Position numbers and translations under genes: made by a program. A DNA stretch of 33,176 nucleotides from Actinomycetota bacterium (GTDB taxonomy: Bacteria > Actinomycetota > Geothermincolia > Geothermincolales > RBG-13-55-18): NCBI GenBank assembly GCA_028697145.1, contig JAQVFR010000037.1, positions 1 through 33,176 of the forward strand, read 5' to 3'. This document shows, in pieces, positions 1-33,176 of the stretch; within the stretch, counting starts at the first letter, position 1, and the number at the start of each line of letters is the position of its first letter. Under the pieces are notes generated by a model. It made no database searches. It was not told the DNA's origin and saw only the letters and a list, made by a program, of their open reading frames with translations.

Positions 1-1
1 C

Positions 2-82
2 TGCGCTTTCAAGACCGTCGATAACAACTGGTACGAGCGCGTGCTGCGGGAATTCTTCGCCGCCTGGGCCGACCGGCCATAG
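2..82 (+). CDS. C-terminal end of an unidentified protein (partial)
   Basis: The frame is open from the window edge to a TAG at 80-82 and encodes 26 residues ending in EFFAAWADRP. The aromatic and charged composition looks like a real C-terminus, but it is too short to identify. The start lies outside the window. It ends about 20 bases before the left inverted repeat of the MITE-like element, so the element may have inserted just downstream of this gene. Confidence 0.4.
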   Translation, partial: CAFKTVDNNWYERVLREFFAAWADRP

Positions 83-102
83 GGGAACCCGCCGTGATGG
101 CA

Positions 103-266
103 TGGGGTCAGCCCTTAACATTCATCAAAACGTTAGCAATGCTAATCAAGCGGAGGTTATCTCCGCCGGGATTTATCAGCCAATGTATCACCTTCGTGTA
201 AGCGGAGCTCGCCGAGAGAATAGTTAGCAACGCTAATGAAATGATGAATGTTAAGGGCTGACCCCA
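103..266. mobile_element. MITE-like element with perfect 25-bp terminal inverted repeats
   Basis: Bases 103-127 (beginning tggggtcagcccttaacatt) are the exact reverse complement of 242-266. The repeats bound a 164-bp A+T-rich segment in otherwise G+C-rich DNA. Inside are near-palindromes of the type ttagcaatgctaa (about 133-145) and ttagcaacgctaa (about 225-237), and a small hairpin with arms 150-155 and 161-166. There is no credible coding frame. No target-site duplication is obvious at the edges. The structure fits a non-autonomous miniature transposable element or a REP-type element mobilised in trans. It sits between the end of the partial gene and the 3' end of the FAD oxidoreductase. 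Confidence 0.65.
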
Positions 267-277
267 GGGTTGGGACG

Positions 278-1354
278 TTAGTGGCAGCTGAGGGGGCTGA
301 ACCCCGGTATGGCCGAGCTCTTCCTCCACCTGCGCAGCGCCTCGATGAGGAGCATGACGGTGCGTTCCGGGCCCAGTATGCGCGCCAGGTCCTCGAGAAT
401 GTCCACGCGGGAGCGCAGCTCGGCCCACAGGCCGCGCTTGAACTCGTAGGCCCTAGCGAAGTTGCGGTTGAAGCGCTCGAACTCCTCGAGGGCTTTCTCG
501 CGGTCGGTCACGGCGATGGCGGCCACCTTCCCCGATATCAGTGCGCCCGAGATCCCGAAACCCATGAATGGATCGATGGAGCCGCTCATCGTCCCGCACA
601 TGATGAGCCCGTCGCGGAAGAGCTGCGGCGCGTCCGGCGACGCGGCGGGCGCGGCGCCGTGGACGTATTCCCAGTCGTCCTCCTCCATGCCCCTCACCCT
701 GTGCATAAAGGAGCGGTACCTCTCGAGCCCCTCGCGCGGTATCTCCTGGCCGTACGCGAAGAGCAGGTTGTAGTAGATGCCGTTGGCGAAGGAGATGTAG
801 CCGTACTCGTTTATGCACTCGTCCAGCCAGATCCACGCGTACGGGTCCGACTCCGCCTCCCCCGAGGCCATCCACGCGTACCATTCGACGCAGGGTAAGT
901 TGAGGTAATCGTAGGCCGGCTTGTTGAGCCCGCAGGCGATGATGGTCCCGGGCTCGAGCTTCGCCACGTCCTCCGCGCGCAACTGCGAGTCGAACTCGAA
1001 CTTGACCCCGGCCTCCAGGCACTTGTTATAAAGCAGGGTGTCCAGGCTCTGCGGCCGCGAGCTGCGCTCGACGTGATAGGACATGGCGACCGGGGCCGGG
1101 ACCTCGTAATCGTGAAAGTAGAGGGCCAGGGAACTGACCGGGACGAACACGTCCGTGAGGTCGATGCCCACGTAATCCGAAGTCTTCGCCACGTCCAGCG
1201 GCGTGGTGTGCAGGGAGGGATTGAACGCGCTCGAGCCCCCGTAGGAGGGCTCCTGGTCGCGCACCAGCACCTCGTGCCCCTCCACCGCCAGGTTATAAGC
1301 CGCCACCATGCCGGACATCCCGGCGCCATAGACCAATACTTCCCTGGGCGCCAA
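278..1354 (-). CDS. NAD(P)/FAD-dependent oxidoreductase, geranylgeranyl-reductase-like
   Basis: This is a predicted flavoprotein of about 358 residues. The N-terminus has the dinucleotide-binding motif GAGMSG (residues 10-15) inside a beta-alpha-beta fold, followed by an acidic residue in VRDQE. Near the C-terminus GLIMCGTMSGSIDPFMGFGI resembles the second FAD-contacting motif (GD...DP..G.GI) of the geranylgeranyl reductase/halogenase class. The substrate cannot be named. A GTG nine bases upstream could also serve as start, but it abuts the Shine-Dalgarno (ggaggtg). The TTG chosen here lies 8 bases from that ribosome site and removes only three residues. The gene is monocistronic on the minus strand, and its stop lies 12 bases from the MITE-like element. 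The alternative is another FAD-dependent monooxygenase or dehydrogenase. Confidence 0.75.
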   Translation of the reverse strand: MAPREVLVYGAGMSGMVAAYNLAVEGHEVLVRDQEPSYGGSSAFNPSLHTTPLDVAKTSDYVGIDLTDVFVPVSSLALYFHDYEVPAPVAMSYHVERSSRPQSLDTLLYNKCLEAGVKFEFDSQLRAEDVAKLEPGTIIACGLNKPAYDYLNLPCVEWYAWMASGEAESDPYAWIWLDECINEYGYISFANGIYYNLLFAYGQEIPREGLERYRSFMHRVRGMEEDDWEYVHGAAPAASPDAPQLFRDGLIMCGTMSGSIDPFMGFGISGALISGKVAAIAVTDREKALEEFERFNRNFARAYEFKRGLWAELRSRVDILEDLARILGPERTVMLLIEALRRWRKSSAIPGFSPLSCH

Positions 1355-1475
1355 TACCCTCACCTCCCGTTATTATTCTCCGCGACCGCCGGGGCGCTGT
1401 GCCGGAACTCCGCCCCGTGTGATCCTTTTGCCCCACCATAATAGTAGATTGCTGACCTGCCGCGCCAGCGATAAC

Positions 1476-1492
1476 AACCGACACTATCGGTT
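1476..1492. promoter_or_regulatory. Short inverted repeat upstream of the FAD oxidoreductase
   Basis: The arms aaccga (1476-1481) and tcggtt (1487-1492) are perfectly complementary around a 5-base spacer. The repeat lies about 120 bases upstream of the minus-strand oxidoreductase start. It could be an operator, but no convincing -35/-10 pair is placed over it and chance occurrence is possible. Confidence 0.25.
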
Positions 1493-1517
1493 CAAGGGGT
1501 CGCATACACGGGCATAA

Positions 1518-1688
1518 GCCTCCATAATTGGAGGCAGACAAAACCGCGAGGATCGGCTCTTCGGCAGGTTCAACTTCTTCATGAGGCACGTGTCATCCCC
1601 GGGCTTCTTCCGTAACTGGAGGATGCTGGACATGACCGGCCTCGCCCGGCCCATCGTGAAGGCGCCGGAGAAGCTCGGCCTGGTCTGA
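1518..1688 (+). pseudogene. Gene remnant: C-terminal fragment of an unidentified protein
   Basis: An open frame of about 56 codons ends in TGA at 1686-1688. Its protein-like tail (FFMRHVSSPGFFRNWRML, then LARPIVKAPEKLGLV) has the aromatic/basic/proline pattern of an enzyme C-terminus. The frame has no start or ribosome site, and a TAA lies directly upstream at 1515-1517. It sits in a 380-base gap with no other gene. I read it as the surviving 3' end of a deleted gene, perhaps another flavoprotein, but the family is not recognisable. Confidence 0.35.
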
Positions 1689-1734
1689 ACGGTAAGCGCC
1701 TCCGCGCCGCGGTCACAACCGCGACCCCGCGCCC

Positions 1735-3219
<1,485 letters not shown>

Positions 3220-3252
3220 GATGCTGATGGTTCGCTCTCTAAGCCGGCTTTT

Positions 3253-3546
3253 TCATCTCTTCCGGATGGAGAACTTCTCGTCTCCGGAAAGCGTTTTCTT
3301 GAAGATGAGCTTCAGGATGAGGAGCAGCACCACCGCTCCGCCGAGGGCGATGAGCAGGCTCCAGATACTGAAGTCGAAGGCCTTGTCGGCATCCGTCACG
3401 TAGCCGAACACGAGCCCGCCGATGAAGGCGCCGGCGATGCCTATCAGGATGTTGTAAAAGATCCCGAACTTCTTGTTCGTCCCGGTTATAATCGAGGCCA
3501 ACCACCCGGCGATCCCTCCGATGATTATCCACCCTATGACTCCCAT
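3253..3546 (-). CDS. GlsB/YeaQ/YmgE family stress-response membrane protein
   Basis: A 97-residue hydrophobic protein with three transmembrane segments (about residues 2-20, 28-48 and 60-85). It has glycine-rich signatures of the transglycosylase-associated family (GWIIIGGIAGWLAS, LIGIAGAFIGGLVFGY). The C-terminus carries a basic cytosolic tail (KKTLSGDEKFSIRKR) that extends past the usual length of about 82-90 residues. Family members are small inner-membrane proteins linked to general or envelope stress; their biochemical role is unknown. The ribosome site gaggggg lies upstream of the ATG. It is the first gene of a likely two-gene unit with the HerA-like ATPase. Confidence 0.88.
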   Translation of the reverse strand: MGVIGWIIIGGIAGWLASIITGTNKKFGIFYNILIGIAGAFIGGLVFGYVTDADKAFDFSIWSLLIALGGAVVLLLILKLIFKKTLSGDEKFSIRKR

Positions 3547-3683
3547 CTCTTACCCCCTCGAGGTTGTGGCGGATCGCTGATCGACCCCCCGGTGAAGCAT
3601 TTCCCATACCCGTGTGTAGCCTGGCAATAATAGCCTGTTGTGGGCTTTTATACCAGCATTGCAACCGCCTTCCCCGCCGCCTG

Positions 3684-3704
3684 TCCGCGGGGGAAACCCG
3701 CGGA
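3684..3704. terminator. Strong perfect hairpin, possible transcription end
   Basis: The arms tccgcggg (3684-3691) and cccgcgga (3697-3704) pair perfectly over a GGAAA loop. The hairpin lies in the 217-base gap between two minus-strand genes, about 60 bases past the stop of the small Cys-rich gene. No T-tract follows on either strand, so it would be an imperfect intrinsic terminator or an mRNA-stabilising hairpin. Confidence 0.4.
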
Positions 3705-3763
3705 TGCGTATGCACGTCATCACGCGGCGCACGGCCGTGTCCGCCTGCAGCCGTCAAGTGTCC

Positions 3764-4042
3764 TCACAGGCACATTATCTCGTCTATCGTGAGGTCCTTA
3801 ACCGTCACAGGGTCGATTCCCTTGATACGCGCGGCAAGCTCTTTGGCGGATATCTGGTCAAGCACCTTGATGATCCTGTAGCCGCGCTTGTCCAGCCAGA
3901 TAAAGAACTCCCAGGCCGTGCAGTCCTTACAGTGCTCCCTCTTCTTCTCCAGGTAGGCATCGCCTTCCAGCGATTCCAGGTCCTTGTGCCTGGGGCACTG
4001 GATATCGACGCAAAAGGTACCGGACTTGTATTTCTCCGTCAT
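3764..4042 (-). CDS. Small Cys-rich hypothetical protein
   Basis: A 92-residue soluble protein beginning MTEKYKSG. This start is chosen because an excellent ribosome site (aggagagg) precedes it, although the frame extends 19 codons further upstream. Four cysteines, C11, C16, C38 and C41, form a Cx4C...Cx2C arrangement (FCVDIQCPRH and HCKDC) that could bind zinc or an Fe-S cluster. The middle is strongly charged (SLEGDAYLEKKREH) and the C-terminus is VKDLTIDEIMCL. I do not recognise the family. It is transcribed alone between the AGPS-like gene and the GlsB gene. Confidence 0.65.
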   Translation of the reverse strand: MTEKYKSGTFCVDIQCPRHKDLESLEGDAYLEKKREHCKDCTAWEFFIWLDKRGYRIIKVLDQISAKELAARIKGIDPVTVKDLTIDEIMCL

Positions 4043-4171
4043 CTCTCCTCTCCTTTGCGGGTAATGGAATCTTCCCCGATGTCCTTTCACAACCATCATT
4101 GTTCCCCTGCAGCGCCAATTATCTCATTGCCCGTGTCGGGAGCAGGAGCGGCGGAACCCGCCGGACGCGGC

Positions 4172-5872
4172 CTATCTCCGCGGCGGGATCTCGTCCAGGC
4201 CCAGCTGGCCTCCCGGGTTCATGATGCCATGCGGGTCGAAGTGGCGCTTGAGCGCCCGCAGGACCTCCATCTGCTCCCTGCCCAGGTGCGGCTCCATCCA
4301 GGGCGCCAGCAGGCGGCCGATGCCGTGGTGGTGGCTCGGGGTGCCGCCGTGCTCAAGCACCCGGTCGATGATGCCGTTCTGGAACTCCACGTACTCGTCC
4401 GCCCCCATGCGCGCCATGAGGATGAAGTAGAGGTTGGTACCTTGGGGGTAGAAGTGCGAGGCGTGGGTCATGCAGATAGTGCCAGGCCGGCTCTTTATGA
4501 AGGCGCGCACCCCCTGGTGCACGCGGTGCAGGTTGTCCCAGGTGACGCTGGTCTCCAGCGTGTCCAGGAAGATGCCGTAGTCGTTCAAGTCCTCGCGCAT
4601 GTACGGCTCGGTGTAGCGGGTATGCTCCCACATGCGCGCGGGGTAGCCGCTCAGGGGAAGGGCGCCGTGCTCGCGGGCGACGCGCTTTATCGTGCGCGCC
4701 ACCAGGCGGGTGTACTCCCCGTCCCCCTCCACGTTGCCCAGGCACAGGCTGCGCCGCCCCGGCTTGAAGCCCAGGCGGGCCAGGCCGGCGTCGACGAACC
4801 CCGGCACGCCGTAGAGCTTCAGGCCCCGGTCGGTCTCCTCGGGGTCGGAGATGCGATAGATGGCGGGCATGCCGGACTCGCGCTGCATGACCTCGCGGCT
4901 TGCGTCCACCGCGGCCTCCCAGGTGGGGAACATGAAGCTGAAATAGCGCCGGTTTTCGGGCATGTAGCGGTAGATCTTCATGGTCAGCTCGACCAGGATG
5001 CCGAAGGTGCCCTCCGAACCCTTGAAGATATCGTTCACCTTGGGGCCGGTGGCCGTGGCCGGGTAGTCGAGGGTCCTGATGGTCCCCACCGGGGTCACGT
5101 ATTCCTGGCTGAAAACGATGTCGCAGGCGTCGCCGTAATAGGTGGAGGCCTGGCCCGAGCCCAGGGTCACCACCCAGCCCCCCACCGTCGAGTATTCGAA
5201 GGACTGGGGGAAATGCCCGCAGGTGTAGCGGCGCTTGCAGCCGAAGCCCTCGGGGGCGTTGTTCAGTGCCTCCTCGTAGGCGGGGCCGAACATGCCCGGC
5301 TGCACGCGGGCAGTGTGGTTGAGTTCGTTTATCTCCAGGAGCTTGTTCATGTGGGTGCTCATCACCAGGGTGACCCCGCCCTTGTACGGCCGGCAGCCGA
5401 AGTTCACGGAAGAGCCCGCGCTGAAGACGGTGATGGGGATGCGCTCGGCGTCGCAGTAACGCACGATCTCGCGCACGTCCTTCTTGTCGCGCGGGTGCAC
5501 CACCACGTCCGCCACCTCCCGGATGACCCCGCGGCGCAACTCCCAGATCTCCTCCGAGGTCATGCCGGTCGCGTACCTCACGCGGCTGTAATCGTCCGTG
5601 GCCACGTTCTCCTCGCCCACGATGCGCGCCAGCGCCTCGACGTGCGCGGGCTCCATCGCAGGCGGGCGGTCCAGCACCACCGGCTCGTGGCCCTCGTTGC
5701 GCTTGACCGAGAAGTCGGCCTTGCTCATGTTGAACTCCCGCAGCATCATCTTCACCCAGGCGTCGCTGGGGTGTTTGTAGCTGTGCGGGTCCCCGTATTT
5801 GACGATGGAACGGATGGTTCCGGGCTTGGGGGGCTGCTCCGTCCAGTCCGGTCTGAAACGCTTCGGCTTCAT
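4172..5872 (-). CDS. FAD-binding oxidase, alkyldihydroxyacetonephosphate synthase-like
   Basis: A 566-residue protein of the vanillyl-alcohol-oxidase/AGPS flavoenzyme class. Ordered features are the FAD PP-loop FSAGSSVNF (150-158), STVGGWVVTLGSGQ (228-241), GSEGTFGI (285-292) and a His-rich SHHHGIGR near residue 520, as in AGPS enzymes. It ends in the expected FDPHGIMNPGGQLG motif. AGPS exchanges the acyl chain of acyl-DHAP for a fatty alcohol in ether-lipid synthesis; bacterial relatives also include lactate-, glycolate- and phenol-oxidising enzymes, so the exact substrate is uncertain. The second in-frame ATG (5872) is 8 bases from the ribosome site ggaaagg; the first ATG (5878) is too close to it. 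The deacylase lies 86 bases upstream on the same strand. Confidence 0.82.
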   Translation of the reverse strand: MKPKRFRPDWTEQPPKPGTIRSIVKYGDPHSYKHPSDAWVKMMLREFNMSKADFSVKRNEGHEPVVLDRPPAMEPAHVEALARIVGEENVATDDYSRVRYATGMTSEEIWELRRGVIREVADVVVHPRDKKDVREIVRYCDAERIPITVFSAGSSVNFGCRPYKGGVTLVMSTHMNKLLEINELNHTARVQPGMFGPAYEEALNNAPEGFGCKRRYTCGHFPQSFEYSTVGGWVVTLGSGQASTYYGDACDIVFSQEYVTPVGTIRTLDYPATATGPKVNDIFKGSEGTFGILVELTMKIYRYMPENRRYFSFMFPTWEAAVDASREVMQRESGMPAIYRISDPEETDRGLKLYGVPGFVDAGLARLGFKPGRRSLCLGNVEGDGEYTRLVARTIKRVAREHGALPLSGYPARMWEHTRYTEPYMREDLNDYGIFLDTLETSVTWDNLHRVHQGVRAFIKSRPGTICMTHASHFYPQGTNLYFILMARMGADEYVEFQNGIIDRVLEHGGTPSHHHGIGRLLAPWMEPHLGREQMEVLRALKRHFDPHGIMNPGGQLGLDEIPPRR

Positions 5873-5958
5873 GGCCATATCCTTTCCGGTCTAACCAGTA
5901 ATTCCCATGTAAATCCTTACCTGGCACCTGCCCGGCACGCCAGCCGCGGTCGGCGGGC

Positions 5959-7680
5959 CTAGGCGGTGAGGACGCGGCCGGCGGCCGCTCCCTCCCGGTA
6001 CGCGCCGTCCTCGACGGCCACTTCCCCGTTCACCAGCACGTGGACTATCCCGTCCGGGTACTGCCTGGGATCCTCGATGGTGCCCTTCTCATCGATCGTC
6101 TCCGGGTCGAAGACCACGATGTCCGCCCATGCTCCCTCTCTTATCATACCCCTGTCGCCAAGTTTGAAGCGGGAGGCGGCGAGGCCCGTGCAGCGCCAGA
6201 TCGCCTCCTCCAGGGAGTACATGTGGAGTTCCCGCACGTAGTGGCCGAAAACGCGGGGGAAGCAGCCGTAGCCCGAAGGCGGCGGATTTCCAGCCATGGG
6301 CCAGACGGTGTCCGCGCCGACCGACATCCCGGGGTGGCCCTGGACGCCGGTGAGCGCCTTCTCGGTCCAGGGGCGGGCGGGAAGGCCGAAGGTGAAAGTG
6401 ACGGAGCCCTCCTCCTCGATGGTGAGATCGGCGAGGAAATCGAAGCAGTCCTTGCCGGCCTTGCGGGCCAGCTCCGTTATGGACCTGCCCTCCATGTCCC
6501 GGTTCTTCCCGCTCCCCACGGAGAGGATGCGGAACATCCGCCAGCCCAGGGACTTGACATAGTTGTCCGGCCAGGAATCCTCGTTCCATAGCGGCCACGC
6601 CGGCCGCAACCTCTCCACGTCCCGGCGGATGCGCGCCCTCGTCGCGGGATCCCTCAGCCGCTCCAGCAGTTCCTCCGTGCCCCCGAGGTTGGCCCACGGC
6701 GGGTAGAGCTGGGTGATGGTGGTGTTTCCCAGCACGTAGGGCACGAAGTCCATGCCTATGTCCACTCCCCTGCCCAGGGCCGCATCGACCTCGCGCATGG
6801 CCTTCTCGAGGATGGCGTTGGGCAGGCCGGGGAGCGGGATCACGCGGTTTACCGCCTCGAGCATTCCCACCGCGTAATACAGGAAGCCCGCGAGGGCGCC
6901 CAGGTAAGGCACGGCGAAGACATGGGAGAGCTGCAGCGGGCATGAGGCCCTCTCGGCTATCTCTATGGCCTCGGCCACCGACCTGTCGTAGGTCTCGGAG
7001 TGGCCCCGTACGTGGGTCGCGTACCTGCCCCCGTATTCGCCGCAGACGCGCGCCAGCTCGACTATCTCGTCGGTGTGCGCGTACACCCCGGGGAAATAGG
7101 TAAGCCCCGTGGAGAAGCCACGGCAACCGGCCTCCATGGACTCGCGCAGCAGGCGCTTCATCTCGTCGAGTTCCTCCGGCCTGGAGAAACGGTTCTCGCT
7201 GCCCATGGCGGCGACGCGTATCGGCCCGTGGGCGGCCAGGGGGACAAGGTTGAAGGGGGGCGACAGGGACTGGAGATGGGAATGAAACTCCGCCTGGGTC
7301 TGCCAGCGCGGCTCGAGTTCCCCGGGAAGGCCCATGCTCACCAAGAGCTGGCGCAGGATATCGCCGTGCCGCGGAAACCACGGGGCGGCCGACCAGCCGC
7401 AGTTGCCCACCACGCTGGTGGTTATACCCTGGCGCATGTAGGCCTCGCAGATGCTCGGCCGTTCGGGCTGCAACAGGTAGAGGTCGTCGTGCGAGTGTAT
7501 GTTGATGAAGCCGGGGCACACCGCCAGCCCTTTTGCATCAAGCGCGCGGCCGCCCTCGCCGCCTTCCAGGTCGCCCACCGCCTCTATGCGCCCGCCCTTT
7601 ATCCCCACGTCCGCCCGCAGCCCCTTCCCCTTGTTTCCGTCGTAGACGGTGCCGTTGCGAATAACGAGGTCGAAAACCAT
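5959..7680 (-). CDS. N-acyl-D-amino-acid deacylase family amidohydrolase, cytosolic
   Basis: A 573-residue metal-dependent amidohydrolase. The metal-binding IHSHDD motif is at residues 61-66, GNCGWS with the metal-ligand Cys94 follows, then ATHVRGH and LQLSHVFA with further His ligands. VGADTVWPMAG carries the catalytic-type Asp, and the C-terminal ADIVVFDPETI returns to the composite beta domain. Family enzymes hydrolyse N-acyl-D-amino acids to D-amino acids and a carboxylate. There is no signal peptide when started at MVFDLVIRNG. That ATG has ribosome site gggaagg; the longer frame upstream adds 25 poorly conserved residues. It may be co-transcribed with the AGPS-like gene. Dihydroorotase-like enzymes are a less likely alternative. 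Confidence 0.85.
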   Translation of the reverse strand: MVFDLVIRNGTVYDGNKGKGLRADVGIKGGRIEAVGDLEGGEGGRALDAKGLAVCPGFINIHSHDDLYLLQPERPSICEAYMRQGITTSVVGNCGWSAAPWFPRHGDILRQLLVSMGLPGELEPRWQTQAEFHSHLQSLSPPFNLVPLAAHGPIRVAAMGSENRFSRPEELDEMKRLLRESMEAGCRGFSTGLTYFPGVYAHTDEIVELARVCGEYGGRYATHVRGHSETYDRSVAEAIEIAERASCPLQLSHVFAVPYLGALAGFLYYAVGMLEAVNRVIPLPGLPNAILEKAMREVDAALGRGVDIGMDFVPYVLGNTTITQLYPPWANLGGTEELLERLRDPATRARIRRDVERLRPAWPLWNEDSWPDNYVKSLGWRMFRILSVGSGKNRDMEGRSITELARKAGKDCFDFLADLTIEEEGSVTFTFGLPARPWTEKALTGVQGHPGMSVGADTVWPMAGNPPPSGYGCFPRVFGHYVRELHMYSLEEAIWRCTGLAASRFKLGDRGMIREGAWADIVVFDPETIDEKGTIEDPRQYPDGIVHVLVNGEVAVEDGAYREGAAAGRVLTA

Positions 7681-8128
7681 GTTGCAACACCTTCCCTTTG
7701 ATCGCTTGCCTTCCCGAGCGGCGCCAATCCCGCCACTAATCCATGGTCGCTCCACCTCAGTATACAGCCGTTGCCTCCTTTCATCTTTCCTCCCCCGGGT
7801 CGAGACGGCGCCCCATCGCAGTGGCCCCGCGGGCCTCCGGGACCCCGCGCGAGGACCGCGTCAGATCGCCCGCCGCGGGCCATCCGCCGTATCGTACCCC
7901 GATCAAGCTGGTGAAAAGCCGCAGACTGACGATGATCAATGCTGTGCTTACCCCAGATAAGCTAACTTAATATGTGACTCGGCCGGCGTGTTCCGTCTGC
8001 GCATTTCGCAGGCGACGGGGAGAAGGATATCCCCGCGACGTGCGTATTCAGGGATGGCGGGGCCAAGAGCGCATGCAAAAAGAGGGAATGCGAGCGGAAG
8101 TAGTAATCGCAGGACGAAAGGGTGGGGC
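7681..8128. other. Divergent intergenic region without a recognised gene
   Basis: This 448-base gap separates the minus-strand deacylase from the plus-strand small protein and must hold promoters for both. Frames within it are short, G+C-driven and lack ribosome sites. A small hairpin, ctgcg/cgcag, lies near 8000. An A+T-rich patch with taatat near 7968 could contribute to a plus-strand promoter, but no convincing -35 partner was found. Confidence 0.4.
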
Positions 8129-8578
8129 ATGAACAGGATATTCCGCGATCAGGTGGACAAGTTGGCACGGTTCTACTCCGGCAGCCGTTTCTGGCGGGGA
8201 TTGCCCGAGAGCGAACCGGAAAGCCAGGCTTCTCTCACGTCCTGGTACCTGAGCATGAGCACGCCCAGGTTTCGCCTTACCTACAAGGCCTGCATCGTAT
8301 TGCTTCATCTCATGTCCCTGGCCCGCAGGGGCAGTACCTTCAACCGCCTGGACGGTCCCGGGAAAGCCGAGCTCATGGACGGGATGCTCGCAAGTAAAAA
8401 CCCCCTGGTCCGGGGTGTCCCCGTGATCCTCAGCCTGCCTTTTCTCGTCTCCCACCAGCAGGAGGGCGAAAGGCTTATCGAGGGGCTCACGGCGGCGGCT
8501 CCGGGGGAGCGGGACGCGGATCCCACCGAAGAAGAGAGGGATGCCGGCATCCCGTACCGGAAATCCCGCGGGCGTTGA
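8129..8578 (+). CDS. Small soluble hypothetical protein
   Basis: A 149-residue protein starting MNRIFRDQ. This ATG is chosen because aaagggtgggg precedes it; the longer upstream frame is Arg/Gly-rich and looks non-coding. It has an Arg/Trp-rich N-terminus (FYSGSRFWRGLP), a segment LSMSTPRFRLTYKACIVLLH, and later NPLVRGVPVILSLPFLVSH, which could be a short membrane-associated helix. The C-terminus is acidic, then basic. The layout recalls small partner proteins found beside oxidoreductases, but I do not recognise the family. It is transcribed away from the cytosolic deacylase and towards the exported one. Confidence 0.6.
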   Translation: MNRIFRDQVDKLARFYSGSRFWRGLPESEPESQASLTSWYLSMSTPRFRLTYKACIVLLHLMSLARRGSTFNRLDGPGKAELMDGMLASKNPLVRGVPVILSLPFLVSHQQEGERLIEGLTAAAPGERDADPTEEERDAGIPYRKSRGR

Positions 8579-8724
8579 CCCCGAACGGGCCGGATGGCCG
8601 GAATATGCCGCCCGTTCGTACCCGGGCCCGGCTCCGTTCACCGGGCCGCTTTGCCGCCGGCGGCACATTCCAGCCATCAAGATCACGAGTTCAGGCGAAA
8701 GCCCGGTCTCTCATGCGCGGGGCC

Positions 8725-10344
8725 CTACTCGTTCCAGGGTCCAGGCAGATAACCCGGGAAGTCCCAGCTGCGGCGGATCACCTTGCCGGGCCTCGCGCCC
8801 GTCGGTTCGCCGTTCTCCAGCACGAGCACGCCGTTCACGATGACGTGGGGGATGCCGATGGGTTGGTTCAGCGTCTCCCCCGGGCTGTGCTTCGAGGTGT
8901 CGATGATGGTGTCCGGGTTGAAGACCACGATGTCCGCGTCGCAGCCGACCTGGAGCCTGCCTTTGCCTTCGAGCCCCAGGAAGAGCGCCGGCATGGTCGA
9001 CGACTTGTAAAGCGCCGTCATCATGTCGAGGGCGCCCTTTTCCCTCACCCAGTAGCCGAAGAAGTTGGAGTAGTTGCCGGTGGTGGCCGGCCGGGAGAGG
9101 TCGGGGTTCGAGGCGACGGAGCCGTCGTTCTCGAACATCACATAGGGGGAGTTCATCCACAGCCACGTCTTCTCGGGCTTGATGACGTCGCCGCAGACGG
9201 TGAAGGGCGCCAGTTGCCCCGCCAGGACCTGCGACCTCAGATAGAGCAGTTGCCCCGCGGACTCAAAGCGCTCGAAGGCCGCCATATAGAGCTCCCCGCC
9301 GATCATTATGTCCGATAGGGGATAATAATCGGACGCAACGCCGCCGGTGAGCTCGAGCACCTTGTTGAGTTCCGCTTCGGGGAGCATGAAGAGCGGGTGC
9401 AGGATGGATATGGTCACGTAATCGTAGGAATACATGTCGGCCCCGATCCTGAGGCCTTCCTCGAGGGCCGTTCCGATCATCTCGAGGGCGAGGCCGGCGC
9501 TTCCCTTGCCCAGGAGGGGGCCGCCCATGTGGGAGATGAGGAGGGGTATGCCCGTCTCCCTCGCCAGGTTGATCGCTTCATCGATGGCGTTGACGTCGAG
9601 CAGGTCCTGCTTCGGGTTCCCGGTGGGATCCGCCGGCACGGGGTAAGGGACCGCGTAGCGCACGTGTATCGAAGCGCCGCCCCCGTGGGCCGCCGTCTCC
9701 GCCGCCAGCGCCTTCATTTCAGGGTAGGTGACCATGGGATGATAGAAGGGCCCGAACGACATCCCCAGGGCGCCCGCCTCCATCTCGGCGGCCACCTTCC
9801 CCACCATGGAGTCTATCTGCTCCTGCGTCGCCACCGTGTAGGGGCCAAGCCCCACGGAGCCCCTGAGTTCGTGATGGCCCAGGAAAGCCCCGTAGTTCGA
9901 GGTGATCCCCGTCGCCTCCAGGTCCGCGAAGAAATCGGCCAGCGGGTACGGCGACGAGCCGCAGTTTCCCCCGATCCACGTGGTGATGCCGTCCAGGGCG
10001 CCGTAAGCGAGGGTATCGTAGATCACGCCCTCGTGTCCGTGAACGTTGATGAATCCCGGGGCGACTATCATTCCCGTCGCATCGATGACTTTTGCCGCCT
10101 TCCCCTTCAGGGACGAGGTCTCTCCGGGGTGGGTGGTAACGGCGACGATCTTTCCATCCTTTATCCCCACGGTGGCTGTCTCGTCGTACCGGGTCAGGGG
10201 ATCCATCACCCTGCCGTTGACGATAACGACGTCGCATTTGGGGTTGTTCTTCGGAGCCGCCGCGGTGAATCCGGCGGTTGAAACGAGGACCATGGCCACG
10301 ACGGCCACGAGAAGCACCCACAGCTTAACGCGAGACTTTTTCAC
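8725..10344 (-). CDS. Exported N-acyl-D-amino-acid deacylase family amidohydrolase
   Basis: A 539-residue paralogue of the deacylase at 5959-7680, but secreted. The GTG start (KKSRVKLW follows) has ribosome site gaaaggag, 7 bases upstream; an ATG 8 codons earlier lacks one. Residues 1-30 form a signal peptide (basic, then LWVLLVAVVAMVLVSTAG) with likely cleavage after AAA. The metal motif is VHGHEG (101-106) rather than the usual HxHDD; GGNCGSS keeps Cys128; SIHVRYA and LISHMGG supply the other His ligands; FENDG probably supplies the catalytic Asp; the C-terminus returns to CDADIVVFNPDTI. It probably cleaves N-acylated D-amino acids or related amides outside the membrane. It is transcribed alone. 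Confidence 0.82.
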   Translation of the reverse strand: MKKSRVKLWVLLVAVVAMVLVSTAGFTAAAPKNNPKCDVVIVNGRVMDPLTRYDETATVGIKDGKIVAVTTHPGETSSLKGKAAKVIDATGMIVAPGFINVHGHEGVIYDTLAYGALDGITTWIGGNCGSSPYPLADFFADLEATGITSNYGAFLGHHELRGSVGLGPYTVATQEQIDSMVGKVAAEMEAGALGMSFGPFYHPMVTYPEMKALAAETAAHGGGASIHVRYAVPYPVPADPTGNPKQDLLDVNAIDEAINLARETGIPLLISHMGGPLLGKGSAGLALEMIGTALEEGLRIGADMYSYDYVTISILHPLFMLPEAELNKVLELTGGVASDYYPLSDIMIGGELYMAAFERFESAGQLLYLRSQVLAGQLAPFTVCGDVIKPEKTWLWMNSPYVMFENDGSVASNPDLSRPATTGNYSNFFGYWVREKGALDMMTALYKSSTMPALFLGLEGKGRLQVGCDADIVVFNPDTIIDTSKHSPGETLNQPIGIPHVIVNGVLVLENGEPTGARPGKVIRRSWDFPGYLPGPWNE

Positions 10345-10886
10345 GACGCTGCTCCTTTCAATATGCATGGTTTCTTGTCGTCTTGCGGAAAGGCAGGGAT
10401 CTCTCGGATACGGATCCCTCTGCCTTCCCCCATCGCATTGAAGCCAGGTGTTGAGTCACGGCCACGGACTGATTCTTGCCCGGGAATCGCGGCACGAGGA
10501 TCGCATGTGTCTCGATCGATGCCCGTGATCCCCTCCTTTATCACCTCCCTTGCCCGAGAGAATGCGGAGGACGCGTCAGATCGAACGCCTTGATCTTCAT
10601 GAACTCATACCGGCATGGATACATATAATCCGAGGTCTTCCGGGCCACCGACCCCGCTCCAATATTTTATCACCAGGGAGTGAAACGAGGTATCGGCGTT
10701 AAGGATCCGTGGCGCGCCGCACGAGGGGCTCCCGGCGCCTTTACGTCGGGAGCGCCCGCAGCGCCGGCCTGCACCGTTTTCGCCCGGGAAGATGCATGGA
10801 GTGATGCGCGAAAGCCTGCGTGACCGCCTGCTGCCCGTTTTTACCGCATGCATCTCGACCGGGGCATTCGACGCCCATGGCCGCTG
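10345..10886. other. Intergenic region without a recognised gene
   Basis: The 542 bases between the exported deacylase and the ABC permease (both minus strand) contain only short frames of low-complexity Arg/Ser/Pro composition on either strand, with no ribosome sites. It should carry the deacylase promoter and the end of the ABC operon. I see no clear terminator, repeat or RNA gene. Confidence 0.4.
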
Positions 10887-12133
10887 TCACCGGCGCCGCC
10901 GGCGCAGCATTGCCAGCGGGGAAAAGGCTTTGCCCGGGCCGCCCCCCTCGTCCACCAGCACGTCCCCGCGCGAGTAGATGGCGGCCGCCCAGCGGATGGA
11001 GAGCGCGGTGTAGATGATGGTGGTCGCGGCGGTGACAAGGATGTGGGAGAGGATAAACTCATCCATCAGCAGCTCGCGGAAGAGCACCACGGCGCTGAAG
11101 CCCGGGATCACGAAAAGCGCGTCGCTCCCCCCGGAGGGAACGACGTTGGCCACGATCACCGGCAGCACCGCCAGCAGGTAGAGGGGGGTGACGTAGTTCT
11201 GGGCCTCCTTGTAGCTGCGGGCGAAGATGGACACCGCCAGGAGAAGCGCCGCGAACATGGCGGCCAGCAGCACGGCGATGGGGAGCATGATCAGTGCGGT
11301 CGCGGCGTCCAGGCTGACATCCACCGCTCCCAGCGAGCTCGCCATCATGGGGGCGGTGACGAAGATGGCGCCGACCGAGAGGACGATGGTGATCACGGCG
11401 ATGGTGGCGACGGCGAGGAACTTCCCGGTGACGATCTCGGTGCGCGAGGCCGGGGTCATCAGCAGCGCCTCCAGGGTCTTGCGCTCCTTCTCCCCCGCCG
11501 AGATATCCATGGCGGTGTACATGCCGCCGACGAGGGCGAAGATGACCAGGAACATGGGCAGCAGGTAGGCGAGAAAGGTCCCGCCCTTCTCCTTTTCGGT
11601 GGCGGTGTCCTCGGGCACCAGCACCACCCCGTTGAGGACCCCGGTGTCCAGCTCGAGGTCCCGCAGGCGCTCGGCCACCACGTCCTCGCTGTAGTCATCG
11701 ACGATGAGGGCCACCTTGTCCACCGCCGCGGCGGAATTGTCCTTGGTGGAGTTCGCCTGCATGGTCACCGCGCTGCCTTCACCCGCCACTATCCTCTCCT
11801 CGAAGTCCGAGGGGATGATGAGGTGGCCGTCTATCTCGCCGTCCTTGAGCATCGCCACCGCGTCGCCGGAAGCCCCCGCCACCTCGATCTTGCCGTCGGA
11901 CGCCAGCTTGTCCATGAGACCGGGGGCGTACTCCGCCCCCGTCACCGCCAGCTCCACCACGTCCTCCGCGTGGGAGCGCATGGACCACTCCTGGAGCTTG
12001 ACCGTACCGATGAGGATGAGCGGCATGAGCAGCACGGGCACGAGGACCATGGTCACCAGGGTCCGCCGATCGCGCACGGTGTCCTTGAGCTCCTTGCGGA
12101 GGATGACCAGGGAACGCCTCATCCTCCCGCCCA

Positions 12134-12134
<1 letters not shown>
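10887..12134 (-). CDS. ABC-2 type transporter permease (NatB-like)
   Basis: A 415-residue membrane component of an ABC exporter. An N-terminal amphipathic segment (MRRSLVILRKELKDTVRDRR) precedes the first membrane helix (TLVTMVLVPVLLMPLILIG). A large extracellular domain of about 150 residues follows (EDVVELAVTG to VLNGVVLVPED), then about five membrane helices from residue 190 on, with the ABC-2 signature DISAGEKERKTLEALLMTPA. This layout is that of NatB, the Na+-exporting permease, and related YhaP proteins; the true substrate is not evident. The start ATG overlaps the ATPase stop (TGATG) with ggagg upstream, so translation is coupled. The C-terminus is a run of Arg. Confidence 0.87.
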
Positions 12135-12859
<725 letters not shown>

Positions 12860-13351
12860 GCTGTTGACCTGCCGCCGGCAAGCGCGAGGCCGGCTGCTGC
12901 GTTGAACACTGCGGCGTCCTTTCCTTTGTCGGTCTACGCAACTTCTCCGCGTTATGGCCCCTCGGCCGAATCAATATTACCATCCGTCGGGTTCCGGGCA
13001 CAGACCGGGCCCGCGCAGGAAGCGCTCCACCCGTATCCGCGGCGGCATACCGCCCGCACGCCCGCGGACTGGCCGTCGCGAATTCCGGCGCCCTTATTCA
13101 TACTCTCCTTACGGATGACCCCTTCACGCTTCCCTATTACATGCCGGCGAAAGGCATGGCGGGCCGGTGGTGATGCTCATGTGCCCGGGACCCCGCGTGC
13201 GTCCGGTGCGCGCGTGATAGCTGTTGTATGCGATGGCCTTGCCATAGTAGATTGACGGAAGGGAGAGGGGGATGGGAATAAAAGACCTTGGGGGACGAAC
13301 GAGGCCCGGGCGGTGCGCCGGTATGCGAGCGCACGCGAGAAAGGGGACGTG
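12860..13351. other. Divergent intergenic region without a recognised gene
   Basis: The 492 bases between the minus-strand ABC operon and the plus-strand kinase show no coding frame with a ribosome site. The region should hold both promoters. Patches such as tagtagattgac near 13245 are suggestive but no hexamer pair with good spacing is clear. Confidence 0.35.
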
Positions 13352-14977
13352 ATGGCGGGCTTGATCGCGGTGATAACGGACGGCCTGGGCAGCACCAGGC
13401 TCGATTTCTACGACACGGAGACGATGCGGCCGCTGCCGAGGCGGGAGGGGTGGAGCCGCAGGGGCGAGGTCATCGCCTCGAGCGACGGCAGGCTATGGCT
13501 GGACTGGCCGGACATCGTGGACCGGTTCCTGACGGAGATCCGCGCCTTCGAGCGGGCGGGCGACATCGAGGCGCTGGTGCCCATCGCCAGGGGCGCCGTT
13601 ATCGGCCTCATCGACAGGGCCGGCAGGCTGCTTCCCGCCGAGGTCGAGGACTACGCGGGGGAGAAGAGGAGAGGCGGCGTCCTGTCCTATTTCGGCTCGA
13701 CCGATCCCTCCACGGACGAGATTGTGAACCGCCTGGCCTCACCGCAAGAGAGGTACGAGATGTACGGCCTGCCCCCGAACTTCGTGGGCTACGCGGTGCC
13801 GGGCTGGTCTATCGCGGACATGGCCCTCCTCCATCCCGACGAGGTCGCGGCGGCCGGCGGGATCGCCTTCGGTCCCGAGCTTCTCGCCAGGCTCGCCTGC
13901 GGCCAGGCGCCTCCGGCGGAGCGCGAGGGCCTCGAGGTCACCTACGTAATGTGTCACACAGGGCTGTACCGGGACGGAGCGTGGACCCCCTTCGCCATGA
14001 ACATCGAGCGCCTCATGCAGGAGAAGACGGGCAGGAAGTTCGCCGGCGACCTCTTCCCCGCCGTTCCGGGCCGCAGCAGCGAGATCTTCGACTACGCCGA
14101 GCCGGGGGAGGGCCCCGGCGGAGAGCGCCTGCGTTTCGCGGTGCTCAAGGGCGGGCACGACTCCACCTTCGGCGACGTCCCGGTGGTCGCGGCCGGCCGC
14201 GGCGCCTTCTCCGGCCGCGACTTCGTCACCTTCCAGGCCGGGAGCTGGGGTATGGCCAGGCTGGTGACCGCGGCGGAGCGCACCGAGCTGCCGGCCGAGG
14301 GATTCGGCAGGCACGTGATGTACCAGGCGGACCTTGGCGGCAGGGTGGTGCTCACCGCGCTGGCCCCGACCGGGCTCGAGTTCCAGCACTACGGGGGCAA
14401 GGGCCTGGCCGGCAACGGACTCTTCCTCGACGAATTCGGCCTGGAGACGCTCCCCGGCGAATACGATCCCGCGGCGCTGCGCGAGATGATCGCGGCGAGG
14501 GAGATATTCGTGCTCCCCGGGGTGGCCGCCGGCACCGGGCCGTTCCCGCGTTCCCAGTCCAGGGTGCTGGGCATGGACGAGGTGATGGCAGACCGCTCCG
14601 GCGCCACGGCCTATATGGCGCTGAACCTCATGACCTCTGTGATGTCGGCGGCCACCATCGAACTGGTCTCGGGGGGAGAGAACGCCCCGGTGGTACTGTC
14701 GGCGGGCGGCGCGGCGGATCCCCTCTTCCGGCTGCTGCTCGCCTCCCACGTGCCCAAAAGGGAACTGTATTATATAGAGGACGAGGAGGGGCGGGCGATC
14801 ACGGAGACCACCAGCGCGGGCGGCTTCCTGGTGGGCCTGGAGGGCATGAAGAAAACGCCGGCATACTCCCTGGACGTATCCCGGCTGGGTTGGAGGATGG
14901 TCAGGGCCGAACCCGAAGGCGACCTGGTGGAGGGCCTGCGCCTGTACCGGGCCCGCTTCGAGGAGCTCGCCGGTTGA
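13352..14977 (+). CDS. Divergent FGGY-family (rhamnulokinase-like) carbohydrate kinase
   Basis: A 541-residue protein with the actin/hexokinase-fold layout of FGGY kinases. The N-terminal phosphate-1-like strand is AVITDGLGSTRLDFYD (in place of the usual DxGTtstR). The central GGHDST...GRDFVTFQAGSWGMARL resembles the HDTAsA...SSGTWSL block of rhamnulokinases. The C-terminal VVLSAGGAADPLFRLLLA matches the adenosine-binding GG motif. FGGY enzymes phosphorylate sugars or polyols with ATP. The canonical N-terminal motif is altered, so activity or substrate may differ. The ATG follows aaagggg; a longer frame 13 codons upstream has no ribosome site. A short gap separates it from the reductase relic. 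Confidence 0.65.
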   Translation: MAGLIAVITDGLGSTRLDFYDTETMRPLPRREGWSRRGEVIASSDGRLWLDWPDIVDRFLTEIRAFERAGDIEALVPIARGAVIGLIDRAGRLLPAEVEDYAGEKRRGGVLSYFGSTDPSTDEIVNRLASPQERYEMYGLPPNFVGYAVPGWSIADMALLHPDEVAAAGGIAFGPELLARLACGQAPPAEREGLEVTYVMCHTGLYRDGAWTPFAMNIERLMQEKTGRKFAGDLFPAVPGRSSEIFDYAEPGEGPGGERLRFAVLKGGHDSTFGDVPVVAAGRGAFSGRDFVTFQAGSWGMARLVTAAERTELPAEGFGRHVMYQADLGGRVVLTALAPTGLEFQHYGGKGLAGNGLFLDEFGLETLPGEYDPAALREMIAAREIFVLPGVAAGTGPFPRSQSRVLGMDEVMADRSGATAYMALNLMTSVMSAATIELVSGGENAPVVLSAGGAADPLFRLLLASHVPKRELYYIEDEEGRAITETTSAGGFLVGLEGMKKTPAYSLDVSRLGWRMVRAEPEGDLVEGLRLYRARFEELAG

Positions 14978-15013
14978 CATATTCAGGGCGTTGATCTATC
15001 GGGGGTGAAGATC

Positions 15014-15319
15014 ATGGGAAATGATACCAGGTACCCATTGCTCTTCAGCGAGGGCAGAATAGGAGACCTGACCGTAAGGAACCGCACGGTGGTGGAGATA
15101 GGCGAGGGAGAGATCGCCCTGCAGAACCTGAAGACCGGCCGGCGCGTTACCCGCCCGGTGGACGGCGTCGTGCTGGCGGTGGGGGTGAGGAGCGACGACC
15201 GCCTGGCGCGGGAGCTCGGGGGGCGCGTGCCGCGCGTGCGCGTGGTCGGCGACGCCCGGGAGCCGGGGCGAATCCATAACGCGGTGCGGGACGGCTTCGA
15301 CGCCGCCTGGGAACTCTAG
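15014..15319 (+). pseudogene. Internally deleted NADH:flavin oxidoreductase (Old Yellow Enzyme/FadH type)
   Basis: A 101-residue frame joins the two ends of a much larger enzyme. Residues 1-23 (MGNDTRYPLLFSEGRIGDLT, then VRNRT) are the typical first strand of the FMN barrel of FadH/OYE-type reductases. From about residue 25 (VDGVVLAVGVRSDDRLARE, then VRVVGDAREPGRIHNAV, DGFDAA) it is the C-terminal NAD/FAD domain end of the same family. The intact enzymes are about 650 residues, so roughly 500 or more are missing: most of the FMN barrel, the Fe-S cysteines and the nucleotide-binding motifs. The junction is in frame and a good ribosome site (gggggtg) remains, so a mini-protein may still be made. 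Confidence 0.75.
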
Positions 15320-15449
15320 CCCGCACGCAAACATATAATTAGAAGTAGTGCGCCGGAGCGTAAGGGAGGCAGACGCAACAGGGGCTTGTTCGGCGGGGCG
15401 ATAGGAAGGCAGACGCGGTGCCGGGCGGAAAAGGAAACAGGAGGAGGCC

Positions 15450-16331
15450 TTGGGCGCAACGGACATCTTTTATTTCTCGGGCACCGGCAACTCGCTCTTC
15501 GCGGCGCGAGGACTCGAGCAGAGGATCCCGGAGACGCAGCTCATACCCATCGCCGCCCTCGTGGGCCGTGAGTCCATAACCACCAGCGCCGAGGCGGTGG
15601 GGCTGGTGTTCCCCATCCACGGCATGACCCTGGCCATCCCCGTGAAGCGCTTCCTGAAGAAACTCGACCTGCGGGGCAGCGACTACGTCTTCGCCGTGGC
15701 GACGCGGCACAACACTCCCCACGACGCCTTCGCCGTGATCGACAGGAGCCTGCGCAGGCAGGGCAGGAGCCTGGACGCTTTCTTCACCTTGAACATGGCG
15801 CTGAACGACCCCAAGCTCAAGGAATGGCGACCCTTGAGCGAGGAGGAGACGGCGGAACTTGAACGGGAGGCCCTGGCCAGGATGGACGCGATCGCCGGCA
15901 CCGTCCTGCGCAGGGAGACGTTCCGTGAAGAGGACGCGCCCCCCTATTCCCTCGAGGAGAACCTCTCGGCGCCCATGGCGTGGATCATAGTCCGACTTGT
16001 CGCCCTGGGGATGTTCTATGCCGAGTTCGACGGCGCCCGCGACTATTTCTTCTCGGACGAGAAGTGCACGGGTTGTGCCATCTGCGAGAAGGTCTGCCTG
16101 TCCGGCAAGATAGAGATGCGGGGAGAGGGGCCCCTGTGGCGCAAGGACGTCAAGTGCCACCTCTGCTACGCGTGCCTCAACTACTGCCCCGAGCAGGCGG
16201 TCCAGATAAAGTCCAAGTGGTGGATGAAATCATACACCGAGGTCAAGGGCAGGTACTCCCACCCCTATGCCAGCGCCTCCGAGATCGCCGCCCAGAAACG
16301 CGCCCCTGCCGCAGAGCCGCCGCGCGCCTGA
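15450..16331 (+). CDS. EFR1 family ferredoxin (flavodoxin-2[4Fe-4S] protein)
   Basis: A 293-residue fusion. The N-terminal flavodoxin-like domain has the FMN phosphate loop FYFSGTGNS (7-15). The C-terminal dicluster ferredoxin has C206-C209-C212-C216 (CTGCAICEKVC) and C236-C239-C242-C246 (CHLCYACLNYC), both followed by a short loop as in 2[4Fe-4S] ferredoxins. EFR1 proteins occur mainly in anaerobes and carry electrons between flavin and Fe-S partners. The partner is not identifiable here, although the deleted flavin reductase lies directly upstream. The start is a TTG behind aggagg with short spacing; no other start is available before the FMN motif. The C-terminus is Ala/Pro-rich. Confidence 0.88.
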   Translation: MGATDIFYFSGTGNSLFAARGLEQRIPETQLIPIAALVGRESITTSAEAVGLVFPIHGMTLAIPVKRFLKKLDLRGSDYVFAVATRHNTPHDAFAVIDRSLRRQGRSLDAFFTLNMALNDPKLKEWRPLSEEETAELEREALARMDAIAGTVLRRETFREEDAPPYSLEENLSAPMAWIIVRLVALGMFYAEFDGARDYFFSDEKCTGCAICEKVCLSGKIEMRGEGPLWRKDVKCHLCYACLNYCPEQAVQIKSKWWMKSYTEVKGRYSHPYASASEIAAQKRAPAAEPPRA

Positions 16332-16332
16332 T

Positions 16333-16355
16333 GCGATAGCCCTTTCCGGCTACGC
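16333..16355 (+). terminator. Possible terminator hairpin after the EFR1 gene
   Basis: Two bases after the EFR1 stop, gcg-a-tagcc and ggcta-cgc form an 8-bp stem with one bulged A and a 6-base loop. The following sequence (ggggatggttcttc) is not a strong T-tract, so this is only a candidate. Confidence 0.3.
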
Positions 16356-16367
16356 GGGGATGGTTCT

Positions 16368-16723
16368 TCACAGCTGCTCCCCGACTTCCTTCAGGCCGCG
16401 TTTCCCCTGACGGGCGAAACACTCCCGCGCGAACTCCTCGATGTCGCGGTTCACCTCCTCCGGGCACTCCAGCATGGGGCCAGGGACGGCAGCCGGGTGG
16501 AGAAGATCAGCTCGCGCTGGAACTCGACCTCGCCCGCCGGAGGGCGCTTGCCGAAAGCGACGTAGCGAGCGAAAAGATAGGCGGGGGCGGTTTTCCAGAA
16601 GACATCCATGAACTTCTGCGCCGGGCGGTTTTCCCTCTTCCAGAAGCCGAGAAATGCCGCGATGGGGAACGGGAAAAGCCGCTTCAGGGAACTGCGCCTC
16701 GAGACCGGCCTGGCCCCACCCAT
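16368..16723 (-). pseudogene. Decayed gene, probably alpha/beta hydrolase C-terminal part
   Basis: Two minus-strand frames join into one remnant. The first part reads LKRLFPFPIAAFLGFWKREN through APAYLFARYVAFGKRPPAGE to FQRELIFSTRLPSL in one frame. The end, PMLECPEEVNRDIEEFARE to the stop, lies in another frame, with the switch near 16485-16500. GPMLECPEEVNRDIEEF resembles the C-terminal GHxPmlExPEEvNrxixEFl segment of alpha/beta hydrolases, but the catalytic His region is lost, so an indel and probably a deletion have occurred. The upstream half of the protein, including the nucleophile elbow, is absent. The family assignment is moderate to weak; that this is a broken gene is more certain. 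Confidence 0.45.
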
Positions 16724-16806
16724 CGTGTATCGTATGGCCGGGCGCGGTTGGGTATAGAATCATATGTAAGGCGATAAGCGCATGGATATAGCGAAGGAGG
16801 AGAGTG

Positions 16807-17475
16807 ATGAATCTCAAGAAGGTGATTACCCTGACGGGCGGAGCGCTGGCCGCGAACGTTGGCCTTTTCGCCGTCAACATCCTGCAGGCCGGCCCGCGCG
16901 TGCCCGACGGCAGGAGCATGGCGGAGATCCTCGGGGTGAACCCCGAGAAGGCCACCTGGGAGGACGTGGAGAGGCTCAACCGCCGCGACACCATGCAGCT
17001 CTTCTACGCCGCCAAGGCGCCGGGGTTCGAGAAGATGAAGGGAGAGTACAAGGCGAAGGTGCTCTCGGGGGGAGTGCTGGGTGGCTCGACCGCTTACTTC
17101 ACCCACCACGTCTTCCCCACCGGCACGCTTACTCCGAGCACGGAGTGGGTGGGCAAGGCCTTCATGCCCGAGGGCGAGAACGAGGGCTGGGGCTACAATC
17201 TCTTCCTGGACAAGAAGACGGGCAAGGTCATGCGCACGCGCAAGATGTTGACCAAGATCGGCCCCACGACCATAGGCACGGACAAGAGCGATTCCTTTCA
17301 CCTGGACTACGCGCCCCACAACACGGGCCTCGTGCACGGCATGCACGACGAGCTGCGCCAGGTGAACGAGGACCTCTTCATCTGCGCCGGCTACATGGGT
17401 TTCTCGGGCGGGCCCCTGAACCCCGGGCCCTTCGTCCTCATCGGTCCCCCCGAGGAATGGGTGGGCATGGATTAG
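16807..17475 (+). CDS. Hypothetical protein
   Basis: A 222-residue protein with ribosome site aaggagg before the ATG. Residues 1-28 (MNLKKVITLTGGALAANVGL, then FAVNIL) form a weak hydrophobic N-terminal segment, possibly a membrane anchor. The remainder is soluble, with ordered aromatic/glycine motifs: GENEGWGYNLFLDKKTGK, FHLDYAPHNTGLVHGMHDEL and AGYMGFSGGPLNPGPFVLIG. The last block looks like a conserved ligand-binding loop, and the paired His residues in PHNTGLVHGMHDE could be catalytic or metal-binding. I do not recognise the family. It stands alone between a pseudogene and the convergent exported hydrolase, whose stop is 14 bases away. Confidence 0.75.
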   Translation: MNLKKVITLTGGALAANVGLFAVNILQAGPRVPDGRSMAEILGVNPEKATWEDVERLNRRDTMQLFYAAKAPGFEKMKGEYKAKVLSGGVLGGSTAYFTHHVFPTGTLTPSTEWVGKAFMPEGENEGWGYNLFLDKKTGKVMRTRKMLTKIGPTTIGTDKSDSFHLDYAPHNTGLVHGMHDELRQVNEDLFICAGYMGFSGGPLNPGPFVLIGPPEEWVGMD

Positions 17476-17488
17476 CCCCCCGCCGGTC

Positions 17489-19708
17489 CTAACCGCGGCC
17501 GCGCTTCCTGAGCCTCCTCATCCCGGAGCCCACGCAGGAAAGGAGGCCTAGGCTCAATCCAAGCATGAGGACGCCCGCCCCGGCTCCGGGCCCGCAGGGA
17601 AGCGGCTCCGGCACCGGCACCACGGAGAAGCAGGCTTCTATGCTGTGGTCCGCCGTTACTACGCTGAAGGTATAGCTCGTGACGGCCCCCACGCTCGCCC
17701 CGTCCACCAGCACGTCCGCCACCTGGTAGCCGGCATCGGGAGTGATGGTGAAGACCTGGTCGGACCCGTAGCTCACGCTTACCTCGCCCGCCGGCTCGAT
17801 GTTTCCCCCCGCGCCCGCCGCTGCCACGATCCTGCAGGCGACCACCGGGCCGCTGATGCCGTTTATCCAGTCGCACAGCGGCCAGTACATCACGGACTTG
17901 GCCTTGCTCACCGCGTCACGGTCCACGTCTGCCATGAGCACGTCCAGGTGCTGCCCGGGCAGCTCGATCCCACGGGTGTCCATGCCGTTCATCTTCGCGT
18001 AGCCGATGTTCGTGCCTTCCTTGTTCAGCCTGATGAAGGTGGGCACGCCCGCCAGGTCGTCGGCGTGCAGGAGGTTGAGGCCGTACCTCTCCGCCCCGGA
18101 GGTGTTGGCGATCATGATGTCGGCGAAAAGCCTTGTGGTGTAGTACCACTCGGCTATATTGCTGGGCCCCTCGTAGCAGCACTTCGCGACATCGTGCAGG
18201 TCAGAGACCTCGTCCGCGGAGCTGGTGTACCTGCGCGCGTACGCGTCACCGTCGATCTCGTCCGAGTTCACCCATCCGTAGAGATAGGTGGTGCTGCTGG
18301 GGATGTACATCCTGTCGTAGGGCATGAAGCCGCTCATCGGGTACCACAGCGAGCTGGGCAGTATGGCGTCCAGGTTGCCGATGGCGGGGAAGCTCTTCTC
18401 GCTCACCGGGCCGCCGAGGAAACCCATGGCCGACTCGTTCATGGTGATGGGATTGAAATTGTTGTCGAACACGATCCCGAAGAGCGCCTCGTTCGTCCAG
18501 CGCACCTTCTTCTGATACACCTCCCCGCTGAGGAAATGCCACAGGTCCTTCGACATCGCTATCCTCAGGATGACGTCGCTGCGCGGATCGACGTCCAGGT
18601 CCGCCGTGTCCCGGTAGAAAGTGGATTCCTGATCCGGCGCCGCGTCCGCCATCATGGCGTTGACCTCGACCCCGAGATAGGTGGTGGGGACGTACCCGAT
18701 CTCAGAGGTAGGCATGAGCACGTCCATGGTGCCGCTGCGCAGCATGCTCAGGGTCGTGGCGTACGCGCTCAGGCTCGTCGTGTTGATGAGGCTCTTGAAC
18801 GCGCCCGGGAGGAAGTCCGCGATGATCTTCAATACGTCCTGACTGACGGGGACGGCGTTCGGGGTCATCAGGGCATCCAGGGCTATGACGCCGGCGATGT
18901 TGTTGTAGCCGATGTCCGCCGTGGTGGCGGGATCGCCGTCGAAGTCCCAACAAGCGAAATCGGCGGTCATCACGGCCCCGAGCGAATCGCCCGCCACGTA
19001 AACCCTCTTCTTCCTCGCGTTCTGGTCCGGGAACGCCGTCTTGATCAGGGTATAGATATCCTCCATGGCCACCTTGAGGCCGAACTCGGAGAGATAGGGG
19101 GCGTCCCGGTCCGTGATGAACCCCTGGAAGGTGCGGCCGTCGATGGCCATCCCCCCGTAGTAATAGCCGTTGAGCGCGTCCACCGCGCCCTGCAGGTCGC
19201 CCGCGCGCCCCAGCCTCTCGGCCTCGTTGAGGCCGGTGGTGTCCTCGAGGTTGTTCACCCTCCTGTCCAGGGCCCAGACCTCGACGTTCATGCCCCTGTC
19301 CGCCCTGGCCAGGGAGACGAGTTGCTTGGCGAAATAATCGAAGCCGTTGTTCCCGGCATGAAGGCCCGAGAGCGCCACCACCACGGCGTTGGCGTTCGCG
19401 CTAGACGTCCCTTTCACCGCGTAGCGCAGGTACGGGATGTAATCCAGGGCCTCCGGGTAGGAGACCGCCCTGTCGAGATCCGGCCTGGCGTACAGGTATT
19501 TCTGCTCTATCGACACCTCGACCCCGTGCCCGCTCCAGGTCCTGGAGCTCTCCTGCAATCCCTGCGGCAGCGGCGCGCCCGGCGCCGCGGCGCCGGATAC
19601 GTCACGGCGAGGCGCCCCCGGCGCGGCGCCCGCGGCCGGCATGGCAACGAGCGCCACCGCGAGCAACACCGGCAGGATCCTCGCCCCCCTCGGCATCTCT
19701 CTTCTCAT
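17489..19708 (-). CDS. Exported, membrane-anchored alpha/beta hydrolase with C-terminal repeat domain
   Basis: A 739-residue surface protein. Residues 1-29 form a signal peptide (RGARILPVLLAVALVAMPAA). The catalytic part has VVVALSGLHAGNNG (oxyanion region, about 109-122) and a nucleophile elbow VAGDSLGA with Ser242. Asp and His partners cannot be fixed by eye. Near the C-terminus is one copy of the bacterial Ig-like repeat (AGAGGNIEPAGEVSVSYGS, then DQVFTITPDAGYQVADVLVD). A final membrane helix (GAGVLMLGLSLGLLSCVG) and a basic tail RRLRKRGRG then anchor it. It likely acts as an extracellular esterase or lipase. The start is chosen from gaggagggg 8 bases upstream; a 22-codon longer frame is unsupported. 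Confidence 0.7.
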   Translation of the reverse strand: MRREMPRGARILPVLLAVALVAMPAAGAAPGAPRRDVSGAAAPGAPLPQGLQESSRTWSGHGVEVSIEQKYLYARPDLDRAVSYPEALDYIPYLRYAVKGTSSANANAVVVALSGLHAGNNGFDYFAKQLVSLARADRGMNVEVWALDRRVNNLEDTTGLNEAERLGRAGDLQGAVDALNGYYYGGMAIDGRTFQGFITDRDAPYLSEFGLKVAMEDIYTLIKTAFPDQNARKKRVYVAGDSLGAVMTADFACWDFDGDPATTADIGYNNIAGVIALDALMTPNAVPVSQDVLKIIADFLPGAFKSLINTTSLSAYATTLSMLRSGTMDVLMPTSEIGYVPTTYLGVEVNAMMADAAPDQESTFYRDTADLDVDPRSDVILRIAMSKDLWHFLSGEVYQKKVRWTNEALFGIVFDNNFNPITMNESAMGFLGGPVSEKSFPAIGNLDAILPSSLWYPMSGFMPYDRMYIPSSTTYLYGWVNSDEIDGDAYARRYTSSADEVSDLHDVAKCCYEGPSNIAEWYYTTRLFADIMIANTSGAERYGLNLLHADDLAGVPTFIRLNKEGTNIGYAKMNGMDTRGIELPGQHLDVLMADVDRDAVSKAKSVMYWPLCDWINGISGPVVACRIVAAAGAGGNIEPAGEVSVSYGSDQVFTITPDAGYQVADVLVDGASVGAVTSYTFSVVTADHSIEACFSVVPVPEPLPCGPGAGAGVLMLGLSLGLLSCVGSGMRRLRKRGRG

Positions 19709-19886
19709 GTTCCGCACCCCTCCTCTTGTCCGGCCCGGGCATGGAGAAAGTCGAAGGCCTTGCTTTTTCCCCACGCATTCCCCGAATGTCGTAGCCTAAC
19801 GGGAAAATGCCGGCGTGAAGGCAGCCATGGGCCTTGTTTTTTTCTCCATGCCCCCCATATGCTCTCTAACGGAAAGAAGATAAATG

Positions 19887-19914
19887 TTGAATGAAGCTTC
19901 ATTCACTTGATAAT
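19887..19914 (+). promoter_or_regulatory. Promoter overlapping an 18-bp perfect palindrome (TetR operator)
   Basis: Bases 19888-19905 (tgaatgaagcttcattca) are a perfect palindrome of the TGAATGA...TCATTCA kind bound by many TetR-family regulators. It overlaps a -35 TTGAAT (19887-19892), with -10 GATAAT (19909-19914) after 16 bases. Transcription would begin about 7-8 bases before the TetR ATG at 19929, with no Shine-Dalgarno in between. This suggests an autoregulated, nearly leaderless message. The divergent hydrolase gene starts 180 bases away and may also be controlled. Confidence 0.7.
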
Positions 19915-19928
19915 GCTATCATTGACCC

Positions 19929-20540
19929 ATGGATAAGACAACCCGGAAGCGAGCGGAGATCATGGAGGCGGCCTACCGGGTCATCTCCGAGAAGGGCTAT
20001 CACCGCACCAGGATCGAGGACATCGCCCAGGAGACCGGCATGGCCCAGGGCCTCTTCTACCGCTACTTCGAGAACAAGAAGGACGTCTTCTCGCAGATAA
20101 TAGACATGGTCATCGCGCGCATCTCCGAAGGCGTCATGGCCGACGCCCCGGGCACGTCCGGCACGCTGGAGGAATACGCGGAGCAGATGAAAAGGGGCCT
20201 GGACAATCTCTTCGATATCCTGGTCGAGGACCCTTTCATATCCAAGCTGCTCTTCCACGAGGCCCAGGGCATCGACGAGGAGATGAGCCGCAAGGCGCAG
20301 AAGGCCCTCGACCTCTTCGCCGACTTCTCCTCGTTCTACATCAAGGACGGGATCGCAAAGGGGTTCCTGCGCCCGGATATCGAGATAAGGGAGACGGCCT
20401 ACGCCTTCAACGCCGTGGTCTTCGAGGGCGCGCGCCGCATCGCACTGTCAAAGGACAAGGGAAAAGCGAAGAAGTCGTGGACCAAGGCTATCCTGGACCT
20501 GATGATCGAGGGAACCGCCGCCCCGCAGGCGCAGAAATAG
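19929..20540 (+). CDS. TetR/AcrR family transcriptional regulator
   Basis: A 203-residue repressor. The N-terminal helix-turn-helix covers residues 6-52: RAEIMEAAYRVISEKGYHRT followed by IEDIAQETGMAQGLFYRYFENKKDVF. This is the standard TetR DNA-binding pattern with a conserved YRYFxNK recognition end. The C-terminal helical domain (about 60-195) is the ligand-binding and dimerisation part and resembles regulators of fatty-acid or lipid genes, but the ligand is unknown. A perfect palindrome just upstream is the likely operator for autorepression. There is no Shine-Dalgarno before the ATG. The FAD-dependent enzyme is convergent downstream. Confidence 0.92.
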   Translation: MDKTTRKRAEIMEAAYRVISEKGYHRTRIEDIAQETGMAQGLFYRYFENKKDVFSQIIDMVIARISEGVMADAPGTSGTLEEYAEQMKRGLDNLFDILVEDPFISKLLFHEAQGIDEEMSRKAQKALDLFADFSSFYIKDGIAKGFLRPDIEIRETAYAFNAVVFEGARRIALSKDKGKAKKSWTKAILDLMIEGTAAPQAQK

Positions 20541-20569
20541 CCGGACCCGCCACATGCAGGAGCCGCCCC

Positions 20570-21913
20570 CTACATATCCTCCAGCACCATGTTGGCGGCC
20601 TGCTCGCCGGTGGCGAACGCGCCTTCCGTGCACGCGATGAGGAACAGGTACTCCCCGGCCAGGTGCAGGCCCTTCACGTCCCTGGCGTGATGCTTCAGGA
20701 ATTCGTGGATGGCGGGAAACTGCCCGGGGGTCTCCAGGTTGACCGCCCTGGGCCAGCGTATGCACTCGGTGAACAGGGGCTCGTCGGGGAACTCCGGCCA
20801 GTATTTCTGGACCTCCGCGATGACGCGCCTGCGCCGCTCGTCCTCCGAGAGCCGGCCGAGTTCCCGGTCGTGCCACCCGGCCGTGAATGCATACATCAGC
20901 CCCGCGCCCTCCGGCGCCGTCTTCATGCCTCCGCCGGCGATCTCGAAGATGGTGGTCAGGATGGAGCGCTCGCTGCCCGGGATCAGGGTCGCCACGAAAT
21001 ACTCGGGAGTGATCTTCTTCTCCAGGGCGAAGATATAATTGTAGCTCGAGCTGTACTCGCACGTCTCGAGGGGCTTGCGCATGGTATCGGGCAGGTCCGG
21101 GATGAGCTGCCGCGCCAGCACGGCATCGGTGGCGCATATCACCTGGCCCGCCTCGATGAACCCGCCTTCGGTCTCGACCCCCTTGACCTTCCTGTCCTCG
21201 ATGACGACCCTGGTGACCGGGGTGGACAGCCGCACGTCGTCCTTCACCTTCTCGTAGAGCCCCTCGTTGATCGACCCCATGCCGTTTTCCATCACGCATA
21301 CCCCGCCCATGAGGAAGGCCAGCGCGATGAGGTGCGCGATGGTGACCTCATCGGGACGCGCCAGCACCATGGTGCCGAGGAACGGCGAGATTAGATGGTC
21401 CAGGATCTCGGGGCCGCCGTGCTCGAGAGCGAACCGGGCGGAGCTGACGTCCCCCAGCTCCATGAGCGGTTCGAAATCCCTGGTGACGTGGTCGAGCCTG
21501 CGCATGTATTTCAGCATGGCCAGGACCAGCTTCGCAGCCTGGGGATAGGCCTTGAGGGGCCATCCCCTGAACCTGAGCATCTCGGGGACGTTCTTCACCA
21601 TCTGCATGGGGGTGCCCTTGAGAAGGTAACTTATCTTGCCGTTGCGCCAGAAGCCCAGCCTCAGTTGCTCCACTATGTGCGTCTGGTCCGACATCCCCAG
21701 TTCTCTCACGAACTTGTGCGTGACGGCCCACTGCGTCTCGGTGAGGCCGGCGCCGACGGGGAGCAGGAACCCGTCCCTTCTCATGTTCCAGCAGCGCCCG
21801 CCCGGCCGGTCGCCGGCCTCCAGGGCCACGACATCGACCCCGGCCTTTTTCAGGGTATAGGTCGCCGCCAATCCCGCACAGCCCGCCCCGATCACAACGA
21901 CTTGCTTTCCCAT
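20570..21913 (-). CDS. FAD-dependent amine oxidase/phytoene desaturase-like oxidoreductase
   Basis: A 447-residue flavoprotein. GAGCAG (9-14) with the ADP-binding beta-alpha-beta fold is followed by EAGDRPGGRCWNM (32-44), the second FAD signature of the amine oxidase/phytoene desaturase superfamily. GGVCVMENGMGSINEGLYEK is the usual substrate-side helix region. The C-terminal GLHLAGEYLFLIACTEGAFATGEQAANMVL is the expected FAD-closing motif. Such enzymes desaturate isoprenoids or oxidise amines or steroids; the substrate here is not evident. The ribosome site is gggggaggg. It is transcribed towards the TetR gene and may be part of its regulon. Confidence 0.87.
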   Translation of the reverse strand: MGKQVVVIGAGCAGLAATYTLKKAGVDVVALEAGDRPGGRCWNMRRDGFLLPVGAGLTETQWAVTHKFVRELGMSDQTHIVEQLRLGFWRNGKISYLLKGTPMQMVKNVPEMLRFRGWPLKAYPQAAKLVLAMLKYMRRLDHVTRDFEPLMELGDVSSARFALEHGGPEILDHLISPFLGTMVLARPDEVTIAHLIALAFLMGGVCVMENGMGSINEGLYEKVKDDVRLSTPVTRVVIEDRKVKGVETEGGFIEAGQVICATDAVLARQLIPDLPDTMRKPLETCEYSSSYNYIFALEKKITPEYFVATLIPGSERSILTTIFEIAGGGMKTAPEGAGLMYAFTAGWHDRELGRLSEDERRRRVIAEVQKYWPEFPDEPLFTECIRWPRAVNLETPGQFPAIHEFLKHHARDVKGLHLAGEYLFLIACTEGAFATGEQAANMVLEDM

Positions 21914-22058
21914 GAGCCCTCCCCCGTGAACGTGGTTCCGTAACCTAAGAGATGATCTCTCCGACTATTTGATATCATCCTACAATAGCAAAGCAAGACG
22001 GGAAAGCCGGCGTTGCAGTCTATGACTAGGCATGCCTGACGTGTAAGCGTTCACATGC

Positions 22059-23747
22059 CTATCGGATGTAAGCGTTCAGGAGCTCCCACTGCCCGTCCAC
22101 GGCGTCCGGAGCGTCACGCAGTCTCTGGTCGCTCCACTGCGACTCGCTCCAGATAAACGGTTTGCCGTCGACGTAGGGGGTGCCGAACTTCATCCAGAAA
22201 GCCTTGACCGGCGAGCCGTAGTCCAGGACGCCCTCGAGATCGTAAGTGTCCCGGACCATCGAAGCGGAGACGGCCTTGGCGTCCACCGAGCCATCGGGTA
22301 TGGTCTTGGGCTCGGGGGTCTCCCCGTAACCCAGGTCCCAGCGTCCGTAGATCGACAGCGGGTTCTGCGGATCGGTATAGGTGATCAGAGCCTTCGCGGA
22401 TTCCACGTCCGAGACCCCCCCGATCTGCGCCATGAACTGCCGCCTGCGCGCCGGGCGGTTATCCTGCGGCTGGAGTTCCTCACGGATGAGCAGCGAAGCC
22501 GGGTAGTTGATGCCCAGGATAAAGTCCGGCTGCACCAGTTCCGTGTCGTAAGCCGTGCTCAGCCCCTCCGGCTTGGTCGAGACGGCAACGCCGCCCTGCC
22601 CGTCAGGCCGGTAGAAGACGAAGCTCTGGTAAGACATCTCGACCAGGCCGATCTCGTCCCGATTGGTATCCACGACCATGTAACCGTTCATGTAGGTGCC
22701 GGACGCTTCCAACGAGATGTAATCGAAGAACTCGTCGATGGAGGACGAGAACTGTTCCGCCAGCGCGGCGCGCCAGAACATCCACAGCGCATCCACCTTC
22801 GGCTCGCTATAAGAGTAACGGTGAGTGGTCTCGTTGAAGATGATGCCCCTGTTGTTGTAGCCGAAGTCGGCCCCGGAGCAGATGAAACCCGGTCCGGACA
22901 GGTTGGCGGTCATGAAATCGCCGTTGACCCAGAGCGACAGCGACTGGCTCTGGTCCATGAACGTGTTCCAGCTGTTGTGAGTGAGGTAGATATCGTCGCC
23001 CGTCTTCTTGACGAAAGCCGAGCACTTGCTCGGCCGCTCCATGGCGGTGCTTATGAGTGGAGATGACGGCAGCGCTGCCTGTGGAGGCGCGTGATCGGGG
23101 AGGAGGTAGAACATATCAGCGCTGGCGTTCACGAAGTAGACGTCGAGGAAGGTGAGCCCGGCTGTCTCGTAGCCGAGGGTCAGCTCGCCGCCCGAGTACT
23201 GCGGGAACCACGAGTCGTCGAAGGCCAGCGCCTGGGGTTCGCCTGTGGTGGAGCCGTCGTGGATGCCGATAAGCCTGTACATGAGCTGCCGCAGCCCCTT
23301 GCCCGCCTGCGTGGTCCCCTCCGCGCGGATAAAGTCCATGGTGTAGTCCCAGTTCGCCACAAGGGTCCTTTCCGCCATCGCCAGCTCGTCCCGTGTCGGC
23401 GGGATCTGCTTGGGATAGGTGTGCGAGGGGTCGAGCAGGTACGCACTGTCCCAGGTGTTGTCACGGTAGGAGATGATGGCGTCCTTCTGCAGCTTGCCCT
23501 GGATGAATCCAGCCTCGTACTCCGCCTTGTACACATTGGGGTCGTTGGATACGACGCTGGTGTTGACGATGTTGCTGACCACTTCCAGGCACCCCTGCGA
23601 GTCCGCGTCCAGCTGGAAAGTGTCCCTGATGCTGTCCGGCGGGGTCACCTCTTCCCCACCGCAGCCCGCGCCCGCCGCCATCAGGGCAAGGCCTAGAACC
23701 GATGCCAGAACGACTGCCACTACCGGTCGACACTTCCCGTTCCTCAT
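22059..23747 (-). CDS. Phospholipase B-like (PLBD-type) N-terminal-nucleophile lipoprotein
   Basis: A 562-residue exported protein. Residues 1-29 are a signal peptide (VVAVVLASVLGLALMAAGAG) followed by Cys29-Gly-Gly, an imperfect lipobox suggesting a lipoprotein. The core has KCSAFVKKTGDDIYLTHNSW (241-260). It matches the CSA...HDTWN nucleophile region of phospholipase B-like proteins, in which autocleavage exposes the catalytic Cys (here Cys242). Further on, NRDEIGLVEMSYQSFVFY and YDLEGVLDYGSPVKAFWMKF match the family order. The family is best known from eukaryotic lysosomes; bacterial members are probably amidases or lipases acting on lipids or N-acyl compounds. The ribosome site aggga precedes the ATG. 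Confidence 0.7.
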   Translation of the reverse strand: MRNGKCRPVVAVVLASVLGLALMAAGAGCGGEEVTPPDSIRDTFQLDADSQGCLEVVSNIVNTSVVSNDPNVYKAEYEAGFIQGKLQKDAIISYRDNTWDSAYLLDPSHTYPKQIPPTRDELAMAERTLVANWDYTMDFIRAEGTTQAGKGLRQLMYRLIGIHDGSTTGEPQALAFDDSWFPQYSGGELTLGYETAGLTFLDVYFVNASADMFYLLPDHAPPQAALPSSPLISTAMERPSKCSAFVKKTGDDIYLTHNSWNTFMDQSQSLSLWVNGDFMTANLSGPGFICSGADFGYNNRGIIFNETTHRYSYSEPKVDALWMFWRAALAEQFSSSIDEFFDYISLEASGTYMNGYMVVDTNRDEIGLVEMSYQSFVFYRPDGQGGVAVSTKPEGLSTAYDTELVQPDFILGINYPASLLIREELQPQDNRPARRRQFMAQIGGVSDVESAKALITYTDPQNPLSIYGRWDLGYGETPEPKTIPDGSVDAKAVSASMVRDTYDLEGVLDYGSPVKAFWMKFGTPYVDGKPFIWSESQWSDQRLRDAPDAVDGQWELLNAYIR

Positions 23748-23915
23748 CTATTCCCTCCCTGTCCGGTCGAAACTGATGACTGTCAATATTATCTCGACCT
23801 GGGGGAGCCGTGCCTGTAACCCACCCCCTCCCTTGCATTATAGTTCTTGGCAACTTAACGAATGTATTAAGTATTCCAGAACATTATTAGACGATTCGAG
23901 GGACCTGGCCCCCTC

Positions 23916-24452
23916 TTATCGCGCGGCTTTCTTCGCGAAATAGCGCAGGGCGGGTACAGCCCCGGGCATCCCGACGATGAGTATCGGCGCCAGGGCCGTC
24001 TTGAAGATGCTGCGCGCCTCTCCCCTCTCGTATTCGTCAGTGGTCCCCACCTTGAGCAGCCTGTCCATGGACAGGGCGATGTAGGCGAGCACCTCGGCCA
24101 GGTTCCCCGACCATGCCGCCCAGCCCAGCTTGCCTTTCTTCTTCTCCAGCTGCTGAGCGAGGAGGAACCCCAGCGTGTACATGGCCGGGTACAGCCCGAA
24201 CATGGCTACCTGGACGGGCTGCGGTATCTTCTCGTGGTCGCCGTAGTACATGAGCATCCAGTCGGGGGCCAGTTTGTAACAGATGCCCGCGATACCGACC
24301 CCCACCGCCATGGAGAAGGCCAGGCCGTGGGCAAAGGGCCTGCTGCCGAGGACCGACTCCCCGGGGCCCAGCTCCTCGAGCTTTTCCTTCGCCACCAGGG
24401 AAAAGGTCATCCCCAACCAGGAATTGATCCCCAGGTCCAGCGGTACCGTCAT
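23916..24452 (-). CDS. Multi-pass membrane protein of unknown function
   Basis: A 178-residue protein with about four membrane segments: FAHGLAFSMAVGVGIAGICY, VAMFGLYPAMYTLGFLLA, WSGNLAEVLAYIALSM and ALAPILIVGMPGAVPALRYF. The hydrophilic loop QQLEKKKGKLG follows the second. I do not recognise a family. The chosen ATG lies 8 bases after ggagg; two closer upstream starts (24458, 24461) would abut the ribosome site. It lies downstream of the SDR gene on the same strand, separated by a 38-bp tandem repeat, so the two may be co-transcribed. Confidence 0.6.
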   Translation of the reverse strand: MTVPLDLGINSWLGMTFSLVAKEKLEELGPGESVLGSRPFAHGLAFSMAVGVGIAGICYKLAPDWMLMYYGDHEKIPQPVQVAMFGLYPAMYTLGFLLAQQLEKKKGKLGWAAWSGNLAEVLAYIALSMDRLLKVGTTDEYERGEARSIFKTALAPILIVGMPGAVPALRYFAKKAAR

Positions 24453-24507
24453 CGCCATCACCTCCGTCGTCTCGCGGGCTGTTGCCCTGATTCACCCATC
24501 ACCTGTT

Positions 24508-24621
24508 CTTCCTGTCCTTTGCCTGCGTTGAGAAAGCCGCCGCTACTTTCCATCATTTGCCAGCGCTAAGGAAGCTGGCGCTCCTTCCTGTCCTTTGCCG
24601 GCATTAAGGAAGCCAGCGCTC
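24508..24621. repeat. Three imperfect 38-bp tandem repeats spanning the 3' end of the SDR gene
   Basis: Units begin at 24508, 24546 and 24584, each opening with a cttcctgtcctttgcc-like core and spaced exactly 38 bases. On the minus strand the last unit encodes the final residues KERWLP and stop of the SDR gene. The middle unit reads KERQLP and stop in another frame, and the first is degenerate. It therefore looks like a duplication of the gene's end, not of intergenic DNA. The repeats contain short ggaag/cttcc inverted segments. Confidence 0.75.
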
Positions 24622-25677
24622 CTTCCGGTACCACTCGATGGTCTCCCCCAGCCCATCGAGGCACGTAGGGTAGCGCGAGACGTAACCGATGCCCCTGATC
24701 TTGGAGTTGTCCAGGTAGTGGTTGCCCAGCAGGAAATACATGAAGTCCTTGTCGAAATGGGGCCTGAGGGCCTTCACCAGGCCGCGCTCGGCGACTATCC
24801 TCTCCCACAGCTTCTCGAGCACGCGGTTGAGCAAACCGAACGAGACGGGTGCCGGCAGCCTCAGTGCCAGCAGCGCCGCGCCCTCGATGAGCCGCTTCGG
24901 GTAAGGCAGGCGGAAGGCCACGTCTATGTCGAAGAGCCCGTAGAGGAAGTCGAAGAACTCCCCCGCCACCAGTGGTTCGTCCTCGGCGAGGTTGAAGTCC
25001 TCGTCGAAGGCGGCCGGGTTATCGAGACAGAACCCGATGGCCCCGGCGATGTCCTCCACGTGGACGAGGGTCAGCGACTTGCCGCCCACGAGGGAAGGGA
25101 GTTTTCTGACGCCGTAATAGCGCAGCATGGAAGGCAGCACGTAGAAGGCGCCCGCGATGTAGGTGCTGTGGGGGCCGTAGACCGCAGTGGGGCGGAAGAC
25201 CGTCAGCGGGATGCCGTACTCGCGCATGCGGTGCACGACCGCGCTCTCGCCCGCCTCCTTGCTCAGGGAATACGCGTCCGCAGGATGGTGGGGATGGTCC
25301 TCGCGCACTGGGGTGTAGACCGACTGTCCGTAAACGCCCCCGGTGCTTATGTGCAGGAACTGCTCGAGCCCCCTGCGGCCGGCCTCGTCGCAGAGAAGGC
25401 ATGCGGCGTCGCGGTTGACGCGCAGACAGGTCTCGACCGGAAGGCCGAGGTTGAAGGTCGCCGCGCAGTGAACGACGTGGGTGATGCCCTCCAGCAGTCC
25501 GCGCACGTGCTCGGGATCGAGCAGGTCTCCCGGCATCACCTCTGCCCCCGCGGCAGCAGCCTGCGCGAGGTCGCAGGCGGGCAGGTCGGTCGCGCGCACC
25601 GCATGGCCCAGTTGAAGTAACTCCGCGGCCACATGCCGGCCGATGAATCCACCTGCGCCGGTGACCAGGACCTTCAT
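24604..25677 (-). CDS. NAD-dependent epimerase/dehydratase (extended SDR)
   Basis: A 357-residue extended short-chain dehydrogenase. The cofactor loop is TGAGGFIG (6-13). The active-site Ser lies in HISTGGVYG (about Ser111), and the catalytic pair is YSLSK with Tyr136 and Lys140. FRPTAVYGP and LTLVHVEDIAGAI are the typical substrate-domain motifs shared with 3-beta-hydroxysteroid dehydrogenase/NAD-epimerases. The exact substrate is not evident; a nucleotide sugar, steroid-like or flavonoid-like ketone is possible. The start has ribosome site gggaggtg. A strong promoter with an operator lies 89-124 bases upstream, and the divergent TetR gene is its likely regulator. Confidence 0.88.
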   Translation of the reverse strand: MKVLVTGAGGFIGRHVAAELLQLGHAVRATDLPACDLAQAAAAGAEVMPGDLLDPEHVRGLLEGITHVVHCAATFNLGLPVETCLRVNRDAACLLCDEAGRRGLEQFLHISTGGVYGQSVYTPVREDHPHHPADAYSLSKEAGESAVVHRMREYGIPLTVFRPTAVYGPHSTYIAGAFYVLPSMLRYYGVRKLPSLVGGKSLTLVHVEDIAGAIGFCLDNPAAFDEDFNLAEDEPLVAGEFFDFLYGLFDIDVAFRLPYPKRLIEGAALLALRLPAPVSFGLLNRVLEKLWERIVAERGLVKALRPHFDKDFMYFLLGNHYLDNSKIRGIGYVSRYPTCLDGLGETIEWYRKERWLP

Positions 25678-25772
25678 AGGATCAGCACCTCCCTGCGATA
25701 ACGGATGCTGCCAGGTGACTTATCTTACGGGCCAATCCCTTCTTAGATGAGACTGCCGGAATCATGGAAAAG

Positions 25773-25805
25773 ATGATATTATGTTATTGACAATCTGTCA
25801 ATAAC
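25773..25805 (-). promoter_or_regulatory. SDR promoter overlapped by a perfect 10-3-10 inverted repeat (TetR operator)
   Basis: On the minus strand, -35 TTGACA (25796-25801) is followed after 17 bases by -10 TATCAT (25773-25778). The -35 box lies inside a perfect palindrome with arms gttattgaca (25783-25792) and tgtcaataac (25796-25805) around a 3-base centre. Transcription would start near 25766, about 90 bases before the SDR ATG. The divergent TetR gene begins 54 bases from the palindrome, so its protein is the obvious candidate to bind and block this promoter. Confidence 0.8.
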
Positions 25806-25858
25806 GGAGCTCGACCCGTGTCAGCCGCGGGCGTGTTCCCCGGGCGAACAGGCCGGTG

Positions 25859-26476
25859 ATGACGTTGGTGAGGACGAGGAAAAGGCCGGAGGAGAGAAAG
25901 GCGGAGCTGACAGAGGCTGCGCGCAGGGTATTCCGCCGCAAGGGTTACGCGGCTGCCAGCGTCAGCGATATCGTGAGGGAAGCGGGCGTATCCCAGGGCA
26001 CCTTTTACTTCTACTTCAAGGACAAGGAAGCCGCCTTCGACGCTGTGGCCGAGACCATAGTCATGGAGGGCTTCGACGTCATCCAGGAGATCACCGCGAG
26101 AGGCGATCTCACAGCTCTCGAAAAGATCGAGCGGACCGCGGAATTCCTCATGGCCTTTGAGACGGCCGAACGCTGGACCGATGAGTCGGCGGCGCGGAGG
26201 CTGTCGCACATGCGCGATCGTGTGGGCAGAATAGCGTTCCGGCTTTACCTGCCCGTCGTGGCCGATCTCATCAGGCAGGGCATCGCGGAAGGGACCATGG
26301 ACGTGCCCTATCCGGAAGCCACCGCTGCTTATTTTCTGCAGGCGTCACTCTTCCACCTCGACGCGCTGAAGGGGACCGGCACCATGAGCAGCGAGGAGTG
26401 GTGGGACGCCTACCTGGACTTCGTGGTAAGGGTCTTCGGCCTCGAGGTCGTACCCGAATTCCGCCGCATCGGTTGA
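25859..26476 (+). CDS. TetR/AcrR family transcriptional regulator
   Basis: A 205-residue repressor. The N-terminal helix-turn-helix reads RKAELTEAARRVFRRKGYAA followed by SVSDIVREAGVSQGTFYFYF; FYFYFKDKE is the canonical recognition-helix end. The C-terminal domain is helical and of the lipid/xenobiotic type, with an unknown ligand. The ATG is preceded only by a weak ribosome site (caggccggtg), and an immediately upstream GTG is possible. It is divergent from the SDR gene and faces a perfect operator in the shared region, so mutual control (autorepression plus SDR repression) is likely. Confidence 0.92.
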   Translation: MTLVRTRKRPEERKAELTEAARRVFRRKGYAAASVSDIVREAGVSQGTFYFYFKDKEAAFDAVAETIVMEGFDVIQEITARGDLTALEKIERTAEFLMAFETAERWTDESAARRLSHMRDRVGRIAFRLYLPVVADLIRQGIAEGTMDVPYPEATAAYFLQASLFHLDALKGTGTMSSEEWWDAYLDFVVRVFGLEVVPEFRRIG

Positions 26477-26524
26477 AGGGACCGGCCTGACCCTCCAGCG
26501 CTCGCCGGAGGTTCTCCTGCCCCC

Positions 26525-27094
26525 CTAATCTTTCCCGATGCGCGCCTTGCCCATCTTGAACGCGCGCCCGACGTGAGAGCCCACGCCCAGATAAGCCATC
26601 TGCGGCACGTTAAGGAGCAGGGGATCGACCTTCGCCATGTCCGGCACGCCGTCGGTGAGGCACCGCTCGTCCGAGTAGGCGGCGACGACCTCGCCGATGA
26701 AGAGCTCTTCGGCCGCGAGCTCGACGGTCTGCACCAGCCTGCACTCGAGGTTATACGGGCACTCCACGATCATGGGAGCCTTGCCTTCCTTGCCGTAGAA
26801 GACCTCGAACACGGTTGACTTGTCGTACTTTTTGCCGGACACCAGCCCGCAGTAATCGGTCACCTCGGCCATGGCGGTGGACGGGACGTTGATGCTGAAC
26901 GCCCCGGTCTCCTTGATACCCGGGTTCGAGTAGTGGCTCTTGTCCAGGGACGCCAGGATATAGGCCGGTTTGAGGCTGATCTGAGTAAACCAGGCCACGG
27001 TCATGAAGTTCGCCTTCTCCCCCACCTTCGTCCCCAGGATCATGCACGGCATGGGGTAACACATCATCTCCAGGCTTACCTCGATCTTTTCCAT
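26525..27094 (-). CDS. Flavin reductase family protein (FMN-binding split barrel)
   Basis: A 189-residue soluble protein starting MEKIEVSLEMMCYPMPC. The split-barrel pattern includes MILGTKVGEKANFMTVAWFT (residues about 17-36), ISLKPAYILASLDKSHYSNP with the conserved basic/aromatic pocket, and ETGAFSINVPS, as in FMN-dependent flavin reductases and related flavoredoxins. The C-terminus is GVGSHVGRAFKMGKARIGKD. It may supply reduced flavin or act as an electron carrier. The start has an excellent ribosome site, aggagg; the long upstream extension of the frame is non-coding in character. It is convergent with the TetR gene. Confidence 0.85.
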   Translation of the reverse strand: MEKIEVSLEMMCYPMPCMILGTKVGEKANFMTVAWFTQISLKPAYILASLDKSHYSNPGIKETGAFSINVPSTAMAEVTDYCGLVSGKKYDKSTVFEVFYGKEGKAPMIVECPYNLECRLVQTVELAAEELFIGEVVAAYSDERCLTDGVPDMAKVDPLLLNVPQMAYLGVGSHVGRAFKMGKARIGKD

Positions 27095-27207
27095 GGGGAA
27101 ACCTCCTTCTTTTCTGATAACAACCAATATGCCCGCCGGGTCTTTCCCCTGTTTATTATCATCCCATAATATCTGTGCGAAAGGTGACGCGAGTGGCCCA
27201 CCCGTGA

Positions 27208-28026
27208 TCACCGGATCGCGGATCTCCGCAGAAGGCGCATGACGTTGTCCCTGTTGAGAACGGCAGGGTCTGCTCCCAGGCCCAGGAAGGGAGTTACATC
27301 GTCCACCGCTTCCTCCCAGGAAACCAGCTCGAGCCTCTCCCGGACCGCTTTGCGCCAATTCCTTTCGCTTAACGGACTCCCATCCCATCCCGTCTGCCGC
27401 AGTGCGTTGTTGAGGTAAGCAAGATTAGGCGGGGGCCATTCCGGGTCACTCAAGTACCAGGCGAGATCATAGAGATCGCGTCCCTTGAGATATGGGCGCT
27501 GCAGGATAGCATGCAGCTTGTCCGCCAGGAGGGTGGCCCTGTCGTGATGCTGCAGCTGCAGGACGACGTGGCGCCTGATGACCGTGGTGGCAAGGGTCGC
27601 GCCCGCTGGAGGATGCGTATCCACCTCCACCTTAACGGACGACGTCTCTCTGCTGTGCGAGGACAAGCCCAACTCATAATATAGCCCCGGGAAGCGGATG
27701 AAAGCGCTGTGCACGGTCTTCTTGTCGTTGACCTTGAGCTGCACCTCGTACCTTTCAAGAGAGAACTCCCTCTCGACCGCCCTCAGGTATGCGCGGAAAT
27801 CGTATTCGTTCCTTTTTCCATCAAGGGAGAAATCGAGGTCTTCCGAGTATCTGGCGGTCGCGAAGAGGAACCGCAGTGCCGTCCCTCCATGAAAGGCAAG
27901 CGGGACCATAGCCCCCTGGCGCTGCAGAACGGCCAGGATGCGCGCCTGCAGGTACTCTCGCACATCGTTACGCGCCTGCAGAGGCGATGGTGCGGACCGT
28001 GTCAACCCTGACAGGTAGTCTTTCAT
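27208..28026 (-). CDS. AbiEii/AbiGii-type nucleotidyltransferase toxin
   Basis: A 272-residue protein of the AbiEii family (type IV toxin or abortive-infection effector). The nucleotidyltransferase motif is FHGGTALR (46-53) followed by YSEDLDFSLDG with acidic residues Asp63 and Asp65. Later, LLADKLHAILQRPYLKGRDLYDLAWY is the conserved helical motif of the family (K...R..D.D...). Members transfer nucleotides to RNA or other targets and arrest growth. Its ATG overlaps the antitoxin stop in ATGA (4 bases), so it is translationally coupled. The upstream frame extension from 28344 is antisense-like and omitted. It is the downstream cistron of an abiEi-abiEii operon. Confidence 0.9.
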   Translation of the reverse strand: MKDYLSGLTRSAPSPLQARNDVREYLQARILAVLQRQGAMVPLAFHGGTALRFLFATARYSEDLDFSLDGKRNEYDFRAYLRAVEREFSLERYEVQLKVNDKKTVHSAFIRFPGLYYELGLSSHSRETSSVKVEVDTHPPAGATLATTVIRRHVVLQLQHHDRATLLADKLHAILQRPYLKGRDLYDLAWYLSDPEWPPPNLAYLNNALRQTGWDGSPLSERNWRKAVRERLELVSWEEAVDDVTPFLGLGADPAVLNRDNVMRLLRRSAIR

Positions 28027-28664
28027 AGCGTCTCGTACTCCCCTGCCGCCAGGTGTGCCATCTCTTTCAGCCTGTTTATCGCCCTGCGCAGCTTGGGGCT
28101 GCCGGCTTCCTCGGTGAGGCCCACCAGTGAATCTAGGTCCACTGCTTCCAGGTTCTCGAGGCGCAGCTCTTGAAGATATGCCGGCCGATCCGATCCAGGT
28201 TGGAGATACAGCAAGTCGAGCAAAGCCTTCTCTGGGGTGGCGACCAGGGCTTCCTGCCCTCCACCCAGGTCCTCCACATGACTTCCGAAGAACAAGTCCT
28301 TCTTGATATGACGGTATTCGAAGTCTCCGAGGGCCGTGCTCCACACGCCCGGCCGTGATGTAGTGATGCTGGTAACCACAGGCACGTGTTCCGGGATGAT
28401 GCCATGGTATGCGAGGGCTGACTGCAGGCTCACATAGGAGGGCCGCACGATATGATTTGCGACCAGGAAGGGATGCGGCTTGACCTTCTGATAGGGTGGC
28501 GCCAGGGCGTACAGGCCGCGCCGCAACTGCAGCAGGCGGCCGGAAGCGGTCAGGCGCGACAGCTGCCGGCGTACGCTCGCGGGGTCGACGTCCCCCGCCA
28601 GGAGCAGACCGGTTTCGAACAATGGCTCGTCGCCCACGATTTCCTGCAATTTCTCGTATTTCAT
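28023..28664 (-). CDS. AbiEi-type antitoxin, winged-helix transcription factor
   Basis: A 213-residue antitoxin. Its N-terminal winged helix includes DVDPASVRRQLSRLTASGRL and RRGLYALAPP. The characteristic segment YVSLQSALAYHGIIPEHVPV is shared with AbiEi and related transcriptional regulator-antitoxins. AbiEi binds its own promoter and counteracts AbiEii. The start ATG lacks a clear ribosome site; upstream GTG (28721) and ATG (28703) starts in frame would add up to 19 residues, so the start is uncertain. Upstream lie direct repeats atgtcatc (28663-28670, 28705-28712) and tcattatg (28669-28676, 28700-28707), which could be operators. Confidence 0.87.
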   Translation of the reverse strand: MKYEKLQEIVGDEPLFETGLLLAGDVDPASVRRQLSRLTASGRLLQLRRGLYALAPPYQKVKPHPFLVANHIVRPSYVSLQSALAYHGIIPEHVPVVTSITTSRPGVWSTALGDFEYRHIKKDLFFGSHVEDLGGGQEALVATPEKALLDLLYLQPGSDRPAYLQELRLENLEAVDLDSLVGLTEEAGSPKLRRAINRLKEMAHLAAGEYETL

Positions 28665-28881
28665 GTCATCATTATGCCATATATGTCTAGTTATTGTAAT
28701 CATTATGTCATCCAAAGCCACTCACTTCATAACCGGCGACATCAGACATTTTGGGGAATACTTCTCTAGACGAATCGAGGGATTGATCGTTTGCGCTCCC
28801 AGGGATTATCTTAAGGCCAGATGAGGCCGCTCTGGCGAGCTGCACCACTAGTGGCCATAACCAACAGGCAGCAAATCTTGG

Positions 28882-28943
28882 TTGCCATTAATATGCCTTT
28901 ATCGTATTATTGATATATATTATTTGTATTAATAAGGCATATT
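28882..28943 (+). promoter_or_regulatory. vapBC promoter with flanking inverted-repeat operator
   Basis: A promoter with -35 TTGCCA (28882-28887), a 17-base spacer and -10 TATTAT (28905-28910) lies upstream of vapB. It is flanked and overlapped by inverted arms aatatgcctt (28890-28899) and aaggcatatt (28934-28943), separated by 34 bases. The left arm lies between the -35 and -10 boxes. A VapB-VapC complex binding both arms would autoregulate the operon. The stretch is strikingly A+T rich. Confidence 0.65.
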
Positions 28944-28958
28944 TAGAAGGAGGAGATA

Positions 28959-29165
28959 ATGCCGAGGACGACTCTCGAAATAGACGACAGATTGCTATCT
29001 GAGGCGAAAAAGGCCTCGGGGATAAAAACCACGAAAAAGGTGGTAGACGAAGGGCTGAAGATGATAATCAGGCAGAAAAAGCTAAAGAGTGCCGCCCTGC
29101 AGAGGGGATCCGAGCTATCGGGGCTAACCCACGAAGAGCTGGGGTTGTTACGCAAAAATGGATAA
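28959..29165 (+). CDS. VapB-type antitoxin
   Basis: A 68-residue protein with an N-terminal ribbon-helix-helix pattern: RTTLEIDDRLLSEAKKASGI, then TTKKVVDEGLKMII. This is typical of small VapB antitoxins (DUF2191-like) that bind DNA as dimers. The C-terminal part (SAALQRGSELSGLTHEEL) is the flexible segment that would neutralise the PIN toxin. The ribosome site is excellent (gaaggagg). It overlaps the vapC start by 8 bases, so the two are coupled. It is the only TA module of the four here with both genes apparently intact, apart from AbiE. Confidence 0.88.
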   Translation: MPRTTLEIDDRLLSEAKKASGIKTTKKVVDEGLKMIIRQKKLKSAALQRGSELSGLTHEELGLLRKNG

Positions 29166-29559
29166 CAGCTTGGTATTGGTCGATACCTCGGCCTGGATCG
29201 AATTCTACAAAAAGGATTCCGCGGATTCCGATATCGGCGAACAAGTCCAGCATCTGATCAGGGAGGACAGGATCGTCACCACTGAACCTGTTCTGCTGGA
29301 ACTTGCCGCTGGCGTTAGAAGCCTGAAGAAACTCAAGGAACTGCGAGATACTTTTTCCCTCTTCCACCTTGCACAGATCGGGGATGACATATGGCATGAT
29401 GCAACCGATAATATGTTTACTCTGAGAAGGAAAGGCATTACTATCCCTGCGATTGATGTCCTGATCGGTACTGCGGCTATAACCTATGATCTATACCTCA
29501 TACACAGCGATAAACACTATCAGAGCATGGCAGAAATCCTGCCATTGAAGGAATGGTAG
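29158..29559 (+). CDS. VapC-type PIN-domain ribonuclease toxin
   Basis: A 133-residue PIN-domain protein. Acidic active-site residues are Asp9 (VDTSAWIEFY), Glu48 (EPVLLELAAG), Asp100 (PAIDVLIGTAA) and Asp118 (HSDKHYQSM). This order and spacing is that of VapC Mg2+-dependent RNases, which cut tRNA or rRNA when freed from VapB. Length is normal. The gene overlaps vapB. A weak hairpin follows at 29574-29592. Confidence 0.92.
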   Translation: MDNSLVLVDTSAWIEFYKKDSADSDIGEQVQHLIREDRIVTTEPVLLELAAGVRSLKKLKELRDTFSLFHLAQIGDDIWHDATDNMFTLRRKGITIPAIDVLIGTAAITYDLYLIHSDKHYQSMAEILPLKEW

Positions 29560-29573
29560 CCATCAAGTGCTAG

Positions 29574-29592
29574 TCAGCCCATACCTGGCTGA
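29574..29592 (+). terminator. Weak hairpin after vapC
   Basis: Arms tcagcc (29574-29579) and ggctga (29587-29592) with a 7-base loop lie 15 bases past the vapC stop. A T-run (ctggtttt) occurs only 20 bases further on, so it is not a canonical terminator. Confidence 0.25.
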
Positions 29593-29762
29593 TAACCTAT
29601 CCGCCTGATCTGGTTTTAAAATAACTCCACGAGAGTCCCCTTCTTTATGCCCTAGATTTGTATTCATGCAGCCTTTTGATTCCGTATAGGTTAGGACATT
29701 ACAGAATGGATTGGGCTTCTTGATTCGAACCTATTATTGAATTCTCTGTCTCTCGTATGGGG

Positions 29763-29768
29763 TATAAT
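29763..29768 (+). promoter_or_regulatory. Consensus -10 box upstream of mntA
   Basis: A perfect TATAAT lies 34 bases upstream of the mntA ATG. The best -35 is TTGAAT at 29737-29742 with a long 20-base spacer, so the promoter is plausible but not strong. Confidence 0.4.
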
Positions 29769-29801
29769 TTATGTAAGTTTCCAGGTAGTAGGAGGGCCGG
29801 G

Positions 29802-30092
29802 ATGAAGGACTTAGGGGAGATCAAGAAAACCTTATCGTCTCAGAAGCCGATTCTTGCTGAAAGATTTAAGGTTAAGGAGATAGGCATTTTCGGTTCTTAC
29901 GTAAGGGGGGATCAGGAAGATATTAGTGACATCGATATCCTCGTTGAGTTCAGCGAGCCCATCGGCTGGGAGTTTATAGATCTTCTTGAATACCTTGAGG
30001 ACACGTTGAGCTTAAAGGTCGACCTGGTAACATCCAATGCACTAAGATCGCAATTCAAGGAAAGGATACTAAGAGAGGTAGCTTACGTATGA
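29802..30092 (+). CDS. mntA: MntA-type minimal nucleotidyltransferase antitoxin
   Basis: A 96-residue minimal nucleotidyltransferase. The GSx10DxD motif is GSYVRGDQEDISDIDI, with Ser32, Asp43 and Asp45. In the studied HepT-MntA systems, MntA inactivates the HEPN toxin by adding AMP to a tyrosine near its active site. The ribosome site is taggagg; the frame upstream of this ATG is not supported. The stop overlaps the start of the HEPN gene by 4 bases, so the two are coupled. The gene is intact, whereas its partner is truncated. Confidence 0.9.
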   Translation: MKDLGEIKKTLSSQKPILAERFKVKEIGIFGSYVRGDQEDISDIDILVEFSEPIGWEFIDLLEYLEDTLSLKVDLVTSNALRSQFKERILREVAYV

Positions 30093-30439
30093 AGAACAGA
30101 CCATACAAGCTTTTCCTCGAGGATATTGTCGGTTCCATCCAGAAGATACAGAAATATATACAAGAAGTTTCGCTCGAAGATTTCCAGGAAGACAGCCTAA
30201 CTGTAGATGCGGTTCTCAGAAACCTGGAGATAATTGGCGAGGCTTCTAGAAATATTCCGCTCGAAATCAGGTCTAGGTATCCCAACATCCCATGGGGAAG
30301 AATGATGGGGCTTAGAAATATTGTCTCTCATGAGTATTTCGGCATAGATCTCTAAATAATTTGGTAGATTATTACCGTGAATCTACCTGAAACCAAGCCC
30401 CTTATAGAGAAGATGATTCAGGATAGCAAAGAAAACTGA
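30089..30439 (+). pseudogene. hepT: HepT-type HEPN toxin, broken by two in-frame stop codons
   Basis: The open part (30089-30355, 88 residues) has the HepT/DUF86 layout, including TVDAVLRNLEIIGEASRNIP and the RNase motif RNIVSHEY (Arg76, His81, Tyr83), an Rx4HxY with the AMPylatable tyrosine. It ends at TAA (30353-30355). The same frame continues past a second stop, TAG (30365-30367), as ITVNLPETKPLIEKM and ends at TGA 30437-30439. This is the normal C-terminal helix of the family, and both stops sit where Glu codons (GAA, GAG) are expected. Without this helix the protein would lack part of the dimer fold. Total length including stops is 116 codons, as usual for the family. Confidence 0.7.
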
Positions 30440-30584
30440 CCTCTTCTCTTACATTACTGCTGCGGGACCCCCCTCCTGTGGTCATCGCAGTATTGCGGGC
30501 ATAACTTGGCTTGGCTTGCAGTAACTCTTCCTTGCATCGGTTAAGGGTTGGTGATTTGATCAAGCCGCCCATCAAGGATCGTTC

Positions 30585-31025
30585 TTATTCAATCAACTCG
30601 GGAGAGTTTTCGCTCAACCATTCTTTGACCGTGTCCCTTAAGAAAATCGCCAGTTCCAACATCTCGCTGGCTTCGCTATCTGAGACTTGTCCCGCTGATT
30701 CATAGTCGCTGATATTCCTCTTCTTCCTGAATTGGTCGAGCTGGTCGATGATCTCCTTATCGGCCTTGATCGTGAATTCGAGGCTCTGGATAACCCTCAG
30801 ATGGTGGGCCTCGCGCGAGGCACGAAAGCCGCAAGCATAAAGGGCGATGGTCGCCGCTTGCAGGGCAGCATTATATGCGATGTTCATCTTCCAGTCAGGG
30901 CTCAAGCCCGGCACCTGGCTGTCGGGTATGTCTCGCTATATGACTTCGAGCAATCCTGAAATCTCCGCCGAGCTGGTGACGTGCTCAGTCAGCCATTTCT
31001 TCTTATGCCAATCCCTTAAGCTCAT
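30585..31025 (-). pseudogene. HEPN-domain toxin partner of the winged-helix nucleotidyltransferase, interrupted by TAG
   Basis: The frame from the ATG at 31023-31025 (MSLRDWHKKKWLTEH, then TSSAEISGLLEVI) meets a TAG at 30936-30938 (codon 30). It then continues in frame as RDIPDSQVPGLSPDWKMN, IAYNAALQAATIALYACGFR and onward to a stop at 30585. The HEPN motif is FRKKRNISDYE (Arg-Asn-x3-Tyr type), and the family reads I-E-R-D at the stop, suggesting GAG to TAG. The start overlaps the upstream nucleotidyltransferase gene by 23 bases, as is usual for these pairs. A GTG restart (30914) could give a 109-residue fragment with no evident ribosome site. Confidence 0.65.
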
Positions 31026-31617
31026 CCTCGTTCCCAACTAGGAATATCTTTGATGTACCATAGATGGAACTCACGAAGTGATGTCCCGCCTGCAGCTTCT
31101 CACGGAATTCGCCCGCGCTATAGGTGGTGGGATTGATCTCCCGTCCTATTGTGACTTGAGCATCCCGCAGCCTCGAGACAACCTCACGCAACGAAATATC
31201 TCCGATTACGAAGATATCCACATCGCTTTGGGCCGTATCTGTCCCATCGGCGAAAGAGCCGTATATAAATGCCACTCTTATCTTATCCTCGAGGTCTGAC
31301 AACGAAGCCCTGATGACATCGGACATTCCCGCTGTCTTCACCAATAGTGATTTGAGATCCGAGAATATAGGTGAGTCTTTATTCGCCTGATAGAACACCT
31401 GATTACCCCGTTCGAAACGAAGGATTACTCCCGCATACGTAAGATTGGCCAGCTCCCTTTGCACCGATCCCCTGCCTTTTCCGAGGATCCGCATTATCTC
31501 CCGCAGGTAGAACGATTCGGTATCGTTTATGAAAAGCAAGGATAGTATAGACAAGCGCGTTGCGCCGAACAGTGCGGAAGCCAGGCTAGTTATCTCTGTT
31601 TCTCTATAAGTACCCAT
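31003..31617 (-). CDS. Winged-helix/nucleotidyltransferase (MNT) antitoxin-type regulator
   Basis: A fusion of about 204 residues. The N-terminal winged helix covers about residues 8-85 (TSLASALFGATRLSILSLL, then SFYLREIMRILGKGRGSVQR), as in transcriptional regulators. The minimal nucleotidyltransferase domain follows, with YGSFADGTDTAQSDVDIFV (GSx10DxD). Such fusions are usually coupled to a HEPN partner, which here is broken. The start could be the ATG at 31638; the downstream ATG at 31617 is preferred because the putative -10 box lies upstream of it and MGTYRETEITSLASALFG is the usual N-terminus. Neither has a ribosome site. It would repress its own promoter through the two palindromic sites at 31610-31649. 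Confidence 0.8.
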   Translation of the reverse strand: MGTYRETEITSLASALFGATRLSILSLLFINDTESFYLREIMRILGKGRGSVQRELANLTYAGVILRFERGNQVFYQANKDSPIFSDLKSLLVKTAGMSDVIRASLSDLEDKIRVAFIYGSFADGTDTAQSDVDIFVIGDISLREVVSRLRDAQVTIGREINPTTYSAGEFREKLQAGHHFVSSIYGTSKIFLVGNEDELKGLA

Positions 31618-31657
31618 TATAGGTACTATCGTACCCATATAAGGTACTATTTGTCAA
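31610..31657 (-). promoter_or_regulatory. Promoter with two tandem 19-bp palindromic operators
   Basis: Sites gtacccattataggtacta (31610-31628) and gtacccatataaggtacta (31631-31649) are near-identical palindromic sites of the form gtacc-N6/7-ggtac, repeated at 21 bases, two turns of the helix. A -35 TTGACA (31652-31657) lies just beyond the outer one; the best -10 is TACGAT (31628-31633) at 18 bases, between the two sites. They overlap the start of the winged-helix nucleotidyltransferase gene and should be its autoregulatory operator. Confidence 0.75.
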
Positions 31658-31841
31658 CCTACCCCGATGCTGCAGTCTGGCACCTCGCGCAACTTCGAGG
31701 TAGTCAAGAGCTATCTCCACCCAATACACCGCTTAATGTGGCTGGCGCAAAACGAGCCCGAGTGCCTGGAAGGAAAACTCCGGGCGGTGGAAAGCATGGA
31801 GCACTGGAGGAAGACCTGGCCTCCAAAATACTACAGGGGCC

Positions 31842-31863
31842 CTCTTCCCGATAGGGGGAAGAG
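31842..31863 (+). terminator. Perfect 8-bp hairpin followed by a short T tract
   Basis: Arms ctcttccc (31842-31849) and gggaagag (31856-31863) with a 6-base loop are followed by tttctct on the plus strand. It reads as an intrinsic terminator, but no intact plus-strand gene ends here. A 98-codon plus frame (31667-31963) runs across it without a ribosome site. Confidence 0.35.
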
Positions 31864-31921
31864 TTTCTCTGACCTTATAGCCGTCCTGGGCAAGTTTCTG
31901 CCCGGCGATTATTCGACGCTG

Positions 31922-32194
31922 CAGCGTTTCCACGCCCCACCACATGGTTGCCGGTATACTTGAGAATGCCTCTGGTTGTTCGGGGTTTTCGATGAAAAAG
32001 AGGAGGCTAGAGGCAACGATTATAAGAATGAATGCCACGAATAGGGTGACCATAAGCATCGCTTTCTTATCCTTTAGGACGTTCCCTAGAATCTTCATTG
32101 ATTCTGAATACCTGCCCATTTTGAAGATTCTGAACAGCCTAAATAGCCGTAGGGCTCTTGGGAACCTATCCTCCTCTATCGCTTGATTCTCGCC
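31922..32194 (-). pseudogene. Remnant of a voltage-gated ion channel (S4-S6 region only)
   Basis: The frame encodes ENQAIEEDRFPRALRLFRLF then RIFKMGRYSESMKIL, an S4-type helix with repeated Arg/Lys every third residue. Next come KKAMLMVTLFVAFILIIVAS (S5) and FIENPEQPEAFSSIPATMWW followed by GVETL, the start of the pore helix. In intact channels TTVGYGD follows; here the frame turns to unrelated QRRIIAGQ and runs to a stop at 31733. The N-terminal voltage-sensor helices are missing too, and a stop lies just upstream of ENQ. Both ends are truncated, so it is a relic, probably of a K+ channel. Confidence 0.65.
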
Positions 32195-32218
32195 CTACCT
32201 GGGCGGGTTACAGCGGCT

Positions 32219-33022
32219 TCATGGCTCATACCCTCGAGCTTTTGCATCCGATAAGGAAATCGGGATTTTACTTTGCCGTAAGTACTGACATCCGTCGCTG
32301 TGGTACTTCTCTCCGGTCTTCGTAATATAGACCGTAACATCCACGCCTGTAGGGGCTGGTTGAGCGACAACCGGTGGAGGTTCAGCATTAACTGACGGGG
32401 GCGGTGCCCAAAGTCCCAAGTTATTATTTCTTGCCTGTGCTTCAAGCGCTAAGAAATGTTCAGAATACTTCACGTCTGGTGGATACGTAGCAGTGTTGGC
32501 ATATCCTCTAGCCACCAGCTCAGCGTTTACCATAAGGTCGCCGACATATACATATCTTAGGAGTCTCCCATACTTGTCTATCTCGCTTACATCCTTCTCC
32601 ATGCGCACCTGTTTGCCTGCCACTAAGGATGAGTTGGCTACAGTTGACTCTGAGTAGTAGGGTTGCCCTGCTTCGGGGGTATTTATCCCAATATAGCGGA
32701 CCTTCTCAACTTTGCCATCTGGGAAAGTGACTTCAATGGTATCCCCGTCCACAACTCTTGTAACAGTTACAACTTCCCCAGTATTGGATTGAGCTGCCGC
32801 CTCGCTTTGGTCCTCTCCATCTTGATCGGCTGAGGTTTCTTCAAGCCTGTCTGCCTCTGCGGTCTTTTGCTGTTCTTGGGTAATGGGGGTTGCGGCCTGC
32901 TTCGGCCCCTTCTTTTCTTGCCCTACTCCTGCTGCCGCTAGAATTACTGCGAATACTATAAGGAAACCAGCGATCAGGTAAATCCACTGCTTGCGGGTGA
33001 GGCCCGAGAAGAATTCTCTCAT
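32219..33022 (-). CDS. Membrane-anchored thermonuclease (staphylococcal nuclease-like), possibly C-terminally truncated
   Basis: A 267-residue protein. An N-terminal membrane anchor (WIYLIAGFLIVFAVILAAAG, about 13-32) precedes a Gln/Glu-rich linker to residue 80. An SNase domain follows (about 83-205): RVVDGDTIEV, Arg109 (VRYIGINTPE), Glu125 (YYSEST), DKYGRLLRYV with Arg153. These match the three catalytic residues. After a Pro linker the C-terminus is VYITKTGEKYHSDGCQYLRQ, SKIPISLSDAKARGYEP, a zinc-binding module that should end in CxxC. The frame stops (TGA) at that first Cys, with SRCNPPR still encoded after it to a TAG at 32195. The ribosome site is aagggga. Confidence 0.82.
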   Translation of the reverse strand: MREFFSGLTRKQWIYLIAGFLIVFAVILAAAGVGQEKKGPKQAATPITQEQQKTAEADRLEETSADQDGEDQSEAAAQSNTGEVVTVTRVVDGDTIEVTFPDGKVEKVRYIGINTPEAGQPYYSESTVANSSLVAGKQVRMEKDVSEIDKYGRLLRYVYVGDLMVNAELVARGYANTATYPPDVKYSEHFLALEAQARNNNLGLWAPPPSVNAEPPPVVAQPAPTGVDVTVYITKTGEKYHSDGCQYLRQSKIPISLSDAKARGYEP

Positions 33023-33048
33023 CTTAGTATCCCCTTATTCGTGTGTAT

Positions 33049-33065
33049 ATTGCCACTATGGCAAT
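33049..33065. promoter_or_regulatory. Inverted repeat upstream of the thermonuclease gene
   Basis: Arms attgcc (33049-33054) and ggcaat (33060-33065) flank a 5-base spacer, 27 bases upstream of the thermonuclease ATG. It may be an operator; no promoter hexamers could be confidently assigned. Confidence 0.3.
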
Positions 33066-33175
33066 CAGTACGTAGCTGTCAACGAAAAGTAGGCACCCTC
33101 ATCCTGGTGAAAGCAAGCCCAATCCAGGGCCTGTTGCCTAAGTAGCTGATCTTGAGGATACCACTTCAACGAATT
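33065..33175 (-). CDS. Possible C-terminal fragment of an unidentified protein (partial)
   Basis: A frame open from the window edge ends in TGA at 33065-33067 and encodes 36 residues, including LKWYPQDQLLRQQALDWACF and HQDEGAYFSLTATY. The Trp/Tyr/Gln-rich content looks protein-like but the stretch is short and could be chance. It would be a neighbour upstream of the thermonuclease gene. Confidence 0.25.
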   Translation of the reverse strand, partial: NSLKWYPQDQLLRQQALDWACFHQDEGAYFSLTATY

Positions 33176-33176
33176 T

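Follow-up and report, generated by a model that had tools for sequence, protein, structure and literature searches.

A staphylococcal-type nuclease gene carried on a 33,176 nt stretch of Actinomycetota DNA (hereafter the window) is most probably a selenoprotein gene (probability about 0.87), in which an in-frame TGA would be read as selenocysteine (Sec) and the product would be an anchored, outward-facing nuclease ending in an Ada-like UxxC module. The gene had been flagged in a sequence-only reading, which took a Cys-to-stop mutation as the simplest explanation and a UxxC selenoprotein as a possibility. Because selA, selB, a tRNA-Sec and selD are present in the genome, and because the other genomes with this TGA keep a hairpin downstream of it, the ranking is now reversed, with the Sec reading best supported and the mutation the weaker of the two. 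The comparisons support the TGA being a sense codon under selection and the hairpin being tied to it.

The nuclease gene and its homologues

The features of the gene are as follows:

32195..33022, minus strand, proposed full CDS of 275 aa with Sec at residue 268 (U268), ending at TAG 32197-32195
32924..32989, minus strand, hydrophobic N-terminal stretch, about residues 12-33 (translation judged by eye)
32405..32704, minus strand, SNase (staphylococcal nuclease) domain PF00565, E 3.3e-20, 71.7 bits against a cut-off of 21
32198..32335, minus strand, Ada-like C-terminal module, YH-x3-C ... GYxP-U-xx-C-xPP (profile, alignment and fold prediction)
32219..32221, minus strand, in-frame TGA, proposed Sec codon at the first Cys of CxxC; TGA also in genomes G003, G261 and G127
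32195..32197, minus strand, proposed true stop TAG, within the hairpin loop and 3' arm (sequence)
32191..32205, minus strand, proposed SECIS hairpin CGCCC-AGGTA-GGGCG, its 3' arm mostly non-coding

Translation of the ORF with table 11 (start 33022, minus strand) halts at the TGA and gives 267 aa. The thermonuclease identity proposed from the letters was confirmed by the PF00565 match, which passes the curated Pfam cut-off, and the frame does stop exactly at the first Cys of the CxxC motif as claimed (TGA at 32221-32219), running ...AKARGYEP-TGA-SRCNPPR-TAG. The hydrophobic N-terminus, as judged by eye from the translation, is probably a membrane anchor that would put both the nuclease and its tail outside the cell. 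The G+C content of window positions 28501-33000 is 0.475-0.503, against 0.585-0.692 in the rest of the window, and from this drop the nuclease gene may lie inside an acquired island. Other window ORFs include an AbiEii-type nucleotidyltransferase toxin gene (PF08843, E 2.2e-26) among those at 27208-28344 and 28023-28721 (both minus strand), overlapped by an upstream ORF that may be its partner, and a Polbeta-type nucleotidyltransferase at 31003-31638 (minus strand).

Homologues had been expected to carry CxxCxPP at this place, and a search for forms with either Cys or TGA at the codon had been proposed. Both were found: in 115 homologous tail modules the aligned codon was TGC (72), TGT (39) or TGA (4), giving 111 Cys forms. 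These modules were retained from 122 loci that entered the codon and hairpin counts, loci being dropped if they gave no match at E 1e-3, if the alignment did not span the codon, if the flank was short or if N was present. Since three rows (L094-L096) duplicate the places of L039, L040 and L050, and some of the viral loci nearly duplicate one another, the rank test p value of 1.2e-6 overstates the evidence. Columns 39 and 42 were invariant in 13 aligned modules, with the TGA of the four read as Cys.

A search of the phylum (396 genomes) placed the module in 37 genomes, at 39 places. The codon was read directly in 30 of these, while for nine weak places the search reported no internal stop. A stop fell inside the match at six places, four being TGA at this codon and two (G081 and G211) the normal C-terminal stop. 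The four TGA forms belong to the window genome (G000), a member of the same family but another genus (G003), and members of two further families (G261 and G127). In all four the frame is kept beyond the TGA, as xxCxPP followed by TAG or TAA (SRCNPPR, SVCDPPW, SVCNPPS and SRCNPPL). The modules occur on different proteins: SNase in the window and in G261; in G003 a protein without a Pfam match, repeat-containing by eye, the 5' part of which lies beyond the contig; and in G127 a short protein that lacks SNase, resembles a lipoprotein by eye and has a SpoIIP match that is sub-threshold only. As a counterpoint, there are only four TGA forms, two of them from one family. The module is absent from two genomes of the same genus as the window (G001 and G002), and the gene is therefore not conserved within its genus. 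Nine of the 399 genomes in the class of G261, four of the 18 in its family and ten of the 36 in the class of G127 have the module, with no additional TGA form among them. A TGA counted in L089 proved to be the normal C-terminal stop. Two TGA counted in an EF-Tu-like match (L003) are the gene end and a stop beyond it rather than Sec codons within the frame. One TAA was counted in a weak match, L097 (G075).

The module was also present in 76 loci of the viral collection, and no stop falls at the codon in any of the 75 whose alignment extends to it; one of the two viral peptide patterns requires Cys, so that TGA forms could be found through the other pattern only. Stops elsewhere in the match occur in three of the 76, at the C-terminal end after CKICKP in L153 and L154, and within the module in L155, where the alignment ends ahead of the Cys codon. 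The DNA pattern GYxP-TGA-xxCxPP occurred in nine stretches of viral_contigs, none of which is the module. Cys, and not TGA, stands at this codon in two named plasmid homologues, from Peptoclostridium acidaminophilum and Carboxydocella thermautotrophica. On the Carboxydocella plasmid (L186, 51-1188) a small protein annotated as Ada metal-binding adjoins a micrococcal nuclease, and both have a variant CxxCxPP tail end. By eye, the module is also found behind MBL/ComEC-like proteins (L086, L087, L088, L091, L093 and others) and after choline-binding-like repeats or Ala/Glu-rich linkers; judging from these translations, it is common to many proteins, which are probably extracellular.

The hairpin and the selenocysteine machinery

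In bacteria, UGA is decoded as Sec via SelB, a SECIS element and tRNA-Sec, as outlined in PMC1794560 and PMC1088965. The proposed SECIS of the window consists of CGCCC (32205-32201), the loop AGGTA (32200-32196) and GGGCG (32195-32191), all on the minus strand, and straddles the true stop codon TAG. Its sequence and position were as first described, but not the spacing of 18 bases: the stem begins 13 nt past the TGA, and 18 is the distance to the loop.

Hairpins were scored by geometry and energy, requiring four or more stem base pairs, a stem start 9-18 nt past the codon and a G in the first two loop bases. All four TGA forms have such a hairpin, 11-14 nt past the TGA, with energies of -13.4 (G261), -8.6 (G003), -8.2 (window) and -7.2 kcal/mol (G127), whereas only two of the 111 Cys forms match the weakest of these (L088, -10.8 kcal/mol, and L085, -9.8 kcal/mol). 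This difference is strong evidence, and the Sec proposal had hinged on the hairpin being kept in other genomes with the TGA, as it is in G003, G261 and G127. Each of the four is also a stem-loop directly downstream of the codon with a small, G-containing apical loop, the form of bacterial SECIS set out in the relevant part of PMC1088965; their loops, given as five bases each, read AGGTA, TGGTA, AGTTA and TGTAA. The strong hairpins of L088 and L085 are possibly SECIS remnants, of the kind reported in PMC1794560 for other families, or chance products of G+C-rich DNA.

Taken alone, the window hairpin is modest evidence. Among 2000 mononucleotide shuffles, equally good hairpins arose 14 times for the window (45 nt past the TGA), once for G261, 31 times for G003 and six times for G127. 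On both strands of the window, 32 of 867 TGA trinucleotides (3.7%) are followed by a hairpin of -7.2 kcal/mol or stronger, as are nine of 148 (6.1%) in the low-G+C end, this TGA being included in both counts.

The most telling of the hairpin results is the conservation in three genomes of the 3' arm, which lies mostly outside the coding sequence. Over the 5 nt past the true stop, which make up most of this arm, agreement is 5/5 between G000 and G003, 4/5 between G000 and G261, and 4/5 between G003 and G261; over the next 60 nt the same pairs agree at 13, 23 and 15 positions. G127 agrees with the three at 3, 3 and 2 of the 5 nt, and the Cys relative G013 at 0 of the 5. The core stem arms are identical in three TGA genomes and are partly dictated by the encoded NPP. 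The stem of G127 (TCCGC/GCGGA) has different bases and a one-nt shift, so that conservation of the stem is shown rather than strict base-pair covariation; G127 is also one codon shorter upstream, which makes upstream nucleotide counts invalid for it. Scanned against Rfam, the window hairpin and the SelD hairpin described below both gave only matches below gathering scores, and because the SelD hairpin was missed too, Rfam is uninformative for the window hairpin.

A search of the genome for selA, selB, selC and selD, as advised in the sequence-only reading, found all of them. On contig C3, selD (372.9 bits, curated cut-off 125), selA (596.6, cut-off 267.9), selB (382.7, cut-off 242.25) and a tRNA-Sec adjoining selB lie within about 6 kb. 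The selD gene itself has one in-frame TGA (KSG-U-AAK), at the usual place of the Sec of SelD, followed 12 nt on by GGTCC-GGA-GGACC. The same arrangement is present in selD of G003, and it gives the hairpin geometry an internal control in G000 and G003. The TGA homologues of G003, G261 and G127 likewise occur in genomes with both selA and selB: selA is above its cut-off in all four TGA genomes, as is selB (G000 382.7, G003 389.0, G261 325.1 and G127 418.5 bits), but the association with selB is weak evidence because 25 of the 37 module genomes have selB over the cut-off. A tRNA-Sec is found next to selB in G000, G003 and G127; in G261, the 19 kb read around selB yielded none.

The Ada-like tail module

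Pfam, NCBIfam and PDB sequence searches with the tail returned no named family beyond weak Ada matches; DUF6233 matched nine of 13 modules weakly (best E 0.0048). When the PDB was searched with the module profile, up to E 10, the only matches were four sequences of the E. coli Ada zinc-binding N-terminal domain (PF02805; 1u8b, 1wpk, 1zgw and 1adn), at E 0.002-0.007. Module residues 28-45 align to Ada 58-75, with Cys39 and Cys42 of the module falling on Ada 69 and 72. In the fold alignment described next, the start offset places the His and Cys of YH-x3-C, both invariant, on Ada 38 and 42. The invariant positions of the module are His, Cys, Cys/Sec and Cys. An AlphaFold2 model of the module (pLDDT 93.0) could be superposed on 1u8b with 48 of 49 residues aligned, at 2.5 A and a Z of 4.6 (VIA-align; a Z below 8 can reflect a common arrangement), and a Foldseek search with the model ranked Ada first and second, at weak E values of 0.2 and 0.67. 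The module is predicted to have a fold like that of the Ada zinc-binding N-terminal domain, with His at Ada Cys38 and Sec at Ada Cys69.

The metal-binding domain of Ada has four Cys zinc ligands, including the methyl-accepting Cys38. The module lacks this set of four, as it has His at the position of Cys38. Of 13 module sequences, 12 match PF02805 at E values of 1 or less, and the module stays under its cut-off (18.5 against 23 bits); for this reason, and because there is no Cys at the methyl-acceptor position, it is called Ada-like and is not filed under Ada. Two further differences from Ada are the Sec that replaces the Cys69 equivalent, and the setting of the module as the tail of a probably extracytoplasmic nuclease, whereas Ada is a repair regulator.

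Among SNase proteins with a CxxC tail, the Cys form of G013 (same family) has 83% of the module in common with the window protein, and 59% of the nuclease part that aligns, and is the nearest aligned module to that of the window by identity. It differs in having a Cys codon and a weak downstream hairpin (-1.1 kcal/mol). In G013 (L011/L023) the nuclease and the tail module are in different frames, with a frameshift or an assembly error at the junction. In a tree of 34 modules the Sec and Cys forms do not separate; the Sec label needs three changes, no more than which sufficed in 73 of 500 shuffles, and the starred branches force only one. As the tree is poorly resolved, it does not allow the origins of the Sec form to be counted, and repeated Cys-to-Sec changes and losses are both possible.

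Alternative readings and comparison with known selenoproteins

The proposed selenoprotein would be made by the ordinary bacterial route, with SelB and Sec-tRNA(Sec) binding the hairpin while the ribosome stands at the UGA, and Sec being incorporated there. The product would be a 275-residue nuclease, probably membrane-anchored and facing outward, with UxxC in place of CxxC in its Ada-like C-terminal module. Notable in this gene is the position of the putative SECIS across the true stop codon.

An ordinary nonsense mutation would trim the last eight residues from a nuclease that works without its complete tail. A single base change makes TGA from TGC or TGT, and the nuclease domain upstream is intact, but such an event is very unlikely to account for four genomes sharing TGA at this very codon, in genes for different proteins, for xxCxPP and a true stop being conserved beyond it, for a 3' arm conserved in three genomes amid otherwise unrelated non-coding DNA, and for selA and selB in all four genomes. 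Even less probable is a hairpin that has nothing to do with the TGA, being either an intrinsic terminator or chance G+C-rich pairing. It does overlap the gene end, and hairpins as strong arise in some shuffles (14 and 31 of 2000 for the window and G003) and are present at other TGA trinucleotides of the window and in two Cys forms. Against this, no T run follows the stem, where the sequence is AGAATCAAGC (gggcgagaatc from the 3' arm on), hairpins of such strength accompany every TGA form and very few Cys forms, and the offset is nearly that of the SelD hairpin. The least credible of these explanations is that TGA is read without selenium, as Cys, Trp or another amino acid, through a reassigned code or a suppressor. 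The frame conserved beyond the TGA would be accommodated, but TGA ends five of 19 chosen window ORFs (the nuclease ORF included, and not all 19 being proven genes) and terminates an EF-Tu-like gene on contig C32, no in-frame stop interrupts the matched parts of selA and selB, the genome holds selA, selB, tRNA-Sec and a TGA-containing selD, and a reassigned code would need no hairpin.

The role of the Sec is a separate matter. The UxxC may work as a redox pair of thiol and selenol, or may capture reactive or toxic compounds, rather than being a metal ligand, a possibility with a real but less than even chance; it shares the Sec reading with the preferred explanation, and the odds of the two overlap. 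UxxC is frequent in the selenoprotein inventory of PMC13188914, where a redox function is presumed for most families. Against this role, the Ada zinc site is matched by the profile, by the predicted fold and by the invariant positions (His, Cys, Cys/Sec and Cys), and the thioredoxin fold is absent among the few fold matches listed for the module model, which does not exclude one. Within the selenoprotein reading, the Sec would most likely act as a selenolate that reacts with metal or in redox chemistry, within a binding module outside the cytoplasm. More tentatively, and with somewhat less than even odds, a selenolate may have replaced a thiolate zinc ligand at the Ada Cys69 position of an extracellular Ada-like module, perhaps more than once. 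Anchored nucleases, and two or more other proteins, would then have a natural Zn-Se(Sec) site, and with a SECIS lying across the true stop, the end of translation and the decoding of Sec would depend on a single RNA element.

The 2026 inventory of prokaryotic selenoproteins comprises 119 families and subfamilies, and the portion cited here includes no nuclease and no Ada-type zinc domain (PMC13188914); its main text contains neither 'nuclease' nor PF00565 or PF02805. None of the nine new families of deep-Sep, as given in the corresponding part of PMC12013277, is of this kind. The word 'nuclease', even within longer words, is absent from the main texts of PMC13188914, PMC12013277 and PMC9312934, and a search of open-licence papers gave, among the matches listed, no title on a selenoprotein of the SNase/Ada-like family. 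The suggestion that Sec would be new for the thermonuclease family agrees with its absence from the inventory and from the deep-Sep families. Sec as a metal ligand is not a new idea, as PMC13188914 already suggests it for other families while describing direct Sec-metal contacts as unconfirmed for most; it is the domain that is new. If the reading is correct, this is a new selenoprotein family whose members are truncated at the Sec codon by standard translation. It would also provide a compact natural system, with Cys and Sec forms of one 46-residue module in related genomes, and a module so small and separable would let direct Sec-metal contact be tested.

The closest parallel in the same genome is its Sec-containing SelD, which likewise has an in-frame TGA and a short hairpin 12 nt downstream; the SelD hairpin lies wholly inside the CDS, whereas that of the nuclease gene straddles the stop codon. 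Two other selenoproteins, of the FmdB and PF01035 families, to our knowledge have different domains, and neither is an Ada-type N-terminal zinc module or a nuclease fusion. Both are described in PMC13188914: the FmdB-family selenoprotein (UxxU) likewise has Sec in a small Cys-based motif, and the Sec-containing methylated-DNA-protein-cysteine methyltransferase (PF01035) is likewise a protein related to DNA alkylation.
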